The translations under genes were made by a program, and so were the position numbers. From NCBI RefSeq assembly GCF_003479425.1, contig NZ_QUHC01000006.1:150743-214742 (forward strand): a stretch of DNA of 64,000 nucleotides, written 5' to 3'. The notes under the pieces are model-generated. The model did not search any database. It was given only the letters and a program-made list of their open reading frames with translations, and was not told the DNA's origin. This stretch comes from Odoribacter sp. AF15-53 (GTDB lineage Bacteria; Bacteroidota; Bacteroidia; Bacteroidales; Marinifilaceae). Shown here piece after piece: positions 1 to 64,000 of the stretch (position 1 is its first letter; every line of letters begins with the position of its first letter).

Positions 1-179
1 AATTTTTATATTTGTGCAATAATTGAACGTTTTATGCGACAGGGAAATGAGGGTAAATTATAATTCCAGCTTCTCTTTTCAAATTTATAAGACGTTGATT
101 ATAAGACATCGAATAAAAAAGATGTACATTTACATACAAATATCAATAAACGTTCAATTATTGCACAAATATAAAAATT
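1..179. repeat. 32-bp perfect inverted repeat with 115-bp spacer
   Basis: Bases 1-32 are the exact reverse complement of 148-179. The left arm could extend beyond the window. Each arm contains TATATTTG (7-14 on +, 166-173 on -), a perfect match to the Bacteroidota -7 box TAnnTTTG, pointing into the spacer. The spacer is AT-rich and has no convincing ORF. The arrangement could be an invertible segment, a small palindromic element or a pair of convergent promoters. The sequence alone does not decide between these. Confidence 0.8.
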
Positions 180-519
180 TTATTTATATAATTAGATATC
201 TAATATTCAAATTACTATAACGCAAATTCAACTCACAAATGCTACTTTTTTATTCAAGTATACAAACATTTACCCCACTCTTACCCGAAGCATCTATCAA
301 TCACCTATCGGTCATCTCTTAATCACGAATCACGATATCACCTCATGATCAATAGGAGCTTCGGAGAACAGTAGGAAAACAATTCGGATTTTAATTTTCC
401 GACTTGTGCTATTTTGTCAGCTAAAACTGCTAAATTTGCAGAAGAGTATTGAGGTTTGGATTCATACCTACATTTTAACTGGAAAATCGAGGAGCATGAA
501 CCATAAATCGTAAATCATC
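180..519. other. Non-coding leader of the sigma-54 activator gene
   Basis: No supported gene lies here. The stretch is AT-rich. A perfect -7 box TAAATTTG lies at 431-438, about 80 bp before the ATG at 520, and is the likely promoter of the downstream gene. A TTTG at 413-416 is too close (14 bp) to be a normally spaced -33 element, so only the -7 element is well supported. Confidence 0.5.
431..438 (+). promoter_or_regulatory. -7 promoter box TAAATTTG upstream of sigma-54 activator
   Basis: This is an 8/8 match to TAnnTTTG followed by C, the form common in Bacteroidota housekeeping promoters. It lies 81 bp before the start codon of the downstream regulator. The -33 element is not evident. Confidence 0.5.
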
Positions 520-1752
520 ATGGAGGAGATCAGAACTATCAAACAACGTTTCGAGATTATCGGAAACGACGTGAAATTAAACCGAGCTATAGAAAAAGCA
601 GTACAAGTTGCGCCCACGGATTTTACGGTACTTATTACCGGAGAGAGCGGTGTGGGAAAAGAAATATTTCCACGGATCATTCATAGCTTCAGCACCCGCA
701 AACATGCACAATACATCGCTGTCAACTGCGGCGGTATCCCGGAAGGCACCATCGACTCCGAGTTATTCGGTCATGAAAAAGGATCATTCACGGGGGCATT
801 ATCCGACCGAAAAGGATATTTCGAGGTAAGTGATGGGGGAACTATTTTCCTGGATGAAGTCGGGGAATTACCCCTTTCCACGCAAGCCAAGTTGTTACGC
901 GTACTCGAAGCCGGGGAATTTATCCGGGTAGGATCATCCAAAGTACAAAAAACAAATGTCCGGGTAATTGCCGCCACGAACGTGGACTTACCCACGGCGG
1001 TAAAGAACGGGAAATTCCGGGAAGATCTTTATTACCGGATCAACACGATCCCCATCTCCATTCCCCCGCTACGGGAGAGAAAAGATGATATATCGCTCCT
1101 GTTCCGCAAATTCGCTGCCGATTTTGCAGAAAAATACCGGATGCCTCCCATTCGATTAACCGAAGATGCCGTGCAGATGCTCGAAAACTATCGGTGGCCG
1201 GGAAACGTCCGGGAACTGAAAAACATCACGGAACAGATTTCCATTCTTGAACAGGAAAGAAATGTCGATGCTCTGACGCTAAAAGAATACCTTCCGGCTC
1301 AAACCAACAATCTTCCGGCGTTAACTTCGACTCCGGAAAGCGATCACAGTTTTGCCAACGAACGGGAAATCCTGTACAAAATACTTTTCGACATGAAAAA
1401 AGACATGAACGATCTGAAACACCTCGTTTATGACATCATGCAAAAAGAACACACGATAAAACCCGAACCGGAACCCTCTACATCTATCGTCCTGCGAAAC
1501 CTGTATGAAACGCCCCAGTCGGAATACCTGTCACAACCCACGCAGAAAACGTTCTCCGCGAAGAAAGAAGAACCGATCGAGGACACGGAAGCCGTGGTAG
1601 AGGAATCGCTTTCCTTAGAAGAGAAGGAAAAAGAGATGATCGTGAAAGCCTTGGAAAAAAATCATGGGAAACGCAAACTGGCAGCCCAGGACTTGGGGAT
1701 CTCGGAAAGAACATTATACAGGAAATTAAAAGAATACGACATCGAGATATAA
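520..1752 (+). CDS. Sigma-54-dependent Fis-family transcriptional activator
   Basis: 410 residues. It is an AAA+ enhancer-binding activator that would remodel RNA polymerase-sigma54 to open promoters. Visible motifs are Walker A GESGVGKE (41-48), the sigma54-contact loop GSFTGA (88-93, a Ser variant of GAFTGA), Walker B with FLDEVGE (110-116), WPGNVREL near 226-233, and a C-terminal Fis-type helix-turn-helix from about 375 (GKRKLAAQDLGISERTLYRK). There is no N-terminal receiver or sensor domain, since the AAA+ core starts almost at residue 10. Activity is therefore probably controlled by expression or by a partner protein. It precedes lptE and secG, an arrangement I recall from other Bacteroidales. 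Its own target genes cannot be read from the sequence. Confidence 0.93.
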   Translation: MEEIRTIKQRFEIIGNDVKLNRAIEKAVQVAPTDFTVLITGESGVGKEIFPRIIHSFSTRKHAQYIAVNCGGIPEGTIDSELFGHEKGSFTGALSDRKGYFEVSDGGTIFLDEVGELPLSTQAKLLRVLEAGEFIRVGSSKVQKTNVRVIAATNVDLPTAVKNGKFREDLYYRINTIPISIPPLRERKDDISLLFRKFAADFAEKYRMPPIRLTEDAVQMLENYRWPGNVRELKNITEQISILEQERNVDALTLKEYLPAQTNNLPALTSTPESDHSFANEREILYKILFDMKKDMNDLKHLVYDIMQKEHTIKPEPEPSTSIVLRNLYETPQSEYLSQPTQKTFSAKKEEPIEDTEAVVEESLSLEEKEKEMIVKALEKNHGKRKLAAQDLGISERTLYRKLKEYDIEI

Positions 1753-1804
1753 ATGATTTCGAGATCGACGATTAAATGATTCGGAGATTAATCTAAAATT
1801 TTTA

Positions 1805-1812
1805 TACCTTTG
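1805..1812 (+). promoter_or_regulatory. -7 promoter box TACCTTTG upstream of lptE
   Basis: This is an 8/8 match to TAnnTTTG, 41 bp before the lptE start and just after the stop of the sigma-54 activator. It suggests lptE-TPR-secG can be transcribed independently of the activator. No clear TTTG at the usual 19-bp distance. Confidence 0.5.
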
Positions 1813-1853
1813 TCTGGTATGAAAAGTTTGTGTACCTTCATGATTAAAAACAA

Positions 1854-2372
1854 ATGATAAAAAGAATTATACCAATATTACTATTAGCGGTCACCTTCTC
1901 GGGTTGTAAACTGACAGGTGTCACGTATTCCTTCTCGGGCGTGTCATTACAGAACGGTGAAAAAACGTTCTCGGTGGATTACTTCTCGAACAAAACGGCT
2001 TTCGCACCAAACCTCGGGGCCGATTTCACGGAAGCCCTAAAAGCCTATTTACGTTCGCGTACGAGCCTGACGGAATTGACCGACAACGACGGGGACATCC
2101 GGTTTGAGGGACAAATTACCGGCTTCTCACAAAGTCCGATCGATATCCAACGGGACGAGATTGCCGCCAAGAACCGCCTAACGATCTCGATACGGGTGAA
2201 GTACACGAACACGAAAGACGAATCGGGCAAATCAGACTTCGACACCACCTTCTCGCACTATGAGGATTACGGGATTGACGAAAACTACGAGGCCATCGAA
2301 CCCGATTTGATCAAGAAAATTACAGAAAAAATCATCGAGGATATCTACAATAAAGCCTTGACTAACTGGTAA
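1854..2372 (+). CDS. lptE: LPS assembly lipoprotein LptE
   Basis: 172 residues. It has a lipoprotein signal with lipobox TFSGC (acylated Cys18), followed by the Bacteroidota LptE-type sequence (GVTYSFSGVSL, then a region starting FAPNLGADFTEALKAYL). In this family LptE sits in the outer membrane as the plug of the LptD barrel that inserts lipopolysaccharide. Its downstream neighbour starts 3 bp after its stop, so translation is probably coupled. lptE, the TPR-like gene and secG form a tight envelope-biogenesis operon. The family call rests on overall pattern and locus; LptE sequences are divergent, so some caution remains. Confidence 0.85.
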   Translation: MIKRIIPILLLAVTFSGCKLTGVTYSFSGVSLQNGEKTFSVDYFSNKTAFAPNLGADFTEALKAYLRSRTSLTELTDNDGDIRFEGQITGFSQSPIDIQRDEIAAKNRLTISIRVKYTNTKDESGKSDFDTTFSHYEDYGIDENYEAIEPDLIKKITEKIIEDIYNKALTNW

Positions 2373-2375
2373 ACT

Positions 2376-3083
2376 TTGAAACTGGAAGAATTAATTGATA
2401 TTATCCGTTCGGGAAGAAAAGAGGGCGACGACATCAGGAACATGGAACTTCTGATAGAGCAATTCCCTTATTTCTCGACTGCCCGTACCGTGTATTTGAA
2501 GATGTTACACGCTTCGGGACATTCGGCATATCCGGAAAAATTGAAACATAATACCATTTATATTCCCAATCACAAACAATTCTATCGTTTCCTGAACAAT
2601 TTGTCCCAACCGGATGACGTACAAAATCAAATGTCCGGGAGGATTCCCGTGGTAATCGAGTTACTGGAGGACAAAGAAGAAGAAAAAAGAGTTGTTCCGG
2701 CAGTCACGTTTTACCAACTTGAGAAAGAGTTCCCGGAGGAAGAATTCTTACCGATTGATGCCATCGCAAACGAATGGCTGACACGCAAAAAACAGAAGGA
2801 AGAACGCGAAGACTCCCTCATCGACAAGTTTATCCAAACGGAGCCATCCATGCCCAAGATCACGGAAAATAACGTGCCATCATCGGATGTCACCACCACC
2901 GACACGAGCACGCAACCCGAATTTTTCTCAGAAACACTAGCAAAAATATACGTTCGCCAGCAACTATATGACAAGGCCATTGCAACTTATCTAAAATTAA
3001 GTTTGAAATATCCGGAAAAAAGTGTTTACTTTGCGGTTCAGATTGAAAAAATAAAAGAGAAAATTAATAATAATACGAACTAA
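2376..3083 (+). CDS. TPR-like protein of the lptE-secG operon
   Basis: 235 residues, function unknown. The start is a TTG at 2376, directly behind the lptE stop. The next ATG (codon 23) would remove the helical N-terminus LEELIDIIRSG, which resembles the start of other Bacteroidales members as I recall them. The N-terminal 80 residues contain helix pairs (MELLIEQFPYFSTARTVYL). A charged, low-complexity linker follows at about 115-180. The C-terminus has one clear TPR-like unit (SETLAKIYVRQQLYDKAIATYLKLSLKYPEKS, written here in part; about 184-215). There is no signal peptide, so it is probably cytoplasmic. Its position between lptE and secG suggests a role linked to envelope biogenesis, but no function can be assigned. 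Confidence 0.85.
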   Translation: MKLEELIDIIRSGRKEGDDIRNMELLIEQFPYFSTARTVYLKMLHASGHSAYPEKLKHNTIYIPNHKQFYRFLNNLSQPDDVQNQMSGRIPVVIELLEDKEEEKRVVPAVTFYQLEKEFPEEEFLPIDAIANEWLTRKKQKEEREDSLIDKFIQTEPSMPKITENNVPSSDVTTTDTSTQPEFFSETLAKIYVRQQLYDKAIATYLKLSLKYPEKSVYFAVQIEKIKEKINNNTN

Positions 3084-3085
3084 TT

Positions 3086-3457
3086 ATGTACATAGCTGTT
3101 TCTATTTTGATCTTTATTGTTTGTGCCTTACTCATATTGATCGTACTGGTACAAAACTCAAAAGGCGGTGGTTTATCTTCTACCTTTGCTTCTTCAAACC
3201 AAATCATGGGTGTAAGAAAGACAACCGATTTCTTGGAAAAAGCGACATGGACATTAGCTGGGGCGATGCTTGTTTTATGTATTGTAGCCGCTATGGTTAT
3301 CCCCAGAGGTGAACAAGCCGGGAAAAAATCCGCTATTCAAGAGCAAGTAAATACATTCACCCCGACACAACAGGCAATTCCTGATTTCGGAACGAATAAC
3401 AACACGACAACTCCTGCAAGCGAAGACAACAACACGACTTCACAAGAACAAGAATAA
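3086..3457 (+). CDS. secG: Protein translocase subunit SecG
   Basis: 123 residues. SecG is the small subunit of the SecYEG inner-membrane channel. The first transmembrane helix covers about 3-24, followed by the family motif VLVQNSKGGGLSSTFA (25-40) and a second helix at about 54-73. The tail is hydrophilic and rich in Asn, Thr and Gln, longer than in E. coli as is usual in this phylum. It starts 2 bp after the TPR-like gene and is followed by a strong intrinsic terminator, so it closes the lptE operon. Confidence 0.95.
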   Translation: MYIAVSILIFIVCALLILIVLVQNSKGGGLSSTFASSNQIMGVRKTTDFLEKATWTLAGAMLVLCIVAAMVIPRGEQAGKKSAIQEQVNTFTPTQQAIPDFGTNNNTTTPASEDNNTTSQEQE

Positions 3458-3476
3458 CGATTCCTTGAATCGAAGC

Positions 3477-3515
3477 AAAAAAATGTCAGTATGTCAGTCA
3501 TACTGACATTTTTTT
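3477..3515 (+). terminator. Intrinsic terminator after secG
   Basis: Perfect stem AAAAAAATGTCAGTATG (3477-3493) with its complement at 3499-3515, loop of 5 nt, ending in seven T. The A-rich start and T-rich end make it functional in both directions. It separates the lptE-secG operon from groES-groEL. Confidence 0.9.
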
Positions 3516-3601
3516 GTTTGGCACGGAATATGCACTTCACCACACGTATTTGAATTTAAAAAGAACAATTTAATTAATAATAAACTTTTAATTTAAGAAT
3601 T

Positions 3602-3871
3602 ATGGCACTTAAGACAGTTCTTAACAAAATTATCGTAGAGCCGGTAGAGGCAGAAACTAAAACCGCATCAGGAATCATCATCCCTGATTCAGCAAAGGAA
3701 AAACCACAAAAAGGTGTCGTGGTTGCAACCGGAAAAGGCAAACATGACGAACCGATGGAGATCAAAGTTGGAGACTCCGTTTTATTCGGTAAATACTCTG
3801 GTACAGAAATCAACATTGATGACAAGAAATACTTGGTAATGAACCAATCGGACATTCTGGTTGTACTGTAA
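3602..3871 (+). CDS. groES: Co-chaperonin GroES
   Basis: 89 residues, the usual short length. GroES caps the GroEL cylinder in the cytoplasm. It shows the family start [23 protein letters not shown] (seen here as several blocks), the mobile loop around 17-32 ([13 protein letters not shown]), and the conserved C-terminal block [20 protein letters not shown]. It is followed 97 bp later by groEL. I saw no CIRCE operator (TTAGCACTC-N9-GAGTGCTAA) upstream, so HrcA control is not indicated. Confidence 0.97.
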
Positions 3872-3938
3872 CAATTAAAAAACAATCCGATTCCGTGATT
3901 GATGATTGCGTGATCGAGAGATTAATCACTAAATCTAA

Positions 3939-5603
<1,665 letters not shown>

Positions 5604-5621
5604 TCATCTAGGAATTTAGAT

Positions 5622-5653
5622 AAAAAAAAGCCCCTTTTCGGGGCTTTTTTTAT
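5622..5653 (+). terminator. Intrinsic terminator after groEL
   Basis: AAAAAAAAGCCCC-TTTTC-GGGGCTTTTTTT, a compact GC stem with flanking A and T runs, 18 bp after the groEL stop. Confidence 0.93.
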
Positions 5654-5706
5654 TTACTTTATATACCTTTACCACCGCAAATTCAATTTATTACAATGAC
5701 TATTTT

Positions 5707-7401
5707 ATGAATTACACGATTCTCGATTTCTTGCAATTGATCGGATCATTGGGTGTGTTCCTCTTCGGAATGAAGATGATGAGTGAAGCCTTGCAAAAAG
5801 TAGCAGGTAACAAGATGAGAACCATCCTCGCCGCAATGACATCCAATCGGGTGAAAGGTGTTATCACAGGTTTGTTAATCACCACGATCATCCAAAGTTC
5901 TTCAGCCACCACGGTAATGGTTGTCAGTTTCGTAAATGCCGGATTACTAGATCTCGTCGGTTCTATCGGGGTCATCATGGGAGCCAACGTGGGAACCACC
6001 TTCACGGCTTGGTTGATCTCTATTCTGGGATTCAAAATCAGCATGGTTAGCCTCTCTCTCCCGCTTATCGGTTTAAGTTTACCTTTACTTTTTTCCGCGA
6101 AACGGATGCGAAAGAGCTGGGGGGAATTAATCATAGGTTTCGGACTTTTATTCATCGGACTGAACTTCCTGCAAGAAAACATGCCGAACATCCACGAGAA
6201 TCCTGAAATTCTGAATTTCTTACATAATTACACCGATCTAGGATACGGTTCCTACATACTATTCATGCTTATCGGAACGGCCCTCACGATCCTGATCCAA
6301 TCTTCTTCGGCCACGATGGCATTAACGCTGGTCATGTGTGCCAACGGATGGATCGGATTTGATATTGCTGCCTCCATGGTCTTGGGAGAAAACATCGGGA
6401 CCACGATTACGGCAAACTTGGCAGCCATGGTTGCTAACACGACAGCTAAAAGAGCCGCTTTTGCCCATTTCCTATTTAACTTATTCGGGGTAGCGTGGGT
6501 GCTTGCCATATTCCCAATATTCCTAAGATGGGTAGCACAGCTCAGTATCAACTTGGGAATCGGAAACCCGTTCACGGAAGTAGGTTCCGTCCCGGTAGCC
6601 TTATCCCTGTTCCACACGTGTTTCAATGTCGCTAACGTATTCTTATTAATATGGTTTACCAAAGTAATCGCCAGACTCGTGACCCGGATCATCAAGTCAA
6701 AAGAAACAGCAGACGATGCTTTCACGTTGAAACACATCAAAATCGGATTACTTTCAACCCCGGATGCTTCTCTATTCCAAGCGAAACAAGAAATCTCGCA
6801 TTACGCGAAAAACACACTGGATATGTATCGTCAGGTAGTTGAATGTTTACATACCCCGAATAAAGATTTTGAAAAAGTATTCAACAAGATCGATAAACTG
6901 GAAGACGAGAGTGATGTCGTGGAAGTTGAAATTGCAGACTACCTGACAAAAGTTTCGGAATCAAAATTATCCACGGAAAACTCCCAACGGGTGAGAGCCA
7001 TGTTCAAAATCGTATCGGAAATCGAGAGCATTGCCGACTCGTCTTTGAACGTTGCCAAAGCCATTGGCCGCCGGAACGAACAGAACGTGGAATTTCCCGA
7101 GTTTATTGACGAGAAACTACACCACATGATGGCTATCGTGGATGAAGCCCTTGTCGTCATGTGCGCCAACCTCTCGATTGAATACAAAGAGGTAAAAGCT
7201 AAAAAAGCTTACGAGGTAGAACAAACGATCAACGATTACCGGACGATTCTGCAACAGGAACACCTGACGGCGATCGAAGAGAAGAAATATAATTACGCCA
7301 CGGGTATTATTTACAGCGACATCTTCTTCGAATGTGAAAAGATCGGGGATTATGCCATCAACGTGACGGAAGCAATTAAAGAGATCGGAACTGAAAATTA
7401 A
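5707..7401 (+). CDS. Na+/phosphate symporter family protein with C-terminal PhoU-like domain
   Basis: 564 residues. It is an inner-membrane NptA/YjbB-type carrier, expected to move inorganic phosphate with Na+. Two inverted-topology repeats each carry the signature QSSSAT (QSSSATT at 63-69, QSSSATM at 198-204). The transmembrane part spans roughly 1-320. The remaining 230 residues are soluble and helical with a PhoU-like pattern (TLDMYRQVVECL, IADSSLNVAKAIGRR, KIGDYAINVTEAI). Such PhoU-fused carriers may act mainly in phosphate efflux or homeostasis. It has its own position between the groEL terminator and glyS. A weak -7 box (TACCTTTA) lies at 5664-5671. Confidence 0.9.
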   Translation: MNYTILDFLQLIGSLGVFLFGMKMMSEALQKVAGNKMRTILAAMTSNRVKGVITGLLITTIIQSSSATTVMVVSFVNAGLLDLVGSIGVIMGANVGTTFTAWLISILGFKISMVSLSLPLIGLSLPLLFSAKRMRKSWGELIIGFGLLFIGLNFLQENMPNIHENPEILNFLHNYTDLGYGSYILFMLIGTALTILIQSSSATMALTLVMCANGWIGFDIAASMVLGENIGTTITANLAAMVANTTAKRAAFAHFLFNLFGVAWVLAIFPIFLRWVAQLSINLGIGNPFTEVGSVPVALSLFHTCFNVANVFLLIWFTKVIARLVTRIIKSKETADDAFTLKHIKIGLLSTPDASLFQAKQEISHYAKNTLDMYRQVVECLHTPNKDFEKVFNKIDKLEDESDVVEVEIADYLTKVSESKLSTENSQRVRAMFKIVSEIESIADSSLNVAKAIGRRNEQNVEFPEFIDEKLHHMMAIVDEALVVMCANLSIEYKEVKAKKAYEVEQTINDYRTILQQEHLTAIEEKKYNYATGIIYSDIFFECEKIGDYAINVTEAIKEIGTEN

Positions 7402-7486
7402 TTTACGATTTTAGATTTCAGATTTACGATTAAATCCATACACGCAAACTGAATCTAAAATTTAAAATCATAAATCTAAAATTAAA

Positions 7487-9043
7487 ATGGCACAAGAAGA
7501 CATTTTCAAAAAACTGGTGGCACACTGTAAAGAATACGGGTACGTGTTCCAGTCATCAGAAATATATGACGGCCTTGCAGCGGTATACGATTACGGGCAA
7601 TATGGTGTTGAACTGAAAAATAATATCAAAAAATACTGGTGGGATTCCATGGTTTTATTACACGAAAATGTGGTAGGACTAGATTCCGCTATCTTCATGC
7701 ACCCCTCTATTTGGAAGGCTTCCGGACACGTGGATGCTTTCAACGACCCCCTGATTGACAACAAAGATTCGAAAAAAAGATACCGGGCAGATGTCCTGAT
7801 CGAAGATCACATCGCCAAGTACGAGGATAAAATAGAAAAAGATGTTGCCAAAGCCAAGAAGAAATTCGGGGAGAAATTTGACGAGACTTTATATCGTCAG
7901 ACCAACCCGCAGGTGCTGGCTAATATCCAGAAGAAAGAAGAACTTACCGCCAGAATGGCAAAAGCGTTAAATGATAACGACCTAGAGGAACTCCGCCAAA
8001 TCATCATTGACAACAAGATTGTTTGCCCGATTTCTGGCACGTGTAACTGGACGGAAGTACGTCAGTTCAACCTGATGTTCTCGACGGAAATGGGATCGAC
8101 GGCCGAAGGGGCAAGTAAAATCTACCTGCGCCCGGAAACGGCACAGGGTATTTTCGTGAACTTCCTGAACGTTCAAAAAACAGGACGGATGAAAGTTCCT
8201 TTCGGAATCGCCCAAATCGGTAAAGCTTTCCGAAACGAGATCGTGGCCCGTCAATTCATTTTCCGCATGCGCGAATTCGAACAAATGGAAATGCAATTTT
8301 TCGTACGTCCCGGTAGTGAACTCGAATGGTTCAAGAAATGGAAAGAAACCCGTATGAGCTGGCACCAGGCCTTAGGCTTCGGAGCAGCCAACTATCGTTT
8401 CCACGATCACGAAAAATTAGCGCATTACGCGAATGCCGCCACGGATATCGAATTCCGTTTCCCGTTCGGGTTCAAAGAAGTGGAAGGTATTCACTCCCGC
8501 ACGGATTTTGATTTAAAACGCCATCAGGAATTTTCCGGAAAGAAAATCCAATATTTCGATCCCGAGTTAAACGAATCATACGTTCCTTACGTGATCGAAA
8601 CTTCTATCGGTGTAGACCGGATGTTCCTGCAGATCCTTTCTGCCGCCTATAAGGAAGAAGAAATCGTGAAAGAGGACGGTTCAAAAGACTCCCGGGTTGT
8701 ACTACAATTACCTCCTGCCTTGGCCCCGATCAAGTTGGCCGTCATGCCACTCGTGAAAAAAGACGGACTACCCGAAAAAGCAGAAGAGATCATGAAGTTA
8801 TTGCGTTTGGATTTCAGATGTCAATACGACGAGAAAGATTCTATTGGTAAACGTTATCGCCGTCAGGATGCCATCGGTACTCCTTTCTGTATCACGATTG
8901 ATCACCAAACTTTGGAAGATAACGCCGTAACGATCCGTTACCGTGATACCATGGAACAGGAACGCGTGGCAATTGACCAGTTATATGATATATTGAAAAA
9001 GAAAACGGATTTACGGGAAATTCTGAAAGAAGTAAAAATATAA
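7487..9043 (+). CDS. glyS: Glycine--tRNA ligase (dimeric, class II)
   Basis: 518 residues. It charges tRNA-Gly. It is the single-chain alpha2 type, not the split alpha/beta form. Evidence is the N-terminal block CKEYGYVFQSSEIYDG, the glycine/ATP site block YLRPETAQGIFVNF (about 209-222), class II motif 2 AFRNEIVARQFIFRMREFEQ (about 247-266), EGIHSRTDFDLKRHQ (about 333-347), and a C-terminal anticodon-binding domain (about 410-515). It follows the symporter gene after 85 bp of AATCTAAAAT-type repeats and ends in a strong hairpin. Confidence 0.97.
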   Translation: MAQEDIFKKLVAHCKEYGYVFQSSEIYDGLAAVYDYGQYGVELKNNIKKYWWDSMVLLHENVVGLDSAIFMHPSIWKASGHVDAFNDPLIDNKDSKKRYRADVLIEDHIAKYEDKIEKDVAKAKKKFGEKFDETLYRQTNPQVLANIQKKEELTARMAKALNDNDLEELRQIIIDNKIVCPISGTCNWTEVRQFNLMFSTEMGSTAEGASKIYLRPETAQGIFVNFLNVQKTGRMKVPFGIAQIGKAFRNEIVARQFIFRMREFEQMEMQFFVRPGSELEWFKKWKETRMSWHQALGFGAANYRFHDHEKLAHYANAATDIEFRFPFGFKEVEGIHSRTDFDLKRHQEFSGKKIQYFDPELNESYVPYVIETSIGVDRMFLQILSAAYKEEEIVKEDGSKDSRVVLQLPPALAPIKLAVMPLVKKDGLPEKAEEIMKLLRLDFRCQYDEKDSIGKRYRRQDAIGTPFCITIDHQTLEDNAVTIRYRDTMEQERVAIDQLYDILKKKTDLREILKEVKI

Positions 9044-9066
9044 TCGTTCGAAGATATTAAGATTTG

Positions 9067-9099
9067 AAGATGTAGAAATGATTTACATTTCTACATCTT
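9067..9099 (+). terminator. Hairpin terminator after glyS
   Basis: Perfect 14-bp stem AAGATGTAGAAATG (9067-9080) with its complement (9086-9099), loop of 5 nt, then TATTTTTC. It lies 24 bp after the glyS stop. Confidence 0.85.
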
Positions 9100-9246
9100 T
9101 ATTTTTCATCAATTCCCTTTCGAGTTCAATCTGCTGAAATTCCGCTTCCATCACGTCTATCTTTTAACTTTTATCTTTCAACTTTTATCTTTCCCCTCCC
9201 GTATATAGTGTTACTAAACTAAATTAACTAATTAATTTGTAACGCT

Positions 9247-10485
9247 ATGAGAAAATTGACATTGTTATTGTTGATAGCTATCTCTTGTGGAATGTACACG
9301 GGGGCACGAGCGCAAGTCAACGTGGCTTCCGTATCGGCAAAAGATGATGCGGACAACTTTTACAAAATGATGAAAGAAGCCTTTCCGCTATCATTTAACG
9401 ACCCGGCATCCCCGAGATTCGTCTTTTTCAACAAGAATAAGAACTTCGTTTTCGGTGTTGGAGGATTCGTGCAAGTACAGGGGATTTACGATTTTAACGG
9501 AGTTCCCAATGACAATTACTTCGTGACCAACTCGATTTCCCTCAAGGGAGAACAATCCGGGGGAAGGTACGGGATCACTATCGGGCAATCCCGTTTGTTC
9601 TTCAAACTAGTCGGGGACACCGATGTAGGCCGGTTGGTAACTTACATGGAAATGGAATTCGAGGGGAATCAGAACACCCCGATTCTAAGACAGGCTTTTA
9701 TTAAATTCAAAGGCTTCACGATTGGTAAAACCTGGAGTACATTCTGTGATATTACCGCGGGACCTGCCACGGTAGACGAGGAAGGCCCTAGTAGCGAAGT
9801 AGCGTTACGTCAACCGCAAATCCGCTACACGCATGACTTCACCGATCACCTGGAGGCATCTCTAGCCCTGGAATACGTTGAACCCTCCTACACGGAAGGC
9901 GAATTTACCAAGTACATCAATCAACGTATCCCGGATATACCGATCAACGTGAGATATAGCTTCAAAAACGGGAGTCACCTGCAAGCGGGAGCCGTGTTGA
10001 GAAACATGTATTATAAAGACGAGATTAAAGATAAAGACCGGATCGTTACCGGCTGGGGAGCTTCTCTTAGCGGGATCTGGCAATTTGCCAAGAACACATC
10101 GCTCTGCTTTCAAGGAGTATACGGTAAAGGAGTTTCCAACTACATTCAAGATATTTCCGGGGCAGGCTTAGACCTGGTTCCGAGTACCACCGCAGAAGGT
10201 AAATTGAAAGCATTCTGTGCATGGGGCGGTTACCTCGGTTTCGCTCATAACTGGTGCGAAACGCTCTCCTCGAACATCATGTATAGTTACGCCCGGGTTC
10301 TTGATCAATACGGCATGCCCGCCACGTCATACAAATACGCTCAATACGCGGCAGCCAACCTATTCTGGAATTTTAGTGAATACGGTTCCTGTGCCATAGA
10401 GTACGTTTTCGGTCGCCGGAACGATTTCAACAAAGATTACGGCAACGCCAGTCGTATCAACACGATGATCCAGTACCGGTTCTAA
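9247..10485 (+). CDS. DcaP-like outer-membrane porin
   Basis: 412 residues. A Sec signal peptide (about 1-22, ending ARAQ) is followed by a short helical segment, then a 16-18 stranded barrel pattern (alternating aromatic strands, C-terminal Phe in IQYRF). The text FGVGGFVQVQGIYDFNG and GYGI-type strand turns resemble the DcaP family of trimeric porins for small anionic compounds. It has its own 200-bp upstream region and a hairpin just behind the stop. Substrate cannot be told from sequence. The family call is from pattern memory and not from a search. Confidence 0.8.
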   Translation: MRKLTLLLLIAISCGMYTGARAQVNVASVSAKDDADNFYKMMKEAFPLSFNDPASPRFVFFNKNKNFVFGVGGFVQVQGIYDFNGVPNDNYFVTNSISLKGEQSGGRYGITIGQSRLFFKLVGDTDVGRLVTYMEMEFEGNQNTPILRQAFIKFKGFTIGKTWSTFCDITAGPATVDEEGPSSEVALRQPQIRYTHDFTDHLEASLALEYVEPSYTEGEFTKYINQRIPDIPINVRYSFKNGSHLQAGAVLRNMYYKDEIKDKDRIVTGWGASLSGIWQFAKNTSLCFQGVYGKGVSNYIQDISGAGLDLVPSTTAEGKLKAFCAWGGYLGFAHNWCETLSSNIMYSYARVLDQYGMPATSYKYAQYAAANLFWNFSEYGSCAIEYVFGRRNDFNKDYGNASRINTMIQYRF

Positions 10486-10494
10486 AAATAGAAA

Positions 10495-10526
10495 GAAGAG
10501 AGTGGCTAAGATTAAACACTCTCTTC
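10495..10526 (+). terminator. Hairpin after the porin gene
   Basis: Perfect 10-bp stem GAAGAGAGTG/CACTCTCTTC with a 12-nt loop, 10 bp behind the stop codon. No T-run follows, so it may act as a weak terminator or as an mRNA 3' stabiliser. Confidence 0.6.
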
Positions 10527-10653
10527 AATTCTTGAATTATCACGGAATAATCCTTCCTGTATTGCAGCTATTCCCTTCGACAATCATTGCCAAGCCTCTT
10601 CCAACACGATCTTTATTACCGTCTATTTACCCTCATTATTCAGTTATTTGTAT

Positions 10654-10661
10654 TATTTTTG
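10654..10661 (+). promoter_or_regulatory. -7 promoter box TATTTTTG upstream of ribF
   Basis: 8/8 match to TAnnTTTG, 25 bp before the ribF ATG at 10687. The spacing matches other promoters in the window (24-51 bp). The placement also argues that ribF starts at 10687 and not at an upstream in-frame ATG at 10648, which would lie before the promoter box. Confidence 0.6.
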
Positions 10662-10686
10662 CCATCGACTATTCAAATTACTAGAA

Positions 10687-11613
10687 ATGAAGGTTCACTA
10701 CGAAGTTGAAAATATAGATATCAAATACCCGGTCGTCACGATTGGAAGTTTTGACGGCGTACACCTGGGGCATGCTTGTGTAATACAACATTTAAAAGAG
10801 AAAGCTGCCAGCATAGGCGGGGAGTCCGTTATCATCAGCTTCGAACCCCATCCCAGAGAAGTTCTCTATCCAAGAGAAAAAAAGATCGGGATTTTGACCA
10901 CGCTTGAGGAAAAGATCGCTATTTTAGAGAAATACGGCGTCGATCATTTAATTATCTTGAAATTCACGCTCGAATTCGCACAGCAATCCTACTTTGATTT
11001 CGTGGAAAAAATTCTTGTCGATAAAATAAAGATTAAAGGTCTTGTCGTGGGATATGATCATAGATTCGGGAAAGACCGGGCCGGGAATTTCGAAAACCTG
11101 CAAGAGTTATCCCGTAAATACGGATTCTTCTTGGAAAAAGAAGTTGTGTTTGAAGAAGATGACGTGAATGTCAGTTCAACCAAAATACGTAATGCATTAG
11201 CCGTTGGTAATATTACCACGGTAAATCGCTTTTTAGGATATCCCTATTCCATTACAGGGAAAGTTGTTAACGGGCATCGTTTAGGCCACACGATTGGTTT
11301 TCCTACCGCTAACATTCAAATCTTTGATGATCGCAAACTACTTCCGGCCATAGGGGTTTACGCAGTAAAGGTGCTTATTGGAACCCAAATCTTTAACGGA
11401 ATGCTCAACATCGGGATTCGTCCCACGGTCAGTGATGACGGGCGAGTTTCCTGTGAAGTTTATATTTTTGATTTCAATCGAAATATATACGGAGAAACCA
11501 TTTCCATCCATTTCATTACCCGTATTCGGGGTGAAAGAAAATTTAATGATATTGAAGAACTTCGAACGCAATTACAAAAAGATCAAGAGAAAATTTTCAA
11601 AATACTGGAATAA
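10687..11613 (+). CDS. ribF: Bifunctional riboflavin kinase / FAD synthetase RibF
   Basis: 308 residues. It converts riboflavin to FMN and then FAD. The N-terminal nucleotidyltransferase half has GSFDGVHLGH (HxGH-type ATP site near residue 20-25) and, about 100 residues later, VVGYDHRFGKDRAGN. The C-terminal riboflavin kinase half has GHRLGHTIGFPTANIQ (about 195-210) and the NIGIRPTV block. The start was set at 10687 because the upstream 13 codons do not match the family and overlap the promoter. It is monocistronic. Confidence 0.96.
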   Translation: MKVHYEVENIDIKYPVVTIGSFDGVHLGHACVIQHLKEKAASIGGESVIISFEPHPREVLYPREKKIGILTTLEEKIAILEKYGVDHLIILKFTLEFAQQSYFDFVEKILVDKIKIKGLVVGYDHRFGKDRAGNFENLQELSRKYGFFLEKEVVFEEDDVNVSSTKIRNALAVGNITTVNRFLGYPYSITGKVVNGHRLGHTIGFPTANIQIFDDRKLLPAIGVYAVKVLIGTQIFNGMLNIGIRPTVSDDGRVSCEVYIFDFNRNIYGETISIHFITRIRGERKFNDIEELRTQLQKDQEKIFKILE

Positions 11614-12060
11614 CAATTAAAGCCTGCTTAAATTTCATTTACCACGGAATTTGTGCGGCACGGTCTTGAAGACTCCCCCTGACTCGCCCTCCCCTACCGT
11701 TGCGCTTGAATATCGAGGGTTGCTCGACACGACAATAACGAAACAGGAACCCACGTCATTGTTCGTGTTACGAACTTGATACGCACCTAATACAAACTTG
11801 GTCTAGGGAAAGAATAGCCCAACCACAACCAGGATAAAGTGTATCGTGAAGCCTGTTTTGTTACTAAGACCATCGCTTTTTCAGCCTTGTTCCATCGCTT
11901 ACATCTATTCGTTATCTCTTGGATAAATCTTTCTTATATCTTCGTTCTATAGAAGCCTGTTTTAACGATAGTATAACAAAGAGATAAGGGAAAGACGTAA
12001 GCGCAAGTATTATTTTAGTAGAGAGTGTAACCGGTACACTCTCTATTAATCCTAAAAAAT
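11614..12060. other. Gene-free gap between convergent ribF and ompA-like gene
   Basis: 447 bp with no supported ORF. GAAGCCTGTTTT occurs twice (near 11850 and 11952), and a hairpin lies at 12019-12045. The GC-richer stretch 11640-11850 differs in composition from the usual AT-rich spacers and may be decayed sequence. I could not relate it to any gene. Confidence 0.5.
12019..12045. terminator. Hairpin between convergent ribF and ompA-like gene
   Basis: Perfect 11-bp stem TAGAGAGTGTA/TACACTCTCTA, 4-nt loop, 16 bp beyond the stop of the minus-strand OmpA gene. No strong T-run follows on either strand, so termination strength is uncertain. Confidence 0.55.
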
Positions 12061-13311
12061 TTACTTACGTTTCCTCACCTCTACTTTTCTCGCTTTTTCC
12101 GAGTAAATATCTTTCTTGTCTACCGATAAATCCTTTCCCTCCCCAAAAACATTCATTTGGGCAGCGGGGATCCCCTTGCCCACCAGGTAAGTCTTCAAGG
12201 CTTCCGCACGTTTCAACGAGAGAGGCAGGTTTACCCGGTCAGGACCCGTGTGATCCGTGTACCCCCGGATATCGACCTTCACATCAGGCATTGATTTTAA
12301 GACTTCCACCACGCGGGCAAGTTGTACAGCGTAACGTGCCGTATCTATTATTGAAGAATTACGCTTGAAATGTACCGTCGGCAACAAGGGGAATTCTTTA
12401 ACTGTCGACTCCACTTTTACCACGTTTTCAACAGGTTGTGATTCCTCTTTCACTCGCATCTCAACGGATGGTTTTTCTTTTACCGCTGGCTTCGCCTCTT
12501 CTTGTTTCACCGGGAGAGACGTTGGCGTCACCCGGCGAGACGAGGCGTACATCAGGTTCTCCTTCTTCTTGTTGTTACCAATTTTCCACACCACCCCGAC
12601 CGAAAGGTTTGCAAGCCAGTTATACTTGCTCGTGCAACAAGTGGCGACCCCGTCAAAGTGGTTGTTTGACACCCATGCCATTCCCGATTTCAATTGCAAG
12701 TCCACGTGCTTCCCGGCACGGTAACGCAAGGCAATATCCCCACCTAACCCCAGATTCAAATCGTTATCAAGGGTTGACGAGGTATCGAAACGCTTGTCTC
12801 CCGCCTTCGTGTATAATTTCGGGGAAAACTTCTGCAAATAAACTGCCGGACTCAACAAAACCGTCCAACGACGCATTTCCTTGCGTCCGAAGAAGTTGTT
12901 CACGTTAAGGTCCCCATGTAAGCCGACCGTGAAATACTTGATTTCACTATACAAGTCATTATAGTACGCGAAGCCCGCCTCCGGGTCTGTCCCGTAATAG
13001 GATTCACCGTTCGGGTAGATTTTATATTCTTTTTCCCATTCCTTGGCACTACCTTTCCCTCGTCCAAGGTCGGCTGTTAACGACAACCCGAACGTCGGTG
13101 TGAACTGGTAACCCAGTTGCAAACCACCCTGCACGCCGAGGTAGGTCTTGTCGGCCGAAAAAGAGATCATGTCCCCACGGAATGCAGAGATTCCCCCGTT
13201 TACCCCCAAGCTCCAGCGGGAAAAATCACGATATACCTCTTGCTTTTGCCCTTGCGCCAGCAAGAGCGAGGCAATCAACAGGAAATAAAAAGACAACACC
13301 AATCTCTTCAT
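12061..13311 (-). CDS. OmpA-family outer-membrane protein
   Basis: 416 residues. The signal peptide ends at about LLAQG (20). A beta-barrel-like N-terminal half follows (about 25-250; strands such as FTVGLHGDLNV and WLANLSVGVVWKIG), then a Lys/Glu/Pro/Val-rich linker (about 270-300), then an OmpA peptidoglycan-binding domain (about 305-416). The OmpA domain shows VDIRGYTDHTGPDRVNLPLSLKRAEALK with the usual Asp and Arg that hold diaminopimelate. It would tether the outer membrane to the cell wall. It lies 131 bp downstream of the 917-residue lipoprotein gene with a terminator between, so it is probably a separate transcript. A decayed copy of its 3' end lies at 17086-17212. Confidence 0.9.
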   Translation of the reverse strand: MKRLVLSFYFLLIASLLLAQGQKQEVYRDFSRWSLGVNGGISAFRGDMISFSADKTYLGVQGGLQLGYQFTPTFGLSLTADLGRGKGSAKEWEKEYKIYPNGESYYGTDPEAGFAYYNDLYSEIKYFTVGLHGDLNVNNFFGRKEMRRWTVLLSPAVYLQKFSPKLYTKAGDKRFDTSSTLDNDLNLGLGGDIALRYRAGKHVDLQLKSGMAWVSNNHFDGVATCCTSKYNWLANLSVGVVWKIGNNKKKENLMYASSRRVTPTSLPVKQEEAKPAVKEKPSVEMRVKEESQPVENVVKVESTVKEFPLLPTVHFKRNSSIIDTARYAVQLARVVEVLKSMPDVKVDIRGYTDHTGPDRVNLPLSLKRAEALKTYLVGKGIPAAQMNVFGEGKDLSVDKKDIYSEKARKVEVRKRK

Positions 13312-13355
13312 ACTACTTATATTATTATATTAAAACCTCTTAGATCATTAAAACA

Positions 13356-13382
13356 GGGGGTGCCTGACATCAGACACCCCCC
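13356..13382 (-). terminator. Intrinsic terminator of the large lipoprotein gene
   Basis: Stem of 12 bp with one wobble (GGGGGTGTCTGA read on the minus strand), 2-nt loop, followed on the minus strand by TGTTTT. It lies 60 bp beyond the stop at 13443 and upstream of the OmpA start. Confidence 0.88.
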
Positions 13383-13442
13383 TTCTCCTGGTTGCAATCA
13401 ATAATGAACTTTAAGTTGCATTATTTTATCGTAATCTTTCCA

Positions 13443-16196
13443 CTATTTTACTGATACAGTTACAATAGTTTCAAGTTTTCTCCACGGGCAATCCATAGAA
13501 ACTTTCACTTTCAAGTTTACAGCTCCTACTTCACCAGTAGCGTGGAAGGTGATAACACCGGTATTCTCATCGATAGAACACTTACCACCTCTCTTCAACA
13601 TATCCTGAGCAAATGCTTTTGAAGCATCATCAGCCCAATCAAATTTCGGAGCAGAGATAGCGTAAACGGTACCAGCATTAGCCTTCGTGCCATCAGCATC
13701 TACAACAATCTGTTCGAATGCTTTATCTTTGTAAAGGGTTACATCTTTCTTATCCTTCACAACAACGGATTTCATGATATCCAAAGTCTGGTCGATCGTG
13801 GTGTTATTCTTATCCAAATTACCACCTGTTGCAACCAAAGACTTCAACGGAGAAATGAAACGTACGGTAAATTTACTTTCTGTTTTTGCATTCAATCCGT
13901 CAAGAGTACTAATCGTTCCGGCAGGAGTTACTGCAACACTATTTAGCATCTTCGTCAAATCCAAGTTAAACCAAGTGATCGGTTGAACTTCAATTTCACG
14001 ATAATCAGCATCTGCAGGTAATTTAGTTACCGAGATTTCTCCTAACCAACCTTCTTTATTAGCGGCAGCAGCATCACCAATTGTAGCATCTTGTTCTGCA
14101 GCATTAACAAAAGTATATTGGATATTCGCTCTAGCTCCAACTTTATTATCTTTGTTCCAATCTTCATCCCAAGGATTCTCATCGTAAGGCAAGTTGTAAA
14201 CGAATGCATCAGCCATTTTACCACCCATCTTGAAGATGTAATTATTTCCCTTGTCAAATACACCATTTACAAGCATGTGGCCACCTTCCCAGAAGTTACC
14301 GCCTTGATCAGCATCAGTACGTTTTGCCAAGTATGGTCCAACAGGATATTTAACGTTAACCGTGTAAACAACATATACCGGAGGATAAACCTTATCGTCA
14401 TTTGACTTGAATACACCCTTCACTTGGTATTTTCCAGCCTTCTTGTAGTTAGGTACATAAGCAGCTAACCATTCTTGTTTATCAGTTCCCGTCTTCTCCG
14501 TCATAGCCAATTTGATTTCACTATCAAACGGAGACTCGGTAATTTGCTCGAAGGTTGAGTAAATTGAATGGAATTTATCAGCACCCAAGATATTCAAATG
14601 CTCGGCAACGTGACCATACAATTTGTCTAACTGCAAGTATTCGGCACTACCAACATTATCCAATAGATAATCGAATTCTTGAGTATAAGCCGGAATTTCT
14701 TTATCAATTTCTTTCTCGGCGATTACAATCTTAGCATATACGGTCTTTACATCTTTACCATGATTAACGTCAGCATCACTCGTCAAAGTAATTTTCACGA
14801 TAGGAGTTCTACCAATAGAAGAACCTTTTTCGCCTGCAGCCTCGTTGATCGTCAACGTTCCATTCTCTGACAAATTAACATAGCTACCATGATCTTCTGT
14901 ATTTCCTTGAGCATCTTTAAATTCAAACTTAACTTTCTCGAACTTGTACGTGTGTTCGTCAAAACCATTAGCTGTAAATTCAAATTTATCAGTTCCCAGT
15001 AAACCGGTTCTCGTGAAGAATGCTGCAATTTCGTCGGCTAATTTCAAATCACCTTTAGCATCATTATATACTAAAGTAAAGTGTGCTGTAGTCGTCGTTT
15101 CTTTAGCTTCCTCTTCGGTAGCAGCCAAAACATCTTTATATTCAGTTTCACCTTCCTCAACAAATTTCTTCTCGATAGTTACATCATTTTGCGAAATATT
15201 GTAATCGAAAGCCATCACGTAATCAGAAAGTAATTCTTCTTCCTGACTTTGAACTTTCAAAGCGATAATGTTTAATAACGGATCAATCATATGCGCTCTC
15301 TCTTCACCGATCAATACATACGAATCATCATCCGTTACATCCTCCAATTCATTATAAGAGAACAAACCGCTCATAGCTTTACCTCTCAAAGTCAAATACT
15401 CGTCTCCCGCGTTCACGTCAGAAACAATGATACCATTATTGGCAGCACGAGCCAAAATTTGTTGTTTTACAAATTCAGGATTTTCTACCGTGGCTCCTTT
15501 CGGATTAATCTGATACTTCAAGTTAGCCTTACCTGCATATAAACGCACGTACGCACCATCCTTGTCCACGCCGTAGATCGTCGGGAATAGCAAGCCATTC
15601 TCTGCAACGTTCACCAAATAATTAGGAATAGTCAACAAACCTGATAAAGCTGCATTCTTCCATACTTTAACCGGAGTTTCAGGCATGGTTCCGTCTTGAT
15701 TTGCCACGTAAAACTCCACAAATTTCTCGTGATCAACAGCATAAGAAGCGTTTGACTGTACCCCTAATTGAGCTCCTTCTTGTTTCACCCCGTTTACATG
15801 GATAAAACCATCCACAATGGTGATTACAGGATCAGCCACACTTTCATTTACAACTTTTCCTTTATCGACATTGTCAATAAATAAATGGCCATTCTCAACT
15901 TTCACCACGCTTCCAACGCCTGCAGAACCGTCTTTACCATTTACGATATCATAGCTCGTTCCATCGTTGAATGCAATCTTGAAACCTCCAGTAATGGGAG
16001 TTACACTAGTAATAGCTTTTCCATCATTCACAAGCTTCTTCAAATCCTCAAAACTTTTGTTCAGAGTATTTACTTGTTCTTGCAAACCATCTATATCGTC
16101 GTCATAATCCTTACAACCAACGAATGTAGGACCTGCAAGGCCACAAAGCAACACACCTAAAAGTGCAGTTTTTGCAAAATTCCGTTTTTTGTTCAT
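13443..16196 (-). CDS. Large surface lipoprotein with N-terminal coiled coil (DUF4988/PL29-N-like)
   Basis: 917 residues. The lipobox is TFVGC (Cys28), followed by KDYDDDIDGLQEQVNTLN and a short coiled coil (about 30-60). A beta-rich segment of the type found at the N-terminus of many Bacteroidota surface proteins comes next (GGFKIAFNDGTSYDIVNGKDG, seen in part, about 68-90). The rest is repetitive Ig-like beta sequence without catalytic motifs I can identify. Its size, lipidation and strong terminator suggest an abundant surface protein, perhaps S-layer-like or adhesive. That is inference. The upstream region is over 800 bp and holds repeated AACRTTTATT motifs. Confidence 0.85.
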   Translation of the reverse strand: MNKKRNFAKTALLGVLLCGLAGPTFVGCKDYDDDIDGLQEQVNTLNKSFEDLKKLVNDGKAITSVTPITGGFKIAFNDGTSYDIVNGKDGSAGVGSVVKVENGHLFIDNVDKGKVVNESVADPVITIVDGFIHVNGVKQEGAQLGVQSNASYAVDHEKFVEFYVANQDGTMPETPVKVWKNAALSGLLTIPNYLVNVAENGLLFPTIYGVDKDGAYVRLYAGKANLKYQINPKGATVENPEFVKQQILARAANNGIIVSDVNAGDEYLTLRGKAMSGLFSYNELEDVTDDDSYVLIGEERAHMIDPLLNIIALKVQSQEEELLSDYVMAFDYNISQNDVTIEKKFVEEGETEYKDVLAATEEEAKETTTTAHFTLVYNDAKGDLKLADEIAAFFTRTGLLGTDKFEFTANGFDEHTYKFEKVKFEFKDAQGNTEDHGSYVNLSENGTLTINEAAGEKGSSIGRTPIVKITLTSDADVNHGKDVKTVYAKIVIAEKEIDKEIPAYTQEFDYLLDNVGSAEYLQLDKLYGHVAEHLNILGADKFHSIYSTFEQITESPFDSEIKLAMTEKTGTDKQEWLAAYVPNYKKAGKYQVKGVFKSNDDKVYPPVYVVYTVNVKYPVGPYLAKRTDADQGGNFWEGGHMLVNGVFDKGNNYIFKMGGKMADAFVYNLPYDENPWDEDWNKDNKVGARANIQYTFVNAAEQDATIGDAAAANKEGWLGEISVTKLPADADYREIEVQPITWFNLDLTKMLNSVAVTPAGTISTLDGLNAKTESKFTVRFISPLKSLVATGGNLDKNNTTIDQTLDIMKSVVVKDKKDVTLYKDKAFEQIVVDADGTKANAGTVYAISAPKFDWADDASKAFAQDMLKRGGKCSIDENTGVITFHATGEVGAVNLKVKVSMDCPWRKLETIVTVSVK

Positions 16197-17085
16197 ACTT
16201 AAATAAAATTATATTGGTAATTAAAAAAATATCAAGTCACTAACACGCAACTTTATTAGTAAAATACGATCCCATAAATTTTGAAATAAACGTTATTTTC
16301 TCGTTAATCATACACCTCCTCTTTTAAGGATTACGACTACTCAATAAATGTTCGTTTAATTAAATTTGTAACATAAAGATTATCAAATAATTATGCAGCT
16401 AATTTCTTAATAATTCAAAATCTCATTAAATCTTTCAAAACTCTATCAATGAATATATTACATATATAATAATATTCCCCGTTTCGCAAAAAAAGAGTTT
16501 GATTCCCTAAGAGATACATATTAAATAAGATCGTGTCGGGTATGATTTCAACGCCAATTTAGCTCTTTACTTCAAGTAAAATGGTAACAACCAAATATTT
16601 AATCTGCCATGTTATAATTCATTCATCTAAAATTGATAAAATATCTTCATAACGAGCATTCAATTAGGCAAAATAAAAAAATCGTAACAAATTTCTAGGT
16701 GAATTTCGAATAAATACATCTATTATTAATGAAGCAATATCTAAAAATTCTCAATTGCAAATTGTCCGATAGCGTTTTTACGACTCCAAACTCCTTGCTT
16801 TATGCCGTTTTGCAAGCGTATTAACTAATAAGTAGCCAAAATATGAAAATTTTTTTGATCTATTCTTTCATGTTTCATAAAAAATTGTACATTTGCATTC
16901 AATATATGAACGTTTATTGATATTTCTGCAAAAGAAAATATTATAATTAATTTTAACACACAAGCATTAACAAAGCACAAATCAAACACTGGATTCTTTT
17001 GATCAATTTACATATAAAGTCACCCCAATTTACAAGGTGCCTTTATATATAAGTAACAATTTTCTTAAGCTGCCATTAAATCCAA
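16197..17085. other. Long AT-rich non-coding region upstream of the large lipoprotein gene
   Basis: About 890 bp, very AT-rich, no ORF supported. It holds AACGTTTATT-type motifs (minus strand near 16284-16293 and, as AACATTTATT, near 16342-16351; plus strand at 16911-16920), a -7 box TACATTTG at about 16889-16896 on the plus strand, and a hairpin near 17011-17050 (ATATAAAGTCACC/GGTGCCTTTATAT). The lipoprotein promoter must lie in its left part, but I could not fix it. Confidence 0.5.
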
Positions 17086-17212
17086 ACTTACATTTCCTAT
17101 CGTCTCTTCACTTCCACTTTTCTCGCTTTTTTCCAAGTAAATATCTTTCTTGTTTACCAATGCCCCCTTTCCCTCCCCGAAAACATTCATCCGGATATAG
17201 CACATCACGTAC
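17086..17212 (-). pseudogene. Decayed 3' end of a second OmpA-family gene
   Basis: The minus strand reads MNVFGEGKGALVNKKDIYLEK..., closely matching MNVFGEGKDLSVDKKDIYSEK at the C-terminus of the OmpA-family protein (gene 12061-13311). DNA similarity runs from about 17086 (matching 12060) to about 17200. One extra T in a T-run shifts the frame just before the end, so the tail no longer matches. Upstream of it the OmpA domain is missing. It is the leftover of an OmpA gene that once stood upstream of the large lipoprotein gene, pointing to a tandem duplication followed by loss. Confidence 0.8.
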
Positions 17213-17223
17213 AAGGCAAATCA

Positions 17224-17257
17224 CAAAAAAAGAGAGACATTCAAAACTGAATGCCTC
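17224..17257 (-). terminator. Intrinsic terminator of nrdJ
   Basis: On the minus strand GAGGCATTCA-GTTT-TGAATGTCTC (10-bp stem with one wobble) followed by TCTTTTTTTG. It lies 40 bp beyond the nrdJ stop. Confidence 0.85.
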
Positions 17258-17296
17258 CCTACGATACTTGATAGTTTTTATACTATTACCAAATAA

Positions 17297-19861
17297 TTAA
17301 CCGCATTTGGATGATCCACAAACTTTACAGATCAAGCAACCCTCCTGATAAATAACTGATTTAGAACCACAATTCTCGCAAACAGAACCGGTTGCTTCTG
17401 TTCCGTCCGGAATGAATTTACGCAATGCTCTTTCCACACCGTTTTTCCACGTGTTGATATTTTCATTATCAAACTCCATGGCAGCGACCAAATCCACGAT
17501 CTGGTTGATTGGCATACCATAACGCAAGACTCCAGAAATCAATTTAGCGTAGTTCCAATACTCTTTATTAAACTTATAAGATAAACCTTCTACCGTTGTC
17601 TTAAACCCTCTTTTATTCGAGAATTGGAAGTCATAACGGCTATTTCCCTCCTCATCCGTATTCTTGACAATTTTACCATCGGTAACAGCTTTCGGCAACA
17701 TGATTCCTTCCTCGTCATCAGCGATACCGGTAAAAATCTCATAAGGACGTCCATCGTAAAGACCGATAAAGGCAATCCATTTCTCTTTATTATTCTGGAA
17801 ACGCACGATCTCCGCATCCAATTCCTTCGGACGTTTAGCAGGCATCGCTCCTCCCTCGCTCTTCTTATCTTTATTGGATACCAGCACGCCTGAACGGGAA
17901 CCATCCCGGTAAACCGTACATCCTTTACATCCACTTCTCCACGCCTCTATATAAAGCTGTCCAACCAACTCTTCCGTAACATCAGCAGGTAAATTCACGG
18001 TAACGCTGATAGAGTGGTCAACCCATTTTTGCACACGTCCCTGCATGCGTACTTTAGCCACCCAATCAATATCGTTAGACGTTGCCTTATAGTAAGGTGA
18101 TTTAGCCACCATCTCGTCAATCTCCTCATTCGTGTAGCGTTCGTGAACGGCATACCCGTTTTTCTCCATCCAAACGGCAAATTTATGATGGAATACCACA
18201 AATTCCTCGTAAGCATCCCCCATTTCATCCGTGAAATCAACATGCACGTTCTTATCGTTCGGGTTCACTTTTCTTCTTCTCTTGTACACGGGCAAGAAAA
18301 CAGGCTCGATCCCGGAGGTCGTTTGCGTCATCAGGCTGGTCGTTCCCGTGGGGGCAATTGTCAGACAAGCAATGTTACGACGTCCATGTTTTACCATCTC
18401 CTTGTACATTTCAGGAGCCGCTTCTCTTAATCGAGAGATGAATGGATTATTCTTTTCCCGCTCGGCATCAAAGATTTTAAATGCTCCCCGCTCTTTTGCC
18501 AACTCTACCGAAGAACCGTAAGCCGCAATAGCCAACTGTTTGTGGATATCCACGGAGAAATCAACCGCCTCATCACTACCGTAACGCATACCCAAGGCTG
18601 CCAACATATCTCCTTCTGCGGTAATACCGACACCCGTACGACGTCCTTCTCTGGCTTTTGTTTTAATCTTCTCCCACAAACGAATCTCCACGCCCTTCAC
18701 TTCCTCATCTTCCGGATCAGACGCAATCTTTTCAAGAATAGCATCAATCTTCTCTAACTCCAGATCAATAATATCATCCATCAGACGTTGAGCGATAGCC
18801 ACGTGCTTCTTGAACAATTCATAATCAAAATAAGCCTCTTTCGTGAAAGGATTTACCACGTAAGAATATAAATTAATTGCCAACAAACGACATGAATCGT
18901 AAGGACACAATGGAATTTCCCCACAAGGATTCGTAGATACCGTTTTGTATCCCAAGTCTGCATAACAGTCCGGCACACTCTCCCGAATAATCGTATCCCA
19001 GAACAAAATTCCCGGTTCTGCAGATTTCCAAGCGTTATAAACAATCTTGTTCCACAATTTCACGGCACTGATCTGTTTCACGTTTTTAGGCTCATCAGAA
19101 TATACCGGATACTTTTGAATGTAATCACGTTCCTCAACAACCGCATTCATGAATTCATCATCAATCTTCACCGAAATATTAGCCCCGGTTACTTTTCCCT
19201 CGGTCATTTTAGCGTCAATAAAACTTTCCGAATCCGGGTGATTGATTGAAACACTCAACATCAAAGCTCCCCGACGACCATCTTGGGCGACCTCCCTGGT
19301 TGAATTGGAATACCGCTCCATGAAGGGAACAATACCCGTGGAAGTTAACGCCGAGTTTTTAACCGGAGATCCTTTGGGGCGAATGTGCGACAAATCATGT
19401 CCGACACCACCTCTTCGCTTCATCAGCTGCACCTGTTCCTGATCAATTTTCATAACACCACCATACGAATCGGATGGCCCTTCATGACCTATCACGAAGC
19501 AATTGGATAAAGATGCAATTTGATAGTCGTTGCCGATTCCCGTCATAGGTCCTCCCTGCGGCACGATATATTTAAAATCACGCAATACTTCAAAGATTTC
19601 GTCTTCTGTCATCGGATTTTTATATGTTCTCTCGATCCTGGCGATTTCAGAAGCCAAACGATGATGCATATCATCCGGATTCAACTCGAAAATATTCCCG
19701 TAAGAATCCTTTAAAGCGTATTTGCTCACCCAAACACGGGCAGCCAATTCATCCCCCTTGAAATAATTCAAGGAACTGCTGTAAGCCTCTTCTTGCGTGT
19801 AGACTTTCTTCTGTCCCACAATTTCTTTCTGCTTTTCCACTTTAGTTGTAGTCTGTTCCAT
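17297..19861 (-). CDS. nrdJ: Adenosylcobalamin-dependent ribonucleotide reductase (class II)
   Basis: 854 residues. It reduces ribonucleotides to deoxyribonucleotides with a B12-generated thiyl radical. The start was set at MEQTTTKVEK (19861); an upstream in-frame ATG adds 14 unlikely residues. Visible features are SNCFVIG (redox Cys), the radical-site block NPCGEIPLCPYDSCR with Cys at residue 313, APTGTTSL (nucleotide site), and a C-terminal Cys-rich tail (CENCGSK... CLICKVCGSSKCG) that is zinc-ribbon-like and should pass electrons from thioredoxin. A -7 box TAGCTTTG on the minus strand (19906-19913) is the likely promoter. I saw no cobalamin riboswitch in the 330-bp upstream gap. Confidence 0.96.
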   Translation of the reverse strand: MEQTTTKVEKQKEIVGQKKVYTQEEAYSSSLNYFKGDELAARVWVSKYALKDSYGNIFELNPDDMHHRLASEIARIERTYKNPMTEDEIFEVLRDFKYIVPQGGPMTGIGNDYQIASLSNCFVIGHEGPSDSYGGVMKIDQEQVQLMKRRGGVGHDLSHIRPKGSPVKNSALTSTGIVPFMERYSNSTREVAQDGRRGALMLSVSINHPDSESFIDAKMTEGKVTGANISVKIDDEFMNAVVEERDYIQKYPVYSDEPKNVKQISAVKLWNKIVYNAWKSAEPGILFWDTIIRESVPDCYADLGYKTVSTNPCGEIPLCPYDSCRLLAINLYSYVVNPFTKEAYFDYELFKKHVAIAQRLMDDIIDLELEKIDAILEKIASDPEDEEVKGVEIRLWEKIKTKAREGRRTGVGITAEGDMLAALGMRYGSDEAVDFSVDIHKQLAIAAYGSSVELAKERGAFKIFDAEREKNNPFISRLREAAPEMYKEMVKHGRRNIACLTIAPTGTTSLMTQTTSGIEPVFLPVYKRRRKVNPNDKNVHVDFTDEMGDAYEEFVVFHHKFAVWMEKNGYAVHERYTNEEIDEMVAKSPYYKATSNDIDWVAKVRMQGRVQKWVDHSISVTVNLPADVTEELVGQLYIEAWRSGCKGCTVYRDGSRSGVLVSNKDKKSEGGAMPAKRPKELDAEIVRFQNNKEKWIAFIGLYDGRPYEIFTGIADDEEGIMLPKAVTDGKIVKNTDEEGNSRYDFQFSNKRGFKTTVEGLSYKFNKEYWNYAKLISGVLRYGMPINQIVDLVAAMEFDNENINTWKNGVERALRKFIPDGTEATGSVCENCGSKSVIYQEGCLICKVCGSSKCG

Positions 19862-20194
19862 TAGTGTATATAATAAATAATATTTTTTGTCCAAAACCAA
19901 CAAGGCAAAGCTATGGAAAAAAAACTTATTGGAAAAATATTTTTACTAACAATTAGAGAAAGTTTTCCAAAACAACAAGTTAATTTTCTGATAATAAAAT
20001 ACTTATTATTTTTCAAATACACTAAAAATTTTCAAAACATAAAATTGATACAAATTAAAAATATCTCCGGGAAATATTTTGCTTTAATAAAAATTGGATT
20101 TTACATGATAAACCTTTCGTTCCGAAACGCCCAATAATACACGCAAGTAGGCGATTATTTTCACCTATTTACACGTTCCATTCTTTAAAAAGGT
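19862..20194. other. AT-rich gap between rimM and nrdJ with nrdJ promoter
   Basis: 333 bp without a supported gene. It contains the nrdJ -7 box (19906-19913, minus strand). No B12-box or stable riboswitch fold was recognised, and no T-tailed hairpin was found behind rimM. Confidence 0.5.
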
Positions 20195-20722
20195 TTAATA
20201 AAGTTCTTTGATTTCTTCAGGAATATTTACATGCATCATTCTTTTATCATGAAGAATTTCCGTCACGTATTCATCCGATACGGGAAGAAGAATTTCCTTA
20301 GAAAATATTTTAATAGAGAGTACCACGTTACCCGAATAATTATCCACCTCCATAATCGTACCCGTCTCCCCGGTTGCTTCATCCACCACGGAATAACCGA
20401 TCAACTCGGAAAGCTCAAAGGGTAGGTTCTCCTCTTCCTCCAACAAGTATTTATCCATCAATAGATCGCATCCTACCAGACGATCTGCCTGCTCTTTCGA
20501 GTCTACAAAATCAAATTTGACAATATAAGAAGAATGATTTCTTTCCGTCAAACCATTCTCGGCGATATAAAAGGGAACCGGTGCTCCTTCTAAAAGAATA
20601 AACACCGGTTCATCCATGTATTGTTCAAGAAGATCATTATCCGTATAAACAATAAGCGCTCCCTGCAAGTTATGAGTCTTACCGATCTCACCTACCTTTA
20701 TACAATCTTCTCGCTTGATCAT
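20195..20722 (-). CDS. rimM: Ribosome maturation factor RimM
   Basis: 175 residues. It binds S19 and assists late 30S assembly. The start was set at MIKREDCIKVGEIGKTHNLQG (20722), which matches the family's N-terminus (VGxIxKxHGLxG); longer in-frame starts would overlap rpsP. The N-terminal beta-barrel covers about 1-90 and a PRC-barrel domain about 95-175 (SELIGYSVVDEATGETGTI, LLPVSDEYV). It follows the rpsP stop by 4 bp, so both are co-transcribed and perhaps translationally coupled. Confidence 0.95.
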   Translation of the reverse strand: MIKREDCIKVGEIGKTHNLQGALIVYTDNDLLEQYMDEPVFILLEGAPVPFYIAENGLTERNHSSYIVKFDFVDSKEQADRLVGCDLLMDKYLLEEEENLPFELSELIGYSVVDEATGETGTIMEVDNYSGNVVLSIKIFSKEILLPVSDEYVTEILHDKRMMHVNIPEEIKELY

Positions 20723-20726
20723 AAAA

Positions 20727-21305
20727 TTACTCAGCTGCCGGAGTTTCTGCGGGAGTTTCCGGAGCCTCTGCTGCAACAGCTTCAGTTGCGGCAGCCTCTA
20801 CCTCTGCTCTAGCTGCAGCTTCTGCCTCAGCTTTCGCGGCGGCAATCTCTGCTTGCTTTTTAGCCACGATCTCAGCCTTAGCCTCTTTTACCTTAGCCTC
20901 AGCCTCGATACGAGCCTTATATTCACTTTCAGATTCGTTAGCCAAACGAGCAATCTTAGCTTGAATCTTAGCGATTTTCTCTTTTCTCCAAGCCTCGAAT
21001 TTCGTATCAGCAGCAGCCAAATCGAACGCACCTTTTTTCACACCTTCCAACAAGTGTTTTTTCATAAGTACTCCCTCGTAAGAAAGAATTCTTTTCGCCG
21101 TGTCGGTCGGTTGTGCTCCAACTTGTAACCAATACAATGCTCTCTCGAAGTTCAAATCAATCGTGGCCGGGTTTGTCATCGGGTTGTAAGAACCAATTCT
21201 TTCGATGTACTTTCCGTCACGCGGAGCTCTACTATCTGCTACCACTACATGGTAGAACGGACTGCCTTTACGGCCATGTCTTGCTAATCTAATTTTAGTT
21301 GCCAT
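20727..21305 (-). CDS. rpsP: 30S ribosomal protein S16 with long Ala/Glu/Lys-rich tail
   Basis: 192 residues. Residues 1-85 are standard S16 ([52 protein letters not shown]). The next 100 residues are a helical, Ala/Glu/Lys-rich extension ending [10 protein letters not shown]. Extended S16 tails are typical in Bacteroidota, and their job is unknown. A -7 box TATCTTTG on the minus strand lies at 21355-21362, 50 bp upstream, with TTTC at the -33 position (gap 19). Confidence 0.97.
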
Positions 21306-21354
21306 TCTTTTAATTTTTAACTCGTTAACTACTTCCTATTCTCGATAGGCGGCG

Positions 21355-21362
21355 CAAAGATA
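21355..21362 (-). promoter_or_regulatory. -7 promoter box TATCTTTG for rpsP-rimM
   Basis: 8/8 match to TAnnTTTG on the minus strand. TTTC (one off TTTG) lies 19 bp upstream at 21382-21385. The -33 site falls inside the 3' end of the preceding lipoprotein gene. Confidence 0.65.
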
Positions 21363-21367
21363 GTTAT

Positions 21368-22327
21368 TTAATTGGAAACTTGAAATGTCTCTTCAATTTT
21401 TTCTTGATATACAGGATTAGAAACCACTTCTTTATACCTGTTTTGTAACACCTGTCGGGCGTCTTCTGGCAACTCGTTATAATATTGCATCACGAAATTA
21501 TTCCCCACGTCATCCCGAATCTGTTGATGTAATCCCAACTTATTCAGTTCATCAATATAAGCATTCACGAAATGTTCCGGTTCGGACATCAAATCTGCCA
21601 GCTTTTCTCCGAGCAAATTATTCCAATAGGAAACCTCGTAAATCTTGTAACGATACACTTTCTGATAGACATCAATATCATTTTTCGGCAACATTTCATC
21701 AAATATATTGAAATGATCAGGTTCCTCACTTTGATCTTCTCGATTTAATAAAGAATGATACATGGGGTAATAAAAGTAAGAAGCAGCCAAAGGAACTTTT
21801 ACTTGTATCCTGAACAATCGTTCGAATTCCGGGTCACAAGGCGTTTTTTTCACGAACTCGGTAATAACAGCATCATTATACCGTACGATAGAATCCATCA
21901 TTTGCTTAAAATCTGCCGGTGGCAACACGAACATTTCCTGTGTCGACGGGAACCACTGTTTCTCGTAATAATCCGACATCATCCTGGTCTCCGGATTATC
22001 TCCCTTCATTAATCTCACACTTCCATAATTTCCTTCCCGTAGTTTTTGAACATCCATTTCTATTTGAACGGTACTTCCCGGTTTCAAATAAAGAGGCACG
22101 GCGGCTTTACCATTTGCCAATCGCACATACCCGGCCTCTTTCAGAGGAATCCGAGCCTCAAAGCGTCCCGTGGAATCCAGAATAGACGCAATCGTCGTAT
22201 CCTGCCCGCAAATTTCAAAAAATAATTTATTCCCTTTATAATTCAGCAAACTACCCGAAACAGTTACTTCATTATTAGGATTGCACGCCCACAGGCATGC
22301 AATCCATAAAAACATACACCACTTCAT
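21368..22327 (-). CDS. Lipoprotein with DUF4369-like domain, no thioredoxin domain
   Basis: 319 residues, last gene of uptake system 1. Lipobox LWAC (Cys15). Residues about 20-110 (VTVSGSLLNYKGNKLFFEI, LDSTGRFEARIPL, PLYLKPGSTVQIEMD) match the N-terminal DUF4369 domain of Bacteroidota TlpA-like thiol reductases. A helical region follows to the end. In most relatives I recall, a thioredoxin domain with CxxC comes next; here the protein stops at YQEKIEETFQVSN and no CxxC exists. It starts 3 bp behind the preceding gene. Its role is unknown; it may be a periplasmic helper or have lost its redox half. Confidence 0.8.
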   Translation of the reverse strand: MKWCMFLWIACLWACNPNNEVTVSGSLLNYKGNKLFFEICGQDTTIASILDSTGRFEARIPLKEAGYVRLANGKAAVPLYLKPGSTVQIEMDVQKLREGNYGSVRLMKGDNPETRMMSDYYEKQWFPSTQEMFVLPPADFKQMMDSIVRYNDAVITEFVKKTPCDPEFERLFRIQVKVPLAASYFYYPMYHSLLNREDQSEEPDHFNIFDEMLPKNDIDVYQKVYRYKIYEVSYWNNLLGEKLADLMSEPEHFVNAYIDELNKLGLHQQIRDDVGNNFVMQYYNELPEDARQVLQNRYKEVVSNPVYQEKIEETFQVSN

Positions 22328-22330
22328 CTA

Positions 22331-23617
22331 CTATTTCACTTTTGTAAAATGATACCGAACCATGTGAAAATCCATCGGGAACTCGCCTTCTCCAGCGTAA
22401 TCCGCACAACCTTTATACGTATCATACAAGAAATCGGTAGGTTCATAATCCAACACGGTCACTTCCAACGTCTCGTTATCGTCAAACAATCTAAACCCGA
22501 CTTGTACCGCCCTTAACTTCTCGTGTGTACCGGAGAAATTCACATTCGCCCGGCTCAATTCCAGCATAGAAGCAGTTACCAAAGGCGGCCGACCAATTCC
22601 GGCAGATTCATACAAATACAACTGTTGTTCTCTCAGGAACTTCACATCGCAATCCCTGAAATACATGGCCATATCCCCGGTCGCATGAACTTTCAATTTC
22701 ATTCCGCCATCCGTGAATTCCAACATATCCGTCGGGAAATTATTCTCCGGCAAATGTTCTACCTCATCCGGCCCTCCATACCAATAATTCTCACGCAGAT
22801 AGTCGATCGACGTTGCTTCTTTGAAAGCCCACTTTCCAACCAACCGATCCGGGGTTGTCATCCCTTTCACGTAAATCTCAGTCTGATCAATATCTCCCGG
22901 TAAGAAACGATCGCTACTCTCCGGCACCAATAAAAACAATGTTGTTTTCCCTTCTTCCCATTTCAGGAACTTAATTTTTATCGTCCCATAACTCTTTTTC
23001 GCCGGAATCACGAATTCTTTATTCGGATTATCCACGAATTCATAATGCACGTGTTCTATCGCGGTAGAATTCTCTCCCACGACGAAAGGAATTCTCGTAT
23101 CCGTGTTTGCCGAAAAATACTTTCCCGTGTTTGCATCTTTTGCATCCATACGAATCTCGACCTCTCCCGGCAACACGTAGTTCTCTTCGGCAAAAGCACA
23201 AATTAATTGTCCTTTTGTAAGCACTTCAATCAACGTGAAATTATATTCTCCCAACACATAACCCTCAATCGGACTCAATTCCAATTTTATCGTTTTTCCA
23301 TCCTCGAAATTATTCTTGGGCGACACGGTTATTCGTGCCGTACTTTCCCCCGCGGGAATGACAAACTCATCAGCCGAAAGTTCATATTCCTCTCCCTGAA
23401 CAGCAGCTCCCCGCACGTTAAACTTAACTGATGTATTCACCTGTACCGGTTCGGAAACCTGAATCTCCACTTCCAAAGGATTCTCGGCATCCAACGTATA
23501 GATCAATTTTGAAAAAGCCAACTGGGGACCTTTTTCTTCGTTATCATCCTTATCACACGCCCAGAAGCATGCGGAAAGAATCAGGCAGGTAAACAATATA
23601 ATTACATTTTTCATCAT
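22331..23617 (-). CDS. Lipoprotein with two Calx-beta-like domains, uptake system 1
   Basis: 428 residues. Signal with lipobox FWAC (Cys21). Two Calx-beta-like repeats occur at about 30-130 and 135-240; each ends in the phrase EFVIPAGES or EFVIPAKKS followed by a TARITV/YGTIKI strand. The C-terminal 190 residues resemble a DUF-type lipocalin-like beta domain (LVGKWAFKEATS). It sits between the small lipoprotein and the DUF4369 lipoprotein in the SusCD operon. It is probably a surface-exposed accessory binding protein of the SusC/D complex, but the ligand is unknown. Confidence 0.75.
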   Translation of the reverse strand: MMKNVIILFTCLILSACFWACDKDDNEEKGPQLAFSKLIYTLDAENPLEVEIQVSEPVQVNTSVKFNVRGAAVQGEEYELSADEFVIPAGESTARITVSPKNNFEDGKTIKLELSPIEGYVLGEYNFTLIEVLTKGQLICAFAEENYVLPGEVEIRMDAKDANTGKYFSANTDTRIPFVVGENSTAIEHVHYEFVDNPNKEFVIPAKKSYGTIKIKFLKWEEGKTTLFLLVPESSDRFLPGDIDQTEIYVKGMTTPDRLVGKWAFKEATSIDYLRENYWYGGPDEVEHLPENNFPTDMLEFTDGGMKLKVHATGDMAMYFRDCDVKFLREQQLYLYESAGIGRPPLVTASMLELSRANVNFSGTHEKLRAVQVGFRLFDDNETLEVTVLDYEPTDFLYDTYKGCADYAGEGEFPMDFHMVRYHFTKVK

Positions 23618-23637
23618 ATTTCAATTAAATCTTTAGA

Positions 23638-23838
23638 TCATTGAATCGCATTATTATACTCTTCTTTCAACAAACGTATCTCTTCCCGCTCTTCCAAAGT
23701 CAAAGGTCGTGCTTTGGGCAATATATAATCCTGACTTTCTGACAAGACACGAGGCGGGACATCATCCGGCTTATCACATCCTCCACAAAAAGTGAATAAA
23801 ACAAATCCTAAACATCCTAATATCATTTTCTTTTTCAT
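23638..23838 (-). CDS. Small lipoprotein (66 aa) behind susD, uptake system 1
   Basis: 66 residues. The signal sequence MKKKMILGCLGFVLFTFCGGC has lipobox CGGC (Cys21), followed by a 45-residue hydrophilic tail ending LEEREEIRLLKEEYNNAIQ, probably helical. It lies 13 bp behind susD and 20 bp before the next gene, in the same frame context as an operon member. No function is known. The clear lipobox, operon spacing and lack of overlap with other genes support it as a real gene. Confidence 0.75.
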   Translation of the reverse strand: MKKKMILGCLGFVLFTFCGGCDKPDDVPPRVLSESQDYILPKARPLTLEEREEIRLLKEEYNNAIQ

Positions 23839-23851
23839 AATTACCTCTCTT

Positions 23852-25252
23852 TTATAATTTCACATAACCTTCATTTTGAATCATTCCCGGAATCAAATCT
23901 ATATCCTGGGAAGGAATAGGGGCAGTATACATGAATTGTTGGGTTTCATATTTCAATCCATCCTTGGCACACCAGAATTCCGGACATCCATTTCGTTTCA
24001 ATTCAAACCAACGGTCACCTTCCATGAATAACTCTTTCCGCCGTTCACAATGTATTGCCCACAACAACGGAGTGAAAGCATTCCCTTCCGCATTTATACG
24101 AACCAAGGCATACTCGTCCACTGCCGGCAAATTACCCATCGTGTAAGGCGTGTAACCAGTTATTCGTTTCGAGCGCAACAAATTCAAGTAATCAAGAGCC
24201 TCCTTCGTCTGGTTCAAATAAGCATGAGATTCCGCCAAAATCAAGCACATTTCAGCACTCCTGACACAAGCCATCGGTATTTTCAACGCCTCCCGTTTAG
24301 CATTAAACGAGAACGCGTAACGAACATCCCTTTCTTTCTCCTCAAATAAATCTATAAATCGCTTACTTACCGGCTTCACGGGTAGATACCCTTTTGCACT
24401 ATTGTAATTCACGTCTCCACTTGAGCTTGTCAACAAATAAGATCGTAAAAGGACATTGCCTTGTTGAGCATATCTAGCCGAAAGCATATCCGTATACACG
24501 GCCCCTTCCACCAACGGGTAGGCATCCAGAATCTCTTTCGCGACAGGGATAGCCTGTTCCCAATTTTGAGTCCAGAAATACAATCTTGCCAAATAAGCTT
24601 TCACGACATCCTCGGTATAGCGATAAATTTCCGATTTCGAATGATAAGAAATCGCCTTCTTGAAATCTTCTTCTATAAGAGTGGCGACCTCCTTCAAACT
24701 TGAGCGTTTCGGACGGGCCTCCATATCAAAACGAGTCACGATAGAAAGTCCCAACTGCTCTTCTGCCTTCTCTTTATTATAAGGTTCACAGAAAAGACGC
24801 ATCAGATTATAGTAAGCGACTCCCCTCATCGCGTAAGCCGTGGCATAACATGATTTTGCCAAATCCGTATCACTCTCTTTCATTTCATGAATGACCAGAT
24901 TACAATTTCTTATCAATGAATACAATCCACGATATTCCATCCTGAATGAATTCAACCGATCCCCGACATATTTAGGAATTGCACCCATCCCGGTTACATT
25001 CCTTGTCAGACTATTCTCCACGTTATCCCCGAAACATTCCAATTCAAATTTCTCCATGGGATTTCCCAGTATAGCCTCATCATACCCCTCGTCAATTTCA
25101 TTCAGATGACTATTCAACAGAGCCCCGAACTCTTCCGCTGTTTTCGGGATCACTTCCCCCTTAGGTTTTACATCCAAGTATTCTTTACAAGAAACACATG
25201 CAAAAAATACGATTAATACCAAACTTATATTCTTCATATTCTTCATAATCAC
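23852..25252 (-). CDS. SusD/RagB-family nutrient-binding lipoprotein, uptake system 1
   Basis: 466 residues. Lipobox CVSC (Cys22), then KEYLDVKPKGEVIP, the classic SusD start. TPR-type helices follow (YATAYAMRGVAYYNLMRLFCEPY about 135-160, VVKAYLARLYFWTQNW about 220-235), and the C-terminal RagB block holds ERRKELFMEGDRWFELKR. SusD proteins cap the SusC barrel on the cell surface and hold the ligand. It starts 5 bp behind susC. It is shorter than the system-2 SusD (492). Confidence 0.95.
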   Translation of the reverse strand: MIMKNMKNISLVLIVFFACVSCKEYLDVKPKGEVIPKTAEEFGALLNSHLNEIDEGYDEAILGNPMEKFELECFGDNVENSLTRNVTGMGAIPKYVGDRLNSFRMEYRGLYSLIRNCNLVIHEMKESDTDLAKSCYATAYAMRGVAYYNLMRLFCEPYNKEKAEEQLGLSIVTRFDMEARPKRSSLKEVATLIEEDFKKAISYHSKSEIYRYTEDVVKAYLARLYFWTQNWEQAIPVAKEILDAYPLVEGAVYTDMLSARYAQQGNVLLRSYLLTSSSGDVNYNSAKGYLPVKPVSKRFIDLFEEKERDVRYAFSFNAKREALKIPMACVRSAEMCLILAESHAYLNQTKEALDYLNLLRSKRITGYTPYTMGNLPAVDEYALVRINAEGNAFTPLLWAIHCERRKELFMEGDRWFELKRNGCPEFWCAKDGLKYETQQFMYTAPIPSQDIDLIPGMIQNEGYVKL

Positions 25253-25257
25253 GCAAA

Positions 25258-28200
25258 TTAAAAGCCTAAACTAAGTCCAAATGAACAAGAACGAGCCAAC
25301 GGGTAAGTTGCACCGGGAGTTTCCGGGTCTAACCCGGAATAATTCGTTATCGTGAACAAATTTGTCAGTATAAACGAAAAACTCAAGGAAGAAATACCCA
25401 TTTTTTTCACCACATCTTGAGGGACCCCGTAAGACAGCGACATGTTTTTCACCCTCAAGAAAGAAATATTCTCCAACATAGATGCACGTGTAATCGTACT
25501 CGAAGTTGGATAAATCTGATCAAAATAAAAACGCCCCCCGTATGTATCCATTATCCTGGGATATTTCACCCCCGTTTTCCGGTCCTCGGTCCAACGATTC
25601 ACGGCATCCTTCCGGACATTCAAGTGATTTACATATAGATCATTTTCACTCGTTGGGATTTTTTCACCGGCAGAACCGCTTCCACTTAAAGTGCTGTAAC
25701 TTACCGGACATTTAATCTCGTCGACCACCTTGCCTCCTAACGAATACGCTCCTCCAATATTCAACGTGAAAGTCTTGTATGAAAAATTAAAACTAAAACC
25801 ACCGGTAACAGGAGCGGTCGAAGTTCCCCGATAATATATATAATTATTCACGTCACTCAAATCTTCCGGCTTCAAGATATCGGCATCCGGACGCAATTTA
25901 TACTTGTAGAGCCCGGTTTCAGGATTTATTCCCGCCGGTTTTCCTGCAAAAATAGCATCCAGGGGATAACCGACAAAATTACTCGTCTGGTATGAAATCG
26001 GGGAAGTATATCGCTTCAACACGTTATTATTCCAAGCCACATTCACGGAAGCATTAAACTTGAAATCCTTATACCTGAAAACAAGAGCCTGCAACGTTGC
26101 CTCGACACCTTTATTTTCAATCTGTGAAGTATTATATCCTTGTCCATAAAATCCCGTCATGTAAGGAACATCTACCCCCGTGACAAGATCCTTACTCAAC
26201 CGGTAATATGCCTCGAACAGCCCGTTGATCCGGTTATCAAACAATCCAAAATCCAAAGCGATCTTCATATCCCGCGTCTTCTCCCAGCGCAAACGCGGGT
26301 TAGGCGCTTTCCTTACCTCTCCGATCCTGAGACTTTCGATATCCGTTTTTCTATAAGCCGTGGAATAATACATGATCAACTCCGGCTTTTCAGTCTTGTT
26401 CACATTCCCGGTATATCCCATGGCCAAGCTCAACTTCAAACGACTCAACACGGGCTTCAAGCTTTCCATGAAAAACTCATCCCCGACATGCCAAGCCAAA
26501 CCCAAAGACCACGTCGGATTAAATTGCTCGTCACTACCAAAATTATTTGAACCATCCGTCCGGAAAGAAAGGCTCGTAATATACTTATCATACAATATAT
26601 AATCCAGCGAAGCATAAAACGACGCGAAACGCGACTCTTCTATTGATTGCAGGGTTAACCCGTCAATAAAATTAGACATATCGACCAATCTACCATAATC
26701 CACCTGATCACTTTTCTGTTCCGGGGCCGGAGTTGACGCGTTGCCCGTCACCGGATCATAACCATAACGTTTCGCGGTAAGAGTTTTACCCTTGGAACCG
26801 CGCAGTTCCGCTCCCGCTAAAACAGACACCCGATGTATGGAATTAAATATATCCGAATAACTGATCTGTCCCCTCGCGCTATAATTCGTATTATTCGATG
26901 ACATTTGAGTGATAGAACCGTAAGTTCTCCGGCTATTCCAATCGTCCAATTGGCTCGGTTTATCACTAAAAGCCGCATACGTGTCCGGACCATTAATATT
27001 CTCCGACTTATTATTAATAAAATTATAGGAAATCATCCCGGAGAAACGGAATTTCGAAGAGATCGTGTAGTTCAAATTTAACATCAGATTAGCAGAAAAA
27101 TCTTCCGCAACACTGGAAGTTTCATTAATCTCCCGCATAACATTATAGCCATTAGCCGGCAAAATTGCCTCCCTTCCCCCATTAATCTGGTTCAGATTAT
27201 AATACGTGTAATCCGGGCGATACGATCCGTCCTCGTTATACGGTTTCTCGTAAGGATTAGCGAAATAAGCATATTGGAAAGGATTCACATTCAAAGAGGA
27301 ACCATCTGATTTCTGTTGTGACAGATCAACGCCGAAATCCACGGACACCCGTTCATGGGGCTTCAAATTCACCTTCGTGGACACGCTATAACGATCGTAA
27401 GAAGTTTGTCGTAATATCCCGTTATCCTTTGAATAACCGAAAGAAAGATAATAAGTGGCCATATCAGAACCTCCCGACAAAGAAAGATAATGATTCATAG
27501 AAAAAGAGGTCCGGAACAATTCATCAAACCAATTGGTCGTCGTCTTCGACAAATCGGCAATATAAGCATCCTGTTCCGATGCACTCATCGGCTCGAAATC
27601 CTCGTCCGTCCAGACCTTCCCGTCTTTCCCCAATTTATTGGCACGCAGCATCCCGACAATGCCAACTACCGGGTAATAAGTTCCGTTCGTAAACCCGTCC
27701 GCCGAGAAATCATCCCACAACTCCTGTTCCCAGGCCAACTTTTCTTTCGAATTCATTAAATCTCCATCCCGTTGAGGCTTCATGACCATCGAGAAATTAG
27801 CTGAATAACTGATCGCCATTTTCCCGACCTTTCCTCTCTTCGTCGTGACAACAATCACCCCTCCAGCCGCTCTCGACCCGTAAATTGCCGCAGCCGAAGC
27901 ATCTTTCAGTATAGTTATACTCTCGATATCATTCGGGTTAATCCCCGCGATCCCGTTAGCAAAAATATCATTAAAATCCCCCGCTTTTATTTGTCCTTTT
28001 TGTATACTCGGGATATTTCGTTGCAATGGAACCCCGTCAACCACCCACAACGGTTCGGCATCCCCCGAGAGCGTGTTGGTCCCCCGAATTCGAATCTTGG
28101 CTGATTCTCCCGGCCGCCCTGATTTTGCCACGATGCTAACACCGGCCACCTGTCCTTGTAACAATTGTTCTATCGAGGTAGGAACCTTGTTCTCGAAAAC

Positions 28201-28878
28201 TTCCTTGCCAACCACGGCCACCGAACCGGTCGTTCTCTTTTGAGTCGTTTGAGAATACCCGGTAGAAACAATCACTTCATCCAGTTGTCCCACAGACATT
28301 TTCAGCACCACGTTTACACTCGTTTCCGTCCCCGTCAATTTGACCTCCCGGGTCTCCATCCCGATAAAAGAAAATAACAAAACATGATATTCCTCCGGCA
28401 TATTCAACGTAAAATTCCCGTTACCATCGGTTGATACCCCGATTGCCGTTCCCTTAATCATCACGGTGACACCCGGTAATGAATTTCCATCCTCATCCTT
28501 TACCTGCCCCTTGATCACCTTGAACTTCTGGCTTACCCCCTCCTGCGGAGCCTTCTCCAACAGGATAATCCGATCCTGAATCCGATGTCGTAAACCCGTT
28601 CCCTTCAACACCTCTTTCATCGCACTATCCAAAGAAACCTCCTTTACATCAACAGATATCCCCCCGACATCTTTCACAAATTTCTCGTTGTAAATAAAAT
28701 TGTACCCGGATTGTTTCTTGATTTCTTCAAGCACTTTAACCAGTTTCTCGTTCGTCACCCTTAAGGTAATCTTTTCCGGTGACCCACCTGCCCAAAGAGT
28801 GCCCGATGCAAATAACAGCAGCATCAAAAATGCACAACTCTTGTTGAATTTCCTGAAAAAAAACTTTTCTACCATCAT
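25258..28878 (-). CDS. SusC/RagA-family TonB-dependent transporter with STN domain, uptake system 1
   Basis: 1206 residues. A signal peptide (to about 30, TLWAG) precedes an STN/secretin-TonB N-terminal domain (about 36-105, ITLRVTNEKLVKVLEEI) that contacts FecR. A carboxypeptidase-regulatory-like domain (about 118-200, VIKGQVKDEDGNSLPGVTV), a TonB plug (about 210-340, DEVIVSTGYSQTTQKRTTGS, IRIRGTNTLSGDAEPLWVVDGVP) and the 22-strand barrel ending SFGLSLGF follow. The STN domain plus adjacent FecR and ECF sigma shows surface-signalled induction. A hairpin overlapping the fecR stop sits 40 bp upstream, possibly lowering read-through. Confidence 0.96.
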   Translation of the reverse strand: MMVEKFFFRKFNKSCAFLMLLLFASGTLWAGGSPEKITLRVTNEKLVKVLEEIKKQSGYNFIYNEKFVKDVGGISVDVKEVSLDSAMKEVLKGTGLRHRIQDRIILLEKAPQEGVSQKFKVIKGQVKDEDGNSLPGVTVMIKGTAIGVSTDGNGNFTLNMPEEYHVLLFSFIGMETREVKLTGTETSVNVVLKMSVGQLDEVIVSTGYSQTTQKRTTGSVAVVGKEVFENKVPTSIEQLLQGQVAGVSIVAKSGRPGESAKIRIRGTNTLSGDAEPLWVVDGVPLQRNIPSIQKGQIKAGDFNDIFANGIAGINPNDIESITILKDASAAAIYGSRAAGGVIVVTTKRGKVGKMAISYSANFSMVMKPQRDGDLMNSKEKLAWEQELWDDFSADGFTNGTYYPVVGIVGMLRANKLGKDGKVWTDEDFEPMSASEQDAYIADLSKTTTNWFDELFRTSFSMNHYLSLSGGSDMATYYLSFGYSKDNGILRQTSYDRYSVSTKVNLKPHERVSVDFGVDLSQQKSDGSSLNVNPFQYAYFANPYEKPYNEDGSYRPDYTYYNLNQINGGREAILPANGYNVMREINETSSVAEDFSANLMLNLNYTISSKFRFSGMISYNFINNKSENINGPDTYAAFSDKPSQLDDWNSRRTYGSITQMSSNNTNYSARGQISYSDIFNSIHRVSVLAGAELRGSKGKTLTAKRYGYDPVTGNASTPAPEQKSDQVDYGRLVDMSNFIDGLTLQSIEESRFASFYASLDYILYDKYITSLSFRTDGSNNFGSDEQFNPTWSLGLAWHVGDEFFMESLKPVLSRLKLSLAMGYTGNVNKTEKPELIMYYSTAYRKTDIESLRIGEVRKAPNPRLRWEKTRDMKIALDFGLFDNRINGLFEAYYRLSKDLVTGVDVPYMTGFYGQGYNTSQIENKGVEATLQALVFRYKDFKFNASVNVAWNNNVLKRYTSPISYQTSNFVGYPLDAIFAGKPAGINPETGLYKYKLRPDADILKPEDLSDVNNYIYYRGTSTAPVTGGFSFNFSYKTFTLNIGGAYSLGGKVVDEIKCPVSYSTLSGSGSAGEKIPTSENDLYVNHLNVRKDAVNRWTEDRKTGVKYPRIMDTYGGRFYFDQIYPTSSTITRASMLENISFLRVKNMSLSYGVPQDVVKKMGISSLSFSFILTNLFTITNYSGLDPETPGATYPLARSCSFGLSLGF

Positions 28879-28923
28879 TTTTATCTATATTTGTGTGTTA
28901 TGTCTATGTAACATTTTGCGTTA

Positions 28924-28960
28924 AAGAGATTAGGATAAGACCAATTAAGCCTAATCTCTT
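28924..28960 (-). terminator. Hairpin overlapping the fecR stop, between fecR and susC (system 1)
   Basis: Perfect 11-bp stem AAGAGATTAGG/CCTAATCTCTT with a 15-nt loop; the fecR stop codon (28951-28953) lies in one arm. The T-run is short on the minus strand. It may be a leaky attenuator setting the fecR:susC ratio, or an RNA-processing site. Confidence 0.65.
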
Positions 28961-30114
28961 TTCTTTTGTACATAGACTATTTTGCGTTCCACTTTAAATG
29001 ACACGGAGGTTGATGACTCTATAACCGACAACAGGGATTCCAACGAAACATCACGCGAGAGATCACCCGTGTAATACTCTTCTTCAAACATTTGCTCCCG
29101 GATAATCGTCACGTCATAATACCGGGAAACCCGCTTCAATATCTCCGTCAACGAGGCATTCCTGAAACTGAAATTACCCTCTTTCCACGCGGTGTAATGT
29201 TCCACATCACATTTCGACACCTGAATTCCGGCCCGCACGTCATGCATATTCACTTTCGCGATATCACCCGGAGTTATAATCCGGGACTCCCCCTTCCCGG
29301 CAAAAACCTCCACGAGTCCTTCCACCAGAACCACGTAACTCATTCCCTCATCCTCGTATGTATTTATATCGAACGTTGTCCCCAGCACTTTCACATCCAT
29401 CCTATCCGTACTCACGATAAAAGGCCGGGCCGTGTCCTTGGATACTTCAAAAAAACCCTCCCCGTGCAGGCTCACCTCACGTTTACCCTTACCAAAAGAC
29501 ACGGGATATTTTATTCTTGAATCAGCATTCAACCAGACCTTTGTCCCGTCAGAAAGGACCAAATGATAAAACGTTCCCTTGGGCACTATCAACTCGTTAT
29601 ACTCCAACTCTCTTTCCCGTAGAGAATCCGCCCGGGTATATTCCAGACGTTTCCCCTCGTAAAGCTTCGCCCCCTGATCCAATTTCACTTTTCCTTTCTG
29701 GGGATTCGAGATATCCACCGTCTCCCCGTTCGCCAGCACCAGAGAAACATTATTTTGTTTTCCCTGTTCGGCCAACACGACACGCTCGTCTTCAGACGGT
29801 TTTATCCAAAGCCATAACGCACCCGTGATCAACAAACAAACACTCGCCGCAACCGACACGGACATCCTGACACGTCTCTTCTTCCGAGATTGTAAATCCT
29901 TGAAATTATTCCACTTCCGGTCAACATCTATTCCCTCGTAACGATTCTCTAATTCGTCTACATTTATATTTTGTAAACTCGAAAAAATACGCTCCCGTTT
30001 ATCAGATTCACCACGCCACGTATCCAATTGATCACGCTCCGAATCATCTAGCCCGACAACTCGTTCTTTACAGATCAACTTGGCAACAAACAAATATCTA
30101 CTTATCTCTTTCAT
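28951..30114 (-). CDS. FecR-family anti-sigma factor, uptake system 1
   Basis: 387 residues. The cytoplasmic N-terminal part (1-80) should hold the ECF sigma. The single transmembrane helix is at about 83-105 (RMSVSVAASVCLLITGALWLW, in part). The periplasmic FecR domain (about 175-270) carries the signature LSDGTKVWLNADSRIKYPVSF, split here as LSDGTKVWLNADS and RIKYPVSF. A C-terminal STN-like DUF4974 domain (about 315-385) ends it. It passes the signal from the SusC STN domain to the sigma factor. It lies 70 bp behind the sigma gene. Confidence 0.95.
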   Translation of the reverse strand: MKEISRYLFVAKLICKERVVGLDDSERDQLDTWRGESDKRERIFSSLQNINVDELENRYEGIDVDRKWNNFKDLQSRKKRRVRMSVSVAASVCLLITGALWLWIKPSEDERVVLAEQGKQNNVSLVLANGETVDISNPQKGKVKLDQGAKLYEGKRLEYTRADSLRERELEYNELIVPKGTFYHLVLSDGTKVWLNADSRIKYPVSFGKGKREVSLHGEGFFEVSKDTARPFIVSTDRMDVKVLGTTFDINTYEDEGMSYVVLVEGLVEVFAGKGESRIITPGDIAKVNMHDVRAGIQVSKCDVEHYTAWKEGNFSFRNASLTEILKRVSRYYDVTIIREQMFEEEYYTGDLSRDVSLESLLSVIESSTSVSFKVERKIVYVQKKRD

Positions 30115-30184
30115 CCTATTCTCGTTTCATGAAAAACGATCGAGACAAAAAACAGTATAGGTAAAATTTGATTTTTTTTCAAAA

Positions 30185-30742
30185 TTATTTCACCACGGCA
30201 ACAAGTAGCAATAAATGTTCTAACGATTTATACAATTCCCTATAGGCAACCGATTTATGAAATTTTACAGTTGTTTCCGTTATTCCCATTTCCTCGGCAA
30301 TCTCTTTATTTTTCTTTCCTTCCAAGTGCAATTTTATAACGATTTGTACTTGAGGCGTCAAAGTTTTAATCGCCTTATGAATCAAAAAACGACTCTCCTC
30401 ATCTATAATCGACTGCATCAAATAGTCGTTAGTCTCATGTTCCCCGGAATGTTCACTAGAATAACGTTCTTTTATTTTTTCATGCCGGATGTAATCCAAA
30501 CACTTGTTTCTAAGCGTCCGGTACATGAATGCTTGCAAGGTGACTTCCGAATCAAAAGTCTTTAAATACTTAGACCACACCACTATAAAAGCCTCTTGCA
30601 CGATATCCTCCCGCACGTACGGATCATCAATGAAGCGAGAAGTAAAAGCATTAAATTTCGGGAAATTCTCTTTAAAAAAGTGCTCAAACACAAGCACTTT
30701 TCCGTCTGAAAATTTAATATATTCTTCTCGCTCTCTTACCAT
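30185..30742 (-). CDS. ECF RNA polymerase sigma factor, uptake system 1
   Basis: 185 residues with the start chosen at MVREREEYIKF (30742), because AAAAAAGGA sits 8 bp before it as a ribosome-binding site. An in-frame ATG at 30775 would put the first residues inside the inverted-repeat spacer. Region 2 includes VREDIVQEAFIVVWSKY (promoter melting and -10 contact) and LQAFMYRTLRNKCLDYIRH. Region 4 is EMGITETTVKFHKSVAYRELYKSL, a helix-turn-helix. It is probably held by the adjacent FecR protein. Its start codon directly abuts one arm of a 20-bp perfect inverted repeat, which may make expression phase-variable. Confidence 0.94.
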   Translation of the reverse strand: MVREREEYIKFSDGKVLVFEHFFKENFPKFNAFTSRFIDDPYVREDIVQEAFIVVWSKYLKTFDSEVTLQAFMYRTLRNKCLDYIRHEKIKERYSSEHSGEHETNDYLMQSIIDEESRFLIHKAIKTLTPQVQIVIKLHLEGKKNKEIAEEMGITETTVKFHKSVAYRELYKSLEHLLLLVAVVK

Positions 30743-30905
30743 TAAACGATCCTTTTTTGATCTTTTACATTTCAAAGAAGAATGTTAATATTTTGATTGT
30801 GAAGAAAAATTAAGTAATTGATAATTAGGTCGAGCTAAAAAGTATTATCTTTGAAATAACAAAGAATTATTTCTTAATTCAAGAGTCAAAAAAGGATCGT
30901 TTAAT
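30741..30905. repeat. 20-bp perfect inverted repeat flanking a 125-bp promoter-like segment
   Basis: Left arm 30741-30760 (ATTAAACGATCCTTTTTTGA) is the exact reverse complement of 30886-30905. The left arm supplies the ribosome-binding site of the ECF sigma gene. The right arm lies just behind the stop of the S9 peptidase. The spacer carries one perfect -7 box, TATCTTTG at 30846-30853 on the plus strand, pointing away from the sigma gene. Inversion would turn it toward the gene with a leader of about 45 nt. Confidence 0.85.
30846..30853 (+). promoter_or_regulatory. -7 promoter box TATCTTTG inside the inverted-repeat segment
   Basis: 8/8 match to TAnnTTTG. In the present orientation it directs transcription into the 3' end of the peptidase gene (antisense). 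No equally good box faces the sigma gene; the best is TACTTTTT on the minus strand. TTG at 30818-30820 is 25 bp upstream, longer than the usual 19-21. Confidence 0.45.
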
Positions 30906-30910
30906 CATTA

Positions 30911-33202
30911 TCAATCAATATTTTCCATATCTACACTATTTAGCCTATCTCCCAAGAGATTTTCAACAAAATAATACCGGATAAGATTCACGTAGTAGGG
31001 TGTCCCCAATCCGTGATCCGCCCCGGGAATAATCATCATATCGAAGCGCTTGTTAGCCTTCATCAAGGCATTCGCCAAACGAATCGTGTGAGCCATGTGC
31101 ACGTTGATATCCATATCCCCGGTAATCAACAACAACCGCCCCTTCAAATTCTTGGCTAATTCAATATTAGTCGGGATCTTGGATTCGAACGAATACTCCT
31201 TTTGTTCTTGTTTTCCCGTCTTCTTCTCATGCATCTTCACGCCGTGATAAGTTTCTCCCCACCACTTGGTATATATATTATTATCGTGATTACCGGAAGC
31301 CGCAACCGCCACTTTATAAAAATCCGGATAAGTCAAAATCGAGGCCGCAGCCATAAAACCACCCCCCGAATGCCCGTAAATCCCCACCTTATCCAAATCA
31401 ATAAAAGAATAACGATCTGCCAACTGTTCGATCACGAACTTACAATCCGCCAAAGCGTAATCCCGCAAATTTCCATACCCGAAATCATGAAATTCCCGTC
31501 CCCGGTTAAGGCAACTTCCCCGGAACCCCACGTTAATCACGATAAATCCCAACTGAGCCAAAGACTCGTTTCCATTATCATCCAACGTGAAAGACTGAGG
31601 CACGTAATTCTCCTGCGGTCCGGGGTACACGTTCACGATAATCGGGTATTTCCGGGTGGTATCCATATCAAACGGCCGGTACATCACCCCGTAGAGATCC
31701 GTGATACCATCGGCGGCCTTCACCTTAATCCGCTCCGGTTTTTTCCATCCCATCTCGTACAACAACCGCAAATCGGGACTTTCCAGCGTCATGATCTTTT
31801 TACCTCTCGTATCTCTCAACTCGGAAACAGGCTCCAGGTCCACCCGTGAATAATTATCAATCAAATACTTCCCGTTCTTGGCCAGATCAATAGAATGATA
31901 TCCATCACCCGGGGTCAATAACGTAAAACCGGAACCGTCAAAGTTCACCTTATAAAAAAAACGGTATTCCGGATTTATCCCTTTTTCCCGTCCATACCCT
32001 TCAAACACGAAATTACGTCCCACGGTATCCAACATCAAAATCCGGGAAGCGACAAAATTCCCGTCCGTCACTTGATTTTTCAATTTCCCGTCCTTATTAT
32101 ACAAGTAATATTGTCCCCAACCGGAACGCTCCGACCACCACAGGATATCCTCGCCTCCATTCAAGATACGACACTCGAACAACTGCTCCGTGAAATGCGG
32201 TTCACAACGTTCGTGAATAATTTCGAACACCTCTCCCGTGCGTGTATCCACCCGGCAAAGATCCATCTCGTCACACGTCCGGCTCTTCCGGGTAAAATAA
32301 ATATATTCCGGATACTTATTAAAATCAAAAAGCAGCACTTTCACTTCCTGATCCGGGTATTTGGCAATATCGACAACCTGATGCGATTTATTCCCGGCAT
32401 GAAATAAATGCAAATCATACGTGTAAACATACTTATCACCGGGCATCGGGAATTTATACGTTCTCAATGTCGGACGGGGCTCTGCCAAATGATCTACCAG
32501 ATATCCCTCCTCCACGTTCCGGCGATCCTGGCGCAAACAATAAAACACCTTAGAGTCACCCGACCAGGTAACTGCCGCCCCCTCCTTTTTCCCCGTATCC
32601 TTATCTCTCTGGAAAGAGTAAGAATAATAGCGCTCTCCGTCTGTTGTTAACTGATGAGAAGTCGTGTCCCCTTTTTCCTGCAAATACACGTTATGCTTGT
32701 AGGCGTAAACCATATAATTACTATCCGGCGACCAACGTTGCCAATAAGGAGCTCGGTTGAAACTACTTGTCACTTTTTCTCTCGTAAATTCTTTCAACTC
32801 CCCGCTCTTCACGTCATACACGAAATCCTTACCGTACTTGGAAAACATCAACCGATAGGGATTATTCCCCTCGAAACGGAATCCTCCCAATTTCAAATCC
32901 CTGGCATTCTCAACTTTCCCCGTCAGTTCTGCTAACTTCGCCGCCAACCGTTCTGCTGAAAATAATTCCTGTTTCTTTCCTTTTTTAGCATCCACCAGAT
33001 AATAAACCGTCCCGTCATTGGTCGTGTAATAATACCAGAAAAACTCAGAATTTCCGATCCACGAGGGATAAATCGACAAACCGTGAACATACTCGGAAAG
33101 ATTACGTTCGGAATACTTGGCACAAGCCTTAAAATCCGCCTTTTGAGCGAATACACCACTCCCCAGCAAGAGGAGCAGCATACATACAATACTTCTCATC
33201 AT
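30911..33202 (-). CDS. S9-family serine peptidase (DPP IV-like), exported
   Basis: 763 residues. The start was set at MMRSIVCMLLLLLGSGVFAQ (33202), giving a clean signal peptide; the longer ORF adds 17 unlikely residues. An N-terminal beta-propeller (about 50-490; units such as PYWQRWSPDSNYMVYAY and AAVTWSGDSKVFY) precedes the alpha/beta-hydrolase domain. The catalytic triad is visible: Ser612 in GHSGGG, Asp in LITGDMDINVH, His in IPGADHGLG. Dipeptidyl peptidases of this type release dipeptides from N-termini. It stands directly upstream of the sigma-FecR-SusCD set on the same strand and suggests a peptide substrate for system 1 (inference). A -7 box TACTTTTG lies at 33276-33283. Confidence 0.93.
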   Translation of the reverse strand: MMRSIVCMLLLLLGSGVFAQKADFKACAKYSERNLSEYVHGLSIYPSWIGNSEFFWYYYTTNDGTVYYLVDAKKGKKQELFSAERLAAKLAELTGKVENARDLKLGGFRFEGNNPYRLMFSKYGKDFVYDVKSGELKEFTREKVTSSFNRAPYWQRWSPDSNYMVYAYKHNVYLQEKGDTTSHQLTTDGERYYSYSFQRDKDTGKKEGAAVTWSGDSKVFYCLRQDRRNVEEGYLVDHLAEPRPTLRTYKFPMPGDKYVYTYDLHLFHAGNKSHQVVDIAKYPDQEVKVLLFDFNKYPEYIYFTRKSRTCDEMDLCRVDTRTGEVFEIIHERCEPHFTEQLFECRILNGGEDILWWSERSGWGQYYLYNKDGKLKNQVTDGNFVASRILMLDTVGRNFVFEGYGREKGINPEYRFFYKVNFDGSGFTLLTPGDGYHSIDLAKNGKYLIDNYSRVDLEPVSELRDTRGKKIMTLESPDLRLLYEMGWKKPERIKVKAADGITDLYGVMYRPFDMDTTRKYPIIVNVYPGPQENYVPQSFTLDDNGNESLAQLGFIVINVGFRGSCLNRGREFHDFGYGNLRDYALADCKFVIEQLADRYSFIDLDKVGIYGHSGGGFMAAASILTYPDFYKVAVAASGNHDNNIYTKWWGETYHGVKMHEKKTGKQEQKEYSFESKIPTNIELAKNLKGRLLLITGDMDINVHMAHTIRLANALMKANKRFDMMIIPGADHGLGTPYYVNLIRYYFVENLLGDRLNSVDMENID

Positions 33203-33275
33203 GTCTAATACATTTTGCGTTCTACATAAGAACGATCTCACGGTAAAGACCAATAAACCATGAAACCGTTTGCCT

Positions 33276-33283
33276 CAAAAGTA
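33276..33283 (-). promoter_or_regulatory. -7 promoter box TACTTTTG for the S9 peptidase
   Basis: 8/8 match to TAnnTTTG on the minus strand, 73 bp before the chosen start. The nearest TTTG upstream (33297-33300 as CAAA) is only 13 bp away, shorter than usual. Confidence 0.5.
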
Positions 33284-33394
33284 ATTATTTTTTTAACAAA
33301 TCCCCGTTTATACTCGAAAAATAAAAACTATCGCGAGGGAATCTCTCCGGTATCCCGCTGATATATTAATGACACATCAAGACAAAATTACCGA

Positions 33395-33444
33395 CAAGTT
33401 GCCGATCTGCCTCGGCAACTTATCGGCAACTTATCGGCAACTTC
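33395..33444. repeat. Short repeats of ATCGGCAACTT with an inverted copy
   Basis: CGGCAACTTAT occurs in tandem (about 33413-33444), and AAGTTGCCGAT, its reverse complement, sits at about 33397-33407. The cluster can fold into alternative hairpins. No gene overlaps it. Confidence 0.7.
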
Positions 33445-33592
33445 CAATTCACTTACCAGAAAGACACCCCTGCAAGCCGCCGTGGACAAGGGCTAACCAC
33501 GATTCAACATATATTTACATTACGAAGAAATGGCGTTGTTTTTGACATATGTCTACAAAAAAGAAGAAAACATTACATATACGATGCTGGGA

Positions 33593-33706
33593 AAAAAGTC
33601 CCATTATCTTGAACTACCGCCCCTGTCCCCTCCTTACACAGGTGGGAAAACCGCTTGGTAATCAACTCTCCCCCTGTGTAAGGGGGAGCCGGAGGGGGTA
33701 GTTAAA
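33593..33706. repeat. Palindromic intergenic element with CCTTACACAGG arms
   Basis: CCTTACACAGG (about 33632-33642) and CCTGTGTAAGG (about 33675-33685) form an 11-bp inverted repeat. The flanks also pair (ACTACCGCCCCTGTCCCCT against AGCCGGAGGGGGTAGTT). Such elements with CCCCCTGTGTAAGGGGGAG recur between genes in several Bacteroidota, as I recall. It has higher GC than the neighbouring DNA and no coding potential. Confidence 0.65.
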
Positions 33707-33815
33707 AGTTAAAACAAAATCGAGTAAAAAGAGCGTTGCCAAGTGCGTGGAAATAACCAGCAACTTGCCAAAGGCAAATGTAACCTACAACCTGTAACTC
33801 GCTGCAGGCGACCTC

Positions 33816-34490
33816 CTACACCTCTTCAAACTCAGGCAAAACCATCGACAACCATTTATCCAGTCGCTCCCTCGTTTTCTCCGATTCGAAATCCTCATCC
33901 AAGGGCAAGCCGACAAACAAATTATCGGTCACCGCGGCGGAATCCTGAAACACGTATCCATCCGTCGACGTCTTCCCCACGAGATTTCCCCCAAGTTCAG
34001 TAACCAGTTCGGCCATGTATCCCATGCCATCCACGAAATGACTCGGGTAAGTGATATGATCTCCCAATCCCACCAAAGCGACAAAACGATCTTTCAGAGA
34101 AATTTTACGCATACTTGGGAAGAACTTCGCCCAACGATCCCGCTGTTCCCGTTCCCACGTGCTACGCCCCAACGAAGAGCATACCAATATCAGATTCTTG
34201 TAATCCAACAATTTATCGGCATGAACATCATTCACGCAAAACATATCCACCTTGTCCGCCCCGATCTTCTTTTTCAACATCTTGGCTACCCGGTGGACGC
34301 TTCCCCCGGCCGGAGAATAAAAAATTCCCAGCCACTTCATCTCGCTTGTCCGCTCGTCCAGAAGATAATTCCCCTCCAAATCGGCGGTCAATCGTAAAGG
34401 CTCCTCATGCTCTTTCACGTTCTTTTTATCCGGATCCGGCTTCACTTGAGCCTTCTGATCCGTCTTATTCTTTCCTGCAATCTTATCCAT
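33816..34490 (-). CDS. Flavodoxin-like protein with charged N-terminal extension
   Basis: 224 residues. The flavodoxin fold begins near residue 51 (MKWLGIFYSP) with a phosphate-binding loop SPAGGSVH (59-66), an unusual form of the common T/S-x-T-G-x-T. Two other FMN-loop regions follow (LVCSSLGRSTWEREQRDRW about 98-116; VGLGDHITYPSHFVDG about 138-153). The first 50 residues are Lys/Asp-rich and fall outside the fold. An alternative start at Met51 (34340) would give 174 residues, the usual flavodoxin length. It probably carries electrons between reductases. It is last of a minus-strand run with the membrane protein and acyl-CoA synthetase. Confidence 0.85.
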   Translation of the reverse strand: MDKIAGKNKTDQKAQVKPDPDKKNVKEHEEPLRLTADLEGNYLLDERTSEMKWLGIFYSPAGGSVHRVAKMLKKKIGADKVDMFCVNDVHADKLLDYKNLILVCSSLGRSTWEREQRDRWAKFFPSMRKISLKDRFVALVGLGDHITYPSHFVDGMGYMAELVTELGGNLVGKTSTDGYVFQDSAAVTDNLFVGLPLDEDFESEKTRERLDKWLSMVLPEFEEV

Positions 34491-34569
34491 AAAAATATAG
34501 TTTATAGTGATTATAATATTATCATCAACTATAAACTATACGGCAAGAAAGGCGAAAAGTTATAGACGC

Positions 34570-35256
34570 CTATTTTTTATGAGTGGCAACCGCCAACAAA
34601 ATTCCCAAAGCGACACCCAACAACGCGGCAAACAAAACACGCACGTCTCCCGGCAACAGGAAAGTTATCGTGTGAGCCGGATACCAGAAAAACGGTATCG
34701 TTTTCTTGAACACGAAATTCCATTGCACCCGCCAGTTCAGGTTTGCCATGATCTCTCCCATCTGGATCGGGGTTAAGAACCCGGCTAACGTCCCGCCATG
34801 ACTCAGGATATGCGTATCCGTAATTTTATGCAACGTCATGAACACCGGGGCAAAAATAGTATTCATCCCCACCGAGATACAGAACGCCACGAACACTTTC
34901 GACCAGGACAAAGACTCGCCCATCACCGTGGTTGCATTCTCCATACCCATGCTCTTCAGGAAAGCGGGCACGCCATTCGCGAAAATCGTCATCGCCATGC
35001 TGATTCCCATACCGAGAATTCCCCACACGATCGCCCGGGGCAACACCCCGAAGCCCTTCCGGTTATACACCCCGGCACTAATCCGCAACCCGATGCACTC
35101 TCCCAAAGTCGACAAAATAGCAAACTTCAGGAAACTCATAATCATTCCATGCTCCGCGTTAAACGTTTTATAGAAAGAATACACGGCATCCGACAGAAAA
35201 AAGGGGAGTAAGCACACGATTACACACCCGATAACAATAAAATCACTCTTTTTCAT
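34570..35256 (-). CDS. Multi-pass membrane protein, Mpv17/PMP22-like C-terminus
   Basis: 228 residues with the start chosen at MKKSDFIVIG (35256). Four to five hydrophobic segments are visible (about 5-28, 41-60, 75-100, 122-148, 195-222). The C-terminal block KKTIPFFWYPAHTITFLLPGDVR resembles the W-x-x-x-P...F-x-x-x-P-x-x-x-R signature of the Mpv17/PMP22 family, but I recall this from memory and rate it moderate. Function unknown. It lies 54 bp behind the small single-helix gene and 79 bp before the flavodoxin. Confidence 0.75.
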   Translation of the reverse strand: MKKSDFIVIGCVIVCLLPFFLSDAVYSFYKTFNAEHGMIMSFLKFAILSTLGECIGLRISAGVYNRKGFGVLPRAIVWGILGMGISMAMTIFANGVPAFLKSMGMENATTVMGESLSWSKVFVAFCISVGMNTIFAPVFMTLHKITDTHILSHGGTLAGFLTPIQMGEIMANLNWRVQWNFVFKKTIPFFWYPAHTITFLLPGDVRVLFAALLGVALGILLAVATHKK

Positions 35257-35310
35257 CGTATATATTTTCCACCCTCCGGGAAACCACACCTATCCGGAAA
35301 GTCTTACACA

Positions 35311-35538
35311 TTATTTATCACTAGTCTCGTCTGACGTTTCCGTCTTCCCGTTTTCAGGGTCTTGGTTCAACTGAACATCCTTATTCACCTCCTTTTGGGG
35401 CGTAGGATAGAAAAAGTCAAATCCTTTTTTCCAATCGCTACTGATCCGACCAAAACTTAGGAGTATTGCCAGCAGCAATACTCCTATTATAATCAACATT
35501 CTTCTCTCTTCTTTGGCATAGTTGTTCCAAGCTTTCAT
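35311..35538 (-). CDS. Small single-helix membrane protein (75 aa)
   Basis: 75 residues. A cytoplasmic start MKAWNNYAKEERR precedes one transmembrane helix (about 14-29, MLIIIGVLLLAILLSF) and a hydrophilic tail rich in Gln, Asn, Glu and Thr. It lies 8 bp behind the acyl-CoA synthetase gene and is clearly in its transcription unit. No family recognised. Confidence 0.65.
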   Translation of the reverse strand: MKAWNNYAKEERRMLIIIGVLLLAILLSFGRISSDWKKGFDFFYPTPQKEVNKDVQLNQDPENGKTETSDETSDK

Positions 35539-35546
35539 GAGAACCC

Positions 35547-37604
35547 TTATTTTTCAATACGGATACGAGCGTCAACGGCCACCACGTTGTCCTTGTTACC
35601 TAACAACGGGTTCAAGTCCATCTCGAAGATTTCCGGGGCTACTTTCACCAAAGCGGAAATTCGCATCACGGCCTCGGCAAACTTATCCTCGTTCACGGGC
35701 TCTTGACCGCGAACACCTTGAATGATCTTGTAAGATTTCAATTCTTTAATCATGCTATGAGCCTCGGCCTTAGACATGGGAGCCAACCCGGCTTTCACGT
35801 CTTTCAGTACTTCGATAAAGATACCGCCTAACCCGCAAAGTACCATGTGCCCGAACTTATCGTCCCGTTTGGCACCGATAAACACTTGCGTACCGCTCAA
35901 CTGCTGTGCCAGCATGATCGCGTAAGTATCTTTAATCTGCATCATCCGTTTAAATTCACGGCGTACCGTCTCCTCGTCGCTCACGTTCATCACGACTCCA
36001 CCCACATCCGATTTGTGGATCGGGCCAACCACCTTCATCACCAGCGGGAAGCCGATCTCTTTGGCCATCCGAACGATCTCTTCCTCGTTGTCGGATACCC
36101 CTTCTTTAGCCCTGGCCACACCGGCTGCATCCAGTAAAGCGTGAATCTGCTCCGGTGACAGGTAACCGTTCTCGGCCTGATCCACCACCTCACGGATCTT
36201 CTTCACGTCCATATCCGGCATTTCGAAATGTTCCGGTTGAGGAGCCGGAGTCTTGTATATCTTGCATAACGCGTTTCCGAACAATACCTCATCCGGGAAA
36301 TAAACACGTCCTTTAGAAACGAAATCCGCGATCTCGTCTTTCACGATCTTGGAAGAAGGGAAAATCGGGAAAATCGGCTTCTTACAAGTCTTCATCTTCT
36401 CGTCGAGCAAGTTGTACACGTCAAACACGGGGAACAAACCGGGGCTTCCGAAGATAACGGCCATCCCGTCGATATGCTCGAACTCATTGTCACAAGCATC
36501 CAGAATATACCCTAACTGCTCTGCCGTACCCGTGGCCAAAAAGTCGATCGGGTTACCAACAGATGACCCGGCAAACAATTTCGATAGCAACTCTTTCGCC
36601 TTCTCTCCCTCGATATGCGGAACATCCATTCCACCGTTGGAAAGTGCATCCGTCAACATCACGGCGGGACCACCGGCATGAGTTACCACGGCCATATTCT
36701 TACCCTTCATTTCGGGATGCATGAAAATCCCGGCAACGGTCATCAGCTCGTCACGTCCGTTGCAACGCACGATTCCGACTTTACGGAACAATGCTTCCAC
36801 GGCAACATCCGAGCTGGCTAAAGCTCCCGTGTGAGAAGAAGCGGCCCGACTTCCGGCAGCAGATCCCCCGGATTTGATCGCGGCGATCCGACACCCCTTG
36901 CGAATCAATGAAGAAGCATGCTTCAACAATTTCTCCGGTTTCTCGATACTCTCCACGTACAACAATTTCACGCGGGAACTCTTCTCCGGGTCAAACGTCT
37001 CGTCCATAAACTCCAACACTTCTTCCACTCCCAGTTGTGCCGAGTTACCCACGGAATACATGCTGTTGAATTTAATACCTTTCTGCATACCGGAGTCCAT
37101 GATAAACAAAGCCGTGGCACCGGAACCGGAAATCAGGTCCACCCCTTTCGGGTTCAACTCCGGAATCGGGCTCGTGAACACGCCACTATAATGGTTTGTC
37201 AACACTCCGATACAGTTCGGTCCGATCAATGAACCACCCACGGAATTAATTGTCTCCACGATCTGACGCTCTAATTTTGCTCCTTCCTCGTTCTCTTCAT
37301 GGAATCCGGCAGACAAAATAATAAACGCCTTCGTGTTCTTCTGTTTAGCAAGAACCTCCACGGCTGACGGGCAGAATTTCGCGGCGATCGCTAAAATCGC
37401 GCAATCCACTTCCGGAAGGTCTTTCACATCCCGGTAAGACTTAATTCCTTGCACCACGTCCATCTTCGGGTTCACCACATAAAGCGAACCTTTGAAATTG
37501 CCATCTTGTAAATTCCGTAACACGGTCCCCCCGGGCTTGTGAATATCATCAGAGCCTCCCACGACCACAATACTCTTTGGATCAATTAATTGTTTTGCTA
37601 TCAT
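35547..37604 (-). CDS. ADP-forming acyl-CoA (acetate--CoA) synthetase
   Basis: 685 residues. It makes ATP from acyl-CoA, ADP and phosphate, or the reverse. The order is an N-terminal CoA-binding Rossmann domain (about 5-100, DPKSIVVVGGSDDIHKPGGT), a succinyl-CoA-ligase-like middle (about 150-400) with the phospho-His block SHTGALASSD (His258), then an ATP-grasp domain (about 470-680) with GFPLVMKVVGPIHKSDVGGV and the tail EMDLNPLL. Alpha and beta parts are fused in one chain. In a fermenter it would conserve energy from acetyl- or other acyl-CoA, for example from amino-acid catabolism. Exact substrate unknown. Confidence 0.93.
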   Translation of the reverse strand: MIAKQLIDPKSIVVVGGSDDIHKPGGTVLRNLQDGNFKGSLYVVNPKMDVVQGIKSYRDVKDLPEVDCAILAIAAKFCPSAVEVLAKQKNTKAFIILSAGFHEENEEGAKLERQIVETINSVGGSLIGPNCIGVLTNHYSGVFTSPIPELNPKGVDLISGSGATALFIMDSGMQKGIKFNSMYSVGNSAQLGVEEVLEFMDETFDPEKSSRVKLLYVESIEKPEKLLKHASSLIRKGCRIAAIKSGGSAAGSRAASSHTGALASSDVAVEALFRKVGIVRCNGRDELMTVAGIFMHPEMKGKNMAVVTHAGGPAVMLTDALSNGGMDVPHIEGEKAKELLSKLFAGSSVGNPIDFLATGTAEQLGYILDACDNEFEHIDGMAVIFGSPGLFPVFDVYNLLDEKMKTCKKPIFPIFPSSKIVKDEIADFVSKGRVYFPDEVLFGNALCKIYKTPAPQPEHFEMPDMDVKKIREVVDQAENGYLSPEQIHALLDAAGVARAKEGVSDNEEEIVRMAKEIGFPLVMKVVGPIHKSDVGGVVMNVSDEETVRREFKRMMQIKDTYAIMLAQQLSGTQVFIGAKRDDKFGHMVLCGLGGIFIEVLKDVKAGLAPMSKAEAHSMIKELKSYKIIQGVRGQEPVNEDKFAEAVMRISALVKVAPEIFEMDLNPLLGNKDNVVAVDARIRIEK

Positions 37605-37685
37605 ATATTATCATTTATTTTTAACTTCCTCTTTAATTTCAAATGGATGATCGCGGTTACAATCATCCATTTGAAGTTTTCGTTT

Positions 37686-38705
37686 CTAGATATTATTGAA
37701 GAATGTCAGAAACTCCTGTACCTTCTGTACCATCTTCCGCGAGCCCGTGTACAACGGCACCCGCTGGTGCAAGGCTTCCGGCTTTATCTCCAGAATCCGT
37801 TTCTCCCCGTCCGTGGCCAGTCCCCCGGACTGTTCGGCGATAAACGCCATCGGGTTGCACTCGTACAACAATCTCAATTTCCCGGTCGGGTGTGAACTCG
37901 TCTGCGGGTAAAGGAACACCCCACCTTTCAACATATTCCGGTGGAAATCGGCCACCAATGACCCGATATAACGAGAGGTGAACGGGCGATTCGTAGCCTC
38001 ATCCTTCTCCTGACAATATTTAATGAATTTCTTCACTCCCACGGGGAAATTCACGTAATTCCCCTCGTTGATAGAGTATATCTTACCCATTTCCGGTGTC
38101 TGCATATTCGGGTGAGACAAACAGAATTCACCGATAGAAGTATCCAACGTGAACCCGTTTACCCCGTTACCGGAAGTGTACACCAACATGGTTGACGACC
38201 CGTAGATCACGTACCCGGCAGCCACTTGCTCCGTTCCCGGCTGGAAGAAATCTTCCATCATAAGCGGTTCCCCGATCGGAGAAATACGTTTATAAATAGA
38301 AAATATGGTACCTACAGAAACATTCACGTCAATATTCGACGATCCGTCCAGCGGGTCCATACATATAATGTACTTTCCGTCTTTACTCAACCCTTCCTCG
38401 AAAACAACAATATCCTGATTTTCTTCGGTTGCAACCCCACAACACTCGCCACTCGCCCTCAACTCATCCATAAAAGTTTTGTCGGCATAGACATCCAACT
38501 TCTGTTGGTCCTCTCCCTGCACGTTAATTGAACCCACTTTGCCAAGTATATCTACCAAACCGGCCTTATTTACTTCCCGGTGAACTTTCTTGGCTGCAAT
38601 ACCAATATGGTGCAAAAGTCGTGAGAATTCTCCCGTAGCTCCGGGAATCTCGGCTTGCCGTTCAATAATAAATTGATTTAAAGTTGTAACTTTATGCGTT
38701 ATCAT
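37686..38705 (-). CDS. fbp: Fructose-1,6-bisphosphatase class I
   Basis: 339 residues, the usual class I length. This gluconeogenic enzyme makes fructose 6-phosphate. It shows the metal-binding block [20 protein letters not shown] (about 118-137, in part) and further family blocks: [41 protein letters not shown] -7 box TATATTTG on the minus strand (38729-38736) sits 24 bp upstream. Confidence 0.96.
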
Positions 38706-38728
38706 GGTTTTGTGTTTTAATTTTTTTG

Positions 38729-38736
38729 CAAATATA
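38729..38736 (-). promoter_or_regulatory. -7 promoter box TATATTTG for fbp
   Basis: 8/8 match to TAnnTTTG plus the following C on the minus strand, 24 bp before the fbp ATG. Confidence 0.65.
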
Positions 38737-38812
38737 AAGTTATAATCTTTAATTTAAAAGGTTTGCGGGTTTTATTCCACTTCACACTTTCAAATCCTCA
38801 TGTATTCAAGCC

Positions 38813-38949
38813 GTGTTTAGGGAGTGATAAGACTCCATAAAGAAATCACAAACACTTCCCCAATAGAGCAAAGACAGTTCCCAAACGGCTATAAACCGTA
38901 AATGAAGCGTCTTTGAAACGTCTTTGATGCCTTATCTCTCCCTAAACAC
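38813..38949. repeat. 19-bp inverted repeat with 99-bp spacer
   Basis: GTGTTTAGGGAGTGATAAG (38813-38831) pairs with 38931-38949 with one mismatch. The spacer has CGTCTTTGA twice (both within about 38908-38927) and no -7 box. It resembles a dispersed intergenic repeat more than an invertible promoter. Confidence 0.7.
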
Positions 38950-39076
38950 TACGGGAATTCACCCCTAACTCTTAAAGAACAGAGATAACATCGTTATGAT
39001 CCCCGGACATGACGTTTCACCCCGGACAAATAACGACATTTCATGACATTACGTTGATTTAACACAAGAAGTTGCG

Positions 39077-40798
39077 TCAATAAGCCCGAACTGGCCAAAC
39101 TGCTGATGGTCCATATTTTGTAGTGAGATTATCACTCGTAATGCTCGATGTAATTCCCACATAATCAACAACTGACTTCTCCATTGAACTCCCATACGCT
39201 TTAACTTCCATGTTTAAATTTAATTCCTCTTTATGTAGAGCAATCCATCTAATCTCATCCAATGCCGGAAAATACCACCCTTCACCCAAATCTTTACAAG
39301 CTTTAAAAGCAGGATACGCATCAAGAGTTTCGCCATTACTAGCCGCAAAAGTTTCCACAGCCTTCAAATTTATCATCCCATCATATCTACTACTCGCCCC
39401 CACTAAAGAATTTTTTCCTTTGGCACTCGACTCGCACCACGCTTTTGAACCTAATGAAACACTTGCCACAACCCGTCCCCGGTAAGCATTGATTCCCGTG
39501 ATGTCAGTCTTAAAAGAAGAAGTCGTTTCATCATATCCCGTCACTTTCCCCACGACAAAGACCGTTCCGCCCATCCACGCATCCCCCACCTTAGGTATCG
39601 TCAAGGTAACCTCGTCGTGATTATTCCCTTTCAACGTTATGTCCGTGAAACAATAAGCGAATTTTTCACCCGTTTCGGTGTAGAAACACGCGCTATCTAA
39701 TTGTAATGTCCCTCCCTCCACTGTCCGAGGAAAAACAAATTCCATCTGATTATTTGTCACCACAATATTTTTCACCTTACGCACTATTCCTCCTGAAGAC
39801 ATGTACAAATCCGCTTTAGTAATCGCAATCCCCTTGACCACCTTCGTCAACATCACTCTGGCCTTCTCCCCTTTTTCTACAAGAATTTCACCCACCTGCA
39901 CTTGTTCCCAGTCCTTTATCGAAACCAAGAACAATTCTTTGGTAGGCCCAAGTCCCGGATAATCATTCACTTTCAATGTATATACATACTCTTTTCCCGG
40001 CTCAAACGTCATTGAAGGAAGTATCGCTTCACTAGGATTATCATTACCCGTGAATTTAAAAGAAATTATCATATCGTTATCTTGTTTTTCTTGAGGAAAA
40101 ATAACAACAGACGTGTTGGGGATCGCTTGCATCTGTATATCATCAACCGTCTCTCCATTTGCCAAAACCCCCGTACCCATGTTTAAAATTCCGGTTGTAA
40201 CCACATTATTCAATTTCACTTCTTCGAGATCACCCAAAATAACTGTTGTAGGAGTTTCCGTGGTGAAATTAATAACCAATTTCGAAAACAAATGATTAAA
40301 TTCCAATCTGATAGGAGCCACATCCTTCACATAACCGTTTGCCGCCTTAAGATACAAGAAATCCGATTCATTCAAAAATTCCGGGGTAGATTGATCCGCA
40401 TTCACACTAACAGGTACGCTCACCAAATCTTGCGGGGCCGAATGAGTTTTTTTCCAATAATATCCGTATACATCTATCGGCATATCCGGATAATAATGCT
40501 CTTGTCCATCTGCAAACGATAAACTCCCAGCATCACCACAAACCATTTCACACAAATCTTCACTTGCCGGAAACATTGCCACATCTTCCTCGGTTCGTTC
40601 CACTATGTAAAGATGCACGCCGCCCCCCTTATCAAAACTAGCCCGACCCATATTAACAACCTGTGTCTCTTGAATATTAGAACGAAAGGAAATCTTTTGT
40701 TCATTCACGTCTTCTGATAATGCTCGATTACACCCCCAGAATAGAATTATCATCAATAATACATTTATACACCTCATAATCATTGAATTAATATTCAT
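39077..40798 (-). CDS. Fimbrillin-like surface lipoprotein with C-terminal Lcl-like domain
   Basis: 573 residues. Signal with lipobox FWGC (Cys23). The middle (about 140-290) has a FimA/Mfa-type fimbrillin pattern (NHLFSKLVINFTT, IPNTSVVIFPQEKQDNDMII, FEPGKEYVYTLKV). The last 130 residues (ACKDLGEGWYFPALDEIRWI, about 507-526) resemble the Lcl/DUF1566 domain of surface proteins in Bacteroidota. It would be a surface or fimbria-associated protein, perhaps a tip or anchor. No other fimbrial genes flank it. It is isolated next to an orphan regulatory block at 40915-41058. Confidence 0.8.
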   Translation of the reverse strand: MNINSMIMRCINVLLMIILFWGCNRALSEDVNEQKISFRSNIQETQVVNMGRASFDKGGGVHLYIVERTEEDVAMFPASEDLCEMVCGDAGSLSFADGQEHYYPDMPIDVYGYYWKKTHSAPQDLVSVPVSVNADQSTPEFLNESDFLYLKAANGYVKDVAPIRLEFNHLFSKLVINFTTETPTTVILGDLEEVKLNNVVTTGILNMGTGVLANGETVDDIQMQAIPNTSVVIFPQEKQDNDMIISFKFTGNDNPSEAILPSMTFEPGKEYVYTLKVNDYPGLGPTKELFLVSIKDWEQVQVGEILVEKGEKARVMLTKVVKGIAITKADLYMSSGGIVRKVKNIVVTNNQMEFVFPRTVEGGTLQLDSACFYTETGEKFAYCFTDITLKGNNHDEVTLTIPKVGDAWMGGTVFVVGKVTGYDETTSSFKTDITGINAYRGRVVASVSLGSKAWCESSAKGKNSLVGASSRYDGMINLKAVETFAASNGETLDAYPAFKACKDLGEGWYFPALDEIRWIALHKEELNLNMEVKAYGSSMEKSVVDYVGITSSITSDNLTTKYGPSAVWPVRAY

Positions 40799-40914
40799 TA
40801 CTAATTATACAACCACGAACATTTGCAAGACAAAAATGAGATCCTCCTTTCCAGATTTATTTATTAAACACCAAACACTTAACAGTGCACACACTTAAAA
40901 TAAAAAATATTATC

Positions 40915-41058
40915 TAACGATCCTTTTATTGTATCCATAAATTTACTCTCTGGACAACAAACCCCATTTTTCATTTCTCGTTAATTATTAAACACTTACG
41001 TGATTTGATAATTTTATCATGAGCATTTATATTGACTAATCAAAAAAGGATCGTTTAT
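40915..41058 (+). promoter_or_regulatory. Orphan copy of the sigma-fecR regulatory block
   Basis: The left end (40915-40950) matches 54460-54495 at 30 of 36 positions, including TAAATTT. The right end (41024-41057) matches 54568-54601 at 29 of 34, including TTTATATTGAC and AAAGGATCGTTT. The interval between them differs by one base. The start codon position reads ATTG instead of ATG, so no fecR can be translated. It is a relic of a lost sigma/FecR operon. Confidence 0.75.
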
Positions 41059-41180
41059 TGGAGTTTAAATTTAGACAATTAAATCAAAAAAATCAATGAA
41101 AAAGCTACATTATTATCTTTATCGCCCCAAGAAAACCTATTTTACTCATTTCTCCTTGACAATAAATATCCTATAAAACA

Positions 41181-41209
41181 AAAACTCCCGCTTTGGTGGG
41201 AGTTTTTTT
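41181..41209. terminator. Bidirectional terminator behind the Rpn-family gene
   Basis: AAAACTCCC-GCTTTGGT-GGGAGTTTT with T-run after and A-run before. It serves the minus-strand gene that ends at 41232. Confidence 0.85.
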
Positions 41210-41231
41210 ATATCTTACAATTGCTAATCCT

Positions 41232-42164
41232 TTACAAGGAGTCAATATCTTCTCGTGTTATCCCGGTAAGTTCCATGATATCTGCCATAGACATTCCCTT
41301 TAATTTCAATTTTCGAGCGATATCTAATGCCTTTTCTTTTTCTCCTTCAGCCTTCCCCTCTATCATTCCTTCCATTTTTCCTTCAGCTTTTCCTTCAGCT
41401 TTCCCCTCAGCTTTCCCCTCAAGTAATCCTTCTAATTTAGCCGTACTTAACACATCATTCTGAATCATAATCGCATCTACATGACGGTCATAGGCTTCAC
41501 GCTCGGCTGTGTCCATGTTATAATAGACCAACTTTTGGCGAGCCTCGCTCAACCCAGGGGCTTTCGTGTCAGGACGGATATGACCATTCTTCAGGTAATC
41601 AATCCACTCTTCCAACGGGGTCATGGCCACTTTATCAAATTCATTTACGCGAATCAAGAAATATTCGGGAAAAATCTCGGACGGAAGTCTACGCACGATG
41701 ACATCCTTCTCCTTGGCCGTCACCTGCAAAAAATCACCCGTGTGAACCCCAACAAAAGAGTTCTGCCCGTGATACAAATAATCATCACCTTTGCCAATAT
41801 CAAAATACAAGATACTGATAGAGTAGATTTTTTTTACCTCGGAATAAATATGTCCCAATTCGATATGCTCCGTGATAGCTTTCGCTACTCCATATAGAAT
41901 CCGTTCAAGATAATACAATTCACGAGTAATCTGTATTTCGACGATAATGATTTCATCATCACTATCACGGGCCTTGACATCCACGCGATTGAACTTATCA
42001 TTCTCATCTTGTTGGTTACCCTCGCTTTCAAGAATGTCAATAATACGAATCTTCCTGCCAAGCAACACAGTGAGAAGCCCTTCCAGTACTCCAAAATTTG
42101 CCTTATTTCTTAGCAGGCGCTTAATCGCCCAGTCGAAACGAATATATCTATCTTTGATGTCCAT
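41232..42164 (-). CDS. Rpn/PD-(D/E)XK nuclease-family transposase-like protein
   Basis: 310 residues. N-terminal (1-35) MDIKDRYIRFDWAIKRLLRNKANFG matches Rpn/PDDEXK proteins widespread in Bacteroidota. The nuclease core shows NRVDVKARDSDDEIIIVEIQ (about 59-78), giving the D...E-x-Q pattern of PD-(D/E)XK nucleases. The C-terminal part holds a perfect run of EGKAEGKAEGKAEGK repeats (about 250-275, nucleotide repeats 41350-41430), then the ELTGITREDI helix. These proteins promote RecA-independent DNA exchange in E. coli; here the role is inferred. It sits alone near a relic operon, with no terminal inverted repeats seen. Confidence 0.85.
   Translation of the reverse strand: MDIKDRYIRFDWAIKRLLRNKANFGVLEGLLTVLLGRKIRIIDILESEGNQQDENDKFNRVDVKARDSDDEIIIVEIQITRELYYLERILYGVAKAITEHIELGHIYSEVKKIYSISILYFDIGKGDDYLYHGQNSFVGVHTGDFLQVTAKEKDVIVRRLPSEIFPEYFLIRVNEFDKVAMTPLEEWIDYLKNGHIRPDTKAPGLSEARQKLVYYNMDTAEREAYDRHVDAIMIQNDVLSTAKLEGLLEGKAEGKAEGKAEGKMEGMIEGKAEGEKEKALDIARKLKLKGMSMADIMELTGITREDIDSL
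41350..41430. repeat. In-gene tandem repeat coding for (EGKA)n
   Basis: Units of 12 nt (CCTTCAGCTTTT/CCCTCAGCTTTC on the plus strand) encode Glu-Gly-Lys-Ala several times. Slippage here would change the number of repeats in frame by 4 residues per unit. The similarity between units is above 80%. Confidence 0.75.
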
Positions 42165-42291
42165 AAGTGGAATATTTTAATACACTTCTTACAAAGGTAG
42201 AATTATTTTTCCACTTTCTAATTCCTTTCGTCATTTCATTTCAGTATTAACATGCTAAAACGCATTAACCTTGAACGATCACTCATCTTAT

Positions 42292-42322
42292 TTTGTATTT
42301 TACAATTTAAGATATACTTTTG
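42292..42322 (+). promoter_or_regulatory. Complete promoter TTTG-N19-TACTTTTG for aspartate kinase
   Basis: The -33 TTTG (42292-42295), exactly 19 bp, then -7 TACTTTTG (42315-42322), the consensus Bacteroidota sigma-ABfr-type promoter. The chosen start at 42352 is 30 bp downstream. It is the best full promoter in the window. Confidence 0.8.
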
Positions 42323-42351
42323 TTTTGTGTTACTCGTTAATAAGAACTTAC

Positions 42352-43611
42352 ATGAAAGTATTCAAATTCGGAGGCGCTTCCGTGAAAGACGCCGCGGGAG
42401 TGAAAAACCTCTCTTCTATCGTACACCATCAACACGGGCAGTTGGTCGTGGTCGTTTCCGCCATGGGCAAAACCACGAATTTACTGGAAACGCTATGTAA
42501 CGCTTATTTCCACAAAGACCCGAAAGTCGCTTCTATCATGAAGGAACTAAAAAGCTTTCATTTGGCGATTGTCGATTCGTTATTCCCGTTAAATGATGAA
42601 GTCTACAAGCACCTGGAGGAGTTATTCACAAATCTGGAAAACATTCTATCAAGTGAATCCTCACTATGCTACGATTATGAATACGATCGTATCATCTGTT
42701 TCGGAGAATTAATTTCCACGACAATCATTTCCGATTACTTGAAAATGGAAGGTATCGACAATCAATTCATTGACATCCGGAAATACTTGAAAACCGATCA
42801 GAATTACCGGAATGCCAACATTGACCTGGAACTCTCCGGACAGCTCTGCCGGGAAGCCTTTGACTTCAACACGGCTCCCGTATTCGTAACCCAAGGTTTC
42901 ATCGCCGGAACCCGCACCAACCAAACCACCACTCTGGGACGCGAGGGATCGGATTACACGGCAGCCCTTCTGGCTAACCTGTTAAATGCCGAGGATGTAA
43001 CCATTTGGAAAGACGTACCCGGCGTGATGAACGCGGACCCGAAAGAATACGACAAAGCACAAGTGATCAGCCGAATGTCATACAAGGAAGCCATCGAGCT
43101 ATCCCATTTCGGGGCGAAGGTTATTCACCCGAAAACGATAAAACCGATCCAGAACAAACAGATTCCTCTCTACGTGAGATCATTCTTACATCCGGAATCC
43201 ACGGGAACCGTGATTCAAGAGATCGACGAACATCTGAAATTACCCCCGATCTATATCAACAAAGCAAACCAATGCCTGTTGACTCTCACGCCAAGAGATT
43301 TTTCCTTTATCGCGGAAGAAAAATTAAGTCATATTTTTGCCATTCTGGCACAATATAAATTGAAATTGAACCTGATGCAAAATTCTGCTATCAGCTTCTC
43401 GTTTTGCATCGACTGCAACAGTGCTGTCTTCAACACATTTCTGGAACAACTCCAGGAAGAATTCGAAGTCCGATACAACCAGAACGTGAAATTAATCACG
43501 ATTCGCCATTATAACGACGAGATCATCCGGGAGATCATTGGCGACTCCCCCACACTGGTAGAACAACGCAGCCGGACAACGGCCCAATTCGTGTTAAGAA
43601 ACCATATTTAG
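42352..43611 (+). CDS. Aspartate kinase (monofunctional)
   Basis: 419 residues with the start at MKVFKFGGASVKDA (42352), the conserved first residues of the family and directly behind a full promoter; the longer ORF adds 27 residues that overlap it. It phosphorylates aspartate as the first step to Lys, Met and Thr. The kinase domain (about 1-270) shows KFGGASVKDA and TTLGREGSDYTAALLANLL (about 190-208). A C-terminal regulatory region of about 130 residues with ACT-type folds follows. The gene is 19 bp before the glycosyltransferase gene and so probably co-transcribed with it. Confidence 0.93.
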   Translation: MKVFKFGGASVKDAAGVKNLSSIVHHQHGQLVVVVSAMGKTTNLLETLCNAYFHKDPKVASIMKELKSFHLAIVDSLFPLNDEVYKHLEELFTNLENILSSESSLCYDYEYDRIICFGELISTTIISDYLKMEGIDNQFIDIRKYLKTDQNYRNANIDLELSGQLCREAFDFNTAPVFVTQGFIAGTRTNQTTTLGREGSDYTAALLANLLNAEDVTIWKDVPGVMNADPKEYDKAQVISRMSYKEAIELSHFGAKVIHPKTIKPIQNKQIPLYVRSFLHPESTGTVIQEIDEHLKLPPIYINKANQCLLTLTPRDFSFIAEEKLSHIFAILAQYKLKLNLMQNSAISFSFCIDCNSAVFNTFLEQLQEEFEVRYNQNVKLITIRHYNDEIIREIIGDSPTLVEQRSRTTAQFVLRNHI

Positions 43612-43630
43612 TAATCAATCTTCCCCGACC

Positions 43631-44785
43631 ATGGAGCAAGAAATACTGTTAACCGTACTGATGCCCTGTCTTAACGAGGCAGAAACATTAGCAACCTGCA
43701 TCACGAAAGCCCAAAAAAGCATCGCCGAGTTACAAATTTCAGGGGAAGTGTTGATTGCCGACAACGGAAGCACGGACGGCTCTCAACAGATAGCCCGAGA
43801 ACACGGTGCCCGCGTCGTGGACATTCCCGAAAAAGGATACGGGAGCGCGTTGATCGGGGGAATTCATGCTGCAAAAGGAAAGTACATCATCATGGGGGAT
43901 GCTGACGACAGTTATGATTTCCTGTCGCTCAGGCCTTTTGTCGAGAAACTGGAAGAAGGTTACGAGCTTGTCATGGGGAATCGCTTCAAAGGAGGTATCG
44001 CCAAAGGCGCCATGCCCCCGTTGCACCGATATCTCGGCAACCCGGTTTTATCGGGCATCGGGCGGATACTGTACAGAAGCGACATCGGGGATTTCCACTG
44101 TGGCTTACGAGGTTTCCGCAAGGAAAGCATCGAATCCTTGCACCTCATCACCACGGGAATGGAATTCGCCAGCGAAATGGTCGTGAAATCCACGATAAAC
44201 CATTTACGCATCACGGAAGTCCCGACCACCCTTTCCCCGGACGGGCGTAACCGGGCTCCCCATTTACGCAGTTGGCATGACGGTTGGAGACACCTGAAAT
44301 TTTTACTTATCTATTGCCCGAAATGGTTATTCCTCTACCCGGGGATTTTCCTGACAATCCTCGGCCTGATCATACTCTGCACACTCTCTATCGGGCCGAT
44401 CCATATTCATGATATCACGCTGGACATTCATACCATGCTGTACGGGGCCATGTTCACGATCCTCGGCGTACAGATCATCGCGACCGCACTCTTCACCCAA
44501 ACTTACGCCACGAATTCGGGAATGATGCCGGCAGAAAACAACAAGAGTAAAATTCTCAGTAAATTTACCCTGGAAAAAGGATTAGTTATTGGTTCCATCA
44601 TGATCGCATTAGGAATCATCGGTTCAATATTAGCCGTAAGAGTATGGGGTACACACGCTTTCGGCCCGCTAATCCCGTCCCAGACCATGCGGCTCACCAT
44701 CCCGTCGGTCACCTTGCTAATACTCGGATTACAATTCATATTTTCCAGTTTTTTCCTGCATATTCTCAACATCAAGCACAAATAA
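43631..44785 (+). CDS. GT2 polyprenyl-phosphate sugar transferase
   Basis: 384 residues. The N-terminal GT2 domain (about 1-230) has LMPCLNEAETLATCI, IADNGSTDGSQQIA (46-62), the DXD-like DADDSYDF (about 94-101), and the motif FHCGLRGFRKESIESL. This is the dolichol-phosphate mannose synthase type. The remaining 150 residues hold four transmembrane helices (about 237-262, 270-298, 315-343, 350-378). It would load a sugar onto undecaprenyl-phosphate for the GT-C partner just downstream (24 bp gap). Sugar unknown. Confidence 0.88.
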   Translation: MEQEILLTVLMPCLNEAETLATCITKAQKSIAELQISGEVLIADNGSTDGSQQIAREHGARVVDIPEKGYGSALIGGIHAAKGKYIIMGDADDSYDFLSLRPFVEKLEEGYELVMGNRFKGGIAKGAMPPLHRYLGNPVLSGIGRILYRSDIGDFHCGLRGFRKESIESLHLITTGMEFASEMVVKSTINHLRITEVPTTLSPDGRNRAPHLRSWHDGWRHLKFLLIYCPKWLFLYPGIFLTILGLIILCTLSIGPIHIHDITLDIHTMLYGAMFTILGVQIIATALFTQTYATNSGMMPAENNKSKILSKFTLEKGLVIGSIMIALGIIGSILAVRVWGTHAFGPLIPSQTMRLTIPSVTLLILGLQFIFSSFFLHILNIKHK

Positions 44786-44809
44786 AATATACCCATAAAT
44801 TACCGGCAC

Positions 44810-46525
44810 ATGAGTACAAATACATTCTACACGAAATATTTGAATAACAAGAACCTTACATATCTATGCCTGGCAATTATCATTTGTTCTTTCATCATTA
44901 ATTATTTGAATATATTTGATTTCAAACCGGACTTGAACGGGGACAACGTCTATTATTACGCTCTCGGCAGAGCCCTAGCCGCAGGAAAAGGCTACACGGA
45001 TATCATATTTTTTGAAGAGACTCCCCACTCCCATTTCCCCCCGGGATATCCCCTGTTTAACGCGGGAATCATGCTTTTCACCCATTCCTACTCGGCTTTA
45101 AAAATCGCGAACGGCGTGTTATTCGGGTTATCCATTTTACTTCTTTTCTTCCTCACGAAGAAGCTTTCCGGCAATTTATTACTCGCTTTGTCAACCTGCT
45201 TGTTGTGCTGTATGCAACAGGCTCTATTACGTTACTCCACGATCGTGATGAGCGAAATGTTATTCACGTTTCTCACGATCGGGGTTCTGTACCTGATCTC
45301 GCTTATCAATACGGATCACCTGTTCGACAAGCATCGCCCCCGCTCTCAAATCATTTACTTTATTTTAATGATTATCGGCTTGAATTACATCTATTTCGTC
45401 CGGACCATGGGTACCTCTATCATTCTTGCTGTTATTATTTACTTCGGAATTATTTGCATAAAAAAAAGTATCACCTTTTTTAAAAGTAAACGCACGCATG
45501 CAGATCTTTCCCAACAGATAAAAAACAAACAGGCTCTATTCAGTCACCTGATCATTTTAGGCATTGTCATCGTGTCCTTCGCCGGGGCAAAAACCGCATG
45601 GGATATGCGCAACAAAAGTATCGGTGTCACCGGAAGCGACTACCTTAAAGACTTCAAAAAGAAGCCTAAAGGCGAAACCATGACCACATTCTCGGACTGG
45701 ACCGAACGCGTTGAAAACAACTTAACCAGTTACGTGGGCAAATGGATTCCCTCGGCAATCGTGTCTGATAACCCGGAATTAGAACAATCCGTGACCCGTT
45801 CCGGCATTATCCAAGGGATCTGCATCTTGGCCATCGTTCTTCTCGGGTTAATCACGCTGAAAAAACTGCAACTCCTTTTATTCCTGTACATCGGTATCAC
45901 CATGGCGGTACTTATGGTCTGGCCGGAACAATACGGGGGACATCGCTATTTCATCGGAATTATCCCCCTGTTCATTTTCCTGTTCTTGAACGGTTGCCTC
46001 GAACTTATAAATTTCATCACGAAAAAAATGCCTCTCGCCAAGTACCAACAACTCATTCCTGCGGGAGGCCTGATCCTGCTTCTTGTTTTTTTCATGTTCC
46101 CGCACTACTCGAAAGCCTTGAAGCCCCAACAGAACTTCGCAACATTCAGGCAATGGAACGAAAGAATTGCGGATCCCGCTTTCATCGAATACATTTATGC
46201 CATTGACTGGTGTAAGAAAAATCTACCCGAAGATGCTCGTATCGCTTGCCGGAAGCCGGAGCTTTTCTATCTCTTCTCCGGGGGCCGGAAGTCTACTTCT
46301 TTCCCCCAGTATGCAAAGCCGGAAGAACTTTTCGAACGATTCAAGAAACAACAAATTTCCCACGTGATCATCGACCGATGGTTCCGTCACGGGTATGTCA
46401 CCGTTTATCCCATGGTCAAACAATACCCGGATCATTTCAGGCCACTTATCCAAGTTGGTAAAAACACGGCCAAACAACTCCCGACACTCGTGTTTCAATT
46501 TTTCCCGAACGCGGAAAAGAAATAA
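44810..46525 (+). CDS. GT-C glycosyltransferase (ArnT/PMT-like), integral membrane
   Basis: 571 residues. Ten or so transmembrane helices begin after MSTNTFYTKYLNNKNLTYLCL. The first extracytoplasmic loop has the GT-C signature acidic patch: DLNGDNVYYYALGRALAAGKGY (about 43-60), with the catalytic Asp. The C-terminal soluble part (about 440-571) is likely periplasmic. It pairs with the upstream GT2 protein: GT2 makes lipid-linked sugar and GT-C transfers it in the periplasm, to lipid A, glycan or protein. The acceptor cannot be told from sequence. Confidence 0.82.
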   Translation: MSTNTFYTKYLNNKNLTYLCLAIIICSFIINYLNIFDFKPDLNGDNVYYYALGRALAAGKGYTDIIFFEETPHSHFPPGYPLFNAGIMLFTHSYSALKIANGVLFGLSILLLFFLTKKLSGNLLLALSTCLLCCMQQALLRYSTIVMSEMLFTFLTIGVLYLISLINTDHLFDKHRPRSQIIYFILMIIGLNYIYFVRTMGTSIILAVIIYFGIICIKKSITFFKSKRTHADLSQQIKNKQALFSHLIILGIVIVSFAGAKTAWDMRNKSIGVTGSDYLKDFKKKPKGETMTTFSDWTERVENNLTSYVGKWIPSAIVSDNPELEQSVTRSGIIQGICILAIVLLGLITLKKLQLLLFLYIGITMAVLMVWPEQYGGHRYFIGIIPLFIFLFLNGCLELINFITKKMPLAKYQQLIPAGGLILLLVFFMFPHYSKALKPQQNFATFRQWNERIADPAFIEYIYAIDWCKKNLPEDARIACRKPELFYLFSGGRKSTSFPQYAKPEELFERFKKQQISHVIIDRWFRHGYVTVYPMVKQYPDHFRPLIQVGKNTAKQLPTLVFQFFPNAEKK

Positions 46526-46565
46526 TGCTCCTATTTTATAAGTTATCCAAAGGTAATAATAGGGT

Positions 46566-46668
46566 AATAATATCCCTCTCTCGTAGCACCCCCGAAGCTT
46601 CCCCGAAGCTCCATCATCTGGCGGTGGAGAAGCTTTGAGGATGCTTCGAGGAAGCTACGAAGGAGGGG
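46566..46668. repeat. Imperfect palindrome with GAAGCTTC units
   Basis: Left half ATCCCTCTCTCGTAGCAC plus CCCCGAAGCTTCCCCGAAG pairs with the right half GGATGCTTCGAGGAAGCTACG, with several mismatches. Folded, it is a long hairpin that could end transcription of the GT genes. The GC content is well above its surroundings. Not coding. Confidence 0.65.
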
Positions 46669-46813
46669 TAGGATTACCCTAGTTACACGAGAGGATTACT
46701 ATTGAATTACCATAAATCCCCCCCTGCCTCCTTTGAAAAATCCCGCACATACAACTTAAAATCACTTGATGTAAATTCAATTCTATCAATAGATAGAAAT
46801 GAGAAAAAAATGG

Positions 46814-46821
46814 TATATTTG
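46814..46821 (+). promoter_or_regulatory. -7 promoter box TATATTTG for ileS
   Basis: 8/8 match to TAnnTTTG followed by C, 51 bp before the ileS start at 46873. The placement excludes the upstream ATG at 46702 as the true start. Confidence 0.65.
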
Positions 46822-46872
46822 CAACTTGATTTTAAAAACGTGCAAATTAGTAATCTTAAAGTAAGAGTCACG

Positions 46873-49800
46873 ATGGACAAAAAATTCCAAGAGTACAAAG
46901 GTTTGGATCTCTCTCAGGTAAATAAAGAAGTTCTGAAGGAGTGGGAAACAAACAACACATTCGAGCAAAGCTTGAAGATTCGAGAGGGGCATCCCTCGTT
47001 TGTCTTTTTCGAAGGTCCCCCTTCGGCAAACGGAATGCCGGGTATTCACCACGTAATGGCTAGAACTATTAAGGATATTATTTGCAGATACAAGACTTTA
47101 CAAGGATTTCTCGTAGAACGGAAAGCGGGATGGGATACCCACGGGTTACCCGTTGAATTAGGTGTGGAAAAGAAACTCGGTATCACGAAAGAAAATATCG
47201 GGAAAACTATATCCGTGGCCGATTATAACAAAGAATGCCGCGCAGACGTGATGAAGTTCACCCAAGAATGGGAAGATTTAACGAACAAAATGGGATACTG
47301 GGTAGACATGAGCAACCCGTATATCACGTATGACAATCGTTATATCGAAACCCTTTGGTACTTGTTAAAACAATTATACAACAAAGGTTTCCTCTACAAA
47401 GGATACACGATACAACCCTATTCTCCCGCCGCGGGAACAGGCTTGAGCACCCACGAGTTGAACCAGCCGGGATGTTACCGGGATGTGAAAGACACGACTT
47501 GCGTGGCTCAATTCAAAGTCGTTCGGGATGAAAAATCCGAGAAATTATTCGCTCACAGTGATGAAGTTTACTTCACCGCGTGGACGACTACCCCGTGGAC
47601 ATTACCATCCAACACGGCATTGGCTGTCGGGCCGAATATCACGTACCTGGAAGTGAAGACATACAACCCTTACACGTTCCGTCCGGTAACCCTGATTCTG
47701 GCCAAAGACCGTTTCAGCGCTTATTTTAATAAAAAAGCGGAAGATATCGCCTTGGCAGATTACAAGGAAGGTGATAAACTAATCCCCTATCAGGTGATTG
47801 CCGAATACAAAGGGACCGAACTGGAGGGTATGCGCTACGAGCAACTTTTACCCTGGATGAAGCCCGTGGGCGACGCGTTCCGGGTAATTCTCGGTGATTA
47901 CGTGAGCACGGAAGACGGTACCGGAATCGTGCATATCGCGCCGACCTTCGGGGCGGATGACGACCGGGTAGCCAAAGTTGCGGGGATCGCCCCCATGCTA
48001 CTTCTTGATAAAGAAGGAAATAAACAACCCATGGTCGACAAACGCGGACGGTTGTTCCTGCCGGACGATATCGACCCAGAATTCCTGAAAAACAATGTCA
48101 ACATGGACTTGTACTGTGAATTCGCCGGACGTTTCGTGAAGAATGCTTACGATCCGACCCTGACGGAAAATGACACGACACTCGATATTGACCTGAGCAT
48201 CCTGTTAAAACGGGAAAACAAAGCGTTTAAGGTTGAAAAACACGAACATAATTACCCGCATTGCTGGAGAACCGATAAACCGGTACTTTACTACCCGTTG
48301 GATTCCTGGTTTATCAAAACAACTGCCGTACGGGACCGCATGATCGAGTTGAACAAAACGATCAACTGGAAACCAGCCAGCACGGGTGAAGGCCGTTTTG
48401 GTAAATGGCTGGAGAATCTGGTAGACTGGAACCTTTCGCGTTCTCGTTACTGGGGTACACCCCTCCCGATATGGGTCAGCGAGGACGGTTTGGAGAAAAA
48501 ATGTATCGGTTCGGTACAGGAATTAGTGGAAGAAGTCGAAAAAGCCATAGAGGCAGGCGTGATGACCGAAAACCCGTTCAAGGATTTCAAGGTAGGCGAT
48601 TACTCTAAAGAAAACTACGAGAAAATCGACCTGCATCGCCCGTATGTGGATAATATTATACTGGTATCCCCCACGGGACAACGGATGATTCGCGAAAAAG
48701 ACCTGATCGACGTCTGGTTTGACTCGGGAGCTATGCCTTACGCTCAAGTACACTACCCGTTCGAGAATAAAGAACTGATCGACAACCGGACCCATTTCCC
48801 GGCCGATTTCATCGCCGAGGGAGTGGATCAAACCCGCGGTTGGTTCTTCACGTTGCATGCTATCGCCACGATGGTATTCGACTCCGTGGCCTTCAAAAAT
48901 ATTATTTCCAACGGATTGGTTCTTGATGCCAAAGGAAACAAGATGTCCAAACGTTGGGGAAATGCCGTTGATCCTTTCGACACGATCGAGAAACAAGGTT
49001 CCGACCCGCTACGCTGGTACATGATCACGAACTCTCAACCGTGGGATAACCTGAAATTCGATATCACCGGGGTGGAAGAAGTAAAACGTAAATTCTTCGG
49101 AACGTTATATAACACGTACGGATTCTTTGCCTTGTACGCCAATATTGATAAATTCTCGTACGCGGAACCGGAAGTTCCGTTTAACGAAAGACCGGAAATC
49201 GACCGCTGGATTCTTTCCCTGCTCAACAGCTTGATCAAGGAAGTAACCGAGGCTTACGAGAAATTCGAACCGACACGTGCAGGACGGGCAATACAGGAGT
49301 TCGTGATCGAGAACTTGTCGAACTGGTACGTGCGTCTTTCCCGTAAACGTTACTGGGGAGGCGAACAAACGAAAGACAAGCTGTCGGCTTACCAGACGTT
49401 ATATACCTGTTTGGAAACCGTGGCCATATTGTCGTCCCCGATCGCCCCGTTCTACATGGATCGCTTGTTCAAAGATCTGAATAACGTGACTGGACGCTAC
49501 ACCGTGGACGTGCATTTGGTGAATTTCCCGGTTGCCAACGAATCCATGATCGACAAGCAATTGGAAGAGCGCATGAACATGGCTCAACAAATATCTTCCA
49601 TGGTACTTGGCCTGAGACGTAAGGTTCAAATCCGTGTAAGACAACCGTTGTGCAAACTGTTGATCCCGATCTTGAACGAAGATATGACCATCCAATTGGA
49701 TGCCGTGAAAAACATCATCCTGTCGGAGGTGAACGTGAAAGAGATCGAGTATATCACCGATACCGCAGGTATATTGATCAAGAAGATCAAACCGAACTTC

Positions 49801-50301
49801 AAGACATTAGGCCCAAAATACGGTAAATACATGAAACAGATTTCCGCTCTCGTGGCCGAAATGAACCAAAATGATATTTACAATTTCGAAAAACAAGGAA
49901 CTTATTCTTTGCAGATTGGAACGGAAACTTTGGAATTGACACTGGAAGACGTGGAAATACTCTCGGAAGACATACCGGGTTGGCTCGTGGCTAACGAAGG
50001 ACGTCTTACCGTGGCTCTGGATATCAATATCACGAAAGAATTGCGTGAAGAAGGTATCGCCAGGGAGTTGATCAACCGGATTCAAAACCTGAGAAAAGAA
50101 AGTAATTTTAACGTGACGGACAAAATTGATCTCCGCATCGGAAAACACAAAGAGATCAACGAGGCTGTCGAGAACTTTAAGGCATATATCGCCAGTCAGG
50201 TTCTGGCAGAGAGCGTTACGCTAGTAGATAAAGCCGAGGGCGATGTCCAGAACATCGAAATCGACGATATACAAACGTTTATTAAAATCCAAAGAATGTA
50301 A
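46873..50301 (+). CDS. ileS: Isoleucine--tRNA ligase
   Basis: 1142 residues with the start at MDKKFQEYKGLDLSQ (46873); the longer ORF would begin before the promoter. Class I signature PPSANGMPGIHH (HIGH, about 48-59) and GNKMSKRWGN (KMSKS, about 686-695). The editing domain CP1 lies at about 180-400. An anticodon-binding domain follows (about 760-900) and the C-terminal part ends QTFIKIQRM. It lacks the clear C-terminal zinc ribbon of E. coli IleRS, as in the eukaryote-like type of IleRS of 1000-1200 residues. Confidence 0.97.
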   Translation: MDKKFQEYKGLDLSQVNKEVLKEWETNNTFEQSLKIREGHPSFVFFEGPPSANGMPGIHHVMARTIKDIICRYKTLQGFLVERKAGWDTHGLPVELGVEKKLGITKENIGKTISVADYNKECRADVMKFTQEWEDLTNKMGYWVDMSNPYITYDNRYIETLWYLLKQLYNKGFLYKGYTIQPYSPAAGTGLSTHELNQPGCYRDVKDTTCVAQFKVVRDEKSEKLFAHSDEVYFTAWTTTPWTLPSNTALAVGPNITYLEVKTYNPYTFRPVTLILAKDRFSAYFNKKAEDIALADYKEGDKLIPYQVIAEYKGTELEGMRYEQLLPWMKPVGDAFRVILGDYVSTEDGTGIVHIAPTFGADDDRVAKVAGIAPMLLLDKEGNKQPMVDKRGRLFLPDDIDPEFLKNNVNMDLYCEFAGRFVKNAYDPTLTENDTTLDIDLSILLKRENKAFKVEKHEHNYPHCWRTDKPVLYYPLDSWFIKTTAVRDRMIELNKTINWKPASTGEGRFGKWLENLVDWNLSRSRYWGTPLPIWVSEDGLEKKCIGSVQELVEEVEKAIEAGVMTENPFKDFKVGDYSKENYEKIDLHRPYVDNIILVSPTGQRMIREKDLIDVWFDSGAMPYAQVHYPFENKELIDNRTHFPADFIAEGVDQTRGWFFTLHAIATMVFDSVAFKNIISNGLVLDAKGNKMSKRWGNAVDPFDTIEKQGSDPLRWYMITNSQPWDNLKFDITGVEEVKRKFFGTLYNTYGFFALYANIDKFSYAEPEVPFNERPEIDRWILSLLNSLIKEVTEAYEKFEPTRAGRAIQEFVIENLSNWYVRLSRKRYWGGEQTKDKLSAYQTLYTCLETVAILSSPIAPFYMDRLFKDLNNVTGRYTVDVHLVNFPVANESMIDKQLEERMNMAQQISSMVLGLRRKVQIRVRQPLCKLLIPILNEDMTIQLDAVKNIILSEVNVKEIEYITDTAGILIKKIKPNFKTLGPKYGKYMKQISALVAEMNQNDIYNFEKQGTYSLQIGTETLELTLEDVEILSEDIPGWLVANEGRLTVALDINITKELREEGIARELINRIQNLRKESNFNVTDKIDLRIGKHKEINEAVENFKAYIASQVLAESVTLVDKAEGDVQNIEIDDIQTFIKIQRM

Positions 50302-50396
50302 CTTCTATCCCCTGTTACAAGTAAAAGTGGATATTTCCACACAGGAAAGGTTACAAAACGGATTTTTTTATTAACTTAGACAAAAACTTTACAACT

Positions 50397-50777
50397 ATGT
50401 CAGAGAAGACGAGATATTCGGACGAAGAGTTACAGGAATTCAAAGAATTGATTCTGGAGAAACTCGAAAAAGCGAAAAGAGATTACGAGGTGCTGAAAGC
50501 TTCGATCTCCGGTAGCGACGGGAATGACATTGCCGACACGTCTCCTACTTTCAAAGTATTGGAAGAAGGAGCATCTGTTCTTTCCAAAGAAGAAGCCGGT
50601 CGGCTAGCTCAAAGGCAGGCAAAATTTATTGCCCATTTGGAAGCTGCATTAGTTAGAATAGAAAATAAAACTTACGGGATTTGCCGGGTTACCGGGAAAC
50701 TGATCTCTAAGGAAAGATTACGCGCCGTGCCTCATGCAACATTGAGTATGGACGCGAAAATGGGACAAGACTCTTAA
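50397..50777 (+). CDS. DksA/TraR-family protein without full zinc finger
   Basis: 126 residues. Residues 10-80 are the coiled-coil part (FKELILEKLEKAKRDYEVLKASI, in part), residues 80-126 the globular part with YGICRVTGKLISKERLRAVP. The acidic tip DIADTSPTF (about 42-50) resembles the functional D-x-x-D/A tip of DksA. Only one Cys is seen (CRVTG), so the 4-Cys zinc site of E. coli DksA is missing, as in other members. It would bind RNA polymerase in the secondary channel and link to (p)ppGpp. It ends within a strong terminator. Confidence 0.9.
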   Translation: MSEKTRYSDEELQEFKELILEKLEKAKRDYEVLKASISGSDGNDIADTSPTFKVLEEGASVLSKEEAGRLAQRQAKFIAHLEAALVRIENKTYGICRVTGKLISKERLRAVPHATLSMDAKMGQDS

Positions 50778-50797
50778 TCGCGATGCGATTAAGAGTC
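50769..50797 (+). terminator. Intrinsic terminator overlapping the dksA-like stop
   Basis: Perfect 13-bp stem GACTCTTAATCGC/GCGATTAAGAGTC, 3-nt loop, then CCTTTTAAATTTT. It contains the stop codon 50775-50777. It separates the gene from lspA by 24 bp. Confidence 0.85.
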
Positions 50798-50821
50798 CCT
50801 TTTAAATTTTAAATATACAGG

Positions 50822-51433
50822 ATGAGCACGCGAAACAAGCTTATTATTTTTATCATCGTTCTTTTGGTTATTGATCAGGTAGTAAAAATCTGGATCAAAA
50901 CTCACATGATGATCGGCGACGAATTCAATGTTTTGGGAGATTGGTTCAAAATTCATTTTATTGAAAACAACGGAATGGCTTTCGGCATGGAACTGGGAGG
51001 CGGCAAGTGGGGCAAGACGGTTTTAAGCGTGTTCCGGTTATTCGCAGTCGTAGGTATAGCCTGGTACCTGGGACGTCTCATCAAACAAAAAGCCCCGAAA
51101 GGAGTTATTATCTCTTTCGCGCTAATCTTCTGTGGAGCCATTGGTAATATCATTGACAGTGCATTTTATGGGATGATATTCAGTGATAGTTATTCACAAG
51201 TAGCTACCATGTTCCCTAAAGGTGGCGGGTATTCTTCTTTCTTACACGGGAAAGTGGTTGACATGCTTTATTTCCCTCTTTATGAAGGATTTTTACCCAA
51301 ATGGATTCCTATCTGGGGAGGAGATTTCTTCGTATTTTTCCGCCCGGTATTCAACTTGGCCGATTCTTACATCACGATAGGCGTGTTTATTCTATTACTT
51401 TTCTATCGGAAGTTCTTTGCAACGAAGAAATAG
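50822..51433 (+). CDS. lspA: Lipoprotein signal peptidase (SPase II)
   Basis: 203 residues, slightly longer than E. coli LspA. It cuts the signal of prolipoproteins after acylation. Four transmembrane helices lie at about 7-24, 62-80, 92-115 and 180-200. The catalytic Asp pair is visible in GAIGNIIDS (about 112) and FNLADSYI (about 181). A loop insertion of about 40 residues (YSQVATMFPKGGGYSSFLHG) lies between them, a feature of Bacteroidota LspA. The many lipoproteins in this window would be its substrates. Confidence 0.95.
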   Translation: MSTRNKLIIFIIVLLVIDQVVKIWIKTHMMIGDEFNVLGDWFKIHFIENNGMAFGMELGGGKWGKTVLSVFRLFAVVGIAWYLGRLIKQKAPKGVIISFALIFCGAIGNIIDSAFYGMIFSDSYSQVATMFPKGGGYSSFLHGKVVDMLYFPLYEGFLPKWIPIWGGDFFVFFRPVFNLADSYITIGVFILLLFYRKFFATKK

Positions 51434-51455
51434 ATATCTTAAAATAAAGTTAAAC

Positions 51456-51488
51456 AAAGGGATGAATCTGCTGAAGATTCATCCCTTT
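51456..51488 (+). terminator. Intrinsic terminator after lspA
   Basis: Perfect 14-bp stem AAAGGGATGAATCT/AGATTCATCCCTTT with a 5-nt loop, 22 bp behind the stop. Confidence 0.87.
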
Positions 51489-51587
51489 GTCATAAATATA
51501 AGTTAATCTGACTTTGACGGTTAACAAGGTTTAAATATGTTTTCTAAATTGCCAAACAATTTACAAAACCCATTTTTAACTGTATTT

Positions 51588-53612
51588 ATGAAAAAAGTTA
51601 TTATTCTTATTGCCGCCATAGCATTCAGTATCACGGCATTTTGTCAAGGAGGTGTGAATTTCGAACACCTGACATTTGATGAAGCCCTAGCCAAAGCAAA
51701 GGCCGAAAACAAGCTTGTATTCATGGATTGTTACACTTCTTGGTGCGGCCCCTGCAAATACATGGCAGAAACTATTTTCCCGCAAGAAAAAGCAGGAGAA
51801 TTTTTCAACCCTAAATTTATTTCCGTGAAATTCGACATGGAAAAAGGAGAAGGACCGGAATTGGCTAAAAAATTCGGGGTAAGAGCATACCCGACATTCT
51901 TTATCATTCGCCCGGACGGAACCGTACAACATACCATTGTCGGTGGTGGAGATTTGGAAGGGTTTATCGCCCGCGTTGAAAGAGGATTGAACGAAAAAAC
52001 ATCCTTGGATTACCTGAACAAGGCGTATGAAAAAGGCAAAATGAATAAAAAACAACTCATGAATTATTCCATCGCCCTACAAGACGCATACGACGAAGCA
52101 AAAAGTAAAAAAATTAACACGGAATTAAACGCTGTATTAAAGGATAAAGACAAACTTAAAAAAGATTTCTGGCCGATTTTGGAAAACGACGGTTACGGAT
52201 CAGAAAATTTCAAATTTGTGGTCAAAAATCTTCCCGCTTTCAGAAAGAATATCGGTAAAGAAAAAGTAGATGCCTATTTGTTCGGAAACTATAGTATGGC
52301 TATCGACAACTCAAATCGTGGCCCGGAACCTGCCAAAACACTAGAGCAGATTCGTCAGGATTTATCGACCATCAATTTAGAGAAGAACGACGAACTGATG
52401 AGCAAAATAGAATTGGCCCAAGCTATTGCCGATCAAGATGTAGCAAAAATCATCTCTTTCGCAGAACAAGCTGCACAATCCGGAAGTAAAGAAGTTTGGC
52501 CCGTTATGAACGCTCTCAATTCGATCAAGAACAAAGCTTCAAAGGAAGAATTAGGTCATATCGCAGAATTAGGCGATAAGTTCATCGCCAACGCTCCCGC
52601 ACAAGGGAAAGATTACATGGAAAACTTCTTCGAAAGTTTCAAGATTGCCGCTTATACCGGGGTATATTTTCAGGATTTGACTTTCGAACAAGCCTTGGAA
52701 AAAGCAAAAAAACTACGTAAAAAAATATTCATCGACTGTTACACTTCTTGGTGTGGTCCTTGCAAATACATGGCGAATACAGTTTTCAAACAAGAAAACG
52801 TGGGTGATTTCCTGAACAAGAATTTCATTTGCTTGAAATATGACATGGAAAAAGGCGAAGGACCCGAATTAATGAAAAAATTTGGTGTACGCGCATTCCC
52901 GACATTCGTGATTCTTAACCCGGACGGAACAGTTCGTCATAAACTTGTAGGCGGAGGAGAAGGTGAACAATTTATTGAACGCGTGAAAGAAAGTTTCGAC
53001 GATAATAAAGCTCTAAGCACGTTAACTACAAAATACGAGAACGGAGACCGGGATAAAGCTTTCTTGTTGCAATACACGAAAACATTGAACAGCCTTTATG
53101 ATGCAACCGCAAAGGATGTTGCCGCCGAATTAATGAATATAGCAACGGATGAAGAAAAATTATCCCCGGATTACTCTTTTATCTTCCTGAGCAGTTCTTT
53201 AAGCCCGAAAGATTCGGAAGCTGAAAAATTCTTGTTGGCCAACCGGGAGAAATTCAACACGACCATCGGTAAAGAAAAAGTGGACGGCCGTTTAAGCGAA
53301 GGTCTATACAGCGAACTGATGCGTTCTATCGCATCTAAAGGCGAGAATATTGATGCAAAAAGATTGGACGCCATCGGCAAAGAGATTAAAACTTTAAAAC
53401 TATCGAATGAAAAATCTCTTCTGGCCCTTCAAACTATCGCTAAAGCGGTGAAAGCCGGAAACATCGACCGCTTGTTATCCACTTGCGAAAAGGAACTTTC
53501 AAAAATCGATAACAACCAATACGTGGTTTACTACCTCAGTGGTGCTTTCGAGAAAGCCACTAGCGCACAAAAAACTCGCTGGCAGAAAATCATGCAAGGC
53601 CAGTCAAAATAA
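51588..53612 (+). CDS. Tandem-thioredoxin exported protein
   Basis: 674 residues with the start at MKKVIILIAAIAFSITAFCQ (51588), a clean signal peptide. Two thioredoxin-like domains: the first about 20-120 with SWCGPCKYMAET (CGPC at 53-56), the second about 355-460 with SWCGPCKYMANT (CGPC at 389-392). Each is followed by about 200 residues of helices. Both halves start VNFEHLTFDEAL or VYFQDLTFEQAL, so the gene arose by internal duplication. It probably reduces or isomerises disulfides in the periplasm. It stands just upstream of the ECF sigma gene of system 2 and ends in a terminator. A remnant of a related gene lies at 63381-63485. Confidence 0.9.
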   Translation: MKKVIILIAAIAFSITAFCQGGVNFEHLTFDEALAKAKAENKLVFMDCYTSWCGPCKYMAETIFPQEKAGEFFNPKFISVKFDMEKGEGPELAKKFGVRAYPTFFIIRPDGTVQHTIVGGGDLEGFIARVERGLNEKTSLDYLNKAYEKGKMNKKQLMNYSIALQDAYDEAKSKKINTELNAVLKDKDKLKKDFWPILENDGYGSENFKFVVKNLPAFRKNIGKEKVDAYLFGNYSMAIDNSNRGPEPAKTLEQIRQDLSTINLEKNDELMSKIELAQAIADQDVAKIISFAEQAAQSGSKEVWPVMNALNSIKNKASKEELGHIAELGDKFIANAPAQGKDYMENFFESFKIAAYTGVYFQDLTFEQALEKAKKLRKKIFIDCYTSWCGPCKYMANTVFKQENVGDFLNKNFICLKYDMEKGEGPELMKKFGVRAFPTFVILNPDGTVRHKLVGGGEGEQFIERVKESFDDNKALSTLTTKYENGDRDKAFLLQYTKTLNSLYDATAKDVAAELMNIATDEEKLSPDYSFIFLSSSLSPKDSEAEKFLLANREKFNTTIGKEKVDGRLSEGLYSELMRSIASKGENIDAKRLDAIGKEIKTLKLSNEKSLLALQTIAKAVKAGNIDRLLSTCEKELSKIDNNQYVVYYLSGAFEKATSAQKTRWQKIMQGQSK

Positions 53613-53644
53613 TCTGGATAAAACATACAGATAAGACAATCTAA

Positions 53645-53679
53645 AATAAGACGAGATTCACAATGAATCTCGTCTTATT
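53645..53679 (+). terminator. Intrinsic terminator after the tandem-thioredoxin gene
   Basis: Perfect 16-bp stem AATAAGACGAGATTCA/TGAATCTCGTCTTATT, 3-nt loop, then TATTTTCC. It separates the Trx gene from system 2. Confidence 0.9.
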
Positions 53680-53795
53680 TATTTTCCACGGGAAAATAAT
53701 AACTTTAAATACGGAATAAATATAGAATATATAACCATCTTAAAAGATCGTGTGAAGTAAAAAGACAATATTATTTTAAAATGAATTTTATTATT

Positions 53796-53803
53796 TATAT
53801 TTG
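53796..53803 (+). promoter_or_regulatory. -7 promoter box TATATTTG for the ECF sigma gene, system 2
   Basis: 8/8 match to TAnnTTTG, 24 bp before the sigma start at 53828. The -33 element at the usual distance reads TTTT. It suggests housekeeping expression of the sigma gene. Confidence 0.6.
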
Positions 53804-53827
53804 TCTATTGCCCTAAATAAATAGCTT

Positions 53828-54400
53828 ATGAGAAATTTAGATAACGAGATATGTACTCTTTTGAAGCAACATAATGTAGAAGGATTAAAGTTGCTTTTTA
53901 GCGTGTATTATCGTCCGTTAGTGCTTTGGGCGGATACCTATTTAAATAATATCGGACACGCGGAAGATGTTGTACAAGAGTTTTTCGTGAAATTATGGGA
54001 GAAAAAATTCGGGGATAGATTATCGGCACTCACGTTAAAATCTTATCTTTTTACGGCTGTAAAAAATCAAGCATTGAATGTTCTGGAAAAATTTGACCCG
54101 CTAAAAGAGACTTGCGATGTGGCTCTCGTAAATCATTTTCAGGTAGAATACGACGATTTGACGGAAGAATTATTATCCCGCGTAAAGGCTGAAATCAAAA
54201 AATTGTCACCCCGGAGCCAAGAAGTGGTAAACGGAGTATACTTGGAAGGTTTGCATTACAAAGAGGTTGCTCAAAAATTAGGAATATCGGTATCAACCGT
54301 AAAAACGTTACTTGTCAACGCATTGAAACAATTGAGAACGTCGTGCGAACATATAAATGAAATTTTAACATTCATTTTGTACAAAAAAATCACGATTTGA
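53828..54400 (+). CDS. ECF RNA polymerase sigma factor, uptake system 2
   Basis: 190 residues. Region 2: LVLWADTYLNNIGHAEDVVQ (50-69, in part), EFFVKLWEKKF, LKSYLFTAVKNQALN. Region 4: LSPRSQEVVNGVYLEGLHYK and LGISVSTVKTLLVNALKQL. It is the bacterial ECF type that works with FecR-like anti-sigma factors in this phylum. It is followed 201 bp later by fecR, with its own promoter box and a regulatory block in between. Confidence 0.94.
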   Translation: MRNLDNEICTLLKQHNVEGLKLLFSVYYRPLVLWADTYLNNIGHAEDVVQEFFVKLWEKKFGDRLSALTLKSYLFTAVKNQALNVLEKFDPLKETCDVALVNHFQVEYDDLTEELLSRVKAEIKKLSPRSQEVVNGVYLEGLHYKEVAQKLGISVSTVKTLLVNALKQLRTSCEHINEILTFILYKKITI

Positions 54401-54459
54401 TTCAACCGTTTTTCAATTTTTCCTGTATTATAGGTGCAAAGATGAAAGGAGATGTTATT

Positions 54460-54601
54460 TAATGATCATTTTATTATATTCATAAATTTGCTTTCCCATC
54501 TATAATTTCATTTTCAACATATCGCTAGTTATTAGCTATTTGCACATTCCGATGATCTGATCTTGATCCTTTATATTGACCTATCAATAAAGGATCGTTT
54601 T
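54460..54601 (+). promoter_or_regulatory. Sigma-fecR regulatory block with second promoter and RBS hairpin
   Basis: The block has a perfect -7 box TAAATTTG (54483-54490), then ends in a 13-bp hairpin (54565-54596) that buries the ribosome-binding site AAAGGA (54589-54594) of fecR. It recurs as an orphan at 40915-41058. Both ends carry AAYGATC-type sequence in opposite orientation, a weak relative of the inverted repeat at 30741-30905. Confidence 0.65.
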
Positions 54602-55750
54602 ATGATAGACCAAGATGACATCAATTTATTAGACTATATTAGCGGAGAACTTCGTGAGGAAGAGAGAGAAGAGGTCTTGAAATGGATCGAATCGAGTATA
54701 GAGAATCGGGTCTATTTTGAACAATTCCGGCAGAATTATTTAAGCATGAGATGGGGTACGAGAAGTTCGCTCGTAAAAGGAGAGTTCCCCCAGATCAAAC
54801 AACGACTCCAACGGCATAAAATCATGCGTTATATTGCAAGATGTGCTGTTGCAGTGGTCATTCTTTCCGTGGGAGGTCTAGGTGTTCATTCGCTCCGTCA
54901 GGAAAGAGAAATTACAACTGTTCAGCAACCCATATCTTCCATCTCCCCGGGTAGTTCACGAGCGTATTTACAATTATCTTCCGGTGAGATTGTTCCCGTT
55001 TCAACCGAAGAAAAGATATTGAAAGAAAAAGGAGGAACTTCCATCACGATCAGTAGTGCCGGAGAAGTCCTTTATCATGTCCGAGATAGCCTCGTGGAGG
55101 TTGCGGACGAAGTGTTCAATAAATTGATTGTTCCTAGGGGAGGTGAATTTGTCGTGACATTGGACGACGGGACAAGAGTATGGTTAAATTCCGGCACGGA
55201 ATTTCGCTACCCGACAAATTTCGTCACGGAACAAAGAGAAGTTTATTTAAAAGGGGAAGCCTATTTTGACGTGAAACGCGATACGACTCGTCCTTTTGTC
55301 GTCATAGTGAATGATTGCGCGGTCAAAGTGTACGGGACACAATTTAACATCAACACGCATAAAGAAGGAGTAATACAAACCGTACTCGTGTCGGGCAATG
55401 TGGCATTTAGGAAAGGAGACGAAGAATTCAGGTTACAGCCCGGAGAAAAAGCCGAATACTGGAAACACGAGGGGAAGGTGGAAGTAAATCAAGTTGACGT
55501 GTCTTCTTATATCGCTTGGAAAGATGGGACTTTTATCTTCGAGAACGAGTCACTGGAAGATATCATGAATACGCTTTCCCGATGGTACGACGTGGATGTG
55601 TTCTACACGAGTCCGGAAGCAAAGCGAGTTTACCTGACCGGAAAAATGAAGCGTTATAAAGATATTCAGGAGCTCTTGTACTTCTTTGAACGCATCTCCG
55701 ATGTGAAATTTACAATAAAAGGAAAAGTTATAACAGTGAGTGAAAAATAA
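54602..55750 (+). CDS. FecR-family anti-sigma factor, uptake system 2
   Basis: 382 residues with the start at MIDQDDINLLDYISGEL (54602), preceded by AAAGGA 7 bp upstream; the longer in-frame ORF from 54563 includes the RBS hairpin and is unlikely. Cytoplasmic part 1-75, transmembrane helix about 76-96, FecR domain (about 180-270; LDDGTRVWLNSGTEFRYPTNF in part) and the C-terminal DUF4974 domain (about 315-382, SLEDIMNTLSRWYDVDVFY). It passes the SusC signal to the sigma factor. Confidence 0.95.
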   Translation: MIDQDDINLLDYISGELREEEREEVLKWIESSIENRVYFEQFRQNYLSMRWGTRSSLVKGEFPQIKQRLQRHKIMRYIARCAVAVVILSVGGLGVHSLRQEREITTVQQPISSISPGSSRAYLQLSSGEIVPVSTEEKILKEKGGTSITISSAGEVLYHVRDSLVEVADEVFNKLIVPRGGEFVVTLDDGTRVWLNSGTEFRYPTNFVTEQREVYLKGEAYFDVKRDTTRPFVVIVNDCAVKVYGTQFNINTHKEGVIQTVLVSGNVAFRKGDEEFRLQPGEKAEYWKHEGKVEVNQVDVSSYIAWKDGTFIFENESLEDIMNTLSRWYDVDVFYTSPEAKRVYLTGKMKRYKDIQELLYFFERISDVKFTIKGKVITVSEK

Positions 55751-55751
55751 G

Positions 55752-55783
55752 GGATAAAGATGGTGACACATCTTCATCCCCCG
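55752..55783 (+). terminator. Hairpin between fecR and susC, uptake system 2
   Basis: GGGAT..AGATG and CATCT..ATCCC pair as two stem blocks, 1 bp behind the fecR stop. A second weaker hairpin AACAGA...TCTGTT follows at about 55794-55822. It may act as an attenuator between regulator and transporter genes, as in system 1. Confidence 0.55.
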
Positions 55784-55850
55784 AGATCAAAACGAACAGA
55801 TGGCCATGGAAAAGTCTCTGTTCTAATGTTTAATCCTTAAATGCAAAATT

Positions 55851-58800
55851 ATGAAATCGAAGTGGATTTTTGCCTCGTTGGGGTTTAAAAAATCGAAAAT
55901 TCTTAGGGTTATGAAATTATTCCCGATCTTCATGTTTCTTCTTGTGTTCGGAGCGACAGCGAAAAGCTTCTCGCAGGAACAACTGGTGTCGCTGAATTTA
56001 CACCAGTGTGATGTAAGTATGTTGTTTAAAGAGATTTGCAAACAAATCGACCTTCGTTTCGTGTATAACGAAGAACACGTGAAACAATTAGGACGTTTTG
56101 ACGTGAAGGTTTCCGGTGAAAGCGTTCAGGAAATCCTTCAAAAACTCTTTAAATCAACAAATTTAGAATGTCGTTTTGAAAGCGACGTGATATTTATTAC
56201 CCCTCGTTCAAAAGCCAGCCTTCCGGTCGATTCGTTGAAAAATGAAGTCCTCCGGGGAAAAGTCTCGGATGAGAAAGGAGGAGGTTTACCGGGCGTAACC
56301 GTAATCATGAAGGGAACCACAACTGGTACGGCAACCGATCCGGACGGCCGCTTTACATTGATGCTACCCCGCGATACCGTCACCTTGATGTTTTCATTTA
56401 TCGGAATGGAAACCAAATTCGTCAAGATTGCCAAATTAAAACCCGGAGAACAACGAAAAGAATTGAGCGTGGTGATGAAAGAAGACAAAGTGGCTTTGGA
56501 GGATGTGGTCGTAACCGGAATTTTTACTCGTAAGAAAGAAAGCTTTACCGGTTCCGCATCCACTTACACGGCGACGGAACTAAAAACAATGGGTACGCAA
56601 AACATTTTACAGAGCTTGAAAACACTTGACCCGGCTTTCGCAATTCTGGAAGACAATCAGTTCGGATCGGACCCCAATCGACTGCCGAACATGGAAATTC
56701 GAGGGAAGTCCAGCATGCTGGGGTTGCGGGATGAACTGGATGCAGACCCCAATCAACCGTTGTTCATCCTCGACGGGTTCGAATCAACATTAGCCGCAAT
56801 TAATGATCTGGACATCAACCGGGTTGCCTCGATAACCATATTGAAAGACGCAGCATCCACGGCGATCTATGGTTCTAAAGCGGCAAATGGGGTTGTTGTC
56901 GTGGAGACAGTAAAACCGGAAGCGGGTAAATTACAGGTAAGCTATAACGGAAACATGAACATTTCCATGCCGGATTTGTCCAGCTACAACCTAATGAACT
57001 CAAAAGAAAAGTTGGAATTCGAAAAGTTAGCAGGAAGATACACCCCCTCTTCCTCCACGTCCACGCCGGGAGAAATCGAATTAAATCGTTTATACAACGA
57101 AAAACTGAAAATCATCGAGAGCGGCGTGGATACTTACTGGCTGGCAGAACCGTTGCGTACGGGCGTGAATCAGAAGCATTCCTTGTACGTGCAGGGAGGT
57201 GAAGGCAACTTCCTTTTTGGTTTGGGTGCCGGGTACAACGGTATCTCCGGTGTGATGAAAAAATCTACCCGGGAAGTGATCAGCGGGAATATTGATTTGA
57301 TATACCGGATGGAGAAATTCCAGTTCTCCAATAAGTTCTCCATGAGTTCAACACATTTCAAAAACCCGATTGTTTCTTTCCAGACCTATGCAGAAGCGAA
57401 TCCATACTACAAGAAATATAACGAGTCGGGCATCATTGAAAAATGGCTGGAAAAGAATGATTTCTTCGAAGCCCCGAATCCTTTGTGGAATGACACTCAA
57501 AATAGCCGGGACGAGGGGAAAAGTCTTTCTTTGAGCAATTATTTTATTGCCGAATATTTCCCCACGACCGAATGGCGGGTACGGACCCGCATCGGGATCA
57601 CGTACGGGAATGACGATACGGAGAAATTTTACTCTCCGAATGATACGCGTTATGAAGAGGTCGAAACGATCAAGAAAGGCACGTACAATTCTTCAAATGC
57701 TAAATTGAATCAAATAGAGGGCGAACTTAGCGTGACTTATGCCAAAGTGTTGGGCCTGCATCGGATTAATCTGGTCGCCGGGGGAAACATATACAGTAAC
57801 AAGACATTAACGCAAGGGTATTCCGCACAGGGTTTCCCGGACGGGGATTTTACCTACCCTTCTTTTTCTAACGGTTACCCGGAAAACGGGACTCCTACCT
57901 ATTATGAATCCGTATCCCGTTCCGTGAATGGTTACTTTAATGCCGGCTATTCTTATGACGATCGTTACTTGATGGATTTCAGTTTACGTACCAGCGGTTC
58001 TTCCGTGTTCGGGAGTTCCCGGAAATACAACACGACTTGGTCGGTCGGCTTGGGATGGAATATCCACAAAGAGAAATTCATCATGGATCATATCGCTTGG
58101 ATCGACATCTTGAAACTACGTGCCTCTATCGGTAATCCCGGTAACCAGAGTTTCGATTCCGCACAAACCCTGTTGACGTATGCCTTCCAGTACGGCTCAA
58201 TGAATTATTTTGGCTTAGGGGCAACCTTGTCCCAGATCGGTAACGCCGATCTGAAATGGCAGGTCACGGTGGATAAAAACATCGGTATCGACATCACGCT
58301 ATTGAACAAACGTCTTTCCGTGACAGCCGATTATTATTACAAAGTAACAGATCCTCTTTTAATCAAAGTCAGTACCCCACTCTCTTCCGGGACTCAGACT
58401 TACATGACGAATGCCGGGGAACAGGTTTCACAAGGTTTGACTGCATCAATCTCCTATTACATTATTCAGAATTTCGCAGAACGCTTCACTTGGATGGTAC
58501 GTGCCAACCTGAGAACGCAAAAGGCTCGTATCGACAAGATCGGAAACAAGTTGTCCACGCTCAACGCAAGCGGTAAAGGAGCAAACACGGTGAGATATTA
58601 TGACGGGGCGGACCCGGATGATATCTGGGCAGTAAAATCCGCGGGAATCGATCCCTCGAACGGGAAAGAGCTGTTTCACGATAAAAACGGGAATTACACC
58701 TACGATTTCTCTTATGACGATGAGGTGATTTGCGGAAATACCCGCCCCGACCTGGAAGGCGTGATAGGCACTTCCTTGAATTGGAAGGGATTTTCCGTTA

Positions 58801-59204
58801 CTATGAATTTCCGCTACCAGCTAGGAGCTGATGTCTTTAACAATGCCCTGTATAGCAAAGTGGAGAACATCACAACTAGCGGGTTGAATAAAAACCAAGA
58901 TAAACGTGCGCTTTACGAGCGGTGGCAAAAAGAGGGCGATATCGTGCGTTTCAAAGATATTGCCAACGCAGCATCAACACCAATGTCTTCCCGTTTCGTA
59001 CAAAGAGAGAACGTGTTGACCCTCGAATCCTTGTATATCGGGTACGAGTTTTATGACGGCTGGATCAAGAAAATCGGATTTAGTAGTTTGAAAATACAAG
59101 CTTCAATGCGGGATGTGTTCCGGGCATCCACGATCAGATCGGAAAGAGGAATTTCTTATCCTTTTGCTAAAAGCTTGGAAGCCGGGTTATCGTTTAATTT
59201 TTAA
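55851..59204 (+). CDS. SusC/RagA-family TonB-dependent transporter with STN domain, uptake system 2
   Basis: 1117 residues. Signal peptide to about 41 (FGATAKSFS). STN domain about 45-110 (LNLHQCDVSMLFKEICKQ), carboxypeptidase-regulatory-like domain about 130-215 (LRGKVSDEKGGGLPGVTVI), plug about 220-340 (MEIRGKSSMLGLRDELDADP, FILDGFESTL) and barrel ending SLEAGLSFNF. The plug deviates from the usual IRGxxSL motif. It is 89 residues shorter than the system-1 SusC. Substrate unknown. Confidence 0.96.
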   Translation: MKSKWIFASLGFKKSKILRVMKLFPIFMFLLVFGATAKSFSQEQLVSLNLHQCDVSMLFKEICKQIDLRFVYNEEHVKQLGRFDVKVSGESVQEILQKLFKSTNLECRFESDVIFITPRSKASLPVDSLKNEVLRGKVSDEKGGGLPGVTVIMKGTTTGTATDPDGRFTLMLPRDTVTLMFSFIGMETKFVKIAKLKPGEQRKELSVVMKEDKVALEDVVVTGIFTRKKESFTGSASTYTATELKTMGTQNILQSLKTLDPAFAILEDNQFGSDPNRLPNMEIRGKSSMLGLRDELDADPNQPLFILDGFESTLAAINDLDINRVASITILKDAASTAIYGSKAANGVVVVETVKPEAGKLQVSYNGNMNISMPDLSSYNLMNSKEKLEFEKLAGRYTPSSSTSTPGEIELNRLYNEKLKIIESGVDTYWLAEPLRTGVNQKHSLYVQGGEGNFLFGLGAGYNGISGVMKKSTREVISGNIDLIYRMEKFQFSNKFSMSSTHFKNPIVSFQTYAEANPYYKKYNESGIIEKWLEKNDFFEAPNPLWNDTQNSRDEGKSLSLSNYFIAEYFPTTEWRVRTRIGITYGNDDTEKFYSPNDTRYEEVETIKKGTYNSSNAKLNQIEGELSVTYAKVLGLHRINLVAGGNIYSNKTLTQGYSAQGFPDGDFTYPSFSNGYPENGTPTYYESVSRSVNGYFNAGYSYDDRYLMDFSLRTSGSSVFGSSRKYNTTWSVGLGWNIHKEKFIMDHIAWIDILKLRASIGNPGNQSFDSAQTLLTYAFQYGSMNYFGLGATLSQIGNADLKWQVTVDKNIGIDITLLNKRLSVTADYYYKVTDPLLIKVSTPLSSGTQTYMTNAGEQVSQGLTASISYYIIQNFAERFTWMVRANLRTQKARIDKIGNKLSTLNASGKGANTVRYYDGADPDDIWAVKSAGIDPSNGKELFHDKNGNYTYDFSYDDEVICGNTRPDLEGVIGTSLNWKGFSVTMNFRYQLGADVFNNALYSKVENITTSGLNKNQDKRALYERWQKEGDIVRFKDIANAASTPMSSRFVQRENVLTLESLYIGYEFYDGWIKKIGFSSLKIQASMRDVFRASTIRSERGISYPFAKSLEAGLSFNF

Positions 59205-59215
59205 TACTCATTCTT

Positions 59216-60694
59216 ATGAAATTACGAGATATACTATTGTTTGGGATTCTGTTGATTATCGGTGCCGGATGCTCTGATTTTCTGGACGTGCAACCCAAGG
59301 ATAAACAGTCGGAAGAACAACTTTTTGCCACGAGAGGCGGTTTCTACACCGCAACAAATGGCATTTACAACAAAATGGCTTCCTCGTATCTTTACGGGAG
59401 TAATCTTTCTTACGGGTTGGTAGATGTGATTTCAAAACGCTATATACCCCTGTCAACGAGTACCTACCTGACAGCTTTGGCCAATTTCAACTACACGGAA
59501 AGTACGGTAGAGACACAATTATCGAACACGTGGACGGAAGCGTATAACACGATTCTAAATTGCAACGTGGTGATCGAAAACGTGGATAAAAGTTCGGGGG
59601 TATTGACCGAACAAGAGGCAAAGGTGTTAAAAGGGGAAATGTTAGCCGTACGGGCTTTCCTGCATTTTGATATGTTGCGTCTGTTCGGACCCGTATACAA
59701 GAACAAGTCGGATGTCGAATCAATACCTTACAACGAATCTTCGAAAATATCAGTATTACCTTTATTGACAGCCGATTCCATCATTCACGATAAGATTTTG
59801 AGAGATTTGGACGAGGCCGAAAAATTACTGGAAGGAAATGATCCGATTATCGAGGAAGGACCGATGGCTTCACTCGAAGGCGATCAGGAAGTTTACCTGC
59901 GTTACCGTCAGTTACGTTTTAATTATTACGCCGTACAAGCATTGAAAGCGAGGGTTTATTTGTATGCGGGAGATAAGACTAATGCCCTGAATGCAGCCCG
60001 CAAACTACTGACCGACACGAAAGTAAGCGAACATTTCCCGGCTGTTGATCCGAACAAACTTCTGGCGAACCAAAGTAACCCGGATCGAGTATTCTCGACA
60101 GAAGTACTGACGGGTATTTACAAGAAAAATCGGAAAGACATTTATACCTCTTACTTTGATTCCGAACAAGCCGGGAGTAACTTCCTACAACCTCGGGCAG
60201 ACTTCGTGGACGGAAGCCTTTTCGCAAACGCAACACAAGATTATCGTTTTCAGACTTGGTGGCAAGTTGCCTCCGGGATCGGGGTGAAAGGACACACGTT
60301 CATCAAGTATAAAGGCATCGACAAACCGGATAGCGAGGATGAGGATTCCGAATATTTTTATGCCGTCTTCATGTCTCTGATTCGTTTAAGCGAGATGTAT
60401 TATATAGCCGCGGAAAGCGAAACCACACTAGTGAATAAATACGGGTGGTTAAACCAGATCCGGGTAAAACGGGGACTACCGGAATTACCCGTGACATCGG
60501 AAGACGACTTAATGAAAAACCTGCGTTTCGAGTATTTACGCGAGTTCTTAGGCGAAGGGCAGATATTCTTCATGTACAAAAGATTGTACATCAACATAGA
60601 TAAAGATGAGAATGGATTTAATACAAGCACCTACGGAGGAACGGAAGCACGTTATGTATTGCCGATGCCTTCAGGTGAGATTGAAAACCGTTAA
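59216..60694 (+). CDS. SusD/RagB-family nutrient-binding lipoprotein, uptake system 2
   Basis: 492 residues. Lipobox GAGC (Cys19), followed by SDFLDVQPKDKQSEEQLF. Helices KVLKGEMLAVRAFLHFDMLR, seen in the middle (about 141-160), are the SusD TPR core. C-terminal RagB block LRFEYLREFLGEGQIFFMYKR. It lies 11 bp behind susC. Confidence 0.95.
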   Translation: MKLRDILLFGILLIIGAGCSDFLDVQPKDKQSEEQLFATRGGFYTATNGIYNKMASSYLYGSNLSYGLVDVISKRYIPLSTSTYLTALANFNYTESTVETQLSNTWTEAYNTILNCNVVIENVDKSSGVLTEQEAKVLKGEMLAVRAFLHFDMLRLFGPVYKNKSDVESIPYNESSKISVLPLLTADSIIHDKILRDLDEAEKLLEGNDPIIEEGPMASLEGDQEVYLRYRQLRFNYYAVQALKARVYLYAGDKTNALNAARKLLTDTKVSEHFPAVDPNKLLANQSNPDRVFSTEVLTGIYKKNRKDIYTSYFDSEQAGSNFLQPRADFVDGSLFANATQDYRFQTWWQVASGIGVKGHTFIKYKGIDKPDSEDEDSEYFYAVFMSLIRLSEMYYIAAESETTLVNKYGWLNQIRVKRGLPELPVTSEDDLMKNLRFEYLREFLGEGQIFFMYKRLYINIDKDENGFNTSTYGGTEARYVLPMPSGEIENR

Positions 60695-60705
60695 ATGTTT
60701 AGATT

Positions 60706-61539
60706 ATGAAATCGAGAATTATATTATTTACAATAGCTTTACTTCTTTCACTTTGGGGATGTGATAAGGAGGAAATTTCAACTTTTACCAGTGATGATGC
60801 GGGGATTTATTTTCAACGGGTGACCAGTTACATCTACGGTAGTCCAACGGAATATTACGGGGATTCCATCTCCTATTCCTTTGCATCGGCTAAAGCAACA
60901 ACCAAGGCTGTCACACTTTCGGCTACAGTACGAACGATGGGCAAAGTAGTCGACTATGACCGTCCTTTCAAAGTAGTGATCGACGAGAAGGGTACAAATG
61001 GCATTGAGGGTAAACATTTTGAAGTCAACCTTGACACCGCAGTGGTTCCTGCGGGAAAAAGTACGGCATACGTGCGGGTACGTTTCAACCGGACAGAAGA
61101 TATGATGGAGAAAGCCGTGCGAGTGGCTCTTCGCTTAGAGGATAACGAATATTTTAAATGTTATCTCCCGGAGTACAAGAACACAAATGCCTACACGGCG
61201 ACCGGGGCACAGATTCATGGTACCCTGTTTGCCTTCTCTATCAGCGAGATGTACACGGAGCCTGGCTATTGGACGTCATTCGGGGGCGATTTCTTTGGCC
61301 CGTGGACATCTAAGAAGTACGTTATTGTGAATCAAGTCTGCGGGTTGACACCTTCGGACTGGAGTCAGGCCGGGTATGCCGGAACGAAAGTACAGTACGG
61401 CAGATTCAACTTTTTTGCGCTTTCCGTTCAAAAGTATTTGCAGGAACAAGCTGATGCGGGAACCCCTGTCACGGACATTGACGGGAAATATATGCAGCTC
61501 GCCTCCTCTTATTCGGTAGATTACTCTAAATATGAATAA
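60706..61539 (+). CDS. DUF4843-family lipoprotein, uptake system 2
   Basis: 277 residues. Lipobox LWGC (Cys19). The central part has DDAGIYFQRV, then DRPFKVVIDEKGTNGIEGKHF, AVVPAGKSTAYVRVRFNR. This is the DUF4843 pattern of Bacteroidota SusCD operons. It is likely surface-exposed and accessory to SusC/D. It lies 11 bp behind susD and 21 bp before the next gene. Function unknown. Confidence 0.85.
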   Translation: MKSRIILFTIALLLSLWGCDKEEISTFTSDDAGIYFQRVTSYIYGSPTEYYGDSISYSFASAKATTKAVTLSATVRTMGKVVDYDRPFKVVIDEKGTNGIEGKHFEVNLDTAVVPAGKSTAYVRVRFNRTEDMMEKAVRVALRLEDNEYFKCYLPEYKNTNAYTATGAQIHGTLFAFSISEMYTEPGYWTSFGGDFFGPWTSKKYVIVNQVCGLTPSDWSQAGYAGTKVQYGRFNFFALSVQKYLQEQADAGTPVTDIDGKYMQLASSYSVDYSKYE

Positions 61540-61560
61540 CCGCTTAAATCAAGTTACGTC

Positions 61561-63168
61561 ATGAAAATAAATATTTTAGTTTTACTTTTTCTTATTTTCT
61601 CTTTTATCGCCTGTTTTGATGATAAGGGGAATTATGATTACCATGAGGTTGCGGAACTTACAATCGAAAATATCCCCGAATTGATAGAGGTATTAGGGAG
61701 TTCCGATCACATCATCGTGCAGCCGAAAGTAACCTCTTCCCTGGAGGGAGAGATTACCAATGATAACCCGAATTTTGAATTTACTTATAAATTGGAGAAG
61801 AAGTCCGGCGGGATTCTAGCTGATGAGAAATGGGTTAATTTGAACCCGTCAAAATCGTTAGACTTGGATACGTTGGCTTCCTTCCCCGCCGATACCTATA
61901 TTGTCTGGTTCACCGTCAAGGACATTCGTTCCGGCGTGGAGACATCGACCACGTTTGATGTGAAAGTGACGTCTCCGACCTACGAGGGCTGGATGATTCT
62001 CTGCAACGAGGGCAATCAGGAACGGGTACGCATGGATATGATCTCCGTGATCTCGGCTGAGCGGGTTATTCCGGCTTATGACTTGTTGACCCCACTGGGA
62101 TTACCCGACTTAAAAAAAGCGAACGAAATCGGTTTTTCCACATCGCTTTTTGCAAGTCCCAATGACCAGATTTACGTGATGTCAGAGGAAGGTGCTTATT
62201 TAATAGATAGAGAAACTTTTAAAACCGACGAGTCTTGGAATATTTATCTGGTGAGTTTCATTATTCCTCCTACAGAAGGAAACATCGTGAAATACACCTC
62301 GTTGAATTCCGGTAGTTCTTACGGTCCCCTTGCTTCTTTTTGTGTTTCCAACACGGGGAACGCTTATGCTCAAATATTAGGTATGGCCGGAGCTGCGTTC
62401 GAGTACCCGATAAATACTTCCGTACGGGGTGGAACACCAGAATACAAGGTTGCCCCATACATAGGGATTAGCATGGCTCGACCAGGAAACGGGCAGACTG
62501 CATTGTTCTATGACACGGATAACCAACGTTTCGTGGGGTGGAAGTACGGGAATAACGTAGATGCCCGGCAGACACTAACCCCGCTACCTGACCCGGAAAA
62601 TAAACTATTCAGCTTCCAAACAGGAATGGATTTGATTTACATGGAAAGTACCCGTTATTCCAATGGATTAGTTTATTCCATACTACAGAACGCAAACGGG
62701 AAAAGGGTCATTTACGGGATTAACATGTCAGGCAACGGATTCGCACAAGAGTCCAAGTACGAGAATCCAGATGCCCCGGATTTTGATAAAGCGACGGTAT
62801 TCGCTTTCCACTCGCAGTACCCCTATTTATTCTACGCCGTGGGAAATAAAGTATACCTACATAATCTGGGAACGAACAAGACATACCTCATGAATAATAT
62901 TACCCTGGGAGATCAAGAAGTTGTTACCCTATTGAAATTCAATTTGTATCAACAAAATTCTCTGTCCGATTTGAACAATCAATCCGATGAGTTTATGGCC
63001 CGTCAATACGAATTGATGGTTGGCTCTTACGATTCGAGTATAGACGGGGTGAACGGCGGGAAACTAGGATTCTACCCCGTGGATGGAACCAACAACAGTG
63101 TAAGCAAACGCATTGAATATAGTGGTTTTGCCAAAATAAAAGATGTCGTGTATCGTGAAAGACGGTAA
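61561..63168 (+). CDS. PKD-like family lipoprotein, uptake system 2
   Basis: 535 residues. Lipobox FIAC (Cys18). The first part (about 20-150) reads YDYHEVAELTIENIPELIEV and later SFPADTYIVWFTVKDIRSGV, a PKD-like domain typical of the last lipoproteins in SusCD operons. The rest looks like a beta-propeller or other repeat fold (FEYPINTS, YNPLPDPENKLFSF-like strands). It is probably surface-exposed. No catalytic motif seen. Confidence 0.8.
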   Translation: MKINILVLLFLIFSFIACFDDKGNYDYHEVAELTIENIPELIEVLGSSDHIIVQPKVTSSLEGEITNDNPNFEFTYKLEKKSGGILADEKWVNLNPSKSLDLDTLASFPADTYIVWFTVKDIRSGVETSTTFDVKVTSPTYEGWMILCNEGNQERVRMDMISVISAERVIPAYDLLTPLGLPDLKKANEIGFSTSLFASPNDQIYVMSEEGAYLIDRETFKTDESWNIYLVSFIIPPTEGNIVKYTSLNSGSSYGPLASFCVSNTGNAYAQILGMAGAAFEYPINTSVRGGTPEYKVAPYIGISMARPGNGQTALFYDTDNQRFVGWKYGNNVDARQTLTPLPDPENKLFSFQTGMDLIYMESTRYSNGLVYSILQNANGKRVIYGINMSGNGFAQESKYENPDAPDFDKATVFAFHSQYPYLFYAVGNKVYLHNLGTNKTYLMNNITLGDQEVVTLLKFNLYQQNSLSDLNNQSDEFMARQYELMVGSYDSSIDGVNGGKLGFYPVDGTNNSVSKRIEYSGFAKIKDVVYRERR

Positions 63169-63202
63169 ATTATTGACTCTTTTCGGGTAATAACCCGGAA
63201 AG

Positions 63203-63241
63203 CGGGGGGCGCCAGATAAAAAAAACTTTGAGGCTCCCCCC
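63203..63241 (+). terminator. GC-rich hairpin after the PKD-like gene
   Basis: GGGGGGCGCC and GGCTCCCCCC pair with one mismatch around a loop containing AAAAAAAA, then AATTT. A smaller hairpin CGGGTAATAACCCG precedes it. Both lie within 75 bp of the stop, so the operon of system 2 probably ends here. Confidence 0.65.
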
Positions 63242-63380
63242 AATTTATAAGATACGGATTTAAATCACGAAACTAGAAATCCAGTCCTTTTTTTACTCAG
63301 ATAAAATCATTCCACTTGAAAAATCCATTTCCCTTGTCCCCAGAAAAAGAGAGTTATTCGTTATAGTCATACAGAAATAA

Positions 63381-63485
63381 ATGGGACTATATGTAAATTT
63401 CGAACACATCACTTTCGATAAAGCCCGGGCAACAGATGCCCAAAAGGAACGCTGGGAAAAAGTTATACAAAAAATTCCACAATAA
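63381..63485 (+). pseudogene. Remnant of a thioredoxin-family gene (N- and C-terminal pieces joined)
   Basis: 34 codons: VNFEHITFDKA then RATDAQKERWEKVIQKIPQ. The first half matches VNFEHLTFDEA at the mature N-terminus of the tandem-thioredoxin protein (51588-53612). The second half matches its last residues ATSAQKTRWQKIMQ. The 640 residues in between, with both CxxC sites, are gone. A large in-frame deletion is the simplest origin. It lies behind the PKD-like gene, where such operons often end in a thioredoxin gene. It has no signal peptide and is almost certainly not functional. Confidence 0.85.
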
Positions 63486-63511
63486 TCTTCCATAAAATCA
63501 ATCACTTTTTC

Positions 63512-63572
63512 TGAAGCTGAACTCTCGTGGCATCTTAAAATCATAAAGATGAGGCTTCGAGTTCAGCTTTTA
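63512..63572. terminator. Hairpin upstream of topA
   Basis: AAAAAGCTGAACTCGA-like arms: TTCTGAAGCTGAACTC (about 63509-63524) pairs with GAGTTCAGCTTTTATT (about 63559-63574), a core of 12 bp, followed by TTTTATTTT on the plus strand. It could terminate transcription coming from the thioredoxin remnant side. Confidence 0.6.
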
Positions 63573-63607
63573 TTTTCCGACCGTTTTTCATTTTCAATTG
63601 TTTTACG

Positions 63608-63615
63608 TAAGTTTG
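63608..63615 (+). promoter_or_regulatory. -7 promoter box TAAGTTTG for topA
   Basis: 8/8 match to TAnnTTTG followed by C, 81 bp before the topA start at 63697. At the -33 position the sequence reads TTTT. Confidence 0.6.
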
Positions 63616-63696
63616 CACCCTAATTTTAGGACGAACCAGCTTGAAAAAGCGATAATCCGTTTCTGAAAGAAGCGGGAACGTAAAAGAAAATCGTAT

Positions 63697-64000
63697 ATGA
63701 TTGAAAATTTAGTAATTGTCGAGTCTCCGGCTAAAGCCAAGACGATCGAGCGTTTTTTAGGAGAAAATTATGTTGTAAAATCAAGCTTCGGACATATCCG
63801 GGATCTGGAGAAAAAAGACCTGGGGATTGATATCGAACATAATTTTCAACCCAAATATGAAATATCTCCCGACAAAAAAGCTATTGTAAAAGAACTGAAA
63901 CAACTCGCCAAAGAAGCCAAGACGGTATGGCTAGCATCCGATGAGGACCGCGAGGGAGAAGCCATCGCATGGCACCTTTTCGAGGTACTCGGCTTAAAAA
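63697..64000 (+). CDS. topA: DNA topoisomerase I, N-terminal fragment (runs off window)
   Basis: 101 residues are visible. The TOPRIM start [15 protein letters not shown] (Glu9) and [14 protein letters not shown] (DxDxxGE) are the type IA topoisomerase signature. It relaxes negative supercoils with a later catalytic Tyr that lies outside the window. The start at 63697 matches the family's usual N-terminus. Confidence 0.97.

Follow-up and report, generated by a model that had tools for sequence, protein, structure and literature searches.

In gut Bacteroidales, surface polysaccharides and outer-membrane proteins are known to be controlled by invertible promoters. Serine invertases of the Hin/Gin type act at short dyad sites that have a 2-bp core, and serine invertases impose a 2-bp core rule. 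In the FecI/FecR-SusCD family, the sigma factor drives the SusCD promoter.

Among invertible promoters the capsule promoters of Bacteroides fragilis offer the closest comparison. Here a single serine invertase, Mpi, is credited with 13 regions, seven of which are capsule promoters (PMC4747536, PMC5903667), and the classical capsule arrangement consists of an invertible promoter upstream of upxY (PMC13114119, PMC12632263). Two other B. fragilis promoters, IVp-I and IVp-II, are attributed to the tyrosine recombinase BF2766/Tsr19, and their inversion alters outer-membrane traits. The published account places an ECF sigma gene, BF3407 of an IVp-II-related region, among the genes up by over 4-fold in the ON/ON mutant alone, yet it is BF3397 and not BF3407 that lies directly downstream of IVp-II, and disruption of BF3407 left BF3397 expression unchanged (PMC4747536). 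This is a precedent for inversion-dependent expression of an ECF sigma gene, although it involves a tyrosine recombinase and a sigma gene that is not directly downstream, unlike the locus described here. DNA inversion also diversifies SusCD expression in the SusC/SusD shufflons of B. fragilis; these shufflons reportedly invert at the SusC/SusD clusters by another recombinase (Tsr0667), whereas in the present locus it is the promoter region of a regulator that is inverted.

No description of an invertible promoter directly before an ECF sigma gene was found in the literature searched, which was in part available as excerpts and did not extend to the 2003 Mpi and 2009 SusC/SusD invertase papers; in the main text of two inverton papers (PMC11892184, PMC10939037) sigma, FecR and Butyricimonas are absent. 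Invertible promoters under one serine invertase are known, and the placement directly before an ECF sigma gene appears to be new, with a prior description being possible.

The inverted repeat and its genes

The DNA analysed (the window) is a stretch of 64,000 nucleotides from Odoribacter sp. AF15-53. As an earlier note on this DNA had claimed, two 20-bp arms that are complementary at 20/20 positions enclose a 125-nt spacer ahead of an ECF sigma gene. The near arm (30741..30760) is composed of the half site ATTAAACG, the core AT (30749-30750) and the half site CCTTTTTTGA; the far arm (30886..30905) has its core AT at 30896-30897 and lies 5 bp from the end of a peptidase gene. The ATG of the sigma gene occupies 30742-30740 on the minus strand, and its A and T come from the near arm, which covers the first two bases of the start codon and the ribosome-binding region. 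The arm is thus at the start codon as had been stated, but overlaps it rather than abutting it. The motif AAAAAAGGA just upstream of the ATG belongs to the near arm, and the proposal that the arm supplies the ribosome-binding site is borne out.

The putative switched gene (30185..30742, minus strand) encodes an ECF sigma factor of 185 aa with the Pfam domains Sigma70_r2 and r4_2 and a match above cut-off to NCBIfam TIGR02985. Downstream of it on the same strand lie genes for a FecR-type anti-sigma/sensor (28951..30114; Pfam FecR and FecR_C), a SusC/RagA TonB-dependent outer-membrane protein (25258..28878; TIGR04056) and a SusD-like lipoprotein (23852..25252; Pfam SusD_RagB), and this order, ECF sigma, FecR, SusC, SusD, is the arrangement of a FecI/FecR-SusCD system. 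The upstream gene, also on the minus strand, encodes an S9/DPP-IV-type peptidase (30911..33226, with the longest ORF beginning at 33253; Pfam DPPIV_N and Peptidase_S9).

The invertible segment is placed at 30761..30885 on the basis of its opposite orientation in two related genomes and the same orientation in a third (see below); if a serine invertase acts, it would run from core to core, 30749-30897. Within it there is a sole perfect TAnnTTTG box, TATCTTTG (30846..30853, plus strand), situated 42 bp from the core that it faces. TAnnTTTG is the Bacteroides -7 consensus (PMC4747536). The box is directed away from the sigma gene, as previously noted, and the window copy is accordingly designated OFF.

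Perfect inverted repeats of at least 20 bp with spacers of at most 300 bp were absent from 30 Markov-simulated 64-kb sequences. In the window, 14 start positions of such repeats were found, one from the sigma-gene repeat and 13 from a 32-bp repeat at 1..179. The latter marks another element with this type of site, which has perfect 32-bp arms (1-32 and 148-179) and the cores AA/TT. The TAnnTTTG box inside this element faces left, TATATTTG can be seen by eye at 7-14 in the outer arm, the next gene on the right (520-1752) encodes a sigma-54 activator, and the arm may extend past the window edge. Two further regions of the window are alike by eye and may be decayed or divergent switches: 40910-41060, where a diverged arm motif at 41040 (one mismatch) has a weaker partner upstream, and 54459-54605, where a diverged arm motif at 54584 (two mismatches) also has a weaker partner upstream and the ATG of a FecR gene (54602) lies just beyond.

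The locus in Butyricimonas

The comparison set consisted of six Butyricimonas genomes (G002 to G007, of which G003 is a metagenome-assembled genome, MAG). The sigma-gene locus is present in five of these (G002-G006) and was not found in the sixth, G007. The flanks of the window locus are 74-80% identical to those of the five genomes, which indicates that the window comes from a further Butyricimonas species or a close relative. The near arm is identical at 20/20 positions in all five and, as in the window, reaches into the start codon of the sigma gene in each of them; the far arm is conserved at 20/20 positions in G003, G005 and G006 and at 19/20 in G002 and G004. For the inner segment, identity to the window is 75-78% in G003, G004 and G005, which also have the same box at the same 42-bp distance from the core, and lower in G002 and G006.

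The 21-mer formed by the arm and the ATG was recovered from four genome-contig stretches. Ca. Butyricimonas faecavium accounts for two of them and Butyricimonas sp. Marseille-P3923 for a third; the fourth, L001, belongs to a different MAG, stands before an unrelated gene with no partner arm, and was treated as a chance occurrence. The viral contigs searched had no exact match to the 21-mer, and phage records had no match to window positions 30700-30950.

Orientation of the segment

The earlier note had named beforehand, as grounds for abandoning the idea of a switch, that related genomes never have the inverted orientation. The switch withstands this check: the box points toward the sigma gene (ON-type orientation) in G003 and G005 and away from it in the window and G004. 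When aligned with the window, G004 scored 131.0 in the same orientation and 66.5 inverted, whereas the inverted orientation was favoured for G003 (151.5 versus 52.0) and G005 (148.0 versus 53.5), and the top shuffled score across these comparisons was 82.5. Flank-anchored z values were 11.1 for window and G004 (same), 16.0 for window and G003 (inverted), 14.9 for window and G005 (inverted) and 23.4 for G004 and G003 (inverted). Counted on the G005 copy, the gap between box and ATG after inversion would be about 50 nt; the normal leader that had been anticipated stands, with the distance slightly adjusted from the roughly 53 bp first given. The orientations of the two remaining genomes were not taken as decisive: for G002 the alignment weakly favours the ON orientation of G005 (z about 3-4) and its single perfect box faces away, and in G006 (L146) a near-palindromic inner segment of 102 nt, which has no perfect box, leans to the G005 orientation. 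The near-palindrome of L146 would render both orientations nearly equivalent.

A tree of the flanks gave (window, ((G004,G003),(G005,G006)), G002) with support of 100, and a clade of window and G004 was rejected (delta lnL 124). Since the OFF orientation is found in both the window and G004, this tree requires at least two flips, and one flip separates genomes whose flanks are 91% identical. Inversion between species is well supported by these sequence comparisons, and inversion within the strain of the window is presumed.

Opposite orientations were also observed for another sigma-linked pair, L121/L144, in G002 and G007 (inverted z 6.8 versus -1.1), whereas three other sigma-linked groups with two genomes each (L099/L124, L103/L129 and L094/L134) have one orientation only, and the comparison of L101 with L132 is ambiguous. 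The ortholog of L103/L129 in the G003 MAG is split: contig C1 ends and C22 begins at the inner arm edges, and the inner segment of this ortholog was unmatched between C1 and C22. This is circumstantial, being the outcome that is expected of short-read assembly where both orientations coexist, and it concerns a different element, as the ortholog of the window locus is intact in G003. The G003 contig ends at inner arm edges are C1:341732, C22:1 and, going by the dyad matches only, C45:2, and breaks of this kind could serve to spot active invertons in short-read genomes.

A putative genus-wide recombination site

The arms represent one form of a genus-wide 20-bp dyad made up of a half site, a 2-bp core and a half site. 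With up to three mismatches, the six genomes have 17-34 dyad matches each, near-palindromic copies being counted on both strands, and reversed controls have 0-3. Pairs of sites separated by 100-150 bp in the central part of the fetched loci were tested, and 57 of 62 had complementary cores (AT/AT 39, AA/TT 13, TT/AA 5), compared with a permutation mean of 29.8 and a maximum of 42 in 10,000; the half-site score ignored the core, some loci were first chosen by a pattern with an AT core, and orthologs are not independent. The core rule was tested on these unfiltered 62 pairs because the set of 57 elements used elsewhere (55 loci and the two elements in the window) is prefiltered, in that it contains complementary-core pairs only. 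Five of the 60 fetched loci (L097, L112, L114, L130 and L141) have no site pair and were left out of the 57, and ten further regions examined with a looser site score, which yielded pairs in L199, L200, L201, L202 and L204, are outside all counts.

The spacing between site centres peaks at 137-140 bp and is 147 bp in the window element. A box at 13-15 bp from the core is present in 31/58 elements, where simulation gave a mean of 0.36 and at most 4 in 500 runs; for a distance of 40-52 bp the count is 12/58, against a simulated mean of 1.47 and a maximum of 6. The former spacing is a feature of the commonest subclass in this set and not a published defining rule; the window element does not have it, its own box being at 42 bp. 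Simulated segments carry a TAnnTTTG box in about 12/58, so that the box taken alone is weak evidence. The window arms have their site halves in the reverse arrangement to that of the other elements, and the exact 20-base arm is also present in a G003 element before a FecR gene (C3:160726). The reversed-arm pattern turned up in a single one of the 295 genomes that were sampled across the order, namely G003; G004-G006 lay outside the sample. A family-wide pattern search gave matches in at least 29 of 56 genomes, with 4-14 in each of the six Butyricimonas genomes; outside Butyricimonas, among the matches listed, only G018 (5) exceeds 3, and as reversed-pattern controls reach 8, no claim is made for genomes outside Butyricimonas.

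By a k-mer test the inner segments are non-redundant in 42/58 elements. Nearly identical inner promoter segments are encountered between some different loci (L095 versus L107, and L102, L104, L107 and L127; z 26-33), as if promoter cassettes move between elements, and L095, one carrier of the shared segment, precedes a FecR gene.

Candidate invertases

A recombinase had been sought near the segment; none of the tested types occurs within the 64-kb window, and the enzyme would thus act from elsewhere. By alignment, every Butyricimonas genome of the set (six in all) encodes a pair of related serine recombinases about 200 aa long. Identity among the six genomes is 96-100% for the first type and 81-100% for the second, and 56% between the types; G006 encodes a third relative (L155). 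Four of the invertase proteins scored 249.9-271.6 bits against the NCBIfam model "master DNA invertase Mpi family", below its cut-off of 272. The first type shares 59% identity with a protein that bears the name Mpi, and by sequence the invertase resembles the solved DNA-invertases 4m6f and 3uj3. Unlike the Hin/Gin systems, the Butyricimonas system combines an unlinked invertase with numerous sites and a self-complementary AT core.

Genes beside the elements

Counting from the starts of the longest ORFs, 17/57 elements, including that of the window, have an ECF sigma gene that is directed away from the element and whose start lies no more than 100 bp from the near core. After the addition of L004, L129, L132 and L145, where the sigma gene had been missed by ORF picking or the locus was added later and the link was confirmed by alignment, 21/58 elements are sigma-linked, and by reading these fall into 11 locus groups. 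Arms of the same type do stand before other ECF sigma genes in the genus, a point that the earlier note had proposed to check, and they also precede capsule-type genes. In three more elements the gene that starts there is FecR, and in another three it is a SusC-type ORF, that of L096 being only a 454-aa piece; in several groups the arm overlaps, by eye, the start codon of the sigma or FecR gene. Of the representative neighbours of elements that were tested, two encode NusG-like proteins of the kind seen in UpxY-type capsule regulators; the others were a DUF3575 protein, an aminotransferase, a glycosyltransferase and a response regulator, or gave no match. The sigma family model has 90-150 matches per Butyricimonas genome (six genomes, E up to 0.001), and despite this abundance sigma genes are judged to make up a few per cent of genes.

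One element, L098 (G005, C1:352745-352880), is flanked by an ECF sigma gene and a FecR gene that are read in divergent directions, and inversion there could choose between sigma and anti-sigma transcription. Two metagenomic resolvases with a sigma-like tail, P0216 and P0217, were set aside; they are possibly chimeric assemblies, and their tails are 62-71% identical to the C-terminus of the window sigma factor.

Proposed mechanism and alternatives

We consider it very probable that the segment is an invertible promoter of the Mpi type that is flipped in trans and gates the sigma-FecR-SusCD system. The element would be an unusual form of such a promoter, with reversed arms, a box 42 bp from the core and a sigma factor as its target. 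It resembles the Mpi capsule promoters in having inverted arms around a short promoter segment, and the B. fragilis system likewise has many loci served by one unlinked invertase; some Butyricimonas elements of the same site family also precede NusG-like, UpxY-type genes (two representatives). It differs from the capsule promoters in the ECF sigma gene downstream, the arm over the start codon and the AT core, as well as in the 42-bp position of the box and the turned-round site halves.

In the proposed mechanism, a trans-acting Mpi-type serine invertase would cut the 2-bp AT core of each arm and flip the segment; the match of the Mpi-like enzymes to the arm sites is presumed. In the ON state the TATCTTTG promoter would be directed at the ECF sigma gene and give a leader some 45 nt long, and in the OFF state, as in the window copy, TATCTTTG would point toward the end of the peptidase gene; the box is a presumed promoter of the sigma gene. 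The sigma factor would be made in only some cells, and this would gate the sigma-FecR-SusCD system, since FecR releases only sigma factor that has already been made. Inversion may in this way switch the SusCD operon. Read-through RNA from the peptidase gene would hold both arms and could fold into a 20-bp hairpin; as the arm contains the ribosome-binding region and the start codon, such RNA is predicted to hide the start site, and the hairpin would keep the OFF state tight. In the predicted fold (-41.1 kcal/mol, z -2.1) the ribosome-binding region and the start codon are within the 20-bp stem, with a stability only moderately better than that of shuffles (6/200 equally stable), and in the predicted G005 ON leader AAAAAAGG and the AUG are unpaired. 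These models point to a possible RNA lock on the sigma start site.

The predicted 20-bp stem, which covers AAAAAAGGA and the start codon, would also fit an inverted repeat that acts only as RNA, sequestering the sigma start site, with no inversion in living populations and with the orientation differences as old fixed events. The far arm being just 5 bp from the peptidase gene end, and the single orientation of three sigma-linked groups (two genomes each), lend themselves to the same explanation. RNA pairing, however, needs neither a shared 2-bp core rule nor a promoter box, and there are at least two independent flips at the locus, one of them between genomes with 91% identical flanks; together with the complementary cores and preferred spacing of the genus-wide set and the assembly of a sister element that breaks exactly at both arm edges, this makes an effect through RNA only quite improbable.

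Inversion could also be real and the sigma gene not its main target, the outcome being antisense RNA into the peptidase gene, made from the box in the orientation of the window copy, or a sigma gene driven by read-through and an unrecognised promoter. This we regard as unlikely given the sigma genes beside such elements in 11 locus groups and the arm that extends into the start codon of the sigma gene in the window as in all five orthologs, even though the box of the window copy is directed at the 3′ end of the oppositely oriented peptidase gene and imperfect boxes toward the sigma gene are possible. Similar arms many times per genome, and inner segments common to several loci (L102, L104, L107 and L127), might recall a miniature mobile repeat with terminal inverted repeats that was inserted either way round. 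Such an origin is very hard to credit, as the orthologous position is kept while the orientation changes, and the arms are alike with 42/58 inner segments non-redundant, which is the reverse of a mobile family.

Implications

With the invertible promoter as the favoured explanation, single cells probably turn this nutrient-uptake system on and off by chance. A promoter switch directly before a sigma factor would put a regulator that responds to signals under a DNA switch set at random, and such a switch could diversify whole uptake systems between sister cells. A broader proposal, which is put forward tentatively and may well prove wrong, is that the Mpi-type invertase pair randomly arms many different ECF sigma-FecR-SusCD systems (the six genomes and the window together have at least 11 locus groups), with the arms doubling as RNA locks against read-through translation. 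In view of the number of sigma-family matches per genome, the reach of this control could be wide. If the proposal is true, signal sensing would work only in cells in which the DNA switch is set, and each cell would have its own set of usable nutrient sensors.
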